Shown piece after piece: positions 1 to 64,000 of a DNA stretch of 64,000 nt. Where the stretch lies: positions 2,318,881 through 2,382,880 of the forward strand of contig NZ_LR701479.1 of NCBI RefSeq assembly GCF_902498745.1, read 5' to 3'. How positions within the stretch are numbered: the first letter of the stretch is position 1; the number at the start of each line of letters is the position of its first letter. The notes below the pieces were generated by a model. The model saw nothing but the letters and a program-made list of their open reading frames with translations. It was not told the origin of the DNA and ran no database searches. This DNA comes from Erythrobacter sp. EC-HK427. GTDB taxonomy: Bacteria; Pseudomonadota; Alphaproteobacteria; Sphingomonadales; Sphingomonadaceae. A program made the position numbers and the translations under genes.

Positions 1-412
1 CGCGATAGACGCTGGCGAAGCGGATATAGGCGACACTGTCCAATTGCCGCAGCCCGTCCATCACCATCTGCCCGATGCGTTCGGAAGCGATTTCGCTTTC
101 ACCGGCGGTTTCCACCTGCCGCTGGATTCCCGAGACGAGTTGGTCGATCCGCTCCTGCTCGATCCCGCGTTTGCGAACAGCGAGCGCGACCGATTGTTCG
201 ATCTTGGAGCGGTCAAAAGCCTCGCGCCGCACTTCGCCGCCATCGCTGCCCGATTTGACGACCGTCACCTCGCGTAGTTGCACCCGCTCGAACGTGGTGA
301 AACGCGCGCCGCACCCCTCGCACTGGCGACGGCGTCGGATCGAGGTGTTGTCTTCGGTCGGGCGCGAATCTTTGACCTGGCTGTTATCATGCGCGCAAAA
401 GGGGCACCGCAT
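1..412 (-). CDS. nrdR: Transcriptional repressor NrdR (C-terminus outside window)
   Basis: NrdR is a zinc-ribbon/ATP-cone repressor of ribonucleotide reductase genes. The translated protein begins [20 protein letters not shown] and has the four zinc-ligand cysteines at positions 3, 6, 31 and 34, followed by the [19 protein letters not shown] signature and the start of the ATP-cone. About 137 codons are present and the frame is open to the window edge, so only the extreme C-terminus is missing. The ATG lies 6 bp after the small upstream gene and the set follows rpiB-glyA, an order typical of alphaproteobacteria, which suggests co-transcription. Identity is clear from the motifs. Confidence 0.95.
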
Positions 413-418
413 GAACGC

Positions 419-655
419 TTACGGTCTGACCCGCTTGTAGAGCATGAAGCCCGCGCCCACGACCAAGCCGATGGGCCAGGTGACAATCGGCAGAAGGCCC
501 GCCGCAACCGCGCCGACGGCAGCGCCGACAGCCACCGGCTTGACCGACGGATGCGAGAGACCCTCGCGCCCCATCGCTTTGGCTTCCTCCACCGCATCCT
601 TCAGGATGAAGCGGTCAATATCATTATCGTCTCTGCGACGCGGATCGTTCGTCAT
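419..655 (-). CDS. Small membrane protein of unknown function (78 aa)
   Basis: I do not recognise a named family. The N-terminal half is charged (begins MTNDPRRRDDNDIDRFILKD) and the C-terminal half has a Gly/Ala-rich hydrophobic stretch of about 30 residues, long enough for one or two membrane passes, ending YKRVRP. I chose the ATG at 655 rather than the longer frame to 694 because it follows the glyA stop by 5 bp and has a GAGAG ribosome-binding sequence, while the longer version would overlap glyA. It sits between glyA and nrdR in the same direction. Confidence 0.7.
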   Translation of the reverse strand: MTNDPRRRDDNDIDRFILKDAVEEAKAMGREGLSHPSVKPVAVGAAVGAVAAGLLPIVTWPIGLVVGAGFMLYKRVRP

Positions 656-660
656 CTCTC

Positions 661-1968
661 TTACATTCCCGGATAGACGGGGAAATTCGCGCACAATTCG
701 CCAACTTCGCGGCGAATGCGCTCTTCCACCTGTGCGTCACCATCTTCGCCGTTGCGACTCATCCCTTCGACGACCTGACAGATCATAGCACCGATCTTGC
801 GGAACTCGGCAGGGCCAAATCCGCGCGTTGTGCCCGCAGGCGTGCCAAGGCGGATGCCGCTCGTCACAAACGGGCTGCGCATGTCGAAGGGGATGCCGTT
901 CTTATTGCAAGTGAGATAGGCGCGGTCGAGGCCCTTCTCCGCCGCCTTGCCGGTCACATCCATCGCAGTCAGGTCAACCAGCATAGAGTGGTTGTCGGTG
1001 CCGCCCGAAACAATGCGCAGACCATTTTCCTCAATGCTGGCAGCCAGCGCGCGGGCGTTTTCGACCACCGCGTGGGCATAGAGCTTGAAATCCGGCTGCA
1101 GCGCCTCGGCAAAGGCTACGGCTTTGGCGGCGACGATATGCATCAGCGGGCCGCCCTGCATTCCCGGGAAGACCGCCATGTTGAAAGGCTTGGTAAACTT
1201 TTCGTCATTCCACAGGATGATCCCCGAACGCGGGCCGCGCAGGCTCTTATGCGTAGTGGAGGTCACCACATCAGCATGGGGAAAGGGCGAGGGGTGCGCG
1301 CCGCCAGCCACCAGACCGGAAATGTGGCTCATATCCACCATCAGGATCGCGCCGACTTCATCCGCCACCTTGCGGAAGGCTGCCCAGTCCCAGATGCGGC
1401 TGTAGGCGGTGCCACCGGCGATGATGAGCTTGGGCTTGTGCTCTTTCGCGGTCGCCATCACCGTGTCCATGTCGATCGTCTCGCTATCCTTGTCGACCCC
1501 GTAGGCGACCGGATTGAACCACTTGCCGCTCATATTGACCGGCGAGCCATGCGTCAGGTGGCCGCCCGAATTGAGATCGAGCCCCATAAAGGTATCGCCC
1601 GGCTGGAGCAGGGCGAGGAACACCGCCTGGTTCATCTGCGAACCGGAGTTGGGCTGCACATTGGCGAAATTGCAGCCGAACAGCTTGCACACACGTTCGA
1701 TGGCCAGCGTTTCCACCACGTCCGCATAGTCGCAGCCGCCGTAATAGCGCTTGCCCGGATAGCCCTCGGCATATTTGTTGGTGAACACGCTGCCCGCGGC
1801 TTCGAGCACGGCTTTGGAAGCGATGTTCTCGCTCGCGATCAGTTCGATCTTGTCGCGCTGGCGGGCGAGTTCCTTGTTGATCGCTGCAGCGATATCGGGA
1901 TCAGCCTCGGCCAGGCTGTCGCTCCAGAAGCGGGACATATCGGGCGTGATGATTTCTTGGGTAGCCAT
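661..1968 (-). CDS. glyA: Serine hydroxymethyltransferase
   Basis: This PLP enzyme interconverts serine plus tetrahydrofolate with glycine plus 5,10-methylene-tetrahydrofolate, the main source of one-carbon units. The 435-residue protein has the family length, the N-terminal ELIASEN motif, the [14 protein letters not shown] segment and the PLP-binding motif [13 protein letters not shown], with the Schiff-base lysine at about position 241. The start [11 protein letters not shown] at 1968 is preferred to an upstream in-frame start at 2064 because the extra residues would overlap rpiB and match nothing in the family. It lies 13 bp downstream of rpiB. Confidence 0.97.
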
Positions 1969-1981
1969 AGGGGGTTCCGTT

Positions 1982-2422
1982 TCAGGAGAGCTTGTCAACG
2001 CGGCGCTGGTGCCTGCTATTTGGGTCATTGGCACCAGCAAATTCTGTTTCGAGGAAGGCGGCAAGGCACGCCTTGGCCATTTCGCCGCCCGTCAGGCGGG
2101 CGCCCATGGCGATGACATTGGCGTTATTGTGCTCGCGCGACAAGGCAGCGGAAAGCGGTTCGGAGACCAAGGCGCAGCGGATCGCGGGATTGCGGTTGCA
2201 GGCGATCGAAATGCCGATCCCGCTGCCGCATAGAGCCACGCCGCGTTCCGCCGTGCCTTCGGCGACGACTTCAGCCAGTTTGCGGCCATAATCGGGGTAA
2301 TCGACGCTTTCGCCCGGCGCGGGGCCAAGATCGGCCACTTCGTGACCCTGTTCGATAAGCCAGTCGCGCAGTTCGGCCTTCAGGTCGGTCGCGGCATGGT
2401 CGGAGGCAATGGCGATACGCAT
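1982..2422 (-). CDS. rpiB: Ribose-5-phosphate isomerase B
   Basis: RpiB interconverts ribose 5-phosphate and ribulose 5-phosphate in the non-oxidative pentose phosphate pathway. The 146-residue protein begins [15 protein letters not shown], followed by the SVDYPDYG motif, the active-site loop [13 protein letters not shown] with the catalytic cysteine, and [17 protein letters not shown], all in family order. The reading frame continues upstream to 2590, but those residues are unrelated to the family, so the ATG at 2422 is the likely start. First gene of a probable rpiB-glyA-nrdR operon. Confidence 0.95.
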
Positions 2423-2568
2423 GGCAGGCGACATAGGGGAGGGGGCAGCGATTCTCCACCCCTTGCAACACAGTTTTCGCCCATTCGCCATTGGCCGCAG
2501 ACGAATGTCTTGGCGAACCGATGCTGGCACGCTTGCCGCCGCAACGTCCCGCGCATTAAGAGGGGGAA

Positions 2569-3021
2569 ATGAACAACCGGATTCCCCCACCCGTTATCGG
2601 GCTGCTGACCGCATTCTTGATGTGGTTTGCCGCGAACAGCGTTCCGCAAGCCGCCTTTTCGGTGCCGGGCCAGATGGTGCTGGCCGCCGTGTTGGCCGCT
2701 GCTGGTCTGGCGATTGAGCTGGTGGCTGTCGCCGCCTTCATCCGCGCGCGCACCACCGTCAATCCACTGGTGCCGGAGCGGGCGAGCGAATTGGTAACCG
2801 ATGGGCTCTACCGGATCAGCCGCAATCCGATGTATCTCGGGATGGCGCTGCTGCTGGCAGGCTGGGGCATGTGGCTGGGCAATGGCGCGAGCTTGCTCGG
2901 CATTGCCGTCTTCGTACTTTACATCACCCGCTTCCAGATCATGCCGGAAGAAGCAGCGCTGGCGGCGCGGTTTGGCCCGCAATTCGCGGCCTATCGCGCC
3001 AAAGTGCGGCGCTGGATCTAG
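2569..3021 (+). CDS. Membrane isoprenylcysteine/phospholipid methyltransferase-family protein
   Basis: A 150-residue integral membrane protein with about four hydrophobic segments and the C-terminal signature of the ICMT/PEMT superfamily: GLYRISRNPMYLGM followed by EEAALAARFGPQFAAYRAKV and RRW. These enzymes use S-adenosylmethionine inside the membrane to methylate a carboxyl or amino group; the substrate here cannot be inferred. The ATG at 2569 has an AGGGGGAA ribosome-binding site. The 3' end overlaps the convergent ParA gene by 4 bp. Confidence 0.8.
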   Translation: MNNRIPPPVIGLLTAFLMWFAANSVPQAAFSVPGQMVLAAVLAAAGLAIELVAVAAFIRARTTVNPLVPERASELVTDGLYRISRNPMYLGMALLLAGWGMWLGNGASLLGIAVFVLYITRFQIMPEEAALAARFGPQFAAYRAKVRRWI

Positions 3022-3677
3022 GCTTTCAGCCCCAGCTGATTTGCCGCCCATTTCCACAATGCCGCGACTTCCTGCGCGGCCTTGCCATTGGCATCGATTT
3101 CCGCCGCCACTTCGCCCTTTGCGGAGGAGCGGTGGAAATCTGCCCGCTCTCCCAGCGTAACGGGGCAGGTTTCGAGCCCGAGCGCCTTCGCAGCTTCGGT
3201 CGCCTCGGCCACCTGCTTTGTCGCGCGGGCGGGCACGGCGTTGAGCACCACAAAAGCCTTTGTTCCGGCGAATTGCACCATTTCCGCAATGGCTTCCAGC
3301 GCATGGAGATCGAAGGCGCGCGGGCGGGTGGGCATCAGCACCAGATCGGCAATCTTGATCGCCTCGCGCATGGCCGCCTCGGCGTGGGGCGGGGTGTCGA
3401 TCACGGTCAACCCCAGCCCTTGCTTGCCCGCATTTTCGACCGTGCGCGCGAGCCGGGCGGGGGGAGCGGTGACAACCGTGGGCAAGAAATCGCCGCGCCA
3501 ATCGCCCCAAGCCGCGGCGGTGGCTTGCGGATCGGTATCGATGACGCAGGCCGGATGCTTCGCCTCCACTGCGCGCGTGGCGAGGTGCAAAGCGAGCGTC
3601 GTCTTGCCCGAGCCGCCCTTCTGGCTGACGATTGCTATCGATTTTGGGGCGATGGTTTTGGGAGCAGGAGTGGGCAC
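3018..3677 (-). CDS. ParA/MinD-type ATPase without a ParB partner
   Basis: The 219-residue protein has the deviant Walker A motif KGGSGKTTLALHLA, the VIDTDPQATAAAW motif, and a Walker B-like VIDTPPHAEAA, which place it among the short ParA ATPases that position DNA or protein cargo using ATP-dependent dimers. Proteins of this size usually lack an N-terminal DNA-binding domain. No parB-like gene or centromere-like repeat is adjacent, so the cargo is unknown. The start is a GTG at 3677, since no ATG lies ahead of the Walker motif. A repeat-containing spacer separates it from rluE. Confidence 0.82.
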   Translation of the reverse strand: MPTPAPKTIAPKSIAIVSQKGGSGKTTLALHLATRAVEAKHPACVIDTDPQATAAAWGDWRGDFLPTVVTAPPARLARTVENAGKQGLGLTVIDTPPHAEAAMREAIKIADLVLMPTRPRAFDLHALEAIAEMVQFAGTKAFVVLNAVPARATKQVAEATEAAKALGLETCPVTLGERADFHRSSAKGEVAAEIDANGKAAQEVAALWKWAANQLGLKA

Positions 3678-3768
3678 GCGGACGATCCTTGATTTGTACT
3701 ATCGGGTCTGTCCTCTCCGAAACCGCGAATGCCACAGCACGGGGCGGGAGTCTATTGTGCGATCAAGA

Positions 3769-3880
3769 GCCCTTCCCTTGGGGGAGTCGAAGACGGCGCG
3801 CAGCGCCTACGGTTGGGATGGGGGTTCGGCATCAAATTGGCGTGGAACCCCCACCCCGAGCCCCTCCCCAAGGGGAGGGG
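3769..3880. repeat. REPIN-like pair of inverted palindromes
   Basis: The spacer between parA and rluE holds an imperfect palindrome at 3770-3786, a tail TTGGGATGGGGGTTC, then the inverted tail GAACCCCCACCCC and a 9-2-9 palindrome CCCCTCCCCAAGGGGAGGGG at 3861-3880. Two palindromes facing each other with G-rich tails between them resemble a REPIN. The tail recurs at 11736-11750 and, inverted, at 12188-12200 next to a DUF559 gene. No T-run follows, so a terminator role is not supported. The remaining spacer (3678-3768) shows nothing else recognisable. Confidence 0.7.
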
Positions 3881-3886
3881 AGTTAG

Positions 3887-4426
3887 TTAGCCCTCCCGCC
3901 ATTCGCCCGGCTGGAGATCGCCCAGCGACCAATCGCCGATGCTGATGCGCACGAGGCGCAGGGTCGGGTGGCCCACCGCCGCTGTCATTCGCCGAACTTG
4001 GCGGTTTTTCCCCTCGCGGATCGTGAGTTTGAGCCAGCTATCGGGCACGCTCTTGCGAAACCGCACGGGCGGATCGCGCGGCCAGAGCTGCGGATCATCA
4101 ATCCGCTCCGCCTCCGCAGGGCGCGTGCGGCCGTCATTGAGATCGACGCCTTGCGCGAGTTGCCGGATGGCATCGGAGGAAGGCTCCCCTTCGACTTGCA
4201 CGAGGTAAGTTTTGGCGAACTTGAATTTCGGATCAGCAATCCGCGCCTGCAACCGCCCGTCATCGGTAAGCAGCAACAGCCCCTCGCTATCCCGGTCGAG
4301 CCTGCCTGCGGGGTAGACACCGCGAATGTCGATGTAATCGGAAAGCGTCGCGCGCTGCGTCGGACTGCCGCGATCGGTGAATTGCGACAGCACGTTCATC
4401 GGCTTGTTGAAGAGGATCAGGGGCAT
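3887..4426 (-). CDS. rluE: 23S rRNA pseudouridine synthase RluE-like
   Basis: A 179-residue RsuA-family pseudouridine synthase. It lacks an S4 RNA-binding domain and begins directly with [20 protein letters not shown], as in RluE, which modifies 23S rRNA position 2457 in E. coli. The catalytic motif [14 protein letters not shown] contains the nucleophilic aspartate, followed by [20 protein letters not shown], and the C-terminal [20 protein letters not shown] and GEWRE, all closely resembling RluE. It lies 17 bp downstream of the DUF2059 gene. Confidence 0.9.
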
Positions 4427-4443
4427 TGCGCTAGGCAGAGCGA

Positions 4444-5022
4444 CTAATCGCCTCCCTTTGCACCTTCCGACTGGCTCAGCGTTTCCGTCAGATCGCGCAG
4501 GAGCTCCTGCTGCAGCCCCGGCATATAGGTCATGTATTCGTCAATATAGGCTTGGTTCGCTTCGGCATAGGCGGGGTGCGTGTTCAGGTTGGTGACGCGC
4601 GTCAGAAATCCCCGTCCGGCGGGCGATGACACAAATTCACGAATGGCAAGCAACTCTTCGCGCGAGAAGGAATCTGCATAAGCCAGCGCCATCCCTTCCA
4701 TCATGTCATCGATATGCCGCGACAGGACATCGCTGGTTGTCTCCAACACGCGGGCAGCAAAGCGGTCAAACACGCGCTCCAAGCGCGGGTCGGATTGCCA
4801 TTGCGGGTTGCCAGCACGCATTTGCGCAATCAACTGATCGGCAACACCTAGCATTGAACCTATCCGCGTTTCTTCGGGAAATCCCAATTCGATTACTTCG
4901 CGCGCCAGTTCGAGATTGCTGACCTGCTCTGCGTCAGCCGCCGTCTCGGCCTCCTGCGCGAAGGACGCGGAGGGCACCGGAAGCAGCAGCAGCGCTGCGG
5001 CGGACGCGAAGTAACTCTTCAT
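4444..5022 (-). CDS. Secreted DUF2059-like protein
   Basis: A 192-residue protein with a Sec signal peptide ([23 protein letters not shown], cleavage likely after SFA-Q). The C-terminal part has the helical pattern of DUF2059 proteins, including [24 protein letters not shown]. Function of the family is not established; members are exported and often found beside housekeeping genes. It lies between rpoD (upstream, 22 bp) and rluE on the same strand. Confidence 0.7.
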
Positions 5023-5043
5023 ATTTGCGATCCCGAGAAGTGA

Positions 5044-7062
5044 CTACTGATCCAGGAAACTCCGCATCTTCCGGCTGCGGCTCGGATGTTTGAGCTTCCG
5101 CAAAGCCTTCGCCTCGATCTGCCGGATGCGTTCGCGGGTCACGCTGAACTGCTGGCCGACTTCTTCCAGCGTATGATCGGTGTTCATCCCGATGCCGAAG
5201 CGCATCCGCAGCACGCGTTCTTCACGCGGGGTGAGGCTGGCGAGCACGCGGGTGACGGTTTCCTTGAGGTTCGCCTGGATCGCCGCATCCACGGGGATGA
5301 TCGCGTTCTTGTCCTCGATAAAATCGCCAAGGTGCGAATCTTCCTCGTCGCCAATCGGCGTCTCCAGCGAAATCGGCTCCTTGGCGATTTTCATCACCTT
5401 GCGCACTTTCTCCAACGGCATGGAGAGGCGTTCGGCCATTTCTTCGGGTGTCGGCTCGCGGCCCTGTTCGTGCAGGAACTGGCGGCTGGTGCGCACCAGC
5501 TTATTGATCGTCTCGATCATGTGTACCGGAATACGGATGGTGCGCGCCTGATCGGCGATCGAGCGGGTGATCGCCTGCCGGATCCACCACGTGGCATAGG
5601 TGCTGAACTTGTAGCCGCGGCGATACTCGAACTTGTCGACCGCCTTCATCAGGCCGATATTGCCTTCCTGAATAAGATCAAGGAATTGCAGGCCACGGTT
5701 CGTATATTTTTTGGCAATGGAAATCACCAGACGCAGGTTCGCCTCGACCATTTCCTTCTTGGCAATACGCGCCTCGCGCTCGCCCTTCTGCACCATGTTC
5801 ACGATGCGGCGGAATTCGGTGAGGCTCATGCCAGTCTGGCTGGCGATATCGGCGATTTCGACGCGAATACGTTCCACCGCGTCGGCCTCTTTCTCGGCAA
5901 AAGCGGCCCACTTCTTGTCCTTCTTCGCCTTTTCGGCGAGCCAGTTTTCATCCAGCTCGTTGCCGACATAGGAATTGAGGAAGTCGATCCGCTTCACCTT
6001 CTGGCGCTCGGCCAGACGCAGCATCTGGCCGCCCAGCGCGGTCAGACGACGGTTGAAGGCGTAGAGATTGTCGACCAGATATTCGATCTTGGTCGCGTGG
6101 AACTGCACGCTTTCGACCTCGGCGGTCAGCTCTTCGCGCAAGGATTCGTACTTGTTTTCCTTGGCCTTGGGGAAAGCCTCGCCATTGGCGAGTGTTTCGA
6201 CCCGTTCGGCCTGCAATTTCTCGAACTTCTTGAACAGATCGGTGATGCGGGCAAAGCGTTCGAGCGCGTCGGGCTTTAGCGCGGCTTCCATCTGCGCGAG
6301 CGACATGGTGTTGTCTTCTTCATCATCGTCGTCGCGCTGCTTGGAGGTGCCTTCGCCGTCCTCGTCCTCACTGTCCTCGTCTTCTTCCTCATCCTCGTCA
6401 TCGTCGCGGATGGAGGGGCCGGCGGTTTCTTCCGAAATCTCGCCGTCATCATCGTCTTCGCCGTCCTCCATCTTGTCGACCGGAGGCTCCTTGGAAAGCA
6501 TCGCATCGAGATCGAGAATCTCGCGCAGCTGCATTTCCTCGTTATTGAGCGCCTCGGACCACATGATGATGGCGTGGAACGTGATCGGGCTTTCGCAAAG
6601 GCCGATAATCATCGTGTCGCGGCCGGCCTCGATCCGCTTGGCAATGGCGATTTCGCCTTCGCGGCTGAGCAGTTCCACCGCGCCCATTTCGCGCAGATAC
6701 ATCCGCACCGGATCATCGGTGCGGCCTTCGCCGGCGACGGATTTCTTCTTTTCGGGGACGTTCTGCTTCGGGCCGTCGGCGACATCGGAACCAGCAGGCG
6801 CGATTTCCTCGGGGCCTTCATCCTCGTCCTCGGCATCTTCAGCGCTCTCGACGATCTGCACGCCCATATCCGACAGCGCGGTCTGGATATCCTCGATCTT
6901 GTCGGCGCTCATCTGGTCGCTGGGCAGCGCTTCGTTGAGCTCATCATAGGTGATGTAGCCCTTGCGCTTCGCCTTCGCGATCATCTTCTTGAGCGTCGAT
7001 TCGTTGAGATCGATCAGGGGGGCGTCTTCTGCCCCTTGGGATTTCTTAGCCTTGGTCGCCAT
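5044..7062 (-). CDS. rpoD: RNA polymerase primary sigma factor RpoD (sigma-70)
   Basis: The housekeeping sigma factor. The 672-residue protein has region 1.1 at the N-terminus, region 1.2 ([12 protein letters not shown]), region 2 ([21 protein letters not shown] and [18 protein letters not shown]), region 3 and region 4.2 ([20 protein letters not shown]). Residues 198-251 of the non-conserved region are extremely acidic, with runs of Asp and Glu, encoded by a repetitive GAC/GAG stretch that also produces Ser-rich antisense frames. The ATG at 7062 begins MATKAKKSQ. It follows dnaG, from which it is separated by a relic of dnaG sequence. Confidence 0.98.
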
Positions 7063-7072
7063 TATCAGGTCG

Positions 7073-7459
7073 TCAGTCCGTTTTATGATCGTCCGGAGCC
7101 TGTTTTACAGGTTCGGGCGAAGTATCCAGATCAGCTGCAAGCGCAGCCCGTTTTCTTGCCATTTGGCCGAGTCGCGCCTCAATTTCCAGCTTTCGTTTGC
7201 GCAAGCGTTGTTGCTCGGCAAAGGCGCCTTCGGGATCGGTAGCGAAACGACGCGTGGCATCTGCAATTGCCGCTTCCAATGCGGGCCTTTCGACCAGCAT
7301 GGCAATGGCTTCGGCCAGTTCCTCCCTCGCGGCGCCCGGATCATGGCCTTCGCTGAGGAAGGTAAATCGGGTGTTATCCGGCGGCGGCGGCAGGATGTCT
7401 GTAGGGGATATGGGCGGAATATCGCCCGCTTCAAGCGGGCAAGGGAAGATTTCCCAACC
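7073..7459 (-). pseudogene. Relic of a second dnaG 3' end, in frame after the dnaG stop
   Basis: Directly after the dnaG TAA, the same frame stays open for about 128 codons down to a TGA next to rpoD. The translation resembles a DnaG C-terminus: NTRFTFLSEGHDP parallels GRLRFTFVWPRAS of the intact gene, and FAEQQRLRKRKLEIEARL parallels IYVEQQRLRAQVEDFL. The segment has the high GC and codon use of the surrounding genome, unlike the current dnaG 3' end. I infer that this is the original, displaced helicase-binding tail. An in-frame ATG at 7300 could still express 75 residues, but I see no sign that it does. Confidence 0.72.
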
Positions 7460-9301
7460 TTATGCTACGAGTAACTTTCGAATGCTTGGGAGAAAGTCCT
7501 CCACTTGAGCCCTCAATCGCTGTTGCTCGACATATATTTCATCTCGAAGGTCTTGTTCGAACGATGCATTCACGCGAGCAAGGAGCTCTTTCCACTCTGG
7601 TAGGCCAGCATAAAGCCCTACGCCCTTTTCTAGACTTTTTTCCGCGTCATCATCGCTTGCTCTTGGCCAGACGAAAGTGAAACGTAAGCGCCCGTAATCC
7701 TCAGGCTTTGGCAATTCCTGACCGGCTGTTTTTAGTACAGCCCCCATTGTAATTGGGTCAAGCTCAAGTCCGTCTTGCCAAGCTTCAATGAGTAGGCGGA
7801 GACGCGGGTCGAGTTCCACTTCTGGGATCGCGAAAATGTCTGCTGCATGAGCAGGAATAAGGTATGGCCTGCGCAACAAGCCGGCCGTAAGCGCGCTGCC
7901 AAGGCGGTTGCGTAAATACTGCTCTTGTTTCGTTAAAGCGGCAGAGTGCTTAAGCGCATCTCTCCGACGCTTCTCTTCGACAAAATCTATAATGTTGGTC
8001 GAACGCTTTTGCGTCCACTCACGCTTCTTAAATTCCCTCTGCGGGAAGGCAAGCCTGCCATACAGGTCAAGCAACTCTCGCTTATAAAGGGATTTAATGT
8101 CCGGATGCTGGATAGCAGCAACATGATCCAGCAGCCGCTCTTTCAGCCCGGCTTTGTCCTCGGGCGAGGTAAGCGGCTGCGCCTCGCGCTCATGCTCCCA
8201 GATCAGGTCGAGCAGCGATTTGGGCCGGGCGAGCAAGGTCTCCATCGCCGCCGCGCCGCGTTGTTTTACCAGATCATCGGGATCGAGCCCTGCGGGCAGC
8301 TGGACGATTTGCAGGCTGTGTCCGGGGCGCAGCAGGGGCAGGGTGCGCTCCGCCGCGCGCATCGCGGCACGCTGGCCCGCCGCATCGCCGTCAAAACACA
8401 GCACCGGTTTGTCCGCCATGCGCCAGAGCAGTTCGACCTGCGTTTCGGTCAAGGCCGTGCCCATCGGCGCGACCACATCCTCGAACCCTGCTTGGGCGAG
8501 GGCGATCACGTCCATATAGCCTTCGACCGCGATCACCCGCTCGGTCTTGCGGCTCGCCGCGCCTGCGCGGTGGATATTGTAGAGCGTGCGCCCCTTGTCG
8601 AACAGTGGCGTATCGGGCGAGTTCAGATATTTCGCAATGCCGTCACGGCTCTCCAGAATGCGCCCGCCAAAGGCGATCACCCGCCCGCGCGCATCCTGAA
8701 TCGGCAGCATCAGCCGCCCGCGAAAGCGCGCATAGGGCAATTTGTCGTCAACCGCGATCAGCAGCCCCGCCTCGACCAACATCGCCTCGTCAAATTGCGA
8801 TAGCGCCTGTTTGATCGCCAGCTTGTCGTCGGGGGCATAGCCGAAACCGAACTGTTCGATCATCCGCTGCGACAACCCGCGCTTCTCCAGATAGCGCCGT
8901 GCGCCTACTCCCTCGTCCGAAGCCAGCCGCGCCACGAACCAGTCCTGCGCTGCCTGCATGACGTCATGCAGGCTCGCGCGCTTCTCCGCCCGCTCGGCGG
9001 CACGCGGATCGGGGGCGGGAACTTCCATTCCTGCCTCTGCAGCGAGTTCCTTCACCGCATCCATGAATTGCAGCCCGCGCTGCTCGATCATCCAGTCGAT
9101 CGCGCTGCCATGTGCCTGACAGCCGAAGCAGTGATAGAACCCCTTCTGGTCGTTGACGTAGAAGCTGGGTGTCGCCTCGTTATGGAACGGACAACACGCC
9201 TTCCACTCACGCCCGGCGCGTTGGAGATTCACCGTCTTCTGAACCAGAGAAGACAGTGTGATTCGCGATTTTAATTCGTCAAGCCACTGTGGGGTAAGCA
9301 T
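7460..9301 (-). CDS. dnaG: DNA primase DnaG with a divergent low-GC C-terminal third
   Basis: Primase synthesises RNA primers at the replication fork. The 613-residue protein has the CHC2 zinc finger (CPFHNEATPSFYVNDQKG, then CFGC), the RNA polymerase core, and a TOPRIM domain (VIAVEGYMDVIALAQAG, then LCFDGDAAGQRAA). From about 8110 to 7460 (roughly residues 397-613, including the helicase-binding domain) base composition falls visibly and codon choice changes: TTT, AAA, CTT and AAT become common. The first two thirds look native. Directly downstream lies a relic of another DnaG tail. The ATG at 9301 begins MLTPQWLDELKSR. Confidence 0.95.
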   Translation of the reverse strand: MLTPQWLDELKSRITLSSLVQKTVNLQRAGREWKACCPFHNEATPSFYVNDQKGFYHCFGCQAHGSAIDWMIEQRGLQFMDAVKELAAEAGMEVPAPDPRAAERAEKRASLHDVMQAAQDWFVARLASDEGVGARRYLEKRGLSQRMIEQFGFGYAPDDKLAIKQALSQFDEAMLVEAGLLIAVDDKLPYARFRGRLMLPIQDARGRVIAFGGRILESRDGIAKYLNSPDTPLFDKGRTLYNIHRAGAASRKTERVIAVEGYMDVIALAQAGFEDVVAPMGTALTETQVELLWRMADKPVLCFDGDAAGQRAAMRAAERTLPLLRPGHSLQIVQLPAGLDPDDLVKQRGAAAMETLLARPKSLLDLIWEHEREAQPLTSPEDKAGLKERLLDHVAAIQHPDIKSLYKRELLDLYGRLAFPQREFKKREWTQKRSTNIIDFVEEKRRRDALKHSAALTKQEQYLRNRLGSALTAGLLRRPYLIPAHAADIFAIPEVELDPRLRLLIEAWQDGLELDPITMGAVLKTAGQELPKPEDYGRLRFTFVWPRASDDDAEKSLEKGVGLYAGLPEWKELLARVNASFEQDLRDEIYVEQQRLRAQVEDFLPSIRKLLVA

Positions 9302-9394
9302 AACGCTGACCCGACTCCTTTTTCGACTCTTGCTCGGGGTGCGAATGCTACATTTTTGTTAAGCAGATGGCGAGGAGCGAATGCCCTACAATCA

Positions 9395-9416
9395 CCCCTC
9401 CCGCAGGCGGGAGGGG
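9395..9416. repeat. Single REP-like palindrome
   Basis: CCCCTCCCGC-AG-GCGGGAGGGG is a near-perfect hairpin with 10-bp arms, in the spacer between dnaG and the yqeY-like gene. It is followed on the plus strand by AGTTTTTTG, which looks like an intrinsic terminator, but no plus-strand gene precedes it. The same palindrome type occurs at 3861-3880, 11715-11825 and 12188-12286, so I group it with those repeats. Confidence 0.6.
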
Positions 9417-9450
9417 AGTTTTTTGTGCAACGACCTTGCGGCGTTGCGCC

Positions 9451-9903
9451 TTAGCTCAGCGCCTCTTTCACCCAGCCGCTCGCCTTTGACATATCGAGCA
9501 CGGTCGCGTGGCGGGCTTTGAGTTCGGCCATCACGCGGCCCATATCCTTCATGCCGCCTGCGCCAAGCTCGGCCTTGATCGCTTCGATCGCAGCCTTTGT
9601 CTCGATTTCGCCCAATTGCGTGGGCAGGAATTCCTCGATCACCGCCAGTTCGGCCTGTTCCTGCTCGGCGAGTTCGGTGCGGCCGCCATCTTCGTACATC
9701 TGGATCGACTCGCGGCGCTGCTTGGCCATCTTTTGCAGGACATCGACCACCAGCGCATCGTCATCATCGACCGGCCCCTTGGTGCGCAGTTCGATATCCT
9801 TATCCTTGATCTTCGCGCCGATCAGGCGGAGCGCGGCGGTGCGGGGCTTGTCGCCCGCCTTCATCGCGGTGACGGTTTCGGACTTGATCTGGTCGCGCAG
9901 CAT
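9451..9903 (-). CDS. GatB/YqeY domain protein
   Basis: A 150-residue YqeY-like protein, related to the C-terminal tRNA-binding domain of the amidotransferase subunit GatB. Recognisable features are MLRDQIKSETVTAMKAGDK, TAALRLIGAKIKDKDIE, and LAVIEEFLPTQLGE followed by GGMKDMGRVMAELKARHA. The exact function is not established. In this family the gene often precedes dnaG, as here. The ATG at 9903 gives the family length. Confidence 0.88.
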   Translation of the reverse strand: MLRDQIKSETVTAMKAGDKPRTAALRLIGAKIKDKDIELRTKGPVDDDDALVVDVLQKMAKQRRESIQMYEDGGRTELAEQEQAELAVIEEFLPTQLGEIETKAAIEAIKAELGAGGMKDMGRVMAELKARHATVLDMSKASGWVKEALS

Positions 9904-10052
9904 CGGTTCTCTCGCTAGAATCTGTGGATGGTTGGCCCCTCATGTAGAGGGCCGCGAAATAAAGCCAAGCCCGCGCTTGACGGGAGCACAGTGCACGCTT
10001 AGCCGCTGGGACTTAGCACACATTGCCGGTCAACTGATTCACGGGAGCCACC

Positions 10053-11231
10053 ATGGCCTTTTCCGCCTCTTCGTCTGCGCCCAAGGGAGCTACGGGTGTT
10101 CTCGTTCTTGCTGACGGCACGATCATCTGGGGCAAGGGCTTCGGCGCGACCGGCTCGGCGGTGGGCGAGGTCTGCTTCAACACCGCGATGACGGGGTATC
10201 AGGAAGTGCTGACCGACCCCTCCTACGCCGCGCAGATCGTCACCTTCACCTTCCCGCATATCGGCAATGTCGGCACCAATGGCGAGGACGTCGAAAGCCT
10301 GGTGGAAGGCGCGGTGGGCTGCGTGGTGCGCGAGGAAGTGACGAAGCAGTCCAATTTCCGCAGTGAGACCGAGTTCACCGAATGGATGGCAAAGCACGGC
10401 AAGATCGGCCTCTCGGGCGTCGATACCCGCGCGCTGACCCGCCGCATCCGCCAGACGGGCGCGCCCAATGCGGTGATCGCGCATTCGCCGGAGGGCGTGT
10501 TCGACCTCGATGCGCTGCTCCAGCGGGCGCAGGAATGGCCGGGGCTTGAGGGGATGGACTTGGCCGTGCGGGTGACGCGGGAGGCACGCGAGGATTGGTC
10601 GGGCGGTTACTGGCGGCTGGGCCATGGTTACGGGCGCGCCGCGTGGGACGGTAAGCCCCACGTTGTGGCGATCGACTACGGCGCGAAGGACAATATTTTT
10701 CGCAATCTCGTAAAGGCGGGCGCGCGGGTGACGGTGGTTCCGGCGAAGACCTCGCTAGAAGACATCATGGCGCTCAAACCCGATGGCGTGTTCCTGTCGA
10801 ACGGCCCCGGCGATCCGGCGGCGACGGGGGAATATGCGGTGCCGGTGATCCGCGCGCTGCTGGAGGCGGACGTGCCGCTCTTCGGCATCTGCCTCGGCCA
10901 CCAGATGCTCGCGCTGGCGGCGGGCGCGAAGACGATGAAGATGCACCAGGGGCATAGAGGCGCGAACCATCCGGTGCAGCGTGTCGGCGAAAACTGGGGC
11001 GCGAGCGCGGGACTGGTCGAGATCACCAGCATGAACCACGGCTTCGCGGTGGATGCTGCGACCTTGCCCGAAGGCGTGGAGCAAACCCACGTGTCGCTGT
11101 TCGACGGCTCGAACTGCGGGATCGCGATTGCAGGGAAGAAGGCGTTCGGGGTGCAGTATCACCCGGAAGCGAGCCCGGGGCCGCAGGACAGTTTCTATCT
11201 GTTCGAAAGGTTTGTGGGGATGTTGGGATAG
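10053..11231 (+). CDS. carA: Carbamoyl phosphate synthase small subunit
   Basis: CarA is the glutaminase subunit that supplies ammonia to CarB for carbamoyl phosphate, the precursor of arginine and pyrimidines. The 392-residue protein has the N-terminal CPSase domain (GFGATGSAVGEVCFNTAMTG) and a class I glutamine amidotransferase domain with the nucleophile in FGICLGHQMLALAAG and the catalytic His/Glu in QYHPEASPGP. The ATG at 10053 is preceded by GGGAGCCACC. The spacer 9904-10052 contains TTGACG at about 9976 but no convincing -10 box. CarB lies 2.1 kb downstream, separated by accessory sequence. Confidence 0.97.
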   Translation: MAFSASSSAPKGATGVLVLADGTIIWGKGFGATGSAVGEVCFNTAMTGYQEVLTDPSYAAQIVTFTFPHIGNVGTNGEDVESLVEGAVGCVVREEVTKQSNFRSETEFTEWMAKHGKIGLSGVDTRALTRRIRQTGAPNAVIAHSPEGVFDLDALLQRAQEWPGLEGMDLAVRVTREAREDWSGGYWRLGHGYGRAAWDGKPHVVAIDYGAKDNIFRNLVKAGARVTVVPAKTSLEDIMALKPDGVFLSNGPGDPAATGEYAVPVIRALLEADVPLFGICLGHQMLALAAGAKTMKMHQGHRGANHPVQRVGENWGASAGLVEITSMNHGFAVDAATLPEGVEQTHVSLFDGSNCGIAIAGKKAFGVQYHPEASPGPQDSFYLFERFVGMLG

Positions 11232-11234
11232 CCT

Positions 11235-11663
11235 ATGGCGAATTGGCGTAAAATCGCTGGAGTGTCAGGCTGTGTAGTACTGCTCGTCGGCTTTTTGATT
11301 CTAAGTCCGGGACTTCTTTTTGGAGCAATGCTTATCGCGGCATCAGAGCGGACAATTTATGAGCGAGTTGAGTCCCCAGATGGCTCGCGTGAAGCCAGAG
11401 TTCAATTTGACGATGCTGGCGCAGTTAGCGGATACCACCGCGTCGTCTTCGTCAAAAGTTCTTGGAACCCAAGCGATACACCAAGACTGAGTTGTCGAGC
11501 CTTTTGGGGTCATGGCCAAGCCGACATAACCCTCCGCTGGGATGACGACACGACCCTGGTCATCGAGCATCACGTAGCCCCTCAAAACGTCCGTGATGTA
11601 GCTGAAAATTGCGGACCGGTCCGAATTGTCTCGATACCTACAACTCCTTTTGAGAATTTCTAA
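11235..11663 (+). CDS. Hypothetical single-pass membrane protein (142 aa)
   Basis: No family recognised with confidence. Residues 7-37 form a hydrophobic anchor (VSGCVVLLVGFLILSPGLLF), followed by an extracytoplasmic domain with the pattern ESPDGSREARVQF, seen in several small lipoprotein or DUF5412-like proteins. Base composition is lower in GC than carA and codon use differs, which suggests acquisition. It begins 3 bp after carA, and its TAA overlaps the ATG of the next gene (TAATG), so it belongs to the carA operon. Confidence 0.6.
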   Translation: MANWRKIAGVSGCVVLLVGFLILSPGLLFGAMLIAASERTIYERVESPDGSREARVQFDDAGAVSGYHRVVFVKSSWNPSDTPRLSCRAFWGHGQADITLRWDDDTTLVIEHHVAPQNVRDVAENCGPVRIVSIPTTPFENF

Positions 11664-11714
11664 TGCCTGCCCGACTCGCTATCTCCTCCATCTTCGCCAG
11701 CGGCGCGACCCGCT

Positions 11715-11825
11715 CCCTTCCCATTGGGGAAGGGTTGGGGATGGGGGTTCGACGGTGAAAGGGCAGGGCTACCTTTCGGGCGTTGTACACCCATCCCCCA
11801 ACCCCTTCCCTCAAGGGAAGGGGGG
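11715..11825. repeat. REPIN-like inverted palindrome pair
   Basis: CCCTTCCCATTGGGGAAGGG (11715-11734) is followed by the tail TTGGGGATGGGGGTTC. After about 40 bases comes the inverted tail CCCATCCCCCAACC and a second palindrome CCTTCCCTCAAGGGAAGG ending near 11825. This is the arrangement of a REPIN: two REP palindromes in inverted orientation around a short spacer. It lies immediately downstream of the DUF559 stop codon. Confidence 0.8.
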
Positions 11826-11829
11826 CTTT

Positions 11830-12183
11830 TCAGCACTCATTTCTCGCCAGAGCAATCTCCTCCGCAATCACGTGCAGCACGCCGTCGATATTGCCGAGGA
11901 CTTCGTTGTTCCAGAACCGGATCACCTTGTAGCCATGCGCTTCGATCACCCGCGTCCGGCCCGCGTCCGTGCCACTCTCCGCGTGCTGCCCGCCGTCGAG
12001 CTCGATGGCGAGGCGCAGTTTTCGGCAGGCGAAGTCGGCGATGAAGTCTCCGATCCGGTGCTGGCGAGTGAAGGTCGCGTCACAGAATTGGCTGGCGCGC
12101 AGGTGCTGCCAGAGGCGCGTCTCCGCTTCGGTGGGATTGTTGCGCATTTCGCGCGCGAGTTGGGTCAAACGCTTTTTGGCCAC
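11830..12183 (-). CDS. DUF559 domain protein (endonuclease-like fold)
   Basis: A 117-residue protein of the DUF559 family, related by predicted fold to Vsr/PD-(D/E)XK-like nucleases. The motifs are clear: MRNNPTEAETRLWQHLR, then IGDFIADFACRKLRLAIELDGGQH with the likely catalytic Asp/Glu residues, then GYKVIRFWNNEVLGNIDGVL. No function is established for the family. I chose the GTG at 12183 because upstream codons are repeat-derived (a TTG at 12213 would add GKGWDGGST-like repeat sequence); ATG at 12147 is an alternative. Palindromic repeats lie on both sides. Confidence 0.85.
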   Translation of the reverse strand: MAKKRLTQLAREMRNNPTEAETRLWQHLRASQFCDATFTRQHRIGDFIADFACRKLRLAIELDGGQHAESGTDAGRTRVIEAHGYKVIRFWNNEVLGNIDGVLHVIAEEIALARNEC

Positions 12184-12187
12184 CGTG

Positions 12188-12286
12188 GAACCCCCATCCC
12201 AACCCTTCCCCAAGGGGAAGGGCTATCAGCTTCGTCAAACTCTTGCACCACCAAATTCGCCTCCCCGTGGGGAGGGGTTAGGGGTG
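12188..12286. repeat. Palindrome pair at the 5' side of the DUF559 gene
   Basis: An inverted tail GAACCCCCATCCCAACC leads into the palindrome CTTCCCCAAGGGGAAG near 12222; after about 40 bases a second palindrome CCTCCCCGTGGGGAGG (12260-12275) leads into the tail GGTTAGGGGTG. The second tail ends just before the interrupted signal-peptide sequence resumes. Confidence 0.75.
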
Positions 12287-12896
12287 CGTGTGCGGCGCTA
12301 GCTAGCCTCGCGCTTCTCGCAGCCATGCCTGCCGCCGCCCAAGACATAACCCCCGTCTCCGTCCAACTTATGGAAGGCGTCGCTTTCATCGGCGAGGGCG
12401 GGGTTGAGCTTCAATCGGGGGTGGACGATACGGCCGTCGCCAGCTTCTGGCGGCCGCTGCAATATAACCATCAGGGCGAAGTGCTCGCGGGCCGCATGGA
12501 GTGCCGCGCGGCGGCCAAGCGCGAGCCCTATCGCGCCGCGCTCTACCAGCTTGAGCAGGTGCACGCGGCCAATCTTGCGCAGGAGCGGCTGCGTGGTTTC
12601 GAGGAGCTCGACACCCGCAGCGCGCCGGGCGATGTGGTCAGCCGGCTTGACGTGATGGGCCGCCGGACCTCGCCGCTGCGGTATCAGGTGCTCACCTATG
12701 TCGCCGTGCGCACCGGCAGCGATCTGGTGAGCATCCGCCAAAGCTGCACCTTCCTGCGCGATGGCCGCGTCTACCGGCAGGATTTTATGCGCTATGTGGA
12801 CCGCCACACCAGCTTCGTTATCGTCCTGCCGCCGCCCGCCAGCGCAGACCCGCTGACGGCACCCACTCTTGATAGCCTTGTGGACATCGAAACCTA

Positions 12897-12935
12897 ATGC
12901 CCGAACGTAACGACATCTCCTCCATCGGCGCTGGC
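12897..12935 (+). pseudogene. Displaced copy of the carB 5' end
   Basis: The ATG overlapping the secreted-gene stop (TAATG) encodes MPERNDISSIGAG. The genuine carB start 477 bp downstream encodes [16 protein letters not shown]. The DNA GACATCTCCTCCATC is identical, and GGCGCTGGC follows in both, with 9 bp (CTCGTCATC) missing here between two ATC triplets. The frame then diverges and ends at a TGA near 12984. I infer that carB once began here. Confidence 0.55.
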
Positions 12936-12982
12936 ATGCAGGGCATTTGCCACCTGTTCGGGAAGTTCTCGGGGGTGCTGGG

Positions 12983-13390
12983 GTGAGTCTGCCGATAATG
13001 GATCAACGTCAGGCCGATCTGACGCTGCTGATGACGGTGGTCGGGCGGTCGAATGACCGCAATCCTTCCGTCAGGAGCCTGCACTGGATCAGAAACCATC
13101 TGGCTTCGGGGGGATATCTGACCCCGGAGCAGTTCCAGTCTGCGCTCGACACCCTGATCGGGCATGGGTTTATCGCGCTCGAAAAGCCAGAGAGCGGCGA
13201 TCGCGAATTGCTGCGCATCTGCGACTCGGGGCTGGCTTGGGTAAAATCGAATATCCGCGTGTATGTAGACGAGAAACCGATGTGGGAGCCGCTGCGCGAA
13301 GACTGGCAAATGACACCGCCTGCGCCTGAAGCAGGGCCCCTCCACACCACGACTGACAATGAAGGCAGTACCGATGCCGAAAAGAACTGA
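12983..13390 (+). CDS. Hypothetical protein overlapping the carB start
   Basis: A 135-residue protein from the GTG at 12983 (or about 130 from the ATG at 12998). No family recognised. Residues 30-80, with [20 protein letters not shown] followed by [14 protein letters not shown], have the helix-rich, strand-turn pattern of a small winged-helix domain, but this is a guess. The C-terminus is low-complexity and acidic. Its last 17 bases overlap the start of carB, so the two are coupled. It lies between the displaced and the genuine carB starts, which suggests that it was inserted there. Confidence 0.6.
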
Positions 13391-16300
13391 CATCTCCTCC
13401 ATCCTCGTCATCGGCGCTGGCCCGATTATCATCGGCCAGGCGTGCGAGTTCGATTACTCGGGCACGCAGGCGATCAAGGCGCTGAAGGAGGACGGGTATC
13501 GCGTCATCCTCGTGAACAGCAATCCCGCCACGATCATGACCGATCAGGACATGGCGGACGCCACCTATATTGAGCCGATTACGCCCGATATCGTCGCCAA
13601 GATCATCGCCAAGGAACGGCCCGATGCGCTGCTGCCGACGATGGGCGGGCAGACCGCATTGAATTGCGCGCTGGCGCTGGATGCGGATGGCACGTTGGCA
13701 AAATACGGGGTCGAGATGATCGGCGCGAAGGCCGATGTGATCGACAAGGCGGAAAACCGGATGCGCTTTCGCGATGCAATGGACGCGATCGGGCTGGAAA
13801 GCGCGCGCAGCGGCACCGCGCATACGCTGGAGGAGGCCTATGCCATCCTCGAACGCACCGGCCTGCCCAGCATTATCCGCCCCAGCTTCACCATGGGCGG
13901 GACGGGCGGGGGCATCGCCTACAACCGGCAGGAATTCGAGCGGATCGTGCGCAGCGGGCTCGATGCCAGCCCCACCACCGAAGTGCTGATCGAGGAATCG
14001 CTGCTCGGCTGGAAAGAATACGAGATGGAAGTTGTCCGCGACCGGAACGACAACTGCATCATCATCTGCTCCATCGAAAATGTCGATCCGATGGGCGTGC
14101 ATACGGGGGATTCGATCACCGTCGCTCCCGCGCTGACGCTGACCGATAAGGAATACCAGATCATGCGCACCGCCAGCATCAATGTGCTGCGCGAAATCGG
14201 TGTGGAAACAGGCGGATCGAACGTGCAGTTCGCAGTCAATCCGAAGGATGGCCGCCTGATCGTGATCGAGATGAACCCGCGTGTCTCGCGCTCATCCGCG
14301 CTTGCATCCAAGGCCACCGGCTTCCCAATCGCGCGCGTCGCGGCGAAGCTGGCGGTGGGATACACGCTGGACGAGATTACCAACGAAATCACCGGCGCGA
14401 CGCCTGCCAGCTTCGAACCGACGATTGATTACGTGGTCACCAAAGTCCCGCGCTTCGCCTTCGAGAAGTTCAAGGGCGCAGAGCCGCTGCTTTCCACTGC
14501 GATGAAATCGGTCGGTGAAGTCATGGCGATTGGCCGCAACTTCAAGGAAAGCCTGCAAAAGGCGCTGCGCGGGCTGGAAACCGGGCTCGACGGGTTCAAC
14601 CGGATGCCTGCCCTGGAAGGGGCGGCTCGCGAGGCGATTACCGCCGCGCTCAGCCAGGCAACGCCCGACCGCTTGCTAAATGCCGGGCAAGCCTTCCGCG
14701 AAGGCTTCACCGTCGATGAAATCCACGCGATCACGCATTACGACAAGTGGTTCCTGCGGCATATCGAGGAGATTATCGCCGAGGAAAAGCGCATCGGCAC
14801 CGATGGCCTGCCCAACAGTGCAGACGAGCTGCGCCGCCTGAAAGCGATGGGCTTTTCCGATAAACGTCTCGCCACTTTGGCGGTGCGTTCGGTGGGTGTC
14901 GCTGGCGGTCTGGGGGAAACGCAGGCGAAGCGCAGCGGGCTGCTCCACGATGCCCTGCGCGCCATGGCGGGCGCTACCAGCGAGGCCGAGGTGCGCGAGC
15001 TGCGCGAGAAGCTCGGCGTGCTGCCCGTCTACAAGCGGATCGATAGCTGCGCGGCGGAATTCGAAGCAATCACGCCCTATATGTATTCGACCTACGAAGC
15101 CCCCAGCTTTGGGGTGGCCGAGAACGAGGCTGACCCGTCCGAGCGCGAGAAAATCGTCATTCTCGGCGGCGGGCCGAACCGGATCGGGCAGGGGATCGAG
15201 TTCGATTACTGCTGCGTCCACGCCTGCTTCGCGCTCTCCGAAGCGGGCTATGAAACGATCATGGTCAACTGCAATCCGGAAACGGTTTCGACCGATTATG
15301 ATACATCCGACCGCCTCTATTTCGAACCTTTGACCGCTGAGGATGTGCTCGAAATCCTGCGGGTTGAGCAGTCCAAGGGCACGCTCAAAGGCGTGATCGT
15401 GCAGTTTGGCGGGCAGACGCCGCTCAAGCTGGCGGGCGCGCTGGAGGCGGCGGGAATCCCAATCCTCGGCACCAGTCCGGATGCGATTGATCTTGCCGAA
15501 GACCGCGAGCGGTTCGCTAGGCTCGTCAACCAGCTGAAGCTGAAACAGCCCGAAAACGGCATTGCCTACAGCCATGAGGAGGCGCTCGCGGTGGCGCATC
15601 GCATCGGGTATCCGGTGCTGCTGCGCCCCAGCTACGTGCTCGGCGGGCGGGCGATGGAGATTGTCGACAGCGACGCGCAGCTGGAAAACTACATCAACAC
15701 CGCGGTGGAAGTCTCGGGTGAATCGCCGGTTTTGGTCGACCAGTATCTGCGCGATGCGATCGAATGCGATGTCGATGTGCTGTGCGACGGGCAAGACGTC
15801 GTGGTGGCGGGCGTGATGCAGCATATCGAGGAGGCGGGCGTCCATTCGGGCGACAGCGCCTGTTCACTACCGCCCTACAGCCTGCCCGACGCAATCGTTG
15901 ACGAGCTGGAGCGCCAGTCCGAAGCTCTGGCCCGTGCGCTCAAAGTGTGCGGGCTGATGAATGTGCAATTCGCCATCAAACAGGGCGAAGTGTATCTCAT
16001 CGAGGTCAACCCCCGCGCCAGCCGCACCGTGCCCTTCGTCGCCAAGGCCACCGGCTCGCAAATCGCCAAAATCGCCGCGCGGGTGATGGCGGGGGAGAAA
16101 CTGGCGGACTTGCCGCCTGTCAAACGCGATATCGACTATATCGCGGTGAAGGAGGCGGTGTTCCCCTTCGCCCGCTTCCCCGGCTCCGATCCCGTGCTCA
16201 CACCGGAAATGAAGTCAACCGGCGAAGTGATGGGGATCGACAAGGATTTCCCCACCGCCTTCACCAAGTCGCAAATCGCCGAAGGCACGCGCCTGCCAGA

Positions 16301-16703
16301 GAAGGGGTGTATGTTCGTCTCGGTCAAGGATGGCGACAAGGCGCAGATTGTCGAACCGGTGCGCAAGCTGATCGATTATGGCTTCACCGCCATCGCCACC
16401 GGCGGCACGCAGGCCTATCTGCGCGAACAGGGCTTGCCGGTGGAGCGGGTGAACAAGGTGGCCGAGGGGCGGCCGCATATCGTCGACAAGATCATCGATG
16501 GTGAGATCGCGCTGGTGTTCAACACCACAGAGGGCTGGCAGAGCCACAAGGACAGCCAATCCATCCGCGCCTCGGCGCTGGAAGCGCGGGTTCCCTACTA
16601 CACCACCGCTGCCGCTTGCGATGCTGTGGCAACCGCGATTGTCTCGGTTTCTGCGGCTGACCTTGCAGTCAAGAGCCTGCAGGACTATTATAGCGGGAAA
16701 TAG
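13374..16703 (+). CDS. carB: Carbamoyl phosphate synthase large subunit
   Basis: CarB makes carbamoyl phosphate from bicarbonate, ammonia and two ATP. The 1109-residue protein has the two homologous ATP-grasp halves (first begins [20 protein letters not shown]; second [20 protein letters not shown]), an oligomerisation segment between them, and a C-terminal MGS-like allosteric domain ([18 protein letters not shown]). The start MPKRTDISS at 13374 is set by homology and by the GGCAGTACC upstream; an in-frame start at 13359 is less likely. It is separated from carA by accessory genes. Confidence 0.97.
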
Positions 16704-16801
16704 ACACCGTTTCTCCCTCCATTCCGACCCGCGCCAGCCGCCTATGCAGGGCGGGGCAGGCTCGTTTTGACGGGTGATCTGACACAAGACAGGAAGTGCC
16801 A

Positions 16802-17269
16802 ATGCAGAAAGTGCCGATGCTTGCGGAAGGCTACGAAAAGCTGACCGCCGATTTGAAAGCATTGCGGGCAGAGCGCCCCAAAATCGTCGAGGCGATCGAG
16901 GAAGCTCGCGCGCATGGCGATCTCTCGGAAAACGCCGAGTATCACGCCGCGAAGGAGCGCCAGGGCCAGGTCGAAGCGCAGATCGCCGAGCTGGAAGACA
17001 AGACCAGCCGCGCACAGATTATCGATCCTGCCACGCTGTCCGGTGATCGTGTGGTGTTCGGCGCGACGGTGACGGTGCTCGATGAAGACGACAAGCCGTG
17101 CAAATACCAGATCGTCGGCCAGGCAGAGAGCGACGCGAAGGTCGGCCGTGTTTCCTACGAAAGCCCGCTCGCCCGCGCATTGATCGGCAAAAGCGTTGGT
17201 GACGAGATTGAGGTAACCGTGCCTTCGGGTGAGAAGTTCTATCTCATCAAGAAGATCGAATTCATCTAG
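16802..17269 (+). CDS. greA: Transcription elongation factor GreA
   Basis: GreA enters the RNA polymerase secondary channel and stimulates transcript cleavage in stalled complexes. The 155-residue protein begins [20 protein letters not shown]; its N-terminal coiled coil carries [16 protein letters not shown], with the acidic tip, and the C-terminal FKBP-like domain ends [13 protein letters not shown]. The ATG at 16802 is preferred over a GTG at 16796 because AGGAAG lies at suitable spacing upstream. It follows carB by 98 bp. Confidence 0.96.
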
Positions 17270-17291
17270 AATTCTCTGGGGGGGCAAGAGC

Positions 17292-17771
17292 ATGAATTGG
17301 GACGCGGTATCGGCAATCAGCGACATCACCGCAGCTTTCGCGGTCGTAGCTAGCCTATGGTATCTGGCAGCCCAGATTAGACAAAATACCAAGGCGATTA
17401 CCGCGAATTCGCGCCAAGGATTACTGGACGCTGATTTGGCGCTGATTTCCAAATTCATAGATCATGGCGTTGATCCGCATTTGATCTCCGATGATGACGA
17501 TATTTCTCCGGAGAATGAGCGCAGGATCACATGGATGGTCATCAAGGCCCTGCGAATCCGCGAATTTGCATGGCATCAACATAGAGCCGGGATTTTGGAT
17601 CGCGAAAGCTGGGATTCCTATATGGCCCCGATCCCGAATATGTTTGCGACTGCTCGCGCAAGAAAAGTCCTCGATTTTTACACCGGTGACGCCGAGTTTC
17701 TGACCGATATCAGGGGGCGAATCAGCCCGCAGGCAGTTCCGGCTCCAACAACCGGTGCAGATGCACGATGA
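17292..17771 (+). CDS. Hypothetical membrane-anchored protein (159 aa)
   Basis: Begins MNWDAVSAISDITAAFAVVA, giving one N-terminal transmembrane helix (to about residue 25), then a soluble helical domain with AAQIRQNTKAITANSRQG. Proteins with this pattern are common as uncharacterised proteins in marine bacteria; no function is known to me. Codon use is more AT-rich than in greA. The ATG at 17292 is preceded by GGGGGGCAAGAG. Its 3' end overlaps the convergent DUF4170 gene by 50 bp. Confidence 0.6.
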   Translation: MNWDAVSAISDITAAFAVVASLWYLAAQIRQNTKAITANSRQGLLDADLALISKFIDHGVDPHLISDDDDISPENERRITWMVIKALRIREFAWHQHRAGILDRESWDSYMAPIPNMFATARARKVLDFYTGDAEFLTDIRGRISPQAVPAPTTGADAR

Positions 17772-17961
17772 CGTATTTCATCTCGGCATCGTCTACCGTG
17801 CGCTGCGCCCAGCCGCGCCAGGCGTGTTCGGCTTCGGCATAGCTGGGATAAAAGCCGACGACGTGAATGTCCTTCAAATCCTGGAATTCCACGGTGCGCG
17901 GATCATTTACCCGGCCGCCGATCACCATGTGGAGCAGCTGGCTGTCATGCGTGTCGGACAT
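17722..17961 (-). CDS. DUF4170 domain protein
   Basis: A 79-residue protein with the features of DUF4170, a small alphaproteobacterial family of unknown function: HMVIGGRVNDPRTVEFQDLK, GFYPSYAEAEHAWRGWAQRT and KYVIVHLHRLLEP. The start MSDTHDSQ at 17961 is chosen over an upstream start at 17988 on family length. It converges on the preceding hypothetical gene with overlapping 3' ends, so one annotated end may be imprecise. Confidence 0.8.
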   Translation of the reverse strand: MSDTHDSQLLHMVIGGRVNDPRTVEFQDLKDIHVVGFYPSYAEAEHAWRGWAQRTVDDAEMKYVIVHLHRLLEPELPAG

Positions 17962-18051
17962 CGATTTTCCCTCAGAGGCTGAATGCAATTGCGCGCCCTA
18001 TCGGCAATGCCGGCAGGACGCGCAAGGGTGTTCTTGAAGGAAATTCGCGGA

Positions 18052-18555
18052 CTAGCGGCGGCCCAATGCGCGGGCGAGAGCCTTGCCGGTTTCGCGGCGG
18101 GCGATGCGCGCGGCATCGGCGGCATCGCCAACCTTGTGCGCGGCGCTGCGCTTCAGCGAGCGGGCGCGGTCGCCTGCAACATCGGTCAGATCTTCCGCCC
18201 GGCGTGCGCCTTCGCGGCCCAGTTCGCTGGCATCGTCCATCAGTTGCGACGCAAAGCCGCTGGCGATTTCCGCGCCGATGGTCGCTAGGCTCGCCGCCTT
18301 CGCGCCGCCACGGATCGCTGCCTGACGCGGGCCCTTGAAGGCGCTCGCAATCAGAATGCCGAGCAACACGCCGCCCGCAGCCGAGGCAACCGGGTGCTTT
18401 TTGACAAAGGTGGTGAAGGCCTCGCCCGCATCCGCGGCGCTATCGGCGGCGCGGGTGGCAAGGCTCTGCTCGCTCAGCTGCGCCTCGCGCGCTTCGGCGG
18501 CGGCGATGCGGGCTTTGATCTCTTCGCGTTTTTCCTGAATGGTGGGAGCGTTCAT
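18052..18555 (-). CDS. YqjD/DUF883-like membrane-associated protein (167 aa)
   Basis: Last of four minus-strand genes. The N-terminus is a charged helix (KREEIKARIAAAEAREAQ), followed by one hydrophobic segment (HPVASAAGGVLLGILIASAF) and a long Ala/Arg/Asp-rich helix that could form a coiled coil. This layout resembles ElaB/YqjD-type inner-membrane proteins that bind ribosomes in E. coli, but similarity is general. The ATG at 18555 has GGAGAACTCCC upstream; the frame above it is out-of-phase coding of the preceding gene. Confidence 0.65.
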   Translation of the reverse strand: MNAPTIQEKREEIKARIAAAEAREAQLSEQSLATRAADSAADAGEAFTTFVKKHPVASAAGGVLLGILIASAFKGPRQAAIRGGAKAASLATIGAEIASGFASQLMDDASELGREGARRAEDLTDVAGDRARSLKRSAAHKVGDAADAARIARRETGKALARALGRR

Positions 18556-18571
18556 GGGAGTTCTCCAAATC

Positions 18572-18940
18572 TCAATTGGTTGAATTATCGCCGCTTTCGT
18601 CGCTCTCTTCCAGAGCTTCGCGGTCAGTCGCCCCGTCGGCAAGCCCGCTTGCCTGCCACAGCGCGCCGACCCAGTCCGACAGCTGGGTGCGGAATGCCAC
18701 CAGCAGCACCAGACCGACGCCAAGAGCCGCCGCGCTGCCGACCCGCCCGGGGTTCTCGCGCACAAAAGCAGAGGCATCGCCGCCCACGCCCTCCGCGCCT
18801 TCGCGCAAACGGATGGCGGCGCGTTTGCCGATATTCTGCGCGCTTACATCGCCGCGCAAATGCGCGATGTCGCGGTCGAGCAGACCTTTCGCCGCATCGC
18901 GCAGTGCGCGGTCTTCTTCAAGCTGGCGCAGATCAGCCAT
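18572..18940 (-). CDS. Small membrane protein of the yqj-like cluster (122 aa)
   Basis: Begins MADLRQLEEDRALRDAAKGL, with an amphipathic N-terminal helix, then a GRVGSAAALGVGLVLLVAF transmembrane segment, and a short acidic tail ending DSGDNSTN. No family recognised; size and position recall E. coli YqjK. The start overlaps the end of the holin-like gene by 8 bp, which suggests translational coupling. Confidence 0.65.
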   Translation of the reverse strand: MADLRQLEEDRALRDAAKGLLDRDIAHLRGDVSAQNIGKRAAIRLREGAEGVGGDASAFVRENPGRVGSAAALGVGLVLLVAFRTQLSDWVGALWQASGLADGATDREALEESDESGDNSTN

Positions 18941-19370
18941 CGCTATCCTCTCCGGCAGGCGGTTGCATGGCGGCGGACATTTCGCGGAAAGCGACCATCG
19001 CGCGCCGCACCAGAAGTGCAGCGCCCAGCAGCAGTGTGCCGACCACAATCGCGGTTGCGCCCCACGCCGTAACATGGGGGGTGAGCGCGATAATCAGCCC
19101 GACCGTCAACCCGATCAGCGCAAAGATCACGATCACCAGCGCGGCGAGCGCGGCAACAATCCCGTTCTTCAGCCGGTTGGCGACAAAGCCCGCGCGGTTT
19201 TTCTGATAGCTGAGTTCCGCGTCAAAATAGGTGCGCGCATCATCGATCAGGGCTTCGAAATCGTCGTAGAGCGAGCGCAGCGGGGCCCCGGCGGCATTAT
19301 CCTGCGCCGGGGCACCTGTGGCGTCATCGCTTTCGGGAGGGACGCTGGCTGCGTTCTCGGCAAGCGACAC
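18933..19370 (-). CDS. Holin-superfamily-III/YqjE-like membrane protein
   Basis: A 145-residue protein with an N-terminal soluble part (SLYDDFEALIDDARTYFDAELSYQK) and two adjacent transmembrane helices (GIVAALAALVIVIFALIGL and WGATAIVVGTLLLGAALLV), the arrangement of the phage-holin-family/YqjE proteins. Despite the family name these are chromosomal membrane proteins with no shown lytic role. The start is a GTG at 19370, 6 bp after the preceding stop; no ATG is available near it. Confidence 0.72.
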   Translation of the reverse strand: MSLAENAASVPPESDDATGAPAQDNAAGAPLRSLYDDFEALIDDARTYFDAELSYQKNRAGFVANRLKNGIVAALAALVIVIFALIGLTVGLIIALTPHVTAWGATAIVVGTLLLGAALLVRRAMVAFREMSAAMQPPAGEDSDG

Positions 19371-19376
19371 TGCGGA

Positions 19377-19910
19377 TTAGCGGAACAGGCGGGCCGCCAA
19401 GAAGCCGATCAGCGCGGCAAGGCCGACTGCGGCGACCGGGCTTTTGCGGATCGCTTCGCGCGAATCATTGGCCAGCTCGTCGAGGCTCTTTTCCTCCAGC
19501 AGGCGGGCATTTTCTTCCAGCGTGCGCGAGGCGGAGCGGGCATAATCGCCGTATTTCGCGCCCAGCTTTTCATCCAGCGCGGGGGCGTTTTCGTCGATCA
19601 CGCGGCTGAGGCTGGAAAGCCCCTCGCTCACCTTGTGCTTGCCTTCCACGGCCAGTTCACCGGCGCGGGTTTTGGCTTCGGCAGACCAGTCTTCACCGCG
19701 TGCCTTGGCCTGTTCCTTGGCTTCGGCAGCGCGCGCCTTGCCTTCGTCGGCCAAGGCCGCAGCGCCGGCCTTGGCTTCGTCCAGCGCGGCGGAAAAGCGC
19801 GAGCGGGCTTCGGATGTGCCTTCTCCGACAGTTTCGGTTGCGGCTTCGGTGGCCGCTTCGGTCGTTTCGATCTCGACGTTGGCGGACGTCTTGGGCTTTT
19901 TGGCAGCCAT
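19377..19910 (-). CDS. Ala/Glu/Lys-rich DUF883-like protein (177 aa)
   Basis: First gene of the cluster. Residues 25-150 are a long Ala/Glu/Lys/Arg-rich helix region (for example AKAGAAALADEGKARAAEAK) likely to be a coiled coil or amphipathic lattice, and the C-terminus is a membrane anchor, VAAVGLAALIGFLAARLFR, as in ElaB/YqjD proteins. Function unknown; such clusters are often general-stress genes, but I see no sigma-factor promoter to prove it. The upstream spacer has an inverted repeat GGCGGGC-AGT-GCCCGCC near 19932-19948. Confidence 0.7.
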   Translation of the reverse strand: MAAKKPKTSANVEIETTEAATEAATETVGEGTSEARSRFSAALDEAKAGAAALADEGKARAAEAKEQAKARGEDWSAEAKTRAGELAVEGKHKVSEGLSSLSRVIDENAPALDEKLGAKYGDYARSASRTLEENARLLEEKSLDELANDSREAIRKSPVAAVGLAALIGFLAARLFR

Positions 19911-19981
19911 AATGATATCCCTTTCCGTTGCGGCGGGCAGTGCCCGCCTGAAAAATCCCTACGATTGTATTATGGTTATAA

Positions 19982-21355
<1,374 letters not shown>

Positions 21356-21491
21356 CTTCTGGCGGCACCAAAGGCGCAGCCAAGCGCATTTGCGCTGCAG
21401 TTGACGGTGCCAAGGGTGCCACTTGGGGGTATACTAGAGCTACACAAGCTCTGCCTTAATCAAGCACTGCGTGGCCTTCGTATCCAACAAC

Positions 21492-21519
21492 ATCACATTC
21501 TGGTGTGATCCGATGTGAT
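21492..21519. promoter_or_regulatory. Cluster of ATCACATT-type half-sites
   Basis: ATCACATT, GTGTGAT and ATGTGAT occur within 28 bases just beyond the ribH stop. They match the arms of the palindrome ahead of ribBX (23213-23230). With no gene start nearby in either direction, they could be a secondary binding site of the same regulator or the stem of a ribH transcript end. Confidence 0.4.
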
Positions 21520-21524
21520 GGCGC

Positions 21525-21944
21525 TCAGCCGAATTCGCCCGCCAGTTCGAGCAAGCGCATCGCGGCCTGCGCGGCCTCGCCACCCTTGTTTTTCTGCGCC
21601 GGATCAGCGCGGACAATCGCCTGCGCTTCGTTCTCGACGGTCAGGATGCCGTTGCCGATGGCGATGCCGTCCATCGTCAGCGCCATGATCGCGCGGGCGC
21701 TTTCGCCGGCAACGATTTCAAAGTGATAGGTCTCACCGCGGATCACCACGCCGATGGCGACAAAGCCGTCATAGCGCCCGCTTTCCGCCGCCAACGCAAT
21801 CGCGCCTGGCACTTCGAGCGCGCCGGGGACGGTGATGACATCGACCGAATGCTCTGCCTGCTCCAGCGCCGCCTTCGCGCCAGCCACCAGCATATCATTG
21901 AGATGGCTGTAAAAACGCGCCTCTACGATCAGGAAATTCGCCAT
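21525..21944 (-). CDS. ribH: 6,7-dimethyl-8-ribityllumazine synthase
   Basis: RibH condenses 3,4-dihydroxy-2-butanone 4-phosphate with the ribityl pyrimidine to form lumazine, the penultimate riboflavin step. The 139-residue protein has [20 protein letters not shown], the [19 protein letters not shown] motif with the catalytic histidine, and the [12 protein letters not shown] segment. Compared with longer homologues the N-terminus is short (begins [12 protein letters not shown]). The start lies 2 bp after the ribBX stop, so the two are one operon: RibBX makes the very substrate that RibH uses. Confidence 0.95.
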
Positions 21945-21946
21945 GA

Positions 21947-23200
21947 TTATTCGGTCTCCGGAATGGGATGGTGGCCGACGATATTGAGGCCATAACCTTC
22001 GATGGCAACCACGTTGGGCTGCGAATTGGTGAGCAGAATCATGTCATGCACGCCCAGATCGGCGAGGATCTGCGAGCCGATGCCGACATTGCGGACTTCC
22101 TCCTCGGTCGTCCAGTTGCCGCTCTTGCCCACCCGCCCGGTGAGAATGACGATGACCCCCGAACCATGCTCGCCCACCGCTTCCATCGCGCGCTGGAGCG
22201 TGCGCTTGCGCGGTCCCGGCTCGCCCAGCACATCGTCGAAAACCGAGATCGGATGGACGCGGGCGAGGGTGGGCCTGTCGGGAACAATGTGCCCTTTTTG
22301 AAGCACATAGGCTTCATTGTTCGAAACGGTGTTGCGATAGGTGATGAGCCGCCACTGCCCGCCATAATCGGACGTGAACTGCCGCTCGTCACCGCGTTCC
22401 ACCAGATGATCGTGGCGCATCCGGTAGGCGATCAGATCGCGGATCGTGCCGATTTTCAGGTCATGCTTGCGGGCAAAGCGCATCAGGTCATCCATCCGCG
22501 CCATGCTGCCATCCTCGTTCATGATCTCGCAGATCACGCCCGAGGGATTGAGGCCCGCCAGCCGCGAGATATCGACCGCCGCCTCGGTATGGCCAGCGCG
22601 CACCAGCACGCCGCCATCGCGGGCGGTGAGCGGGAACACATGGCCGGGGGTGACGATATCGTCCGGCCCTTTGGAACTGTCGATGGCGACCGAGACCGTG
22701 CGTGCCCGGTCTGCGGCGGAAATGCCTGTAGTTACACCGGTTTTCGCCTCGATTGAGATGGTGAAGGCGGTCTGCATCGATTCGCGGTTGTTGCGGCTCA
22801 TCGGCTCGAGCCCGAGCGCTTCCACCCGCGCCTTGTCGAGCGCAAGGCAGATGAGGCCGCGCCCGTGCATCGCCATAAAGTTGACCGCTGCGGGTGTCGC
22901 CATTTGCGCCGGGATGATGAGATCACCCTCGTTCTCGCGGTCTTCATCGTCGACCAGGATATACATCCGGCCATTGCGCGCCTCGTCGATGATCTCCTCG
23001 ATCCCGACCAGCACCGGCGTTTCGTCATTCTCGGTGAGGAACCGTTCCAGCTTGCCGAGCGTATCGGCGGTAGGGTTCCAGCTCTCCTCGGTGCAATCGC
23101 GCAAGGTATTGGCGTGCAACCCCGCCGCCCGCGCCAGCCCGGCGCGTGTCATCAGGCCTTCGGAGATCAGCTTTTTTACTTTTTCTGCAGTTTCACTCAT
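21947..23200 (-). CDS. ribB: RibBX riboflavin enzyme with N-terminal helix-turn-helix domain
   Basis: Three parts are visible in 417 residues. Residues 5-57 look like an XRE-type helix-turn-helix: [19 protein letters not shown], then [15 protein letters not shown]. Residues 60-265 are DHBP synthase, which converts ribulose 5-phosphate to 3,4-dihydroxy-2-butanone 4-phosphate: [31 protein letters not shown] and GHTEAAVDI. Residues 270-417 resemble GTP cyclohydrolase II ([20 protein letters not shown]) but lack the zinc-binding cysteines, so this is the RibBX variant known from Proteobacteria, with an inactive X domain. The HTH is unusual. A perfect palindrome lies 13 bp ahead of the ATG, which suggests autoregulation. 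Confidence 0.93.
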
Positions 23201-23212
23201 AGAAAGCCCAGT

Positions 23213-23252
23213 ATCACATTAAAATGTGATTACAAGTCGGTTGCATCACATT
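23213..23252. promoter_or_regulatory. Palindromic operator between ribBX and the flavin reductase
   Basis: ATCACATTAAAATGTGAT (23213-23230) is a perfect 8-2-8 palindrome, and a further ATCACATT half-site stands at 23245-23252, 32 bp (about three helical turns) from the first. The site sits 13 bp ahead of ribBX and within the 97-bp divergent spacer to the flavin reductase gene. The likely ligand is the HTH domain of RibBX itself; that is inference. Confidence 0.65.
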
Positions 23253-23297
23253 CTCTCCAGCCTTGCGCGCAAGCCAAAGCGCCATCTATGAGCCCTT

Positions 23298-23822
23298 ATG
23301 CCCCCTGTAGGACAGACCCCTTCCGAAATCGCCGCCGCCTTCCGCGAGGCTATGCGCCATGTCGCGGCGACCGTTTATGCGGTGACGACGCGGCATGAGG
23401 GCCATGATTGGGGCATTCTGGCGACCGCTGTCAGCTCGCTGAGCTTTGATCCGCCCTCCTTGCTGGTTTGCATCAACCGCGATGCGTCATTGCACGAACC
23501 GCTTGAAAAGGCGGAGCGCTTCTGCGTCAACGTGCTCGGCCTCGGCAATCGCGATGTGGCGGAACATTTCATGCAGCCGCGCCCCGATCGTTTCGCGGTG
23601 GGCGAATGGGAAGACCATCACGGAGTCCCCGTCCTCGCCACCGCGCAATCCAGCCTGATCTGCACCGTGGCCGACCGGCACACTTTCGGCACGCATTCGA
23701 TCTTTATTGGAACGCTGGTGGAGGCCAACCACCGTCAGGACGCCACGCCGCTCACCTATTACGACCGGCACTATATCGATATCAGCGAAGCCCCCGAACG
23801 CGCGCGCCGACCGAAGGACTAA
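23298..23822 (+). CDS. Flavin reductase family protein (FMN-binding)
   Basis: A 174-residue protein of the NAD(P)H:flavin oxidoreductase/FMN-binding split-barrel family. Visible motifs are EAMRHVAATVYAVTTRHEG, GILATAVSSLSFDPPSLLVC, the NRDASLHEPLEKAERFCVNV segment and the C-terminal PLTYYDRHYIDI. Members reduce FMN or FAD for partner monooxygenases or for general use; no partner oxygenase is adjacent. It diverges from the riboflavin operon across a palindromic site, which suggests flavin-linked regulation. The 3' end overlaps the M48 gene by 4 bp. Confidence 0.88.
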   Translation: MPPVGQTPSEIAAAFREAMRHVAATVYAVTTRHEGHDWGILATAVSSLSFDPPSLLVCINRDASLHEPLEKAERFCVNVLGLGNRDVAEHFMQPRPDRFAVGEWEDHHGVPVLATAQSSLICTVADRHTFGTHSIFIGTLVEANHRQDATPLTYYDRHYIDISEAPERARRPKD

Positions 23823-24802
23823 TCGCTGCCAAAGCCCCGTTCGCGCAATTCGAGCAAGTGCCCCGGCCAGCTCGGCCCGCGCCGTTGCGGCAGGTAGAGC
23901 GCGATTTCCTCGTCCACCAGCACGGCGCGCGCTTCGTTGGACGGGTAGACGAAGCTGTTGAAGATCCCGCCGCCGAGCCGCTGGCCGATGTCCGAGCGCC
24001 AGAATGCAGGCACCGACAGCGGATCGAAACCGGCATTGGCGAGCAGGTGGATGGACAGCCTGTCCGCCTCCACCTCGGCCTCGCGATTGGCGCGCTGGTT
24101 GCGGCCCACTTCGGCCAGAGCGCCATTGTCGATGCCCGCCGCCTGCTTGCGCCGGCGATGCTCCAGCACCGTATGCGCCAGCTCGTGCGCAAGGACGACA
24201 GCCAGCTGTTCGTCGGATAGCTCTCGCGCGAAATCGAACTGGATCTGGATCACCCGCCCGTCAGACCGCGCGCGCGGCCCGTCGCTCACCAGAATTTCGA
24301 CCAGCGAGCGACACCCGGCAGGGGCGGGCAGCATAACTGTTCGTTCGACCCCGTCGGTGCGCAGCCGCAGCGCCACCGGCGCGTCGGTCGGTTGCGCGGC
24401 GAGGATATCGAACGCGGCTTCGCGTAAATTGCCGCTCTCGGGCGCGGGCAGGGCATCGAGCGACACATCGCCGATCGCCACCAAAGCCTCGCCACGGCGC
24501 AAACCGGCCCGCTCGGCGGGCGAATGCGGGACAATGGCGGCAATCGCGATGTTGCCGTCGCGAAACTGTGCGCGCACCTCGCCATCGCGATACTGGTCGA
24601 CACTATGCAGGATCAGCCCGGTGAGCGGCATCAGCGAGGTGCACAGCGCCGCATTGCCGCCCAGCAATTGCTCGGCGATGCGCGCAAGCCGGACATCCTG
24701 CTGTTCTACCGCTGATTGACGCGCGCTTTCCTGCGCAAGTCCGGCGGTGCTGCCAGCGGCAAGATGCAATAGGAGTAGCAGAATAATGAGTGCGCGATGC
24801 AT
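23819..24802 (-). CDS. Secreted PDZ-M48 metalloprotease
   Basis: A 327-residue exported protein: signal peptide (MHRALIILLLLLHLAAGSTA), a PDZ-like domain around AAIVPHSPAERAGLRRGEALVAIGD, and an M48 peptidase domain with the zinc motif VLAHELAHTVLEHRRR and a downstream EAEVEADRLS supplying the third ligand. It resembles periplasmic M48 proteases involved in envelope protein quality control, but substrate is unknown. The start at 24802 is chosen because it begins the signal peptide; the frame continues to 24970 without family similarity. Confidence 0.82.
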   Translation of the reverse strand: MHRALIILLLLLHLAAGSTAGLAQESARQSAVEQQDVRLARIAEQLLGGNAALCTSLMPLTGLILHSVDQYRDGEVRAQFRDGNIAIAAIVPHSPAERAGLRRGEALVAIGDVSLDALPAPESGNLREAAFDILAAQPTDAPVALRLRTDGVERTVMLPAPAGCRSLVEILVSDGPRARSDGRVIQIQFDFARELSDEQLAVVLAHELAHTVLEHRRRKQAAGIDNGALAEVGRNQRANREAEVEADRLSIHLLANAGFDPLSVPAFWRSDIGQRLGGGIFNSFVYPSNEARAVLVDEEIALYLPQRRGPSWPGHLLELRERGFGSD

Positions 24803-24951
24803 TCCCCTTCTTGCCTCGCCGGTCTTGCGGAAACAAGCTGCTGCTCGTCCTTTGCTTTGCCTAGCCCGAGCCGGAAAGTGCACAATTGCCGCTTTTGCTT
24901 TGCAATGGAGGCCGATAGGCTGGTGGATAGGGCAGGACGGGCCGGACACCG

Positions 24952-26052
24952 ATGAGCGACACACAATCAACCTACGAAATCGCAGCGCCCTCTATCCGGC
25001 CCTATGTGCAGGAAATGTGGCAGGGCGCGCTGGCAACGGCATTCAGTGGCCATGACGAGGACGGTCGCAAGATCGGACTCGCCGACGATCACATTTCGGG
25101 GAAGCATCTGTTGCTCGTACTCATCGGTGATCCCGACGCTGAGTACACCGGAGAATTGCTCAGGTCTTTGGCTGCGTTAGAGTCGAGGCTTGATGCGGAA
25201 AACGCGACGGTTATTGCGATGAGTGCATCGAGCGACGCCACGGCGAACAAGGCTCGCAAGCGTGCGGCCGGCTTTGTCTGGCCGGTGCTAGGTGATCCAT
25301 CGGGCGCGATTTTCGCTTCTTACGGTTTGCACAAGGGCAGCGATAAGGTTGTGCGACTGGTTCTGCTTACTCCCTATCGGCAGATCCGCGCGTGGTTCGA
25401 TCTGGACGGTTCCGTTGGCGATACGTTGGAGACGATTATGACAATTCTCGACAATGCACAGGCCGCCACTGAAACCCGCTGGAGCCCGCCGCACGCGCCG
25501 GTACTGATTGTGCCGAATGTGCTCTCCCCCGAAGAATGCGCCAATCTGATCGAGTCGGTCGAAAAGGACACGCCGTTCCTCGTGCGCCGGGCGCGGCCGG
25601 GCGAGTTCGAGGGCAATTTCCGCATTCCGGTTTACGAACACGAGCGGCAGGACCGCGTCGATCTGATAATCCGCGACCGGAATACGCTGGCGATACTCGA
25701 TGAACGCCTGTTCGGGCGGGTTACACCGATGATCAACAAGGCTTTCGCGTTCAACGTCACGCGCCGCGAAGACCTGCATATTGCGCGCTATGTCGGCAAG
25801 CGCGAAGGGATTGCGATGGGCCACCGCGACAACACCAGCCCGGTCGGCGCGCACCGACGCTTTGCGCTCTCGATCAGCCTGAACGATGATTACGAAGGCG
25901 GCGGCATCGTATTTGGCGAGTTCAGCCCCAAAGGCTATCGCGTGCCCGCAGGATCGGCGATGGTGTTTTCCTCGTCGCTGCTGCACGAGGTGCAGGAAAC
26001 AACCTCAGGCGTACGCTACAACCTGATATCGCATCTGTTCAATGACGGGTGA
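24952..26052 (+). CDS. Peroxiredoxin-like/2OG-Fe(II) oxygenase fusion protein
   Basis: Residues 20-170 have a peroxiredoxin-like (AhpC/TSA) pattern, including HISGKHLLLVLIGDPDAEY and FVWPVLGDPSGAIFASYGL, but no cysteine at the peroxidatic position. Residues 185-366 are a prolyl 4-hydroxylase-type 2-oxoglutarate/Fe(II) dioxygenase: LSPEECANLIESVE, the iron ligands in GHRDN and LLHEV, and the 2-oxoglutarate arginine in GVRYNLISHLF. The substrate is unknown. The ATG at 24952 lies just outside the divergent protease gene. Function assignment beyond the fold is not possible. Confidence 0.8.
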   Translation: MSDTQSTYEIAAPSIRPYVQEMWQGALATAFSGHDEDGRKIGLADDHISGKHLLLVLIGDPDAEYTGELLRSLAALESRLDAENATVIAMSASSDATANKARKRAAGFVWPVLGDPSGAIFASYGLHKGSDKVVRLVLLTPYRQIRAWFDLDGSVGDTLETIMTILDNAQAATETRWSPPHAPVLIVPNVLSPEECANLIESVEKDTPFLVRRARPGEFEGNFRIPVYEHERQDRVDLIIRDRNTLAILDERLFGRVTPMINKAFAFNVTRREDLHIARYVGKREGIAMGHRDNTSPVGAHRRFALSISLNDDYEGGGIVFGEFSPKGYRVPAGSAMVFSSSLLHEVQETTSGVRYNLISHLFNDG

Positions 26053-26062
26053 TGGAAGGGGA

Positions 26063-26138
<76 letters not shown>

Positions 26139-26273
26139 ATTCCCGTTCGCACCATTAAAGGCGCGGGCTTTTCGACTCTGTCACGCGGTGATTCGTCCGG
26201 GAGGCGCTCATTTAGCGGGTTCGGCCCGCTGTGCAAGTGCAGAAAGCGCCTTGTTGCGAAATTTCGCGGCGCC

Positions 26274-27392
26274 TCAGAAATTGCTCTTGCGCTGCGCGCG
26301 GGTCGAGCGTTCGACCAGCATGATGCCGCCCACGCAGAGCATATTGGTAAGCATCGATGATCCGCCATGGCTCATCCACGGCAAGGGGATGCCCACCACC
26401 GGCGCAAAGCCCATCACCATCATCAGATTGACGCCGACATAGAAGAAGATCGTGGCGGTAAGTCCGCCAGCGAGCAGGCTGCCGAAGCGGTCCGGTGCTT
26501 CGCGCGCGACGGTGAGTCCCCAGCGCAGGACGATCCCGAAAATCAGCAGCACGAACAGACCGCCGATCATGCCCCATTCCTCCGCCATGGTGGCAAAGAC
26601 GAAATCGGTGTGCGGTTCGGGCAGATAGTTGAGCTGGCTTTGCGAGCCTTCGCCAAAGCCCTTGCCGGTGATGCCGCCCGATCCGATGGCAATTTTCGAC
26701 TGGATGATGTGATAGCCCGTCCCTTGCGGATCGCTTTCGGGATTGAGGAAGGTCAGCACCCGCTGTTGCTGGTACGGCTGCAAGCCGAAGAAATAGGCCA
26801 AGGGGGCAATAACCACCATCGCCGCACCGCCGCCGATGAACCATTTCTGCGGGATGCCCGCAAAGAACATCACCACCACGCCGCCGAAAACAATAGCGAG
26901 CGATGTGCCAAGATCGGGTTGCAGCAATACGAAGGCCACCGGCAAGGCGATGATGCCGCCGGGCACGGCCAAGGCTTTCCAACTCCCGATCATCGCGGGG
27001 GGAAGATTGGCGAAATAGGCGGAGAGGATGAGCACGATGCAGGGCTTCATCAGCTCTGACGGCTGCAATTGCATGAAGCCGAGATTGAGCCATCGCTGGC
27101 TGCCGCCATTGACCTGGCCCATGATTTCCACCGCGATCAGCAGCAGCAGGATCAAGATATAGCCGGGTATGGCCCCCCACTTGGTGAGCTCTATGGGGAG
27201 GTAGGAGATGCTGAGAGCAATCCCCAAAGCGACAACGTAGCGCAGCAAGTGCGAACTGGCATAGGGGCTCATCGATCCACCTGCGGCCGAATACAGCACA
27301 GCTGCGCCAAAAAGGACGAGCAGCGTCAGCGGCACCACGACGCGCCACGGAAACTCGGCGATAGGCGCGGGCAGAGTGATTTTGCCTCTCAT
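26274..27392 (-). CDS. rodA: Rod-shape peptidoglycan glycosyltransferase RodA
   Basis: RodA is the SEDS-family membrane glycosyltransferase of the elongasome. The 372-residue protein has about ten transmembrane helices and the SEDS signatures NGGSQRWLNLGFMQLQPSEL, FVLLQPDLGTSLAI, the PEPHTDFVFATMAEEWG motif and IPLPWMSHGGSSML near the C-terminus. Its ATG overlaps the mrdA stop (ATGA), consistent with a fixed RodA-PBP2 pair. It is the last gene of the mreBCD-mrdA-rodA operon; no clear terminator hairpin is visible after it. Confidence 0.96.
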   Translation of the reverse strand: MRGKITLPAPIAEFPWRVVVPLTLLVLFGAAVLYSAAGGSMSPYASSHLLRYVVALGIALSISYLPIELTKWGAIPGYILILLLLIAVEIMGQVNGGSQRWLNLGFMQLQPSELMKPCIVLILSAYFANLPPAMIGSWKALAVPGGIIALPVAFVLLQPDLGTSLAIVFGGVVVMFFAGIPQKWFIGGGAAMVVIAPLAYFFGLQPYQQQRVLTFLNPESDPQGTGYHIIQSKIAIGSGGITGKGFGEGSQSQLNYLPEPHTDFVFATMAEEWGMIGGLFVLLIFGIVLRWGLTVAREAPDRFGSLLAGGLTATIFFYVGVNLMMVMGFAPVVGIPLPWMSHGGSSMLTNMLCVGGIMLVERSTRAQRKSNF

Positions 27393-29416
27393 GTCGTCGC
27401 CTCGTCAGACCGTGCGGTCGGGTCTTCGCGGGGGGTGACCGCGTCGGTCGCGGCTTCTTCCGGTTCGTCGGCGGCGGCGCGCGCTTCGGCATCGACTTGC
27501 CGCGCCAGCGTGATCGGCGGCGGGGCAGGGGGCAGATCGACCCCGGCGGCCTGAGCGTAAGCGGCATATTGCCGGTCGAGCCGCTGTTGTGCGGTGCCGC
27601 CCCAGCCTGCCTCCAGCGCGTGCAGCGCGTCGAGCCCCTTTTGCGGGTCGAACATGAAAGTCATCACATCGCGCGCCACCGGATAGGCTGCTCCCGAACC
27701 GCCACCATGCTCGATCACCACCGCGCCCGCATAACGCGGATTGTCGAACGGGGCGAAGAAGATGAACAGGCCGTGGTCACGGAAGCGCCAAGGGCCGGAG
27801 CGGCCATCCGAAATGTTGAGCCCGACCACCTGTGCGGTGCCGGTTTTGCCCGCCATCAGCACGTCGTCGATGGGCAGACGCGCGCGCCCGGCGGTGCCGG
27901 GGCCGTTCACCACATCGCTCATCGCCTGCCGCACATAGGCCTTGTATTCCGCGCTGACGCCCATGCTTTCGAAGCTGGGGCGCTCGTTGGAAAAAATGAG
28001 CCGCGGATTGACCTTCTCGGACGTGGCGAGGCGCGCGGCCATCACCGCAAGCTGAAGCGGGTTGGCGAGCATATAGCCTTGGCCGATGGTCGCGTTCACC
28101 GTGTCGAACGCTGCCCATTCTTGCCCGTATTTCTCCATCTTCCACGCGGGATCGGGCACGGTGCCGTAGAACTGGTTGGCCACCGGAAGGTCAAACCGCT
28201 CCTGCATCCCATACAGTCGGCAAGCATTCGCTATCGGCTGGATGCCGGTGCGCTGCGCCATGGCGTAGAAATACACGTCGCAGCTTTGATAGATGGCCTT
28301 TGCAAGATTGGTCTGTCCGTGGCCGCGACGGTTCCAGCAGTTGAAGCGGCGGCTGCCGACTTGCAGGCCGCCACCGCAAAAGACGGTCTCATCGGGGTCA
28401 ACACCGGCACCCAGCAGCGCCATGCCCACAGTCGGCTTAACTGTGGAGCCCGGCGGATAGAGGCCTTGCAGCACCTTGTTGCGCAGCGGCACACGCTCGT
28501 TTTCGCTGAGCATCGAATATTCGACGCGGCCGATGCCGTCGGAGAAGCTGTTGGGATCGAAGCTCGGCATGGAGGCCATGCACAGCACATCGCCCGTCAG
28601 GCAGTCCATCACCACGACCGAGCCGGATTCGAGGCCGAGGCGGCGGGCGGCATAGTCTTGCAGCGGGCCGTCAATCGTCAGCTTGATCGGCTGGCCCTGC
28701 ACATCGTCGCGGGTTTCAAGATCGCGGACAATGCGCCCCGACGCGGTAACTTCGACCCGCCGCGCGCCGGGTTCGCCGCGCAAGGTCAGGTCGAAATATT
28801 GCTCCAGCCCGTCTTTGCCCATCTTGAAGCCCGGCGTCATCAACAGCGGCTGCGGTTCGGCGTCATACTCTTCGCGACTCGGCGCGCCGACATAGCCGAC
28901 CAGATGGCCGACCGCCGGGCCGGTGGGGTAGAAGCGCGAAAAGCCGCGCTGCGGGATCACGCCGGGCAATTCGGGCAGGCGCACGCTGACAGCGGCGAAC
29001 TTCTCGAAATCGAGCCCGTTGGCAACCGGCACGGCGGCAAAGCCCCGCGCGCCTTCCAGCCGCTCGAGCAGGTCGAGCTTCTCGACTTCGGAAAAGCCCA
29101 ACAGGTCGCTCAGCAGGCCGACGGTGGCCTCGGGATTGGTGACCCGTTCGGGAATGATATCGACACGGAAATCGGCGCGGTTGGAGGCGAGGGGGGAGCC
29201 GTTGCGATCGAGGATCCAGCCACGCCGCGGCGGAATCAGCGAGAGGTTCACGCGGTTGCTTTCCGCCTCCAGCGTGTATCGCTCGTTCTCGGCAACGGCG
29301 ATATAGCCCATCCGTGCCGCCAGCAGCAGCCCGATGCCGCCCTGCACCGCACCCACGACAAAGCTACGCCTGTCAAAGGTCTGCTTGAGCGCGTTGGAAG
29401 TTACCGATTGGACCAT
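27389..29416 (-). CDS. mrdA: Penicillin-binding protein 2 (elongation transpeptidase)
   Basis: The 675-residue class B PBP cross-links peptidoglycan during elongation. It has a short cytoplasmic tail, an N-terminal membrane anchor (FVVGAVQGGIGLLLAARMG), the PBP dimerisation domain (SLIPPRRGWILDRNG), and the transpeptidase domain with the active-site serine in PPGSTVKPTVGMALL and KTGTAQVVG near the C-terminus. A Pro/Ala-rich tail follows the catalytic domain. It overlaps mreD by 16 bp and rodA by 4 bp. Confidence 0.96.
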   Translation of the reverse strand: MVQSVTSNALKQTFDRRSFVVGAVQGGIGLLLAARMGYIAVAENERYTLEAESNRVNLSLIPPRRGWILDRNGSPLASNRADFRVDIIPERVTNPEATVGLLSDLLGFSEVEKLDLLERLEGARGFAAVPVANGLDFEKFAAVSVRLPELPGVIPQRGFSRFYPTGPAVGHLVGYVGAPSREEYDAEPQPLLMTPGFKMGKDGLEQYFDLTLRGEPGARRVEVTASGRIVRDLETRDDVQGQPIKLTIDGPLQDYAARRLGLESGSVVVMDCLTGDVLCMASMPSFDPNSFSDGIGRVEYSMLSENERVPLRNKVLQGLYPPGSTVKPTVGMALLGAGVDPDETVFCGGGLQVGSRRFNCWNRRGHGQTNLAKAIYQSCDVYFYAMAQRTGIQPIANACRLYGMQERFDLPVANQFYGTVPDPAWKMEKYGQEWAAFDTVNATIGQGYMLANPLQLAVMAARLATSEKVNPRLIFSNERPSFESMGVSAEYKAYVRQAMSDVVNGPGTAGRARLPIDDVLMAGKTGTAQVVGLNISDGRSGPWRFRDHGLFIFFAPFDNPRYAGAVVIEHGGGSGAAYPVARDVMTFMFDPQKGLDALHALEAGWGGTAQQRLDRQYAAYAQAAGVDLPPAPPPITLARQVDAEARAAADEPEEAATDAVTPREDPTARSDEATT

Positions 29417-29973
29417 GGAATCAACGACAGCGGTATGCGGGTAAGCCTAAGTCGGTCAAGCTGCGCCACGAGTTGCGCCACCAGCGGGAAGAGAAGAACG
29501 CTCAGCCCTAATTGCGGCAAGATGAGAGTCAGCTGAATCACCGTGATATTCGCGCCTGAAAACAGCGCGGTAAAGCCGACATAGATCGTCAGGAAAAGCG
29601 CAGCGATGCCCCAGTCCTGCCAGAACCCGCGCCACGGGAAGCGAAGCTCGATCAGATCGAGCGCGATCATGGTGAGCGAGAACAGCAGGATCGCCGAACC
29701 CAGCGGCTGGCCCGAATACAGATCATCAAACAGGCCAAGTGGCAGGCCCGCCCACATCGGCAGCAGGCCGGGGCGGTAAATCCGCCATGCGAGCAGGAAG
29801 AGATAGCCGAGCGGGGGCAGTATCGGTCCGGCGGCGATGATTGGCAGCATCGGCGCAAGCGAGCCGAGCAGAATGGTGAACCACGGCACCCCGTAGGCGA
29901 GCACGGGCGAATGATCGCGGTTGATCTTTTTGCCGAACGGATCACGCCGGGCCTTGGGGTCGAGCTTTTCCAT
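29401..29973 (-). CDS. mreD: Rod shape-determining protein MreD
   Basis: A 190-residue integral membrane protein with about five hydrophobic helices and no strong sequence signature, as usual for MreD. Recognition relies on position between mreC and mrdA, size, and segments such as PGLLPMWAGLPLGLFDDLYS, which is the conserved MreD loop (GLFDDL). Its ATG overlaps the mreC stop (TGATG) and its end overlaps mrdA. Confidence 0.9.
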   Translation of the reverse strand: MEKLDPKARRDPFGKKINRDHSPVLAYGVPWFTILLGSLAPMLPIIAAGPILPPLGYLFLLAWRIYRPGLLPMWAGLPLGLFDDLYSGQPLGSAILLFSLTMIALDLIELRFPWRGFWQDWGIAALFLTIYVGFTALFSGANITVIQLTLILPQLGLSVLLFPLVAQLVAQLDRLRLTRIPLSLIPWSNR

Positions 29974-30893
29974 CAGCTCTCCTCCTCCGCTTCGGCGTCC
30001 TCCTCTGCGGGGGTTTCCGATAATAGCGGAGCGTTTGCCGCCTCGATCGCTTCGGCCTGGAAGATCGGCTCGACCAGCACGAAATCGGTTGCCGCCGGAT
30101 TGCTGAGCAAGCGGCCAATCGCGCCGTCTTCGGTCAGTTCGCTCACCACCGCGACGGCGATCCCCGGGCGGAACAGTCCGCCTGCGCCGGAGGTGACGAA
30201 AATGTCGCCTTCCTCCAGCGGATTGATGCCCAGATTGATCAGCCGGATGCGCAGCGAACCATCCGCGCGCCCTTCAGCAAAGGCGACCACATCATCGGTC
30301 GCGCGGCGCACTGGCACGATGCTTTCCGGATCGGTCAGCAGGAGAATGCGCGATGTCGTCGCGCCCGTTTCCAGCACGCGGCCCACCAGGCCCATGGGGG
30401 AGGTGACGGGCATTCCCACGCGCACCCCGTCATTACGGCCCGCGCCGAGATAGCCGAAGCGCCGCGTGCTTGCCGAGCTGGAGCCGATCAGCCGCCCGGT
30501 GGCGACCGGTTCGATTTCGCTTTCGATAATGCCGAGCAAGGCCTTCAGCCGCGCATTTTCCTGCTCCAGCGCCTGCGCTTCGGCGAGGCGCACGCGGGCG
30601 ACGGCGATTTCCTCTTCGAGCGCGGCATTCTTCGAGCCGGCATCGTAATATCCGGCAATCGCTTCGAAGAAGCTGCGCGAGCCCGTGCGCCCGCTCGCGC
30701 CTGCCTCTCCAACAGGAGCGGCAGCGTCGCTCGCCATCGAGCGCAGCCCGTTGAAGGTTTCCGGACGCCAGAGCGAGATGATCAGCAGCAAAGCGCCAAT
30801 CAATGCTCCGGCACTGGCGAACACATAGCCCGCGAACAGGCCCAGCTGTGCCTTCTTGTTCGCGCCTGCTCTTTGTGCCTGTGGCGGTGCCAT
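29973..30893 (-). CDS. mreC: Rod shape-determining protein MreC
   Basis: MreC is the periplasmic scaffold linking MreB to PBP2 and RodA. The 306-residue protein has an N-terminal transmembrane helix (LFAGYVFASAGALIGALLLI), a coiled coil (about residues 85-125, EEIAVARVRLAEAQALEQEN), and the beta-barrel domain with RRFGYLGAGRNDGVRVGMPV and GLVGRVLETGATTSRILLLT. An acidic Glu/Ala tail ends the protein. It follows mreB by 34 bp. Confidence 0.95.
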   Translation of the reverse strand: MAPPQAQRAGANKKAQLGLFAGYVFASAGALIGALLLIISLWRPETFNGLRSMASDAAAPVGEAGASGRTGSRSFFEAIAGYYDAGSKNAALEEEIAVARVRLAEAQALEQENARLKALLGIIESEIEPVATGRLIGSSSASTRRFGYLGAGRNDGVRVGMPVTSPMGLVGRVLETGATTSRILLLTDPESIVPVRRATDDVVAFAEGRADGSLRIRLINLGINPLEEGDIFVTSGAGGLFRPGIAVAVVSELTEDGAIGRLLSNPAATDFVLVEPIFQAEAIEAANAPLLSETPAEEDAEAEEES

Positions 30894-30927
30894 TGCGGCC
30901 CGCTCCCTCTGCTCTCGTGTTGCGCCC

Positions 30928-33965
<3,038 letters not shown>

Positions 33966-33982
33966 GCCGCCGCGATGTCCGG

Positions 33983-34726
33983 TCAGCGCAAGCGCTTCAC
34001 ATAGGGTATTTTCGATTCCCCGCGCCGTTCCACCTGAAAATTGTCGGTCGCTTCGAACAGGTCGGACAGTCGCTTGAAACCGTAATTGCGCACATCAAAA
34101 CTGGAGCGGTTCCCGGCAATATTGCCGACCTCGCTGAGGGTGGCGAACCCGTTCTCGTCGCGTTTGGCGGCCTTCAAGGCGGTGCCGAGCAGTTCGATTA
34201 CTTCGTCGTCAATCGCGGACTTCTCGCCTTCGGGCTGCGGTTTGGGCGTGTCTCGGTCCGCCCCGGCATCATCCTTGGCCCCGGCGATCAGAGCGTCGAT
34301 ATCGATGAAGCGGGTGCAGGCGCTTTTGAACGCGGTGGGCGTTTTGCTGGTGCTGCCGAAGCCGTAAACGATCAGCCCGTCCTGCCGCAGCCGCGTGACC
34401 AGCGGGGTGAAATCGCTGTCGCTGCTCATGATCCCGAAGCCGTCCACCTTGCCCGCGTGGAGCAAGTCCATCGCGTCAATCGTCATGGCGATGTCGGTGG
34501 CGTTCTTGCCCTTGGTCAGATCGAATTGCTGCATCGGTTGCAGGCCAAAGCGGTGGGTGATCGTGCTCCAATTGCCCAAAGCAGGCTTGGCCCAATTGCC
34601 ATAGGCGCGGCGGATATTCACTTGCCCCAGCTCGGCGAGCACGGTCAGCACCGGGTCGATTCCTGCATGGCTGGCATTGTCTGCATCGATCAGCAGAGCG
34701 ATGTTTTTGAGAGTGGCTTCGGGCAT
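33983..34726 (-). CDS. NYN domain-LOTUS/OST-HTH protein
   Basis: A 247-residue protein. Residues 5-145 form a NYN (PIN-like, LabA/DUF88) ribonuclease-type domain with acidic residues in NIALLIDADNASHAGIDPVL, KNATDIAMTIDAMDLL and FGIMSSDSDFTPLV. Residues 170-245 resemble an OST-HTH/LOTUS RNA-binding domain (FATLSEVGNIAGN, NYGFKRLSDLFEATDNFQVE). It is likely an RNA-processing or RNA-regulating nuclease; targets are unknown. It converges on mutL with a 17-bp gap. Confidence 0.85.
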   Translation of the reverse strand: MPEATLKNIALLIDADNASHAGIDPVLTVLAELGQVNIRRAYGNWAKPALGNWSTITHRFGLQPMQQFDLTKGKNATDIAMTIDAMDLLHAGKVDGFGIMSSDSDFTPLVTRLRQDGLIVYGFGSTSKTPTAFKSACTRFIDIDALIAGAKDDAGADRDTPKPQPEGEKSAIDDEVIELLGTALKAAKRDENGFATLSEVGNIAGNRSSFDVRNYGFKRLSDLFEATDNFQVERRGESKIPYVKRLR

Positions 34727-34770
34727 GGTTGTCTTGTGGCCACACTGCCGTGCCCGCGCAAGCCCCTTGG

Positions 34771-35412
34771 CTATTCAACGGGTTCGAAGACGCCCGTTGC
34801 CTCGTCACGGTGATACAGCACGCCTTCGGAAATGGCGAAGAAGGTGCCCCGCAATTTCAGATCGCCGCGCGCCACTGCTGCACTCACAAAGGGGAAAGTG
34901 CGCAGATTGTCGAGGCTTACGCCGACCGCCGCCATTTCCATCGCCCGCTCCGCCGCGCGCCCGCTGGTGCCGTGCTCGGCGGCGACCGGCTCGCGCGCGG
35001 CGTCCAGCAGGTGCACCCAATTGGCGACGAACCCGCCTTCGCCCGGCTCGCTGCCGTGCATCTCCTGCGTCAGCGCCGCCTTGCACCCGCCGCACATCCC
35101 GTGGCCCATCACGACGATCTGGCGCACCTTCAGGACTTGCACAGCAAATTCGATCGCGGCGGAAACGCCGTGCTGGCCGGGGGTCTTCTCGAACGGCGGA
35201 ACCAGTGCGGCGACATTGCGTACGACGAAAATCTCGCCGGGATCGACATCGAAAATCTGCGCCGGATCGACGCGGCTGTCCGAACAGCCGATAATCATCA
35301 GCTTGGGGCTCTGGCCCTGGGCGACCAGCTCGTCATAGCGGGCGCGCTGTCGGGGATAGCCCTCGCTGCGAAAGCGACGATACCCGTTCAGCAATTCGTG
35401 GAATTCGGGCAT
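34771..35412 (-). CDS. Beta-class carbonic anhydrase
   Basis: Interconverts CO2 and bicarbonate. The 213-residue protein has the zinc-binding motifs of beta-class enzymes: MIIGCSDSRVDPAQIF (Cys, Asp-Arg dyad) and VVMGHGMCGGCKAAL (His, Cys). FHELLNGYRRFRSEGYP at the N-terminus is typical. Its ATG overlaps the stop of the upstream PII-like gene (TGATG) and it is the third gene of an sbtA-sbtB-like operon, so it probably works with bicarbonate uptake. Confidence 0.93.
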   Translation of the reverse strand: MPEFHELLNGYRRFRSEGYPRQRARYDELVAQGQSPKLMIIGCSDSRVDPAQIFDVDPGEIFVVRNVAALVPPFEKTPGQHGVSAAIEFAVQVLKVRQIVVMGHGMCGGCKAALTQEMHGSEPGEGGFVANWVHLLDAAREPVAAEHGTSGRAAERAMEMAAVGVSLDNLRTFPFVSAAVARGDLKLRGTFFAISEGVLYHRDEATGVFEPVE

Positions 35413-35720
35413 CAGAAACGCTCGCCGCGAATGACCTCCACATCCCACATCGTCAGCAGCAGGCCGTGCGAGGTGAGGATGGGGGCAAGGTTCTCGGCCA
35501 GCGCCATGGCGTTTTCCTGCGAGGCGATGGTGAGGATGAAGACCTTGTCCGTCCCCATCACCCGTTCCTCGCGCCATTGCCCTTCGCGCCCTTTGCCCGA
35601 GGTAACCGGCGTGATCGTCCAGCCGGTGATTCCAGCCTCGTCAATCGCCTTGGTCACGCGCCGCGCTTGTGCTTGATCGGCGAGGATTTCGATGCGTTTG
35701 CGGATGACAGTCTCGATCAT
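35412..35720 (-). CDS. PII-like SbtB-type regulatory protein
   Basis: A 102-residue protein with a PII/GlnB-like ferredoxin fold pattern: KRIEILADQAQARRVTKAID, a T-loop-like TPVTSGKGREGQWREERVMG and DKVFILTIASQENAMALAEN. The canonical uridylylation tyrosine of GlnB is absent. Placed exactly between a bicarbonate transporter and a carbonic anhydrase, it matches SbtB, which in cyanobacteria binds adenine nucleotides and inhibits SbtA. Overlaps: ATGA with sbtA and TGATG with the carbonic anhydrase. The C-terminal R-loop of some SbtBs is not seen. Confidence 0.8.
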   Translation of the reverse strand: MIETVIRKRIEILADQAQARRVTKAIDEAGITGWTITPVTSGKGREGQWREERVMGTDKVFILTIASQENAMALAENLAPILTSHGLLLTMWDVEVIRGERF

Positions 35721-36700
35721 GGCAAGGGTGCTCCGGTGCCGGTCAGCATCGCCGCCAGCGTGCCGATCAGGCCGATATTGATGAGGACGTTGAAGGGGAA
35801 GGTGATTGAGAGCGACATGGTGAGATAAATCCCCGGGTCAGCCTCCGGCAGCGCAAGCCGCATGGCGGCGGGCACCGCGATGTAGCTCGCGCTGGCACAC
35901 AGCACGCCAAGCGCGGCGGCCGAACCGGTGTCCAGCCCGACCATCACGCCGAGCACAGTGCCGATTGCGCCGTTCACCAGCGGCAGCCCGATGGCAATCG
36001 CCACCAAGCGCCACGTCAGAGCGCGTGAATCCATCATCCGGCGCGCGGCGATCAGGCCCATATCGAGCAGGAACAGGCACAGCACGCCTTTGAACATCGC
36101 GCCAAAGAACGGCTCGACATCGGCAAAGCCTGTGGGGCCGGAAATCCAGCCGATGGCGAAAGCACCAAGCAGCAGGACGACCGAGGCGTTGAACAGCACT
36201 TCGTGCAGCAACTCCTTGGTGCTTTGCCCGCTATCCGATCCGCCACCGCGTGCCAGCAGCAAGCCTGCGAGAATGGCGGGGCTTTCCATCGTTGCCATCA
36301 CGGCCACCATATAGCCTTGCGGCGGATTGCCCTGCAGCTCGAAGATTTCGACCGCCGTTACGAAGGTGACCACGCTGATCGAACCGTAATGCGCCGCCAC
36401 CGCGCCTGCATTGATCCGGTCCAGCTTGCCGAAGCCGCGCAGCAGCCAATAGGCGTAGAGTGGCATGATAAATCCCGCAGCGATCCCGACGCCCAGCGCG
36501 GCCAGCACGGTGCCGTCCAACCCGCTTTCCGCCACCTCTATCCCGCCTTTGAGGCCGATAGCGGCCATCAAGTAAAGCGACATCCCTTTGGCGATGGCTT
36601 CGGGAATCGCGAGATCGGATCGGGCGACTGCGGCAAGGATGCCGAGCACGAAAAACAACACGACCGGAGAGGTCAGCGCCTGAAGTCCAACAGTATCCAT
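35717..36700 (-). CDS. sbtA: Sodium-dependent bicarbonate transporter SbtA family
   Basis: A 327-residue membrane protein with about ten transmembrane helices. Family features include SPVVLFFVLGILAAVARSDL at the N-terminus, a first inverted half ending AAHYGSISVVTFVTAVEIFE, and a second half with LGVLCASASYIAVPAAMRLA and NVLINIGLIGTLAAM. The SbtA/DUF897 family imports bicarbonate with sodium. The ATG at 36700 (MDTVGLQALTS) is preferred over an upstream start at 36736, which adds a non-hydrophobic unconserved piece. Confidence 0.88.
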   Translation of the reverse strand: MDTVGLQALTSPVVLFFVLGILAAVARSDLAIPEAIAKGMSLYLMAAIGLKGGIEVAESGLDGTVLAALGVGIAAGFIMPLYAYWLLRGFGKLDRINAGAVAAHYGSISVVTFVTAVEIFELQGNPPQGYMVAVMATMESPAILAGLLLARGGGSDSGQSTKELLHEVLFNASVVLLLGAFAIGWISGPTGFADVEPFFGAMFKGVLCLFLLDMGLIAARRMMDSRALTWRLVAIAIGLPLVNGAIGTVLGVMVGLDTGSAAALGVLCASASYIAVPAAMRLALPEADPGIYLTMSLSITFPFNVLINIGLIGTLAAMLTGTGAPLP

Positions 36701-36783
36701 ACGAATGCGCTTAAGACACCGCCTAAAGTAGGGCAAGCGCTACCATTGCGGTTATCCGCCCGCTTGACTAGATGGCCTGTGTC

Positions 36784-37734
36784 ATGACCGATCTGTCGAA
36801 CCCTCCGAAGCCCGAAGATGCCCGTCCGCCGCGCCAGCGCAAGCCGGACTGGATTCGCGTGAAAGCGCCCGTTTCGAAGGGCTATCACGAAACGCGCAAG
36901 CTGATGCGCGATCTCAAATTGAACACGGTGTGCGAGGAAGCGGCGTGTCCGAATATCGGCGAATGCTGGGACAAGAAGCACGCGACCGTCATGATCCTGG
37001 GCGATGTCTGCACGCGCGCCTGCGCCTTTTGCAATGTGAAGACCGGGATGCCGCGCATCGTCGATCCCATGGAGCCGGAAAATGTCGCGGTGGCAGCGGG
37101 CGAGATGGGCCTGCACCATATCGTTGTCACCAGCGTGGACCGCGATGATCTGCCCGATGGCGGCGCGGGGCAGTTCGTGAAAGTCATCAAGGCGCTCCGC
37201 CGCGAAACGCCCGATACCACCATCGAAATCCTCACGCCCGATTTCCGCGGTAAGATGCGCGCGGCGGTGGAGGCGATCTGCGAGGCGGGGCCGGATGTCT
37301 ACAATCACAATCTGGAGACCGTTCCGCGGCTGTATCCGACCATCCGCCCGGGCGCGCGCTACTACGCCTCCTTGCGGTTGCTGGAAGAGGTGAAGAGCCA
37401 CGATCCGCTGATCTTCACCAAATCCGGCATCATGCTCGGCCTCGGCGAACAGCGGCTGGAAGTGCATCAGGTGATGGACGATATGCGCAGCGCCGATGTC
37501 GATTTCATGACCATGGGTCAGTATCTGCAGCCCACGCCCAAACACGCCCATGTCGAGGAATTCGTGACGCCCAAAGCCTTCGCCGCTTATGGCGCGATTG
37601 CGCGGGCGAAGGGCTTCCTGCAAGTCGCCAGCTCGCCGCTGACCCGCTCCAGCTATCACGCCGGCGATGATTTCGCGGTGATGAAAGCGGCGCGCGAGGA
37701 AAAGCTGGCAAAGGCTGCTGCAAAGTCCGCCTGA
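36784..37734 (+). CDS. lipA: Lipoyl synthase
   Basis: LipA is a radical-SAM enzyme that inserts two sulfurs into octanoyl groups on lipoyl-domain proteins, needed by the dehydrogenase complexes for which lpdA at 61275 encodes E3. The protein (316 residues) has both iron-sulfur motifs: the auxiliary cluster [12 protein letters not shown] and the radical-SAM CTRACAFC, plus [19 protein letters not shown] and the C-terminal [12 protein letters not shown] at 36784 is chosen; an in-frame ATG at 36772 would add four residues. Its stop overlaps the ratA-like ATG (TGATG). Confidence 0.95.
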
Positions 37735-38195
37735 TGCCGTCGATCCGCGATACCAAACGCCTGCCTTACACCGCGCAGCAGATGTTCGATCTGGTGGCAG
37801 ATGTGGATTCCTATCCGCAGTTCCTGCCCTGGGTCGTCGCCACGCGGGTGCGCAAGGACAGCGACACCGAGATGACCGCCGATATGCTGGTCGGCTTCAA
37901 GGCCTTGCGCGAGAAGTTCACCAGCAAGGTGGTGAAGGATCGTCCGAACACCATCCACGTCCACTATATCGACGGGCCGCTGCGCGATTTGGACAACAAT
38001 TGGACGTTCCGCGACGTTGGCGATGGCGCGTGCGAGATCGATTTTGCGGTCGATTTCGCGTTCAAGAACATCATGTTCGAAACGCTTGCCGGGCAATATG
38101 TTGATCGGGCCTTCCGCAAAATGGTCGCCGCGTTCGAAGCGCGGGCGGCTGAGCTTTACGGCAGCAACAGCTCCAGCGCGCAAAGCGTCGCCTGA
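37734..38195 (+). CDS. RatA/Coq10-like SRPBCC protein
   Basis: A 153-residue START-like protein of the ubiquinone-binding Coq10/RatA group. Recognisable parts are KRLPYTAQQMFDLVADVDSY and PQFLPWVVATRV, ADMLVGFKALREKFTSKV and VDFAFKNIMFETLAGQYVDR. It is translationally coupled to lipA, which is a common pairing in alphaproteobacteria. A chaperone role for quinone is likely; the toxin name RatA comes from E. coli and need not apply. The 3' end overlaps the convergent cinA-like gene by 40 bp. Confidence 0.88.
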   Translation: MPSIRDTKRLPYTAQQMFDLVADVDSYPQFLPWVVATRVRKDSDTEMTADMLVGFKALREKFTSKVVKDRPNTIHVHYIDGPLRDLDNNWTFRDVGDGACEIDFAVDFAFKNIMFETLAGQYVDRAFRKMVAAFEARAAELYGSNSSSAQSVA

Positions 38196-38671
38196 CGCCT
38201 GACACCGGCGCGATCCTCGCCTTCGAACAGGCGTTCATCGGCCATCGGAGTGTCCTCGCCGCGAATGGCGCGGGCGAACACCACGGTGCCGACGGGTTTC
38301 AAATCCGTGCCGCCGCCCGGCCCGGCAATGCCACTAATCGCCACCGCAACATCGGCATCGCTGTTTTCCAGCGCGCCTTGCGCCATGGCGAAGGCGCAGG
38401 CGATGGATACCGCGCCGAAGGCTTCGATGATGTCGCTAGGCACGCCCAGTTCGGCCTGTTTGGCGGCATTGGAATAGGTGACAAAACCGCGATCGAGCAC
38501 GGCAGAGGAGCCGGGAATCTCGGTCAGCGCCGCAGCTACCAGACCGCCCGTGCAGCTTTCCGCCAGCACGATTGTCCGCTTTGCCGCAGCGTTTTCTTCG
38601 ACCACGCGCTGCGCCAGCGCGACGATATCATCGGGCAGGATCGACGGGGGGAGGGCGGTGTGCTTACTCAC
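38156..38671 (-). CDS. CinA-family nicotinamide-nucleotide amidohydrolase (PncC domain)
   Basis: A 171-residue stand-alone CinA C-terminal domain (PncC), which hydrolyses nicotinamide mononucleotide to nicotinate mononucleotide in pyridine-nucleotide salvage. Motifs are VLAESCTGGLVAAALTEIPG, SSAVLDRGFVTYSNAAKQAE, VAVAISGIAGPGGGTDLKPV. The N-terminal MoCF domain of full CinA is absent, which is common. The GTG start at 38671 overlaps the preceding stop (GTGA). Confidence 0.9.
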   Translation of the reverse strand: MSKHTALPPSILPDDIVALAQRVVEENAAAKRTIVLAESCTGGLVAAALTEIPGSSAVLDRGFVTYSNAAKQAELGVPSDIIEAFGAVSIACAFAMAQGALENSDADVAVAISGIAGPGGGTDLKPVGTVVFARAIRGEDTPMADERLFEGEDRAGVRRQATLCALELLLP

Positions 38672-39177
38672 CGGCGCCCCGTGCTAAACCCGGTTTCGTG
38701 CAGCACATAACCGAGCAGGCTGGCGAAGTTTTCCGCCGGGAGCGGAGCAAGCTCCTGCATCAGACGATTGGCAATCGCGCAAGACTCCGCGTTCATTGCG
38801 TTGGCGACTTCACTGTCGATAAGCTCCTCGACGATCGTGCGCATCATCGTCTCCGTTATCGTGTCCAGTTCGGCGCGCTGCTCTTTCCCGCCGATGGTGC
38901 CGCCGCCCAGCACGAAGAGCGCAAGGCGGGCCTCTTCGAAAGAGCCTTCGGCCGCTGTCTCAAATTCACTGCGCAACCGATCCCGGTTGGTCATCAGATA
39001 GGTGTCACCGGCAAGCTGTCCCGCGCAGGCGTTCAGCACGCCATCAAGCGCCACCGGAAGCATGAAACGCGCAGCTGCCGTCACTTGCGCTTCATTCGGC
39101 AGTTGTTGCGCCTGTGCCTTTGCAGGGACTGCGACAGAAAGCGCCAGTGCGGCAGAAATGGCAAACGTCCGAAGCAT
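38668..39177 (-). CDS. Secreted hypothetical protein (169 aa)
   Basis: Begins with a Sec signal peptide (MLRTFAISAALALSVAVPAK, likely cleaved after AQA). The mature part is helical and contains two cysteines (NACAGQLAGD and ESCAIANRL), which could form a disulfide in the periplasm. I do not recognise the family. It lies 8 bp after ispDF and overlaps cinA by 4 bp (GTGA), so it is co-transcribed with both. The frame continues upstream to 39462, but that is antisense-type coding of ispDF. Confidence 0.65.
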   Translation of the reverse strand: MLRTFAISAALALSVAVPAKAQAQQLPNEAQVTAAARFMLPVALDGVLNACAGQLAGDTYLMTNRDRLRSEFETAAEGSFEEARLALFVLGGGTIGGKEQRAELDTITETMMRTIVEELIDSEVANAMNAESCAIANRLMQELAPLPAENFASLLGYVLHETGFSTGRR

Positions 39178-39185
39178 GATGCGAT

Positions 39186-40346
39186 CTAACCCTTTCTGAC
39201 CAGCGTAGCGGCCGCTTGCGCTGCAATCCCTTCGCCCCGTCCGGCAAAGCCGAGGCGTTCGGTAGTCGTAGCCTTTACACTGACCTGGTCGCATTCGACA
39301 CCCAGCAATTCGGCCAGCCTGACGCGCATCGCCTCGCGGTGGGGCTTGATCTTGGGTGCCTCGCATATCAGCGTCAGATCCACATTGCCGATCGCGTAGC
39401 CCGCTTCCGTCGCCAGCTTGACCGCGTGTTCGACAAAGGCGGAGGAAGCCGCGCCTTTCCATTGCGGATCGGTGGGCGGAAAATGGTCGCCGATATCACC
39501 CTTGGCGCAAGCGCCCAGAATGGCGTCGACCACCGCGTGCAGCCCGACATCGGCATCCGAATGCCCCGCCAAGCCCTGCGTGTGCTCGATCTTCACTCCG
39601 CACAGCCACAGCTCCTCGCCATCGGCAAGCCGGTGGACGTCGAACCCGGTGCCGACGCGGATGGCGAGGGGGGAAGGGGTGTCAGCCATGAAATCCTCTG
39701 CAAATGTCAGCTTCTTGAGCCGCTCGTCACCATCGACCAGCGACACGCTGTGCCCCGCCGCGCGCAGCACTTGCGCATCATCTCCGGCATCGCTCGCGCC
39801 CTGCCAGCTGCGGTGCGCCGCAAGTATGTCGGCATAACGAAAGGCCTGCGGGGTCTGCACCCGCCGCAATTCCTCGCGCCGCGCATTGCCCGCCATCAGA
39901 TCACCATCGGCGCGGATCATCGAATCGACAACCGGCAATACCGGGATCGCGCCGGGATAGGCGCTGAGAGCTGCCAGCAAGCGGGCTATGACATCGCCGG
40001 GCAGATCGGGCCGGGCGGCGTCGTGGATGAGCACAAGCGGCCGGGGCTCGGCTTCCAACGCCTCCAGCGCCAGCCGTACGCTTTCCTGCCGCGTCGCACC
40101 GCCAGTCACCAGAGTAAGGCCGTCAATGCCTGTGAGCGCCGCTTGCGCCGCTGCGTCGGCACCCTCGGGAATGGCAACGACAATCCGCGCTGCACCCGCG
40201 CCTGCAAGCGCCTCTGCCGAGTGCCGCAGCACCGGCTTCCCCCGCCACACAGCAAACTGCTTGGGCAAGGGTTGGCCCGCACGCAATCCCTTGCCCGCCG
40301 CGACAATCACGGCGCTAAAGGGAGGAAGAGTGGCAGCGGCATTCAT
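39186..40346 (-). CDS. ispDF: Bifunctional IspD/IspF (MEP pathway)
   Basis: A fusion of two non-mevalonate isoprenoid enzymes, usual in alphaproteobacteria. Residues 1-225 are IspD (MEP cytidylyltransferase): FSAVIVAAGKGLRAGQPLPK, VLIHDAARPDLP and VQTPQAFRY. Residues 230-386 are IspF (MEcPP synthase): RVGTGFDVHRL, GHSDADVGLHAVVDAILGAC, GDIGDHFPPTDPQWKGA with the metal-binding Asp and His. The ATG at 40346 begins MNAAATLPPFS; the frame above it is not conserved. It diverges from dusB across 71 bp. Confidence 0.96.
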   Translation of the reverse strand: MNAAATLPPFSAVIVAAGKGLRAGQPLPKQFAVWRGKPVLRHSAEALAGAGAARIVVAIPEGADAAAQAALTGIDGLTLVTGGATRQESVRLALEALEAEPRPLVLIHDAARPDLPGDVIARLLAALSAYPGAIPVLPVVDSMIRADGDLMAGNARREELRRVQTPQAFRYADILAAHRSWQGASDAGDDAQVLRAAGHSVSLVDGDERLKKLTFAEDFMADTPSPLAIRVGTGFDVHRLADGEELWLCGVKIEHTQGLAGHSDADVGLHAVVDAILGACAKGDIGDHFPPTDPQWKGAASSAFVEHAVKLATEAGYAIGNVDLTLICEAPKIKPHREAMRVRLAELLGVECDQVSVKATTTERLGFAGRGEGIAAQAAATLVRKG

Positions 40347-40417
40347 GCCCGAGCGCGCTAACGCCTTGAGCCGCGCCTCGCAATCCACTATGCGCCTGCC
40401 CAATTATTAGGCACAGC

Positions 40418-41440
40418 ATGGAAAACCCGCTCATCCCTCCGTCCCCGGCCGTGACGCCGATCGATATCGGCCCGATCCGGATCGACTGCCCCGTCGTGCT
40501 CGCGCCGATGACGGGGGTGACCGATATGCCGTTCCGCCAATTGGTGCGCCGCTATGGCAGCGGGCTCAACGTCACCGAAATGATTGCGAGCGAGGCGGCG
40601 ATCCGCGAAACGCGACAGTCGATCCAGAAGGCCCGCTGGCACGCAAGCGAAGACCCTGTCTCGATGCAGCTGGTCGGCTGCGATCCGACCAGCATGGCCG
40701 AAGCCGCGAAGCTGAGCGAAGATCAGGGCGCGGCGATTATCGACATCAATTTCGGCTGTCCGGTGCGCAAGGTTGTCGGCCAGTTCGCCGGCAGCGCGCT
40801 AATGCGCGAAGTGCCGCTCGCCACCAAGCTGATGGAAGCGACGGTAAAGGCCGTCAACGTGCCGGTGACGGTGAAGATGCGCATGGGCTGGGACCATGCG
40901 AGCCTTAACGCCCCCGAACTGGCGCATATTGCCGAGGATCTGGGCGTGAAGCTGGTGACCGTCCACGGCCGCACGCGGAACCAGATGTACAAGGGCAGCG
41001 CCGACTGGTCGTTCATCCGCACCGTGAAGGACGCGGTGAATATCCCCGTGATCGTCAACGGTGATATCTGTACGATTGCCGATGCCGCCAAGGCGCTGGA
41101 GCAATCGGGCGCGGACGGGCTGATGATCGGGCGCGGGGCCTATGGCCGGCCGTGGCTACTGGGGCAGGTGATGCACTGGTGGAAGACGGGCGAAAGCCTC
41201 GAAAGCCCCGGCTATGCCGAGCAATATGAAACGCTCGTCGAGCATTACCACGCCATGCTGGAGCATTACGGCGTGGAGACCGGCGTCAAAATCGCGCGCA
41301 AGCATCTGGGCTGGTACACCAAGGGAATGCATGGCAGCGCCGATTTCCGCAACAAGGCCAATTTCATCGACGACGCCGCGCAAGTGCTGGGCGAGTTGGA
41401 ACGCTTCTACGAACCCTTTCTGAGGCGCCGCGCCGCGTGA
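40418..41440 (+). CDS. dusB: tRNA-dihydrouridine synthase (DusB-type)
   Basis: An FMN enzyme that reduces uridines in the tRNA D-loop. The 340-residue protein has [60 protein letters not shown] with the catalytic cysteine, [30 protein letters not shown] and [17 protein letters not shown]. It starts the dusB-ntrB-ntrC-ntrY-ntrX-hfq region, a conserved alphaproteobacterial order. Its stop overlaps the ntrB GTG (GTGA). Confidence 0.95.
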
Positions 41441-42530
41441 GCGATGCTGGCGAAGGCAAGGCGGCGCACATTCCCGGCCCGGCAGAGCAGCTGTCCGGCC
41501 TCAGCTTCGCTATGGTGCTGCTCGATCCGGAGCAGCAGATTGCCGATCTGAACCCGGCAGGCGAGTCCTTGCTCGGTGCCAGCGCGTCGCGCCTGCGCGG
41601 GCGGCAGTTTCTCGATATCGTGCATTTCACCCAGCAGCGCCTGATAGAAGGGCTGGGCGATCCCGAAGCGCAGTTTGTCGCGCGCGGGGTCGATGTCGGG
41701 ATTGGCGAGCGGACGTGGCGCAGCAATCTGACCGTCTCGACCATCCCCACACATCCTGGCTGGCGGACGCTGACCTTGTCAGATTCGAGCCAGGGTGAGC
41801 GGTTTGGCGAGCATGACGGCGCGCCCACTCTGCGTGGCCCGGCGGTGTTGGCGCATGAGATCAAGAACCCGCTGGCGGCCATTCGCGGCGCTTCGCAATT
41901 GCTGGCGCGCAAGTCCGATCCGGCCAACACCAAGCTAACCAGCCTTATCACCGATGAAGTTGACCGCATCGCAGCACTTATTGACCGGATGCAAAGGCTG
42001 GGCCGCGAGGACACCGAACCGGTGTCGGCGGTCAATCTCCATCAGGCCATTCACCGGGCGATGGAAACGGTGCAGCTCAATTGCCCCGACGCGCTGGCGT
42101 GGCGCGAGGAGTTTGACCCTTCGATCCCCGATGTGCTCGCCAATGAAGGCGCGCTGGTGCAGGTGCTCATCAATCTGATGGCCAATGCCCGCGACGCGGC
42201 GCTGGCAAGCGTCGCCCCCGAAGTGATGATCCGCACCCGCTTTGTCAGCGGACTCGCCATGACGGTGAAGCGATTGGGCGTGCCGGTCAGGCTCCCAATC
42301 GAAGTGCGGGTGAGCGACAATGGCGCAGGGATTGATCCGGCGGTGCGGGATTACATTTTCGAACCCTTCGTCTCCAGCAAGCCGCAGGGGCAGGGGCTTG
42401 GCCTCGCGCTGGTGCAGAAGCTGGTGCGCGATATGGACGGCCGCGTCAGCCACGAACGCGACGAGAAAACCGGGTGGACGCATTTCCGCGTGCATTTGCC
42501 GATGGTGAAACTGATCAGGACGCCCATGCC

Positions 42531-42534
<4 letters not shown>
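41437..42534 (+). CDS. ntrB: Nitrogen regulation sensor kinase NtrB
   Basis: A cytoplasmic histidine kinase that phosphorylates NtrC according to PII status. The 365-residue protein has a PAS domain (residues 15-120, [20 protein letters not shown]), the dimerisation/phosphorylation box [20 protein letters not shown] with the phospho-accepting histidine, and an ATPase domain with [13 protein letters not shown] (N box), SDNGAGID and [13 protein letters not shown] (G boxes). No transmembrane helix. GTG start at 41437; its end overlaps ntrC (ATGA). Confidence 0.95.
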
Positions 42535-43946
<1,412 letters not shown>

Positions 43947-44004
43947 CCGCAAGGGGGCAAAAAGCCCTTGCAAAGAGGCAACAGTGTTGTTGTAAGTCTG
44001 CAAC

Positions 44005-46239
44005 GTGGCATCCACCTCTCTCTCCGGAGCGGACACGTCCGCAGGCAAACGCTCACGCTGGTGGCGGCGCGCGCAGGTGCTTGCGCGGCGGATGAATCTG
44101 TTCCTGTGGCTGGAAATTCTCGCTGCGGTCACGCTGATCGGGATGCTGATCACCGCTTGGGTCGCCGTCGCAGCGCGCGCCAACAGCAATGATCTGATGC
44201 CGTCCGAGCAAGCAGCCGCGCTCTTGCTCGGAACGCTGATCCCGGCGCTTGGCATTGTCGTTCTCGCAGGCAGACGCATCGCCATCCGTAGGGCAGGGGG
44301 CACCACCGCGCGGCTGCACGTCAATCTGGTGTTCTTCTTCTCGCTCATCGCCGCCATCCCGACGCTGTTCGTCGCGGCGTTTGCCTCGGTCTTGTTCCAG
44401 TCGGGCGTGGAGTTCTGGTTCTCCGACGATTCGCGCGGGATCATGGAGAACGCGAACGAATTGGCAGAGGGCTATTACGACGAAAACCAACGCGCCGTTG
44501 GTTTGGAAGCTGTCGCCATGGCAAGCGATATGCGGTTCGTACTCGAACGACTGCCCGTCACCAGTCCGGAGTTTAACGACCAGTTTTTGCAGCAGCTTCT
44601 CGTTCGCAAATTGAGCGAGGGTGGCATTTATCGCCGTTCGGATGAGGGCGATGCGCGGCTCGTTTATCTGCAAGACCCGTTGGCCGACCGGCAGCGCCTG
44701 AGGGTTTCGGTGGAGGACATGGCGCAAATCGATGCGGGCGCTTCGTTTGTGTCACGCAGCTCGGAGCAGCGCAACGAGGCGATTGCTTTGCTCGACAGCG
44801 ATTCAGAAGCCTATTTTTACGTAGCGCGCGATGCGCAGCCAGAGGCCGCGCAACTCTATCGACAGGCGCAGAACGTGGTGCGGTCTTATGGCGAGCTGAA
44901 CCAGCGCGCCCGCGTTCTGCAACTGCAATTCAACGTCGCACTTTTCCTTGTTTCGCTCGCCTTGGTGGGCATCTCCGTCTTCGCCGCATTGCGCTTTGCG
45001 GACCGGCAGGTGAAACCGCTGGCCGAGCTGGCCGATGCGGCTGGCGAGATCGGGGCGGGGAATTATGCCATGCGCGTTTCCGGCCGCACCGGACCGGACG
45101 AGATCGGCCTGCTCAACCGCGCGTTCAACCGCATGACCTCGCAGATCGAGCGGCAGACCGATGCCTTGCTCGGCGCGAACCACCAGTTGGCAGAGCGCCG
45201 CGCCTTTATGGAAACGGTGATGGAATCGATCACCGCAGGCATCATCTCGCTCGATGCGGAGGGTAATGTCCTGCTGATGAACAGCTCTGCCCGGCGGCTG
45301 TTACTGGACAATTCAGAGGGCGATGTGGTCGGGCAAAAGCTCAGCGAAATCGTCCCGCAATTCGCCGCCATGGTGCGCGAAGGCTCGGCGAGCGAAATCG
45401 TGCAGTTCCAGCGCGGCGGGGAGCCGTTCACTTTCGCCGTCCAGCTTTCCCCCGCCAGCGAAGGCATGGTGCTGACGTTCGAGGACATTACCCGCCAACT
45501 GGTCGACCAGCGGCAGGCGGCTTGGTCAGACGTCGCGCGGCGGATCGCGCACGAAATCAAGAACCCGCTGACCCCGATCCAATTGGCGACCGAACGTCTC
45601 AAGCGCCGCTATGGTCGCCAGATCGAAAGTGATAGCGAGCTGTTCGACGAATTGACCGGAACGATCATCCGGCAAGTCGGCGACCTGCGCAAGATGGTGG
45701 ACGAATTCTCCAATTTCGCGCGCCTGCCCAAGCCGATTTTCCGGCAGGAGGACCCCGTCGATCTCGTACGGCAGGCGCTGTTCCTGCAAGAAGTCGCCAA
45801 TCCGCAAATCGCCTATGGCTTCGCTGCCGAGGATGACATTCCGCTGATCGCCTGCGACCGGCACCAGCTGGGGCAGGCGATGACCAATGTGCTCAAAAAC
45901 GCCGCCGAAGCGGTTGATACCAAAGCGCGCGAGGAAGAAGCCGATCTCGACTGGCGCGGGCGAATCGTCGTGGAAATGGGCAGCACCGATGATGCGGTTG
46001 TCGTGATGATTACCGACAACGGCATCGGCCTGCCGCAGGGCGGGGTCAACGTGCTCGAACCCTATGTCACCACGCGGGAAAAGGGCACCGGCCTCGGCCT
46101 CGCCATCGTGAAGAAGATCGTCGAGGAACATGGCGGCGAAATCAGTTTCGCCCCTGCTACTGGCGGCGGAACGCAGGCGACGCTGCGCTTTGCCATCGAT
46201 CCCGCCGTGGCAATCGACCCCGCCGAGGGACAAGCATGA
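44005..46239 (+). CDS. ntrY: Membrane sensor kinase NtrY
   Basis: A 744-residue histidine kinase. The N-terminal half has several transmembrane helices (for example LWLEILAAVTLIGMLITAWV and LVFFFSLIAAIPTLFVAAF) around a periplasmic sensor region, then HAMP (LADRQVKPLAELADAAGEIG-like, near residue 335), PAS (MESITAGIISLDAEGNVLLM), the histidine box [20 protein letters not shown] and ATPase motifs NAAEAVD, ITDNGIGLP and GTGLGLAIVKKIV. The start is a GTG at 44005; ATG 44092 is an alternative. NtrY partners NtrX, encoded 19 bp downstream. Confidence 0.94.
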   Translation: MASTSLSGADTSAGKRSRWWRRAQVLARRMNLFLWLEILAAVTLIGMLITAWVAVAARANSNDLMPSEQAAALLLGTLIPALGIVVLAGRRIAIRRAGGTTARLHVNLVFFFSLIAAIPTLFVAAFASVLFQSGVEFWFSDDSRGIMENANELAEGYYDENQRAVGLEAVAMASDMRFVLERLPVTSPEFNDQFLQQLLVRKLSEGGIYRRSDEGDARLVYLQDPLADRQRLRVSVEDMAQIDAGASFVSRSSEQRNEAIALLDSDSEAYFYVARDAQPEAAQLYRQAQNVVRSYGELNQRARVLQLQFNVALFLVSLALVGISVFAALRFADRQVKPLAELADAAGEIGAGNYAMRVSGRTGPDEIGLLNRAFNRMTSQIERQTDALLGANHQLAERRAFMETVMESITAGIISLDAEGNVLLMNSSARRLLLDNSEGDVVGQKLSEIVPQFAAMVREGSASEIVQFQRGGEPFTFAVQLSPASEGMVLTFEDITRQLVDQRQAAWSDVARRIAHEIKNPLTPIQLATERLKRRYGRQIESDSELFDELTGTIIRQVGDLRKMVDEFSNFARLPKPIFRQEDPVDLVRQALFLQEVANPQIAYGFAAEDDIPLIACDRHQLGQAMTNVLKNAAEAVDTKAREEEADLDWRGRIVVEMGSTDDAVVVMITDNGIGLPQGGVNVLEPYVTTREKGTGLGLAIVKKIVEEHGGEISFAPATGGGTQATLRFAIDPAVAIDPAEGQA

Positions 46240-46258
46240 TAAACAGAAGGACCAAGTA

Positions 46259-47644
46259 ATGGCTCTCGACATCCTGGTGGTTGATGATGAACGCGACATC
46301 CGCGAGCTGGTTGCCGGCGTGCTCAGCGATGAAGGCTATGAATGCCGCACCGCAGGCGATAGCGAGCGGGCGATTGCGATGGTCGATGAACGGCGGCCCA
46401 GCCTCGTGCTCCTCGATGTCTGGCTCCATGGCAGCCCGCGCGACGGGCTCGAAGTGCTCGACGCGATCAAGGCGCGCGAGCCGGGCTTGCCGGTCATCAT
46501 CTTTTCCGGCCACGGCAATATCGACACCGCCGTATCGGCGGTCAGCCGCGGCGCGATGGACTTTATCGAAAAGCCGTTCGAGGCGAGCAGGCTGCTGCAT
46601 CTGGTCGAACGCGCGACCGAAACCGAGCGGCTGCGGCGGGAAAACGCGCGGCTGCGCGAAGGCATGGCGTCAACCGACGAATTCACCGGTAATTCCTCGG
46701 TCATCAACCAGGTGCGCGCCACGCTGAAGCGCGTTGCCAATACCGGTAGCCGGGTGTTCGTGAATGGCCCGGCGGGGGCAGGCAAGGAAGTCGCGGCGCG
46801 GCTGCTGCACGCTTGGAGCCCGCGCGCCGACAAGGCCTTTGTCACGGTCAATTCCGCGCGCATTACACCCGAGCGGTTCGAACACGAATTGTTCGGCGAG
46901 GAAGCCGACGGCAAGCTGGTGCGACCGGGCCTGCTCGAAATGGCCGATGGCGGCACGCTCTATCTCGATGAAGTCGCGGACATGCCCGAAAGCTCGCAGG
47001 CCCGCATTTTGCGGGTGCTGACCGAGCAGAGCTTTCTGCGCGTGGGCGGAACGCGGCAAGTGGGCGTGGATGTGCGCGTCGTCAGTTCCACCGCGAAAGA
47101 CCTGCTGGCGGAGATCGGCGAAGGGCGCTTTCGTGAAGACCTGTTCTACCGGCTCAACGTGGTGCCGATCGAGATCCCGCCGCTGTCGGACCGGCGCGAG
47201 GATATTCCGGCTTTGGCCGAGCACTTCTTCACCCGCTATGCCCGCGAACAGGGCTTGCAACCGCCGCGCATTACGCCCGAAGCGATGGCGGCGCTGCAGG
47301 CCTATGACTGGCCCGGCAATGTCCGCCAGTTCCGCAATGTGATCGAACGTACGGTGATCCTCGCCCCGCGCGAGGATTTTGACGAGATCGCGCCCGGTAT
47401 GCTGCCGGAAGAACTGACCGGCGGTTCGTCCGACAGCGGGACGGGCATGTCCAATCTGATGGGGGTTCCGCTGCGCGAAGCGCGCGAGAATTTCGAGCGC
47501 GAATATCTGCGCATCCAGATCCGCCGCTTTTCCGGTAACATCTCCAAAACCGCCGGCTTTATCGGCATGGAGCGTTCTGCCTTGCACCGGAAACTGAAGC
47601 TGCTGGGGATGAGCGAACGCAACGAGCAAGGCGAGCGGGATTAA
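46259..47644 (+). CDS. ntrX: Response regulator NtrX
   Basis: A 461-residue NtrC-family regulator. Its receiver has the phospho-acceptor near D53 (LVLLDVWLHGSPRDG). The AAA+ domain has Walker A NGPAGAGKEVAARLLHAWSP, but where NtrC has GAFTGA the sequence reads EEADGKLVRPGLLEMADGG, so the sigma-54 contact loop is missing, as in other alphaproteobacterial NtrX. The Fis-type HTH is at the C-terminus (GNISKTAGFIGMERSALHRK). It probably acts independently of sigma-54. The ATG at 46259 follows ntrY by 19 bp. Confidence 0.95.
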   Translation: MALDILVVDDERDIRELVAGVLSDEGYECRTAGDSERAIAMVDERRPSLVLLDVWLHGSPRDGLEVLDAIKAREPGLPVIIFSGHGNIDTAVSAVSRGAMDFIEKPFEASRLLHLVERATETERLRRENARLREGMASTDEFTGNSSVINQVRATLKRVANTGSRVFVNGPAGAGKEVAARLLHAWSPRADKAFVTVNSARITPERFEHELFGEEADGKLVRPGLLEMADGGTLYLDEVADMPESSQARILRVLTEQSFLRVGGTRQVGVDVRVVSSTAKDLLAEIGEGRFREDLFYRLNVVPIEIPPLSDRREDIPALAEHFFTRYAREQGLQPPRITPEAMAALQAYDWPGNVRQFRNVIERTVILAPREDFDEIAPGMLPEELTGGSSDSGTGMSNLMGVPLREARENFEREYLRIQIRRFSGNISKTAGFIGMERSALHRKLKLLGMSERNEQGERD

Positions 47645-47731
47645 CGCGAACACTGCTGTTCGGCGTACCGCAAATGATCTACACCGCCGCTAGAGTATCC
47701 AAGTTTTCATAAGAGGTTGCTAACTTTACAA

Positions 47732-47759
47732 TTGACGTAAGACCGGCTCTGCCTATCTC
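47732..47759 (+). promoter_or_regulatory. Probable promoter for hfq
   Basis: TTGACG (47732-47737), a 16-bp spacer and TATCTC (47754-47759) lie 71 bp ahead of hfq in the 186-bp spacer after ntrX. The region around it is AT-richer than the surroundings. No terminator hairpin is visible after ntrX. Confidence 0.45.
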
Positions 47760-47830
47760 GTCACATGATACCGGTCGCACAGCGGCCAGACTGCGATGCT
47801 TTGGTGTCGCCAAAAACGATGGAGCTAAAC

Positions 47831-48412
47831 ATGGCCAAGGGCACTTTGTCTGCCCGTCCGCGACAACAGATCGAAAAGGACGAAGACATTTCGGTAAGCA
47901 CCACCAGCACTAGCGCGCCTGCTGCGAAGGGTGGCAATTTGCAGGACCTGTTCCTCAATCACCTGCGCCGCGAGAAGATTCCGGTAACCATGTTCCTGGT
48001 CAAGGGCGTGAAATTGCAGGGCATTGTGACCTGGTTCGACAATTTCTCGATCCTGCTGCGCCGCGACGGGCAGTCGCAGCTGGTCTATAAGCACGCGATT
48101 TCCACCATCATGCCGGGCAATCCGGTGGATGCCGACAGCTTCGACACCGCGTCAGAAGCCAACCGTAAGCAACGGCTTTTGCAGGATATTTTCCTCAGCC
48201 GGGTGCGCGATTCGGCGGTGCAGGTGACGATGTTTCTGGTCAACGGCGTGATGCTGCAAGGGCGGATCGCGGCCTACGATCTGTTCTGTATGCTGCTGGA
48301 GCGCGAAGGCTATGTCCAGCTCGCCTACAAGCACGCCGTGTCCACCATCCAGCCCGCGAGCCATGTCGACTTGTCCGGCGATGGCATTGATGACGGCGAT
48401 GGCGAGAGCTGA
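47831..48412 (+). CDS. hfq: Double-Sm RNA chaperone Hfq (193 aa)
   Basis: Hfq pairs small RNAs with mRNAs. This protein holds two complete Sm domains: residues 35-95 ([20 protein letters not shown], then [12 protein letters not shown]) and 113-175 ([20 protein letters not shown], then [12 protein letters not shown]). Each has the Sm1 segment and the Sm2 YKHA motif. A single-domain Hfq is about 80-100 residues, so six domains could be built from three chains. A flexible 33-residue N-terminus and acidic tail flank them. The ATG at 47831 follows GGAG at optimal spacing. Confidence 0.93.
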
Positions 48413-48480
48413 GGCACCACATTCTGATAGTTGATGACGACTTTGATGGCGAAGTAACCCGCGGTGCGCGGGCGCTGATC

Positions 48481-49752
48481 GTGTGTCCGGAAATTCGTGG
48501 CTACAGGGTCGGCGAAGACCTTGCTGCGCGGCTTGAGGAAGCCAAGGGGCTGGCGCTCGCCATCGGGATTGTGGTGGCCGAAGCCTATGCGATCACCGTG
48601 CGTGATATGCGCCCCAATACGCTGTTCGGGGAAGGGCAGGTGCAACGCATCGCCACCGATTGCGAATTGCACGAAGCCGAACTGGTGATCGTCGATGGCG
48701 CTTTGACGCCAATCCAGCAGCGCAATCTCGAAGACAAGATCAAGCGCAAGGTGATCGACCGTACCGGCCTGATTCTGGAGATTTTCGGCGAGCGCGCCGC
48801 CACGGCGGAAGGGCGTTTGCAGGTCGAACTGGCGCATCTCGATTACCAGGCGAGCCGTCTGGTGCGCAGCTGGACGCACCTTGAACGCCAGCGCGGCGGC
48901 TTCGGTTTCCTCGGCGGCCCCGGCGAAACGCAGATCGAGGCCGATCGGCGATTGATCCGCGACCGCATGGCGAAGTTGCGGCGCGAGCTCGAACAGGTGC
49001 GCAGAACCCGCGCGCTACATCGCAAGCGGCGGGGGCGGGCACCGTGGCCGGTCATCGCGCTGGTCGGTTATACCAATGCTGGGAAGTCGACACTGTTCAA
49101 TCGGATGACCGGGGCAGACGTCATGGCAGAGGATCTGCTTTTCGCCACGCTCGACCCGACCATGCGGGCGATCAGCCTGCCGGGTGTCGAGAAGGCGATC
49201 CTCTCCGATACGGTGGGTTTCATCAGCGATTTGCCGACGCAGCTCGTCGCAGCCTTCCGTGCCACGCTGGAGGAAGTCACCGCTGCCGATATCGTGCTGC
49301 ACGTGCGCGATATCGCCAACCCCGATACCGCGCAGCAAAAGCGCGAAGTGCTCTCCGTCCTCGCCGATCTCGGCGTGGTGGACGAAGCGGGGGAGGGTAT
49401 CGACGCGCCGGTGGTCGAAGTGTGGAACAAGTGGGACTTGCTCGATGCCGAAGCCCGCGAGGAGCTAGGCGCTCGGGCCGCGACAGATGATGCCGTTGTG
49501 CCGATTTCCGCTGTTTCAGGGGAAGGCGTTAGCTCGCTCGCCGAATATCTGGGCGCGGTGCTGACCAAAGGCGCGCAGACCTATACGCTGACACTTTCAG
49601 CCAGCGATGGCGCGCGGCTTGCCTGGCTGCACGCCCATGGCGCAGTGCTTGCCGATGACGATGCGGGCGAGGGTGAGGGTGGGCCACAACGACGCCTTGT
49701 GGTGCGCCTGACAGATAAGGAATTCGGGCGATTTGAGTCGCTTGGCGGTTAG
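48481..49752 (+). CDS. hflX: GTPase HflX (ribosome-associated)
   Basis: HflX splits stalled or stressed ribosomes. The 423-residue protein has the N-terminal domain (TLFGEGQVQRIA, VIVDGALTPIQQRNLEDKIK), the glycine-rich GGFGFLGGPGETQIEADRRL, and a TrmE/Era-type G domain with G1 GYTNAGKSTLFN, G3 DTVGF and G4 NKWD. The first start codon in frame is a GTG at 48481, but the frame upstream continues to the end of hfq (DDDFDGEVTRGARALI) and looks conserved, so translation may begin earlier at a non-standard codon near 48421. It is the usual neighbour of hfq. Confidence 0.92.
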   Translation: MCPEIRGYRVGEDLAARLEEAKGLALAIGIVVAEAYAITVRDMRPNTLFGEGQVQRIATDCELHEAELVIVDGALTPIQQRNLEDKIKRKVIDRTGLILEIFGERAATAEGRLQVELAHLDYQASRLVRSWTHLERQRGGFGFLGGPGETQIEADRRLIRDRMAKLRRELEQVRRTRALHRKRRGRAPWPVIALVGYTNAGKSTLFNRMTGADVMAEDLLFATLDPTMRAISLPGVEKAILSDTVGFISDLPTQLVAAFRATLEEVTAADIVLHVRDIANPDTAQQKREVLSVLADLGVVDEAGEGIDAPVVEVWNKWDLLDAEAREELGARAATDDAVVPISAVSGEGVSSLAEYLGAVLTKGAQTYTLTLSASDGARLAWLHAHGAVLADDDAGEGEGGPQRRLVVRLTDKEFGRFESLGG

Positions 49753-50501
49753 CTTTCAGAGTGCTTCACGCGCTGCCACAGCGCCTCTTGGGCATCAAGA
49801 TCGAGCTCGGCGAACCTGCCGTCCGCCAAATGTTCCATTGCGCGGAAGCGCCGTTCGAACTTGCTGTTGGCGGCGCGCAGTGCATCTTCGGGGGCGATGC
49901 CGTAGGCGCGCACCAGATTGACCGCAGCAAACAGCAAATCACCCGCTTCTTCGAACCGTTCGTCCGGCGCGGCGTCGCGCAGCTCCTGCACTTCTTCGGC
50001 GACTTTGGCTGCGGGCCCGTCTGCGTCGGGCCAGTCGAAACCCACGCGTGCGGCGCGCTTTTGCAGCTTCTGCGCACGCATCAGAGCCGGTAGCGCGCGC
50101 GCGACGCCGTCCATCGCGCTGTCAGCTCCGCCTGACACGCGTTCGGCCGCCTTGATGTCCTCCCAACGTGCGCCGTCCATCACGCCGCCTTCATCGCCGA
50201 AGATGTGCGGGTGGCGCGCCTCCATTTTGTCGGCAATCGAACGGGCGACATCCTCAAAGGCGAAATGATCGGCTTCCTTGGCCATTTGCGCGTGAAAGAC
50301 GACTTGCAGCAGCAGATCGCCAAGTTCGCCGCGTAGATCGTCGATATCGCCGCGCTCGATGGCGTCAGCGACCTCGTAGGCTTCCTCGATCGTATATGGC
50401 GCAATGGTCGAGAAATCCTGCGCGACATCCCATTCGCAACCGCGCTCCGGATCGCGTAGCCGCGCCATGATCGAAAGCAGGCGATTGAGTTGATCAGACA
50501 T
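49749..50501 (-). CDS. mazG: Nucleoside triphosphate pyrophosphohydrolase MazG
   Basis: Hydrolyses non-canonical or excess NTPs to NMP and pyrophosphate. The 250-residue protein has the MazG motifs twice, as in the long form: LMARLRDPERGCEWDVAQDF-like N-terminus, EEAYEVADAIERGDIDDLRG with metal-binding glutamates, GDLLLQVVFHAQMA, and a C-terminal repeat with KVAEEVQELRD and FEEAGDLLFAAVNLVRAYG. Its end overlaps the convergent hflX end by 4 bp. Upstream is an AT-rich stretch likely to hold its promoter. Confidence 0.94.
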   Translation of the reverse strand: MSDQLNRLLSIMARLRDPERGCEWDVAQDFSTIAPYTIEEAYEVADAIERGDIDDLRGELGDLLLQVVFHAQMAKEADHFAFEDVARSIADKMEARHPHIFGDEGGVMDGARWEDIKAAERVSGGADSAMDGVARALPALMRAQKLQKRAARVGFDWPDADGPAAKVAEEVQELRDAAPDERFEEAGDLLFAAVNLVRAYGIAPEDALRAANSKFERRFRAMEHLADGRFAELDLDAQEALWQRVKHSES

Positions 50502-50550
50502 AGCGGGGGAGCGGTTGGGAGTGGTTCATCTGGATGGATACATTGGAATG

Positions 50551-50564
50551 ATAATATATATTAT
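50551..50564. repeat. AT-rich perfect palindrome upstream of mazG
   Basis: ATAATATATATTAT is a perfect 14-bp palindrome in an unusually AT-rich stretch, about 50 bp ahead of the mazG start. On the minus strand it could include a -10 element. A GAGAGG-CCTCTC hairpin at 50584-50602 may end the transcript of the small membrane gene. Confidence 0.35.
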
Positions 50565-50600
50565 GTAAAGTATTGGGCGTAGGAGAGAGGAAGCCCCCTC

Positions 50601-50768
50601 TCATGCTATCACGCTGAAAACAAATGCCACGCCGACAAATATCGCGGCCCAGATCAGTGCCATGCGGATCGTATCACTGGTGTCGATCTGGTAGGATCGA
50701 TACGCGCCAGCCGCTAGCGCCAGCCAGCCGACCAATCCGATGATCGAGACCCAATGCACACCGTTCAC
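50601..50768 (-). CDS. Small membrane protein (55 aa), last gene of the metG-tatD operon
   Basis: A 55-residue frame with a GTG start that overlaps the stop of the MBL gene by 4 bp (GTGA), as at several other junctions of this operon. The translation has two hydrophobic helices, IIGLVGWLALAAGAYR and IRMALIWAAIFVGVAFVFSV, joined by a short polar loop, so a two-pass inner-membrane protein is likely. No family recognised. Start position and coupling make a real gene plausible. Confidence 0.65.
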   Translation of the reverse strand: MNGVHWVSIIGLVGWLALAAGAYRSYQIDTSDTIRMALIWAAIFVGVAFVFSVIA

Positions 50769-51532
50769 GCCAACAGCTCCATTCCGTCATAGCCGACCAG
50801 GACATTGCCCGGAACTTCTGCCTGCAAAGTCGCATAATCCATGCTCTTGTCCAGATGCGACAGCACGGCCTTTCCGGCTTTGCACTTTTTGGCAAATTCC
50901 AACGACATGGCGAGATTGGCGTGCGTGGGATGCTTTTCGCGCCGCAAGCAATCGGTAACGAGGATATCGACCCGGTCAAAGAAGGCGATCATTTCCTTCG
51001 TCAAATGACTGAAGTCTGTCGCATAACCGATTGATTTACCATCGCATTCAAAGCGATAGGCAGTCGTGGTGATCGGCCCGTGCGGCATTTCCATATGCTC
51101 GACACCGAAGCCTGCGAAAATCCGTATGTTTTCCAGCGTGTTAAGCTCGACTATAGATGGGTAGCCATTCTGCCCCTCAAATACATAGTCAAAGCGCCGC
51201 CGAAGCCGACCTGCGGTGAATTCGGAGGCAAATCCGGGAACACCCGAGGTTCTGCCGAAGCGGAAGGGTCGGAGATCGTCGATGCCGTGGCAGTGGTCGG
51301 CATGATCATGCGTCCAGAAGACCGCATCGATTTTGGCAATCGAATTGCTGAGCAGCTGGCCCCGCAGATCAGGCGACGTATCGACCAGCAACCGCGCACC
51401 GGCCTTGTTCTCGACGATGATCGAAACGCGGCTGCGGCGGTTCTTCGGCTCTCTCGGATCGCATTCGCCCCAATCATTGCCGATGCGCGGAACCCCGGTG
51501 GACGTGCCGCAGCCGAGCACGATCAGCTTCAC
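50765..51532 (-). CDS. MBL-fold metallohydrolase (PhnP-like)
   Basis: A 255-residue metallo-beta-lactamase-fold hydrolase of the PhnP/GCGTSTGVP group: begins MKLIVLGCGTSTGVPRIG, has the zinc motif WTHDHADHCHGIDDLRPF, and further ligands near YATDFSHLT and SHLDKSMDY. PhnP is a cyclic phosphodiesterase, but the natural substrate of this branch is not known. The GTG start overlaps the tatD stop (GTGA), continuing the operon. Confidence 0.88.
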   Translation of the reverse strand: MKLIVLGCGTSTGVPRIGNDWGECDPREPKNRRSRVSIIVENKAGARLLVDTSPDLRGQLLSNSIAKIDAVFWTHDHADHCHGIDDLRPFRFGRTSGVPGFASEFTAGRLRRRFDYVFEGQNGYPSIVELNTLENIRIFAGFGVEHMEMPHGPITTTAYRFECDGKSIGYATDFSHLTKEMIAFFDRVDILVTDCLRREKHPTHANLAMSLEFAKKCKAGKAVLSHLDKSMDYATLQAEVPGNVLVGYDGMELLA

Positions 51533-52317
51533 GCCGCGCCCTTTCGCCCGGCCTTGGTGAACAGCGCGAAGAAATTGGCGGTCGTGGTTGCGGCGAGTTC
51601 TTCCACGTTCACGCCGCGTAGGTCTGCCACAAATTCGGCGGTGTTACGGACAAAGGCAGGCTCGCATTTCTTGCCGCGATGCGGGACGGGCGCGAGGAAC
51701 GGGCTGTCGGTTTCTACCAGCAGGCGGCCAGCCGGAATTTCTTTCGCAAATTCCTGTAGTTCGACAGCGTTCTTGAAAGTGACTATGCCCGATAGCGAGA
51801 TGGTGAGCCCCATTTCCAGCACCTGCCGGCCGAATGCGGGCGAGGCGGTGAAGCAGTGGATGAGGGCAGGGAAGGCGCCCTTCCCCATCTCGTCCGCCAG
51901 AATGTCCGCCGTGTCCCTGTCCGCATCGCGGGTGTGGATCACCAAAGGCAGGCCGGTTTCGCGCGCTACGCCGATATGCATCCGGAACAGATCGCGCTGC
52001 ACATCGCGGTCGGACTTGTCGTAGTAATAATCGAGCCCGCTTTCGCCGAGGCCGATGACTTTGGGATGGTCGCTTGCCGCCAGCAGCTTCTCGCGGCCCA
52101 GATCAGCGTGCTGGTCGGCCTCGTGCGGGTGGATGCCCACGGTGGCCCACACATCGGGCTCGCGTTCGGCCACGGCCACCACTTCGTCCCACTCCCGCTC
52201 GCGCGTCGAGATGTTGAGGAAGCCGTCGACCCCTGCCGCGCGCGCATTGGCGAGCACCTCGGCCTGCCGTTCGACCAGCCCTTGGTAAACCAGGTGGCAG
52301 TGGCTATCGATCAGCAC
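51529..52317 (-). CDS. TatD-family metal-dependent hydrolase
   Basis: A 262-residue TIM-barrel DNase-like hydrolase with LIDSHCHLVYQGLVERQAEV, GIHPHEAD, VIGLGESGLDYYY, LPLVIHTRDADRDTADIL, and LLVETDSPFLAPVPHRGKKC, all family motifs with metal-binding His, Glu and Asp. TatD proteins are 3'-5' exonucleases or D-aminoacyl-type hydrolases; not part of Tat export. The start is a GTG overlapping the metG stop by one base (TAGTG). Confidence 0.93.
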   Translation of the reverse strand: MLIDSHCHLVYQGLVERQAEVLANARAAGVDGFLNISTREREWDEVVAVAEREPDVWATVGIHPHEADQHADLGREKLLAASDHPKVIGLGESGLDYYYDKSDRDVQRDLFRMHIGVARETGLPLVIHTRDADRDTADILADEMGKGAFPALIHCFTASPAFGRQVLEMGLTISLSGIVTFKNAVELQEFAKEIPAGRLLVETDSPFLAPVPHRGKKCEPAFVRNTAEFVADLRGVNVEELAATTTANFFALFTKAGRKGAA

Positions 52318-53885
52318 TACGCGCCCTCGCCCTCGGCTGCGGGTAGTTCGAGGCGGGGGAACAGGCCTTGCGGCTGATCGAGCCGGAAATCGCTCTCTGC
52401 CAGCGGCGAGTACCAATGCGACCGGATGGCATCGGGACTGCGCAAGTCCTCGCCAATCCCCATCGCGCAGAGCAGTTTCGCCATTGATCCGGGCATGACC
52501 GGCACCACCGCTACCGCAAGCTGCGCGATACAAATGTAGAGCGTGGCGAGTACCGTCTGCATCCGCTCCGGATCGGTCTTTTTGAGCGCCCAGGGCGCCG
52601 CTGCATCGATATAGGCGTTGCAGGCAAACACCGCGCCCATCCACGCTTCCAGCGCCTGCGCGAAAGCCAGATCGGCATAGGCGGCGGGCATTTCCTGATG
52701 GATTACGCGGTCAACATGGGTGAACAACGCGTTGTCTTCGTCGGTATGCCTATGCACTTCGGGCAGGGCCGCCTCGCAATTCTTGAAGATCAACGAAAGC
52801 GTGCGCTGCGCCAGATTGCCGAAGCTGTTGGCCAATTCCGAATTTGAACGGTTTACAATCGCTTCTGCCGAATAGCTGCCATCCTGCCCGAAGCTGAATT
52901 CGCGCAGCAGGAAATACCGCAGCACGTCTACTCCATACCGCTCCGCCAGTTCGCCCGGATCGGTGACATTGCCCAGCGACTTCGATTCCTTCTGCCCGCG
53001 ATTGAGCAGGAAGCCATGCGCGAACACCTGTTTGGGCAACGGGATATCCGCGCTCATCAGGAAGGCGGGCCAGTAAACGGTGTGGAAGCGGGTAATGTCC
53101 TTGCCGATCAAGTGCAGATCGGCGGGCCAGAATTTGGCCATGTCCGGCGTCGCATCGGGATAGCCCAATCCGGTGAGATAATTGGTGAGCGCATCCACCC
53201 ACACATACATCACATGGTTTTCCGCACCGGGGACTTTCACCCCCCAGTCAAAGCTGGTGCGGCTGACCGAAAGATCGCGCAAGCCTCCCTCGACAAAGCG
53301 CAGCACTTCGTTGCGACGGCTTGCCGGCCGGATGAAATCGGGGTTCTCAGAGTAAAGCGCGAGCAGCTTGTCCTGATAGTTCGAGAGGCGGAAGAACCAC
53401 GTTTCTTCTTCCGTCCATTCCACCGGCGTGCCCTGCGGGGAGAGCTTCTCGCCCCCCTCGCCTTCGGTCAACTCGCTTGCGTCATAATAGGCTTCGTCGC
53501 GGATCGAGTACCAGCCTTCGTAGCGGTCGAGATAGAGATCGCCCTTGGCTTCCATCGCCCGCCAGATCGCCTGGCTGGCGCGGTGGTGCACATCCTCGCT
53601 GGTGCGGATGAAGCGATCATACGAGATATCAAGCTGATCAAACAGACTGCGGAAATGGCCTGACATTTCGTCCGCCAGCGCGCGCGGGGTGATGCCCAGT
53701 TCGCGGGCCTTCTGCGCCATTTTGAGGCCGTGTTCGTCCGTTCCCGTTTGGAACCGCACCTCGCGCCCCATCTGGCGGTGGAAGCGGGCGAGCACATCGG
53801 CGGCAATCGTCTCATAGGCATGGCCGATATGCGGCCTGCCATTGGGATAATGAATCGCGGTGGTGAGATAGAAGGGATCGGCCAT
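52317..53885 (-). CDS. metG: Methionyl-tRNA synthetase
   Basis: Charges tRNA-Met. The 522-residue protein has the class I HIGH motif in IHYPNGRPHIGHAYE, RFQTGTDEHGLKMAQKAREL, the WPADLHLIGKDITRFHTVYW segment and an anticodon-binding domain. The second signature, normally KMSKS, reads KESKSLGNV. No C-terminal EMAP-like tRNA-binding domain is present. It lies 12 bp after holB and overlaps tatD. Confidence 0.96.
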   Translation of the reverse strand: MADPFYLTTAIHYPNGRPHIGHAYETIAADVLARFHRQMGREVRFQTGTDEHGLKMAQKARELGITPRALADEMSGHFRSLFDQLDISYDRFIRTSEDVHHRASQAIWRAMEAKGDLYLDRYEGWYSIRDEAYYDASELTEGEGGEKLSPQGTPVEWTEEETWFFRLSNYQDKLLALYSENPDFIRPASRRNEVLRFVEGGLRDLSVSRTSFDWGVKVPGAENHVMYVWVDALTNYLTGLGYPDATPDMAKFWPADLHLIGKDITRFHTVYWPAFLMSADIPLPKQVFAHGFLLNRGQKESKSLGNVTDPGELAERYGVDVLRYFLLREFSFGQDGSYSAEAIVNRSNSELANSFGNLAQRTLSLIFKNCEAALPEVHRHTDEDNALFTHVDRVIHQEMPAAYADLAFAQALEAWMGAVFACNAYIDAAAPWALKKTDPERMQTVLATLYICIAQLAVAVVPVMPGSMAKLLCAMGIGEDLRSPDAIRSHWYSPLAESDFRLDQPQGLFPRLELPAAEGEGA

Positions 53886-53896
53886 CGCCGCTGTCC

Positions 53897-54868
53897 CTAG
53901 GCTGACGCTTTCCTGCCTGCAAGACCGGCGAGCAGCGTTCCGACCTCCATGATGAGCAGGCCGGCATCGAAATTGGCGGTCGGCGCTTGCCCTGCCAGCT
54001 TCACCAGCGCGCTGTGGGTGTCGACGAGCGTGGGGATGGCCCGCTTGGGCGTGCGCGCCAGCCTGTCAGCCACCACCGCGCGGGCGAGCTCGATGGCGGC
54101 AAACTGCTTTTCGCGCTTGGGCCGTGCGCCCATCGCGGCGGCGAGCTGGCCGCGCAGGGAGAAATCGGGATCACCGCGTTCGACCAGCACCTGCATCAGC
54201 TGGTGTATCGCGCCGAGATCGAGCTCGACGAAATCGATCGCTGCACCCGGAGAGCCGCTGGCGGCCGCAATCGCGGCGGCGCGCATGGCGGCGCTGGCCT
54301 GTGGTGCCTCGCGGGCCAGCACCGCGTCCATATCAGCGTCGGAAACGCGCGGAAAATCGAGCACGCGGCAACGCGAGCGGATCGTCGGCAACAGTCGCCC
54401 GATGCGATGCGCGATCAGCAGGAAGTGAGTGCCCGCAGGCGGTTCCTCGAGACTTTTCAAGAGTGCGTTGGCGGCGCCTTTCTCCAGATCGTCAGCCGGA
54501 TCGAAAATGACCACACGGCGGCTGCCCAGCGTCGGCCTTGTCGTCAGGCGCTGCTGCAATTCGCGCACTTGCTTGACGCGGATGCTGCGGGCGAGTTCAA
54601 ACGGCTTGCCGTCCTGCCGCTTCTTTTCCTCCTTGTCGTCTTTCGGGCCATGCGAAATGTAGAGGATATCGGGATGGTCGCCCTCGGGCTGCTTCACGCC
54701 CGCTTCGGCCACCAGTTCACGCGCGGCGGCGAGCGCGAAGGCGGATTTGCCGACGCCCTTCTGGCCCGACAAAATCCATCCATGATGCATCCGCTCGCCC
54801 GCCATGGCGCGCCGCCATTCGGCCCAGGCCTGCGCATGTCCGATATAGTCGGCCGCCGGGCGCGTCAT
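53897..54868 (-). CDS. holB: DNA polymerase III subunit delta prime
   Basis: The clamp-loader subunit delta prime, encoded after tmk as in many bacteria. The 323-residue protein has a P-loop WILSGQKGVGKSAFALAAAR, VKQVRELQQRL, VVIFDPADDLEKGAANALLK, LLKSLEEPPAGTHFLLIAHR and the SRC-like motif LLPTIRSRCRVLDF. The ATG at 54868 overlaps the tmk stop (ATGA). The frame upstream of it is antisense-like coding of tmk. Confidence 0.94.
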   Translation of the reverse strand: MTRPAADYIGHAQAWAEWRRAMAGERMHHGWILSGQKGVGKSAFALAAARELVAEAGVKQPEGDHPDILYISHGPKDDKEEKKRQDGKPFELARSIRVKQVRELQQRLTTRPTLGSRRVVIFDPADDLEKGAANALLKSLEEPPAGTHFLLIAHRIGRLLPTIRSRCRVLDFPRVSDADMDAVLAREAPQASAAMRAAAIAAASGSPGAAIDFVELDLGAIHQLMQVLVERGDPDFSLRGQLAAAMGARPKREKQFAAIELARAVVADRLARTPKRAIPTLVDTHSALVKLAGQAPTANFDAGLLIMEVGTLLAGLAGRKASA

Positions 54869-55500
54869 CCGCTCTCGCCCAGCATCGGCGCCATCGCCTG
54901 CACAATCCGCTGGTGCACCGCGTCGGGCGAGCCGCTCGCATCGATCAGCACGAAGCGCTCGGGATCCATCGCCGCAAGGTCGCGGAACCTTTGCCCGACC
55001 TTGGCGTGATATTCGGCCGATTTTCCGCCAATCCTGTCGGGCGTATCGCCATCGCGTGCTTCCAGGCGCTGCGCCACGTCCTCGCCATTGGCATAAAGCA
55101 GGAAAGTAACATCGGGCATCAGCGCGTAAGAGCCGATGGTGTGGAGCGAGAGGATCGCATCGTCGGACAGATCGTCTCCTCCCGCCTGATAGGCGCGTGA
55201 GGAATCGATGAAGCGGTCGCACACCACCCATTTGCCGGCATCGAGCGCGGGTCCGATAGCGTGGGTGACGTGGTCGGACCGCGCGGCGGCGAACAGCAGC
55301 GCCTCGGCATTCGCGTCCCAGTCATATTGCGTATCGAGCAGCAGTGCGCGGATGGCTTCGGCGCCCTTGGTGCCGCCCGGCTCGCGGGTCAGCAGCACGC
55401 TGCGCCCGCGCGCTTGCAGCATTTCAGCGAGCATTCGGGCCTGCGTCGATTTGCCGACGCCTTCGCCGCCTTCGAAGGTGATGAAGCGCCCGCCGCTCAT
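54865..55500 (-). CDS. tmk: Thymidylate kinase
   Basis: Phosphorylates dTMP to dTDP. The 211-residue protein begins MSGGRFITFEGGEGVGKSTQ, which includes the P-loop, then VLLTREPGGTKGAEAIR, WVVCDRFIDSSRAYQAGGDD and a LID region. The ATG at 55500 overlaps the preceding stop (ATGA); a GTG at 55509 is an alternative. Between dacD-type carboxypeptidase and holB in a tightly overlapped operon. Confidence 0.95.
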   Translation of the reverse strand: MSGGRFITFEGGEGVGKSTQARMLAEMLQARGRSVLLTREPGGTKGAEAIRALLLDTQYDWDANAEALLFAAARSDHVTHAIGPALDAGKWVVCDRFIDSSRAYQAGGDDLSDDAILSLHTIGSYALMPDVTFLLYANGEDVAQRLEARDGDTPDRIGGKSAEYHAKVGQRFRDLAAMDPERFVLIDASGSPDAVHQRIVQAMAPMLGESG

Positions 55501-56645
55501 CCCAGCCACCCGGCAAAGGCGTTCGCGATCCGCTCCAGCGGGCCTGCCCGTTCCACGCTTTCGGCGGCCGCCAGCGGCGCTTCGAGAACGATCTCCCCGT
55601 CAATCGCCAGCCGCAAGCGTGCCACGATGTCGCCTTCGGCGAAGGGTGCCATGATTGGCCCGCGATAGGCGATATCGATAGTGTAGTCCCCTTCCCCCAC
55701 GCCCTCGGGCAGAGCGATGGCGAAATCCTCGGGCAGGCGCAGGCCGACCTCGCGCCGCTCCCCGTCCTGCACCTGCGCCAGCCCGACGCGGGTGCCGCCC
55801 GCAAACAGGCGCTGCTGGCGAAAATTGGCGAACCCCCATTCGAGGAAGGCGCGCGCGGCTTCATCGCGCATGGGCTCGGTCGGCGCGCCCGCCAGCACCA
55901 TCATCAGCCGCCGCCCGTCGCGCTCGGCCGAACCGAGGAAGTTGAACCCGGCTTCGTTGGTGTAACCGGTTTTCAGCCCGTCCGCCCCGGCAACGCGGCC
56001 TGTCACAGGATCGTGATTGTCCTGCGCGATATCGCCCCAGCGCAGCCCGCGATGGCCGTAGAAGCGGCGGTAGAGCGCCTCATGCTCCTGCACCGTGGCG
56101 CGGCCGAGCAGCACCAGATCATGCGCCGTGGTATAGGTCTGCCCGCCATCGGGAAAGCCGTTGGCCGAGCCGAAATGGGTGTTGCGCATCCCCAGCGCTT
56201 GCGCATTCGCGTTCATCAGCGCCAGCCATTGATCAAGCGAACCCGTTGCTGCCACGGCCAGCGCCACGCTGGCGTCATTGCCCGAAACAGTCGTCACCCC
56301 CAGCAGCAATTGCGCCACGGTGGGCCGCTCGCCCGCGCGCAGGAACATGGTACTGCCTTCGTTATACCATTCATCCTCCAGCGCCTGGCTGTAGAGGAAG
56401 GGCATGTCGAGCCGCAGCTCGCCCGCCTCGATCAGTGCGAAAGCGGTGTAGGCGGTCATCACCTTGGTGACGGAGGCGGGCACGAAGCGGCGATCCGCCT
56501 CGCGCGCATAGAGCGTCTGCCCGTTCGACAGGTCAACCAGCAGCGCAATCGGTATATCATCGGGAACCGGCGCTTCGTTGGCGATAGCAGGCGCGGCGAG
56601 CCATAGCGCCCACGCTGCCCCAATCGCCGCACCAATCCGTTTCAC
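55497..56645 (-). CDS. D-alanyl-D-alanine carboxypeptidase (S11 family, DacD/PBP5-6-like)
   Basis: A periplasmic penicillin-binding protein that trims the terminal D-Ala of peptidoglycan stem peptides. The 382-residue protein has a signal peptide (MKRIGAAIGAAWALWLAAPA), the SxxK motif at S58-K61 (VPASVTKVMTAYTAF), SGN in TTVSGNDASVALAV and KTG in ADGLKTGYTNEAGF, and the C-terminal beta-sheet domain with an amphipathic membrane-binding tail. GTG start at 56645. It follows the RlpA-like gene by 45 bp. Confidence 0.92.
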   Translation of the reverse strand: MKRIGAAIGAAWALWLAAPAIANEAPVPDDIPIALLVDLSNGQTLYAREADRRFVPASVTKVMTAYTAFALIEAGELRLDMPFLYSQALEDEWYNEGSTMFLRAGERPTVAQLLLGVTTVSGNDASVALAVAATGSLDQWLALMNANAQALGMRNTHFGSANGFPDGGQTYTTAHDLVLLGRATVQEHEALYRRFYGHRGLRWGDIAQDNHDPVTGRVAGADGLKTGYTNEAGFNFLGSAERDGRRLMMVLAGAPTEPMRDEAARAFLEWGFANFRQQRLFAGGTRVGLAQVQDGERREVGLRLPEDFAIALPEGVGEGDYTIDIAYRGPIMAPFAEGDIVARLRLAIDGEIVLEAPLAAAESVERAGPLERIANAFAGWLG

Positions 56646-56690
56646 GCCCGCTCCGCTTGTCTGGCGGAGGCCAAGCGCATCCGCGCTGCC

Positions 56691-57815
56691 TCAGTCGCCG
56701 GTGAAGATTCGTGCGTCGCTATAGCCTGCGCGCTGGACATTGGCGAGCGAGGCCTCGGCTTCTCCACGGGTGGCGAAGGGGCCGGTGCGCACGCGGTAGA
56801 ATCGTCCCGCCTGCGTTACCTGCCCGCCGATATCGCGCGCCACGCGGTCGGCGCGGCTGCGATCAGCGAACGCGGCGGCCTGCACAACGAAGCCGCCTGT
56901 GACTGCGGTTGCTGGGGCCGGAGCGGGCGCAGGTGCCGGTGCGGGAGTGGCTGCCGGAGCCGTGGTCGCAGCCGGAGCCGGGGCCGGAGCGGGCGCTGGT
57001 GAACTAGAACCGAGCGGCGGGAGCGCGGGCACATCCGCAACGCGCGGCGCGGGAACGGGCATCGGTGCCGGAGCGGGCGCAGGTGCCGGAGCAGGTGCCG
57101 GAGCGGGCGCCGGAGTTTGCTGCGCGGTCGAGGGCGCAATCTCCACCGTTGGGATCGGTTGCGGAACGCGCGGTGTCGCGGCCGGGCTGGCGGCGTTTTC
57201 CGCGCGCAGCGATGCGCCGCCATCTTCGGGCAAGCGTCGACGCAGCACGGTCAGCAGCGAAGGCGGCGTATCCATCCGCAAAGGCGCAGCCTGCCCTGCC
57301 CGCAGCAGGAAGCGCTGGTCTTCGGGCGGCACCGCGCGGCGCACGCGCACCGGTGTTTCGCTGCTCGCTCCCAATTGCGCCATCGCGGCAGGCGACAGGG
57401 CGACCAGATGGTTCGACGTCATCGGCCCGCGCCGCTCCACACGGACGAGGATGGTGCGCCCGGTATCGAGCGCGGTCACTTCGACATAGCTGGGCAGCGG
57501 CAGCGTGTGATGCGCGCCGGTGTAACCCATCGCGCCTGCATCAATCGTCGCATAGCCGACATGATCGTAATTGAGCACATCGGCGGGCTCGTATTCGGTG
57601 TTGCCAACCGTGTAGGGCGCGCCGACGACCACGGGGAAGTCCGCAATCGGCCCGTTGCTGCGTGCAGGCGCGGTCACGTCTCCCGCGCTGGAAAGGCCGG
57701 GCTGTCCCGCACCGCCGCCACAGGCAGCCAGCGCAAGCCCAAGCGAAAGGGTTAACGGAGCCCGCGCAATCCTTGGCGCAAGCCGGGCGAAACGGAATTC
57801 ATCGGGAGATCTCAT
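56691..57815 (-). CDS. Degenerate RlpA-like SPOR lipoprotein
   Basis: A 374-residue outer-membrane lipoprotein (lipobox LALAAC near residue 30), an RlpA-type double-psi barrel domain (about residues 70-165, HHTLPLPSYVEVTALDTGR, then ALSPAAMAQLG), a long Ala-Pro linker (about residues 230-300) and a C-terminal SPOR domain (FVVQAAAFADRSRADRVARD), which binds denuded septal glycan. Where RlpA lytic transglycosylases have the catalytic Asp in NDRGP, this protein reads ERRGP, and the segment before HHTLP is shortened, so activity is doubtful. The ATG at 57815 (MRSPDEF) overlaps the mltB stop region by 17 bp. Confidence 0.82.
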   Translation of the reverse strand: MRSPDEFRFARLAPRIARAPLTLSLGLALAACGGGAGQPGLSSAGDVTAPARSNGPIADFPVVVGAPYTVGNTEYEPADVLNYDHVGYATIDAGAMGYTGAHHTLPLPSYVEVTALDTGRTILVRVERRGPMTSNHLVALSPAAMAQLGASSETPVRVRRAVPPEDQRFLLRAGQAAPLRMDTPPSLLTVLRRRLPEDGGASLRAENAASPAATPRVPQPIPTVEIAPSTAQQTPAPAPAPAPAPAPAPAPMPVPAPRVADVPALPPLGSSSPAPAPAPAPAATTAPAATPAPAPAPAPAPATAVTGGFVVQAAAFADRSRADRVARDIGGQVTQAGRFYRVRTGPFATRGEAEASLANVQRAGYSDARIFTGD

Positions 57816-58833
57816 CTGCAAGCAACCCCACACTCATGGCGTAGTAATTCGAGCAGTTATATTCGAGGATAACCCTATAATTCTGCGTTAACAGGTAACC
57901 GGGAGCGGCGGGGCCATCGGGTTCGAACAGCGTGGCGAGCACATCGTCACCGATGGGCGCGCGCGGTTCGATGCCCCTCGCCCGCCATTCACGCACGGTC
58001 AGCCAGCGGCTGTGGCGTTCGTGCACGCGTGGGCAGACCGGCGATGTCACGCGGCTTTCAATCCCGCTGCGGTCAGCCGTATTGGGCACAAAGGCGCGCA
58101 CCGCCCACGGCTCGCCCTGACGCCATCCGGCGTCGCGGAAATAATTGGCGATGGAGGCCAGCGTATCGGCATCGCTGTTCCACAAATCGCGCTGCCCATC
58201 CCCGTCAGCATCGACCGCGAGGCGCAGATAGACGCTGGGGAGAAACTGGCCATTGCCGAATGCACCGGCATGGCTCCCGACCAAGCGGCTGCGCGGCACG
58301 CCCTGATCGACCATTTTCAGCACCGCGATCAGTTCGGGCTCGAACAGATCACGGCGGCGGCCTTCCCAGGCCAGCGTGGCGAGGCTGCGCGGCAGATCGA
58401 AACTGCCCATCACCGCGCCGTAAGACGTCTCGTGCCCCCAGATGGCGATGACGATTTCTGCCGGAACGCCATATTCCTGCTCGATCCGCGACGCGATCGG
58501 GCGCACCCGCGCCAAAGTGCGCACGCCGCCATTGATCCGCGCCTGCGTGTTGTGCCGGCCGAGGTAGTTGGCCATCGAGGGGAAGCCGGTGGACGTGCGC
58601 GGGCTGCCTGCGGAAACAAGCTGGTCGCGGTCCAGCTCGATCACCCGGTTGTTGGGCGTGAGGCCGGTGAACACGGCGTCAATCGTTCGCTGGCTCACCC
58701 CTTCGGCGCGGGCCTGCGCAGCGACGGTTTCGAGATAGGCGTCAAAAGACTGCGTCTGGGCATTGGCTTGCGTGGCGAAGGCGAGCGAAGCGGCAATCGC
58801 AAGGGCGGCGAGACGGAGAGGTTTGCTGATCAT
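57799..58833 (-). CDS. Lytic murein transglycosylase (MltB-like)
   Basis: A 344-residue periplasmic enzyme that cleaves glycan strands to anhydro-muropeptides. It has a signal peptide (AALAIAASLAFATQANAQ), the SLT-2/MltB fold with catalytic glutamate in IVIAIWGHETSYGAVMGSFD, and GSHAGAFGNGQFLPSVYLRL and NYFRDAGWRQGEPWAVRAFV. No lipobox is seen, so it is soluble. First gene of the long minus-strand operon. Confidence 0.92.
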   Translation of the reverse strand: MISKPLRLAALAIAASLAFATQANAQTQSFDAYLETVAAQARAEGVSQRTIDAVFTGLTPNNRVIELDRDQLVSAGSPRTSTGFPSMANYLGRHNTQARINGGVRTLARVRPIASRIEQEYGVPAEIVIAIWGHETSYGAVMGSFDLPRSLATLAWEGRRRDLFEPELIAVLKMVDQGVPRSRLVGSHAGAFGNGQFLPSVYLRLAVDADGDGQRDLWNSDADTLASIANYFRDAGWRQGEPWAVRAFVPNTADRSGIESRVTSPVCPRVHERHSRWLTVREWRARGIEPRAPIGDDVLATLFEPDGPAAPGYLLTQNYRVILEYNCSNYYAMSVGLLADEISR

Positions 58834-58940
58834 GTGGGCACCCTATGCGGTCGTCTCCCCAAAGGGAATCCCCTGAATTGTGCTCTGAGGCAGATGGACT
58901 CGCGATTAAGGTGAAGTGTGTGGAATCGGACTTTGGCGCA

Positions 58941-58957
58941 GGACGCGTAGCTCAATG
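58941..58957 (+). other. Short tRNA 5'-like fragment
   Basis: GGACGCGTAGCTCAATG matches the acceptor and D-arm start of the tRNA-Lys at 26138 (GGACGCATAGCTCAGTTG) in 15 of 17 positions. It overlaps the last codons of the low-GC kinase gene on the opposite strand. Nothing tRNA-like follows it. It may be chance or an attachment-site relic. Confidence 0.25.
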
Positions 58958-59452
58958 GCGAAGTGGCAGCGCTGCCTTCACCGTGTCTATCAGAAGCTTA
59001 CTGGCTTCCGGTATGTCGAGAGAACCAATCGAAACAGTTAGATCCGCAAAGCTGAACAGCTTATCTTGCTCGAGCCTACTAATTGCGTTGAAGCTGGTTA
59101 AGGACGCGGGGGAAAACAGGTGACCAATTACGGTTTTTCCGAGCCTCTCGTTAGGAGCAGCCTTGATCCAGACAGAAAACACGCGTTCCTTAATCTGCGG
59201 CCCCATAATTTCGTCAGAGAAATCCTCGTATCCAGCGGCAATTACTGATTGGTTGCATCGGCTCAGACCTTGCAATAGGCCGCGGCGTGTAGATAGTCCG
59301 TTTGATCCTCCGTCAGAAATGCTCGCGATTTCCGCATCTACGTCAAAAAAATTATAGTTCAGCGCCTCCGCGAGTGTAGGCCCAAGGGTGGATTTTCCAA
59401 CGCCAGAGTGCCCGACGAGCACGATGACTGAATTGCTTTCATCTATTGCCAT
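58952..59452 (-). CDS. Shikimate kinase-like P-loop protein of low GC
   Basis: A 166-residue P-loop kinase: begins MAIDESNSVIVLVGHSGVGK, Walker A GHSGVGKST, then LNYNFFDVDAEI, as in shikimate kinases, but the shikimate-binding arginines and GGG motif are not evident. Substrate unknown. The gene is clearly AT-richer than its neighbours and lies directly at the 3' side of tRNA-Ser, so acquisition at a tRNA gene is likely. The start at 59452 is the last ATG before the P-loop; the frame upstream runs through the tRNA. Confidence 0.68.
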   Translation of the reverse strand: MAIDESNSVIVLVGHSGVGKSTLGPTLAEALNYNFFDVDAEIASISDGGSNGLSTRRGLLQGLSRCNQSVIAAGYEDFSDEIMGPQIKERVFSVWIKAAPNERLGKTVIGHLFSPASLTSFNAISRLEQDKLFSFADLTVSIGSLDIPEASKLLIDTVKAALPLRH

Positions 59453-59485
59453 GTCTTTTCCGCTTGTCGCGGCCCCCCAATTCGT

Positions 59486-59575
59486 TGGCGGACAGGGTGG
59501 GATTCGAACCCACGAAGGGCTTGCACCCTTGCCGGTTTTCAAGACCGGTGCATTCAACCGCTCTGCCACCTGTCC
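59486..59575 (-). tRNA. tRNA-Ser (TGA)
   Basis: The minus strand folds as a class II tRNA: GGACAGG acceptor stem, GGTTGAATGCACCGG anticodon-stem side with anticodon TGA (GTCTTGAAAACC), a long variable arm, and GGGTTCGAATCCCACC T-arm ending with encoded CCA. Length 90 nt. The low-GC kinase gene begins 33 bp after its 3' end. Confidence 0.97.
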
Positions 59576-59614
59576 AGCCAAGCGCGGCGCAATTAGCGCG
59601 AATGGCGGCCTCTG

Positions 59615-60343
59615 TCATGCCCTTATCGCATGGTGCGCCAAAGCCTCGTAATCGGCGCGGCATTGCTCTGCTACTCTGGCATATTCGCCGGGAAGTTCGG
59701 GCAAACCGCCTGGCGCATCGCCGAAACCGGTGGAGGCATTCACCTTGTCGTACCAATGCGCGCCCCACACGCCGTCTGCGGGGTGCGGGCCTTTCTCCCA
59801 GCCGAGCATCGCTGTGTCCCACAGGATACCCAGCGCATCGCACAGTGCTTCCAGCACGCCCGCCGGGTTGGCGAGCACGGCGGCGCTGTCCACCACTGGC
59901 GGTGCATGGCCAAGCCGGTCTGCCTCGCGCTCGAAAAAGTCCCGCTGCCGCGCCGTGCCGAGGTGTTCGGGCCGGATTTCAGTGCGTTTGTTGGCATAGC
60001 TCGCGGCCACCCGCACCGGATCGCGGATCAGGAAGGCATGGCGGAATTCGGGGAAGTCGGCGATGGAAACCGGGCCTTCCATGTGGTGCGACATATGCTT
60101 CTGATACCAAACGGCCTTCCCGTCTGGCGCAGCACCGCGCAGCGTACCGGCAACGCGATGCCAATCACACTCCATCGACGCCATGACCGCGTCCATCATC
60201 GGCTGCGGATCGCCCGTTTCGCGGAGGTAGGCACCATAGAACGGCTCGTCTGACACCGCTGTGTCCGCTCTGCTGGAAAAGCTGCGCATCATCGCTGTAG
60301 AGAGGTTGCGCGGGCCGCTCCACATGGCGATCCGGAACGTCAC
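59615..60343 (-). CDS. Sulfotransferase-fold family protein
   Basis: A 242-residue protein with a PAPS 5'-phosphosulfate-like loop at the N-terminus (IAMWSGPRNLSTAMMRSF) and a 3'-phosphate-binding-like segment (AFLIRDPVRVAASYANKRTE). Proteins of this group are often encoded beside class IV aminotransferases; the substrate is unknown and sulfotransfer has not been shown. The GTG start overlaps the aminotransferase stop by 4 bp (GTGA). Confidence 0.78.
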   Translation of the reverse strand: MTFRIAMWSGPRNLSTAMMRSFSSRADTAVSDEPFYGAYLRETGDPQPMMDAVMASMECDWHRVAGTLRGAAPDGKAVWYQKHMSHHMEGPVSIADFPEFRHAFLIRDPVRVAASYANKRTEIRPEHLGTARQRDFFEREADRLGHAPPVVDSAAVLANPAGVLEALCDALGILWDTAMLGWEKGPHPADGVWGAHWYDKVNASTGFGDAPGGLPELPGEYARVAEQCRADYEALAHHAIRA

Positions 60344-61275
60344 GACGGCTTGCTCCGCGCTGCCACGTCCTTCGCCAGCCGGGCGAGGTAGAGCTGCTGT
60401 AGCCGCTCCACCATCGGCCCCCGCTGCGTGCCGAGCACCCGCCCGTCCACCGTTCCCACCGGAGCCACGCCCGCGAAGGTGCCTGTCGTGAAAGCCTCGT
60501 CTGCGCCATAGACATGGGTCAGTGAGAAATTGCGTTCGCGCACCATAATCCCCGCCTCGCGCGCCACGCTGATAACCGTTCCGCGCGTAATCCCATCGAG
60601 GCAGTAATCGCCACTCGACGTCCAGATTTCGCCATCCTTCACGATGAAGAAATGGGTCGAATTGCAGGTCGCTACAAAGCCGTGCGGATCGAGCATCAGC
60701 GCCTCGTCCGCCCCTGCCTGCGCTGCCTGGATGCAGGCCGTGATGCAGTTCAGCTTGCTGTGCGAGTTAAGCATCGGGTCCTGCACATCGGGATAGCCGC
60801 GCCGGACATGGACGGTGAACAGGTCGAGCATCCGCGTCGCGGTTTCGGGCGCTGGCTCTTTCCATTCGGGAATGATGACGATGGTGGCAGGGCTGATCAC
60901 CACACGCGGATCCTGATACGGGGTCGAGCGGATACCGCGGGTGCACATCAGGCGGATATGCACCCCGTCGCCGGTCATGCCGTTGGCGTCTAGCACTGCG
61001 TAGAGCCGCCGCTCCAACTCCTCGCGGGTGACGCCCAGTTCCATATGGATCGCCTTCGCCCCGCGCCACAGCCGGTCGAAATGCTGGTCAAGAAAGGCGA
61101 GCCTTCCGTGATGGAGTCGCAGCCCCTCCCACACGCCATCACCCAGCATGAAGCCGCTATCGAATACGCTGACCTTCGCCGCGTCGCGCGCGAAATGCTC
61201 GCCATTGACGCAGATCAGGATGTCCGCATTGCGCGGATCGGGGAGGTAGGAGTGTGTGCCCTTCCCCTCGACCAT
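60340..61275 (-). CDS. Class IV (branched-chain/D-amino acid) aminotransferase
   Basis: A 311-residue fold-type IV PLP enzyme. Motifs include DSGFMLGDGVWEGLRLHHGR, the PLP lysine in NSHSKLNCITACIQAAQAG, and CNSTHFFIVKDGEIWTSSGD followed by GITRGTVISVAREAG and FTTGTFAGVAPVG. The substrate (branched-chain amino acid, D-amino acid or other) is not fixed by these motifs. The ATG at 61275 overlaps the lpdA stop (TGATG). The reading frame continues far upstream through lpdA, but that portion is antisense-like. Confidence 0.88.
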   Translation of the reverse strand: MVEGKGTHSYLPDPRNADILICVNGEHFARDAAKVSVFDSGFMLGDGVWEGLRLHHGRLAFLDQHFDRLWRGAKAIHMELGVTREELERRLYAVLDANGMTGDGVHIRLMCTRGIRSTPYQDPRVVISPATIVIIPEWKEPAPETATRMLDLFTVHVRRGYPDVQDPMLNSHSKLNCITACIQAAQAGADEALMLDPHGFVATCNSTHFFIVKDGEIWTSSGDYCLDGITRGTVISVAREAGIMVRERNFSLTHVYGADEAFTTGTFAGVAPVGTVDGRVLGTQRGPMVERLQQLYLARLAKDVAARSKPS

Positions 61276-62690
61276 CAGATATGCAGCGCCCGGCCATATG
61301 CGCCCAGCACCGCTTCGTGCATCGACTCGCTGATTGTCGGGTGCGGGAAGACGGTGTTCATCAGCTCCGCCTCGGTCGTCTCCAGCGTCATGCCGATGGT
61401 GTAGCCCTGGATCATCTCGGTCACTTCCGCGCCGACCATGTGCGCGCCCAGCAGCTCGCCGGTCTTGGCGTCGAACACCGTCTTGGTGAAGCCCTCGGCC
61501 TCGCCCAGCGCAATCGCCTTGCCGTTGCCGATGAAGGGGAACACGCCGACTTTCACTTCGCGCCCCGCTTCCTTCGCCTTCGCCTCGGTCATGCCGACGC
61601 TGGCGATTTGCGGGTGGCAGTAGGTGCAGCCGGGGATTGCATCGCGGTTGAGCGGGTGCGGGTGGACGTCCTTGTTGCCCAGTTCCTGCGCGATGGCCTC
61701 GGCAGCGGTGACGCCTTCGTGCGACGCCTTGTGCGCCAGCCACGGCCCCGGCGTGCAGTCGCCGATGGCCCACAGGCCCTTCGACTTGGTGCGGCCATAG
61801 GGGTCGATCTGGATGAAACCGCGATCCATCTCCACCAGCTTGTCCAGCCCGATATTCTCGGTGTTGGGCATGATGCCGATGGCGGTGATGCAATGCGTGT
61901 ATTCGTTGGCGTGCACCTTGCCCGCTTTGTCTTTGATCTTCGCGGTGACGCCCTTGCCGGTCACTTCCAGCGCTTCCACGCCTGCGCCGGTCATGATCGT
62001 CATGCCCTGCTTGGTGAGGCTCTTTTCGAGGAAGGCAGAGACTTCGTGATCTTCCACCGGCACGATCCGGTCGAGCATTTCGACCACGGTCACATCGCAG
62101 CCCATATCGTTGTAGAAGCTGGCAAATTCGATACCGATGGCGCCCGATCCGATCACCAGCAGCTTCTTCGGCATTTCCGGCGGCACCATGGCGTGGCGAT
62201 AGGTCCAGATGCGCTTTCCGTCCGCCGGAGCAAAGGGCAGATTGCGCGCGCGCGCCCCGGTGGCGACGATCACGTGTTTGGCGGTGAGTTTCTCCTCGCC
62301 CTTCTCGCCTTTTACGGTGAGCGAAGTCGGGCCGGTCAGCGTCCCCTCGCCCATATGGACGGTGATCTTGTTCTTCTTCATCAGGTGCGCGATGCCGCCC
62401 GAAAGCTGCTTGGCGACACCGCGACTGCGCTTCACCACCGCTTCCAGATCGGCCTCGATAGTGCCCGCAATCTTCAGCCCGTAATCGCTCGCGTGCTGCG
62501 CGTAATGCAGGATCTCTGCCGAACGGAGCAGCGCCTTGGTGGGGATGCACCCCCAATTGAGGCAGATGCCGCCCAGGTTCTCGCGCTCTACGATGGCGGT
62601 CTTCATGCCAAGCTGCGCGCAGCGGATCGCCGCGACATAGCCGCCGGGGCCGGAACCGAGAACGATGATGTCGTAGGAGTTGTCAGCCAT
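61275..62690 (-). CDS. lpdA: Dihydrolipoyl dehydrogenase (E3)
   Basis: FAD enzyme that reoxidises lipoyl groups of the pyruvate, 2-oxoglutarate and branched-chain dehydrogenase complexes and the glycine cleavage system. The 471-residue protein has DIIVLGSGPGGYVAAIRCAQ, the redox disulfide GGICLNWGCIPTKALL, the NAD site LVIGSGAIGIEFASFYNDMG and the C-terminal HPTISE with the catalytic His-Glu. ATG at 62690 (MADNSYD) is preferred to 62708. It is not next to its E1/E2 partners here. Confidence 0.96.
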   Translation of the reverse strand: MADNSYDIIVLGSGPGGYVAAIRCAQLGMKTAIVERENLGGICLNWGCIPTKALLRSAEILHYAQHASDYGLKIAGTIEADLEAVVKRSRGVAKQLSGGIAHLMKKNKITVHMGEGTLTGPTSLTVKGEKGEEKLTAKHVIVATGARARNLPFAPADGKRIWTYRHAMVPPEMPKKLLVIGSGAIGIEFASFYNDMGCDVTVVEMLDRIVPVEDHEVSAFLEKSLTKQGMTIMTGAGVEALEVTGKGVTAKIKDKAGKVHANEYTHCITAIGIMPNTENIGLDKLVEMDRGFIQIDPYGRTKSKGLWAIGDCTPGPWLAHKASHEGVTAAEAIAQELGNKDVHPHPLNRDAIPGCTYCHPQIASVGMTEAKAKEAGREVKVGVFPFIGNGKAIALGEAEGFTKTVFDAKTGELLGAHMVGAEVTEMIQGYTIGMTLETTEAELMNTVFPHPTISESMHEAVLGAYGRALHI

Positions 62691-62721
62691 TTGCTGTCCT
62701 GTTTTCAATGGGTTGGTTGGA

Positions 62722-62739
62722 ACCTGTTACACCTGTTAC
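62722..62739. repeat. Tandem 9-bp repeat ACCTGTTAC upstream of lpdA
   Basis: ACCTGTTAC occurs twice in a row, 32-49 bp ahead of the lpdA start codon. The direct repetition, one helical turn long, could be a regulator site. The rest of the 175-bp spacer to the DUF559 gene (62740-62864) shows no gene. Confidence 0.35.
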
Positions 62740-62864
62740 AGTGTCCAGGAGGAAAAAACCTGCGGTCTGTTTTGGCGCGCGTTTTGTGGATTGCAAAAAG
62801 AGGTGCGGCGAGCGTTTCATGCCGCAGAGTATGTCCGCCGCGCCGATTGTAGGAAAGAGTGCGA

Positions 62865-63326
62865 TCATACCTCGCCGTCCTTCTCCCTCTCCCCTTGCGG
62901 GAGAGGGTCGGGGAGAGGGGTTTCGAGCGCAGCGAGAACCATCTGCGCTACCCCATCGGAATTGTTGAGAATTTCGTTGTTCCAGAACCGCAAGACCCGA
63001 AAGCCCTGGGATGTGAGCCAATGATCGCGCGCGGCGTCGGCATCATCTGAGTGCTGTGAACCATCGGCTTCGATAATCACGCGGGAACCGAAGCAAACTA
63101 AGTCGACGATGTAATCGCCAATTTGCTCTTGCCGTTTGAACTTGTGGCCGCCCAATCGCTTGCCGCGCAGCAGCGACCAGAGCTTGCGCTCTGCATCGGT
63201 GGGCTCGCGGCGCATATGTTTCGCCAAAGGCAGCAGGTCGCGCCTGCCCCCTCTCCTTCCCACCGCTGCGCGGCGGGCCCCTTCCTCTCCCGCAAGGGGA
63301 GAGGAGTTGGTTCGCGGCGCACTCAT
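62865..63326 (-). CDS. DUF559 domain protein (second copy)
   Basis: A 153-residue frame with a DUF559 core: MRREPTDAERKLWSLLRGK, FKRQEQIGDYIVDLVCFGS, RVIIEADGSQHSDDADAARD and GFRVLRFWNNEILNN. The first 35 and last 15 or so residues (NSSPLAGEEGARRA and PLPDPLPQGEREKDGEV) are translated palindromic repeat, so only the core is conserved. The start ATG at 63326 overlaps the thioesterase stop (ATGA); translation might start within the core instead. The core is about 45% identical by eye to the copy at 11830. Confidence 0.82.
   Translation of the reverse strand: MSAPRTNSSPLAGEEGARRAAVGRRGGRRDLLPLAKHMRREPTDAERKLWSLLRGKRLGGHKFKRQEQIGDYIVDLVCFGSRVIIEADGSQHSDDADAARDHWLTSQGFRVLRFWNNEILNNSDGVAQMVLAALETPLPDPLPQGEREKDGEV
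62883..63304. mobile_element. Palindrome-flanked DUF559 unit (second copy)
   Basis: Inverted repeats bracket the DUF559 core. Left, CTCTCCCCTTGCGGGAGAG (about 62887-62905) with tail GGTCGGGGAGAGGGG leading inward; right, CTCTCCCGCAAGGGGAGAG (about 63285-63303) preceded by a G/C-rich tail. The palindromes are outermost and the tails point to the gene, as expected for terminal inverted repeats. It fills the space between lpdA and the thioesterase gene. Movement as a unit is inference. Confidence 0.55.
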
Positions 63327-63694
63327 CCTGCATTCACCGCACGCGGTTTGCCCGCATCGTCTATCGCCACAAAGGTGAATTTGGCCGAGGTGACCAGCTC
63401 CTCTTCCTCCGAGTGCCGTTCGCGGCGGAAGGCGTCGGTGGCGATCACCATGCTGGTGCGCCCGACCTTGGTGATCTCGGCATAAACCGAGACTTCGTCG
63501 CCCACTTTCACCGGCTTGTGAAACTCGACCGCATCCATCGCGACCGTCACCGCCCTGCCCTTCGCATGGCGCGCCGCGACAAGGCCCGCACCCGAGTCCA
63601 TCAGGCTGATCAGCCAGCCGCCGAAAATGTCGCCATAGGCATTGGCGTCGGCGGGCATGGCGACGGTGCGCATGGCGGGGTTACGGTTCTGCAT
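63323..63694 (-). CDS. Acyl-CoA thioesterase (hotdog fold, YciA-like)
   Basis: A 123-residue hotdog-fold thioesterase: begins MQNRNPAMRTVAMPADANAY, then GDIFGGWLISLMDSGAGLVA with the catalytic Asp, and GRAVTVAMDAVEFHKPVKVG and SMVIATDAFRRERHSEEE, as in YciA-type broad acyl-CoA hydrolases. The ATG at 63694 overlaps the upstream gene stop (TGATG); a longer frame to 63736 is less likely. Its stop overlaps the DUF559 start. Confidence 0.9.
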   Translation of the reverse strand: MQNRNPAMRTVAMPADANAYGDIFGGWLISLMDSGAGLVAARHAKGRAVTVAMDAVEFHKPVKVGDEVSVYAEITKVGRTSMVIATDAFRRERHSEEEELVTSAKFTFVAIDDAGKPRAVNAG

Positions 63695-63978
63695 CACAGA
63701 TTCCAAGTCATCCACCAAACAGCAAGTGGCCAACAAACTAACAATGTAACTATGATCGCGTCGATAAGGCTTCGATTGACGAACTTGACGACCAAAAGGC
63801 CAGCCAGCGGAACAGAGCAGAAGACAATGGCTAAGAGAATTGCGAGAATGCCATCGCTAGGTTCATTGCCTAAGGCGCTATGCAGAAGTGCAACCCAGAA
63901 TATGGCGAAAGCGATCTCCAGCCAAGCGAGGACCACTGCAACAAAGCGAAAAACTGGTATGGCAGTGGCTACGCTCAA
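63694..63978 (-). CDS. Hypothetical membrane protein (94 aa)
   Basis: A 94-residue protein with three hydrophobic segments (VAVVLAWLEIAFAIFWVALL, AILLAIVFCSVPLAGLLVVK and DAIIVTLLVCWPLAVWWM). No family recognised. AT-richer than its neighbours. The start would be a TTG right after the preceding gene's TAA; no ATG lies near the N-terminus. The end is coupled to the thioesterase start. Confidence 0.55.
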   Translation of the reverse strand: MSVATAIPVFRFVAVVLAWLEIAFAIFWVALLHSALGNEPSDGILAILLAIVFCSVPLAGLLVVKFVNRSLIDAIIVTLLVCWPLAVWWMTWNL

Positions 63979-64000
63979 TTAAGCCACCAGCCCCAGCGGT
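63979..64000 (-). CDS. C-terminal tail of an unidentified gene (partial)
   Basis: The last 22 bases read on the minus strand as ...PLGLVA followed by a TAA at 63981-63979. Only six codons are visible, so the product cannot be named. Its stop directly precedes the TTG of the membrane protein gene. Confidence 0.3.

What the first reader, a model, noticed from the sequence alone, without database searches (positions are those of the whole stretch)
11663..12897. A palindrome-flanked DUF559 unit interrupts a signal-peptide coding sequence, and removal restores a perfect frame
The frame from ATG 11663 (coupled to the previous gene by TAATG) encodes MPARLAISSIFA, then enters palindromic repeat. From 12292 the frame AALASLALLAAMPAAAQ continues to a stop at 12897. 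Joining 11663-11698 to 12292-12897 gives 642 bases, in frame, with an ideal signal peptide. Between them lie two REPIN-like palindrome pairs and a DUF559 nuclease-like gene. This is direct evidence that the 0.6-kb block inserted into a working gene, although no transposase is present.
Basis: partly seen in the sequence, partly recalled or inferred. Interest (0 to 1): 0.8.

Follow-up and report, generated by a model that had tools for sequence, protein, structure and literature searches.

The report
DUF559-palindrome unit in carAB operon
The block is not an insertion into a signal peptide: it is a small nuclease gene flanked by its own type of DNA palindrome, sitting in a gap between two metabolic genes where foreign genes pile up and leave worn copies of the next gene's start; the same nuclease-palindrome pairing recurs in many bacteria, so this nuclease may be what spreads the palindromes.

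Summary
Coordinates, palindromes, minus-strand DUF559 gene and in-frame join are real. The join is a coincidence: 11663-11716 is a worn copy of the carB start. It and 12897 are the two best non-self matches to carB nt 1-54 in the window. The carA-carB gap is a gene-accretion site (0-2142 bp in 53 genomes). The block is a REP-DUF559-REP unit. Its palindrome type occurs in 7/7 genus genomes with this DUF559 and 2/33 without; a dispersed 95-nt doublet has empty sites in relatives; this genome has no Y1/RAYT transposase; across non-orthologous loci DUF559 identity predicts palindrome type (0/500 permutations); 48/56 testable DUF559 genes from several phyla lie between inverted repeats. Most likely DUF559, with a Vsr/I-Bth0305I fold, is the RAYT-like partner of these palindromes (inferred). 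X stays under purifying selection, perhaps read through an antisense ORF.

The parts
10053..11231 (+). carA
   Evidence: ORF; junctions extracted with it
11235..11663 (+). gene W, 142 aa, no family found above cut-off
   Evidence: in no other of the 53 junctions
11663..11716 (+). carB 5' scar 1 (carB nt 1-54); it opens a short ORF that ends at TGA 11756-11758
   Evidence: 34/54 identity, rank 1 among non-self positions
11715..11822 (.). left palindrome pair (two REPs in inverted orientation)
11830..12183 (-). DUF559 gene, probable start GTG 12183 (117 aa; start read from sequence; longer ORF to 12213)
   Evidence: Pfam PF04480 E 1.4e-36; fold
12191..12222 (.). right REP, inverted copy of 11715-11746 (88% complementary)
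12258..12290 (.). second right REP, abutting X
11755..12897 (+). open frame from GTG 11755 antisense to DUF559 and in frame with X (380 aa); its GTG overlaps the stop of the scar ORF; translation not shown
   Evidence: weak null
12292..12897 (+). gene X, 5'-truncated, no Pfam family
   Evidence: homologues in 9 other of 99 genomes; dN/dS 0.20 against G008
12897..12986 (+). scar 2: carB start joined to a carA 3'-end relic (12938-12986)
12983..13390 (+). gene Y
   Evidence: in no other of the 53 junctions
13374..16703 (+). carB
   Evidence: listed from an upstream ATG at 13359; start by relatives

Best explanation
The block is a REP-DUF559-REP unit: a small Vsr-like nuclease gene between copies of its own palindrome type. 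It sits in the carA-carB gap, where genes accumulate and arrivals leave worn copies of the carB start. ATG 11663 is such a scar (shown). X lost its start at the border with the unit (shown). Accretion probably runs by homology-facilitated illegitimate recombination: incoming DNA pairs with carB on one side and joins without homology on the other (inferred). The unit probably works like a RAYT-REPIN pair with a different enzyme: DUF559 cuts or nicks the palindrome hairpins and so spreads inverted doublets through the genome (association and presence/absence of doublets shown; catalysis inferred). X is probably still translated, through an ORF antisense to DUF559 within a chain of overlapping ORFs from carA to carB (inferred, weakly supported).
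For: carB scars. Scar-X and scar-unit apart in relatives. Palindrome type with gene 7/7 versus 2/33 without; outside the unit 6/7 versus 2/33, p 4.8e-5. No Y1 transposase in this genome and in 37 of 40 of the genus. DUF559 identity tracks palindrome type at non-orthologous places. Empty sites for a doublet and for the window's second unit. Inverted repeats around DUF559 in 48/56 loci of several phyla. Fold like I-Bth0305I (Z 11.7) and Vsr (Z 9.2). X dN/dS 0.20-0.30. Antisense frame stop-free in 8/8 carAB units, 9/47 elsewhere.
Against: No catalysis tested. None of the association tests corrects for phylogeny. The second clade's palindrome is less strict: 15/17 with the gene, 10/23 without. G022 has the unit but no copy of the motif outside it; G023 and G039 have the motif without the gene. 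G009, a unit bearer, has a Y1 match. 8/56 loci show no excess inverted repeat. The ORF chain is as good in 28-79% of synonymous resamplings. Scars of G008, G022, G045, G147 and G020/G021/G037 were not significant in the shuffle test.
Confidence: 0.6

Rival explanations
1. One reading: the unit inserted into X inside its signal peptide, and 11663-11698 is the N-terminus of X.
For: Frame fits; X is truncated at the unit; G025 has X whole, starting at a carA-coupled ATG; the left piece in G020/G021/G037 is unassigned.
Against: Left piece is carB; scar and X separate in G008 and G019; scar-unit without X in G009 and G035.
Confidence: 0.08
2. DUF559 is ordinary cargo; palindromes land beside it passively or serve as terminators, and something else moves them.
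For: DUF559 loci are often shared by descent (context groups); the C. crescentus DUF559 protein VsrA was studied as a Vsr-like endonuclease (PMC12907096, passages); some genomes have palindromes without the gene.
Against: Palindrome type follows DUF559 clade at unrelated places and per genome; inverted flanks in 48/56 loci of several phyla.
Confidence: 0.25
3. DUF559 is a free-standing homing endonuclease whose cuts drive exchange of the whole carA-carB gap.
For: Closest functional structure is the homing endonuclease I-Bth0305I; unit-bearing species are scattered on a carA-based tree.
Against: The gap is equally variable in the 44 of 53 genomes without DUF559 there; other DUF559 genes sit at other loci.
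Confidence: 0.15
4. The carB scars come from local tandem duplication or slippage at carB, with genes landing later, not from one-sided recombination with foreign carAB DNA.
For: Several scars begin at carB nt 1-3 in register.
Against: Scar 2 joins a carB start to a carA end, which needs a second carA-gene-carB molecule or a longer duplication.
Confidence: 0.3

Closest known systems
REPINs and their RAYT transposases (PMC3116915; passages seen)
   Same: Palindromes, dispersed inverted doublets, a gene flanked by its own palindrome type
   Different: Enzyme is DUF559 (PD-(D/E)XK/Vsr-like fold), not a Y1/HUH transposase, which this genome lacks
[quoted passage not shown] TIRtrons (PMC3733652; passages seen)
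   Same: REP families without a known mover; gene between inverted repeats
   Different: TIRtrons carry tyrosine transposases; tags were not tested here
Vsr / I-Bth0305I endonucleases; Caulobacter VsrA with a DUF559 domain (PMC12907096; passages seen)
   Same: Fold (Z 9.2 and 11.7); DUF559 domain
   Different: No palindrome link in the passages seen (the word stem 'palindrom' occurs 0 times in its main text)
Gene arrays attributed to homology-facilitated illegitimate recombination, e.g. V. cholerae T6SS immunity arrays (PMC5361080; passages seen)
   Same: Successive additions next to a conserved anchor leave remnants
   Different: Here unrelated small genes stack inside a two-gene biosynthetic operon

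Membership tests
DUF559 (PF04480) | Score over the curated cut-off | tested here: met
   125.1 bits, cut-off 20.6
Vsr mismatch endonuclease (TIGR00632) | NCBIfam cut-off | tested here: not met
   No match for the window protein at E 0.01; two relatives reach 17-19 bits, cut-off 97.85
Vsr mismatch endonuclease (TIGR00632) | Vsr-like fold | tested here: met
   1cw0 Z 9.2, rmsd 2.7, 97 residues; a shared fold shows no function
RAYT-REPIN system | RAYT (Y1 transposase) in the genome | tested here: not met
   No PF01797 match at E<=1
RAYT-REPIN system | Palindromes dispersed as inverted doublets | tested here: met
   Same 95-nt doublet at further places in G000, G009, G020, G021, G037; G010 second-clade motif: 20 +/- pairs among 56 matches, 0.13 neighbours expected
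RAYT-REPIN system | Partner gene flanked by the same palindrome type | tested here: met
   Here with DUF559, not RAYT
GTAG- or CGTC-tagged REPs | Tetranucleotide tag at one end | not tested
   No systematic test was made
Insertion sequence | Known transposase between terminal repeats | tested here: inconclusive
   Only Y1_Tnp was searched; the gene between the repeats is DUF559
Homing endonuclease | Cuts the unit-free target site | not testable with these tools
   Fold match only
Homology-facilitated illegitimate recombination | Homology on one side, non-homologous joint on the other | tested here: inconclusive
   Scars and the carB/carA joint fit; donor molecules not identified

The most novel reading that the evidence does not exclude
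Stand-alone DUF559 proteins are a second, RAYT-independent class of REP-spreading enzyme, found in several bacterial phyla and each clade paired with its own palindrome; they could account for REP families that have had no known transposase. At carAB the unit is also read through in the antisense direction as part of a nearly gap-free translational relay.
Probability: 0.45. Interest if true: 0.88.

Novelty: new variant of a known kind. Interest (0 to 1): 0.72.

Why it matters
Some REP families are said to lack a dedicated transposase (PMC3733652). A clade-matched nuclease of a different fold is a concrete, testable candidate and would give a function to a domain still called 'unknown'. The carA-carB gap offers a readable record of gene accretion, with scars marking arrivals.

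Tried and rejected
Rejected: 11663 as the N-terminus of X. Rejected: the block as a recently multiplied element; apart from its own place only pieces of its palindromes recur in the genome. Not resolved: whether unit-free G025 is nested among unit-bearing G020/G021/G037; carA, carB, concatenated and X trees disagree with mostly low support. Not resolved: origin of the left piece in that clade and in G022. The relay idea looked strong as gap lengths (0-3 nt in 7 of 9 unit junctions, 11 and 26 nt in G022 and G147), but in each of the 8 tested a chain as good is common under synonymous resampling (0.28-0.79). The antisense-frame result (0/840 stop codons versus 49/4935, p 0.0008; the other two frames p 0.60 and 0.12) is better, but the eight genes share ancestry. 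My first palindrome regex missed the palindromes of one DUF559 subfamily, which showed only on reading the flanks (its output cut in the middle, so not all 55 were seen). A carA 3'-end match at the shuffle floor also occurs in G179; not followed. In one search I used 56 of the 80 loci: 22 have short flanks, and L171 and L179 lie in genomes already used. A possible imperfect 10-bp repeat at the ends of the second unit was seen by eye only and is not claimed. Papers were seen as listings or passages, none whole. Searches behind 'no paper found': DUF559, REPIN/RAYT/DUF559, COG2852/PF04480/YcjD, palindromic repeat/endonuclease-like gene/Vsr-like, REP plus Erythrobacter (passages of its one hit, PMC12306157); the library lacks most subscription papers. 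A recalled report of a variable carA-carB spacer in Neisseria was looked for and not seen in the rows listed (15 of 55 and 10 of 180).

Full report
WHAT IS THERE. The window lies in a 3.1-Mb genome of a genus that is probably Aurantiacibacter (relative G020 has the contig length of A. suaedae; inference).

THE LEFT PIECE IS CARB. Sliding carB nt 1-54 (genus consensus) over both strands of the window without gaps, the best non-self places are 11663 (34/54) and 12897 (33/54). Against 9489 start-codon positions in 53 loci, 40-nt identity ranks G019, G035, G131, G000 (twice) and G024 on top, level with one unrelated position in G010; G008 follows, then G147 tied with others. A gapped test with 200 dinucleotide shuffles on each of the 49 junctions of 100 nt or more reached its floor (p 0.005) for G000, G009, G019, G035, G131 and G238; G024 and G025 had p 0.015, the latter inside X and not at a carB start; G008, G022, G045, G147 and G020/G021/G037 were not significant there. 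By the start-anchored measure G008, G045 and G147 have p 0.0008-0.006 over 40 nt, while G009 (offset by two bases), G022, G025 and G020/G021/G037 do not stand out. The piece at 12897 runs on into a copy of the carA 3' end (12938-12986; score 58, shuffle maximum 34). So pieces at this gap are separated by carB scars, once joined to carA.

ORDER OF EVENTS. I extracted the gap from 36 of 40 genus genomes (carB was not found in 4) and from 17 other family genomes (171 of 179 had a carB match; only these 17 were used). Lengths run from 0 to 2142 bp; W and Y were found in no other junction. The DUF559 unit is present in 9 of 53: G000, G009, G020, G021, G022, G035, G037, G045, G147. G008 and G019 have scar then X with its own GTG and no unit; G238 also has scar then X. 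G009 and G035 have scar, unit, carB and no X. So scar-X and scar-unit exist apart, and X was not continuous with 11663-11698. In this genome X lost its first few codons at the border with the palindrome. In G020/G021/G037 the history is open.

IS X ALIVE? Over the compared codons X shows no frameshift, and pairwise dN/dS is 0.23-0.30 among G020/G021/G037 and 0.20 between G000 and G008. In G000, G020, G021 and G037 the nearest in-frame ATG, GTG or TTG lies 132 nt or more upstream of its first homologous residue; in G045 a TTG lies 15 nt upstream. The frame stays open through the antisense strand of DUF559. That codon-aligned antisense frame has no stop in 8/8 carAB units of this clade and is open in 9/47 other DUF559 loci: 0/840 versus 49/4935 codons, p 0.0008, while the two other antisense frames do not differ. 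A chain of overlapping ORFs reaches carB with gaps of 0-3 nt in 7 of 9 unit junctions, 11 and 26 nt in G022 and G147. In this genome it runs W, scar ORF, GTG 11755 to 12897, scar 2 ORF, Y. But synonymous resampling gives chains as good in 28-79% of cases per genome (8 genomes), and the genomes are related; I hold the relay as a hypothesis. More generally, 39 of 49 junctions of at least 150 nt have an ORF of 40 or more codons ending within 4 nt of the carB start.

THE UNIT. All 40 genus genomes have DUF559 matches. In the flanks that I could read (55 printed, output cut), DUF559 genes mostly lie beside or between palindromes that differ by clade, and several proteins end inside one; some flanks showed none. 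Quantified: over 54 loci, 1323 pairs not sharing a genomic context, DUF559 identity and flank similarity correlate (rho 0.51; 0/500 Mantel permutations); strong flank matches (score 50 or more) occur in 1% of pairs at 35-45% identity and 85% at 65-75%. The palindrome motif of the window's clade occurs in 7/7 genomes with the gene and 2/33 without (G023, G039); counting only copies outside the unit, 6/7 versus 2/33, p 4.8e-5; the backwards control pattern gave 0 in all 40. A second clade's motif is less strict: 15/17 with, 10/23 without (Fisher 0.007, Mann-Whitney 0.0004). Clades were assigned by reading the protein N-termini. None of these tests corrects for phylogeny. Unit-bearing species are scattered on a carA-based tree.

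MOBILITY. A 95-nt inverted doublet recurs at 80-94% identity in G000, G020, G021, G037, G009 and once in G032 (rows per genome were capped). At one site of G000 (1388243-1388337 of its contig) six relatives (G002, G010, G011, G012, G013, G015) have both flanks with -3 to 44 nt between them instead of 142-178 (counted from the rows). In G010, 40 of 56 second-clade matches form +/- doublets. This genome has no Y1 transposase; in the genus 3 of 40 have one, G009 among them. The second DUF559 unit of this window (about 62880-63318) is absent in G002, G006, G015, G018, G023, G024 and G039, where lpd and the next gene are 170-181 nt apart; of the other nine regions fetched, six had spacers of -1 to 62 nt, G011 and G038 300-402 nt, and G028 holds another DUF559.

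BEYOND THE GENUS. Of 56 loci with full flanks, 48 have upstream-downstream inverted similarity above all their control windows of equal geometry; the 48 include records titled Gamma- and Deltaproteobacteria, Nitrospira, Prevotella and Binatia.

ENZYME. The predicted fold (mean pLDDT 84.8) matches 3hrl (Z 15.4), I-Bth0305I (Z 11.7) and Vsr (Z 9.2); the profile matches 3hrl and 3r3p. Residues D53, E64, D66, H70, D76 and R79 are invariant in both alignments and fit a nuclease; their role is inferred.

VERDICT. What is new is the pairing of DUF559 clades with REP types, here in a genome without a Y1 transposase. I found no paper linking the two in the held library.

Noticed in passing
window 62880-63318 (-): A second palindrome-flanked DUF559 unit between lpd and a thioesterase-like gene, absent in seven relatives with a 170-181 nt spacer.
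   Followed up: partly
carA-carB gap in 53 genomes: Hypervariable: 0 to 2142 bp, mostly different small genes, usually ending on the carB start codon.
   Followed up: partly
G002, G015, G031, G004: Second-clade palindrome motif present (6-14 copies) without a matching DUF559 gene; perhaps relics after gene loss.
   Followed up: no
G021: 61 copies of the window clade's motif, far more than its near relatives G020 (7), G037 (13) and G025 (0): a likely recent expansion; this 4.4-Mb assembly also has two lpd-region matches, so contamination should be excluded.
   Followed up: no
G000 contig C2: 1014725-1015027 and 1015488-1015790: Two DUF559 genes of different subfamilies side by side.
   Followed up: no
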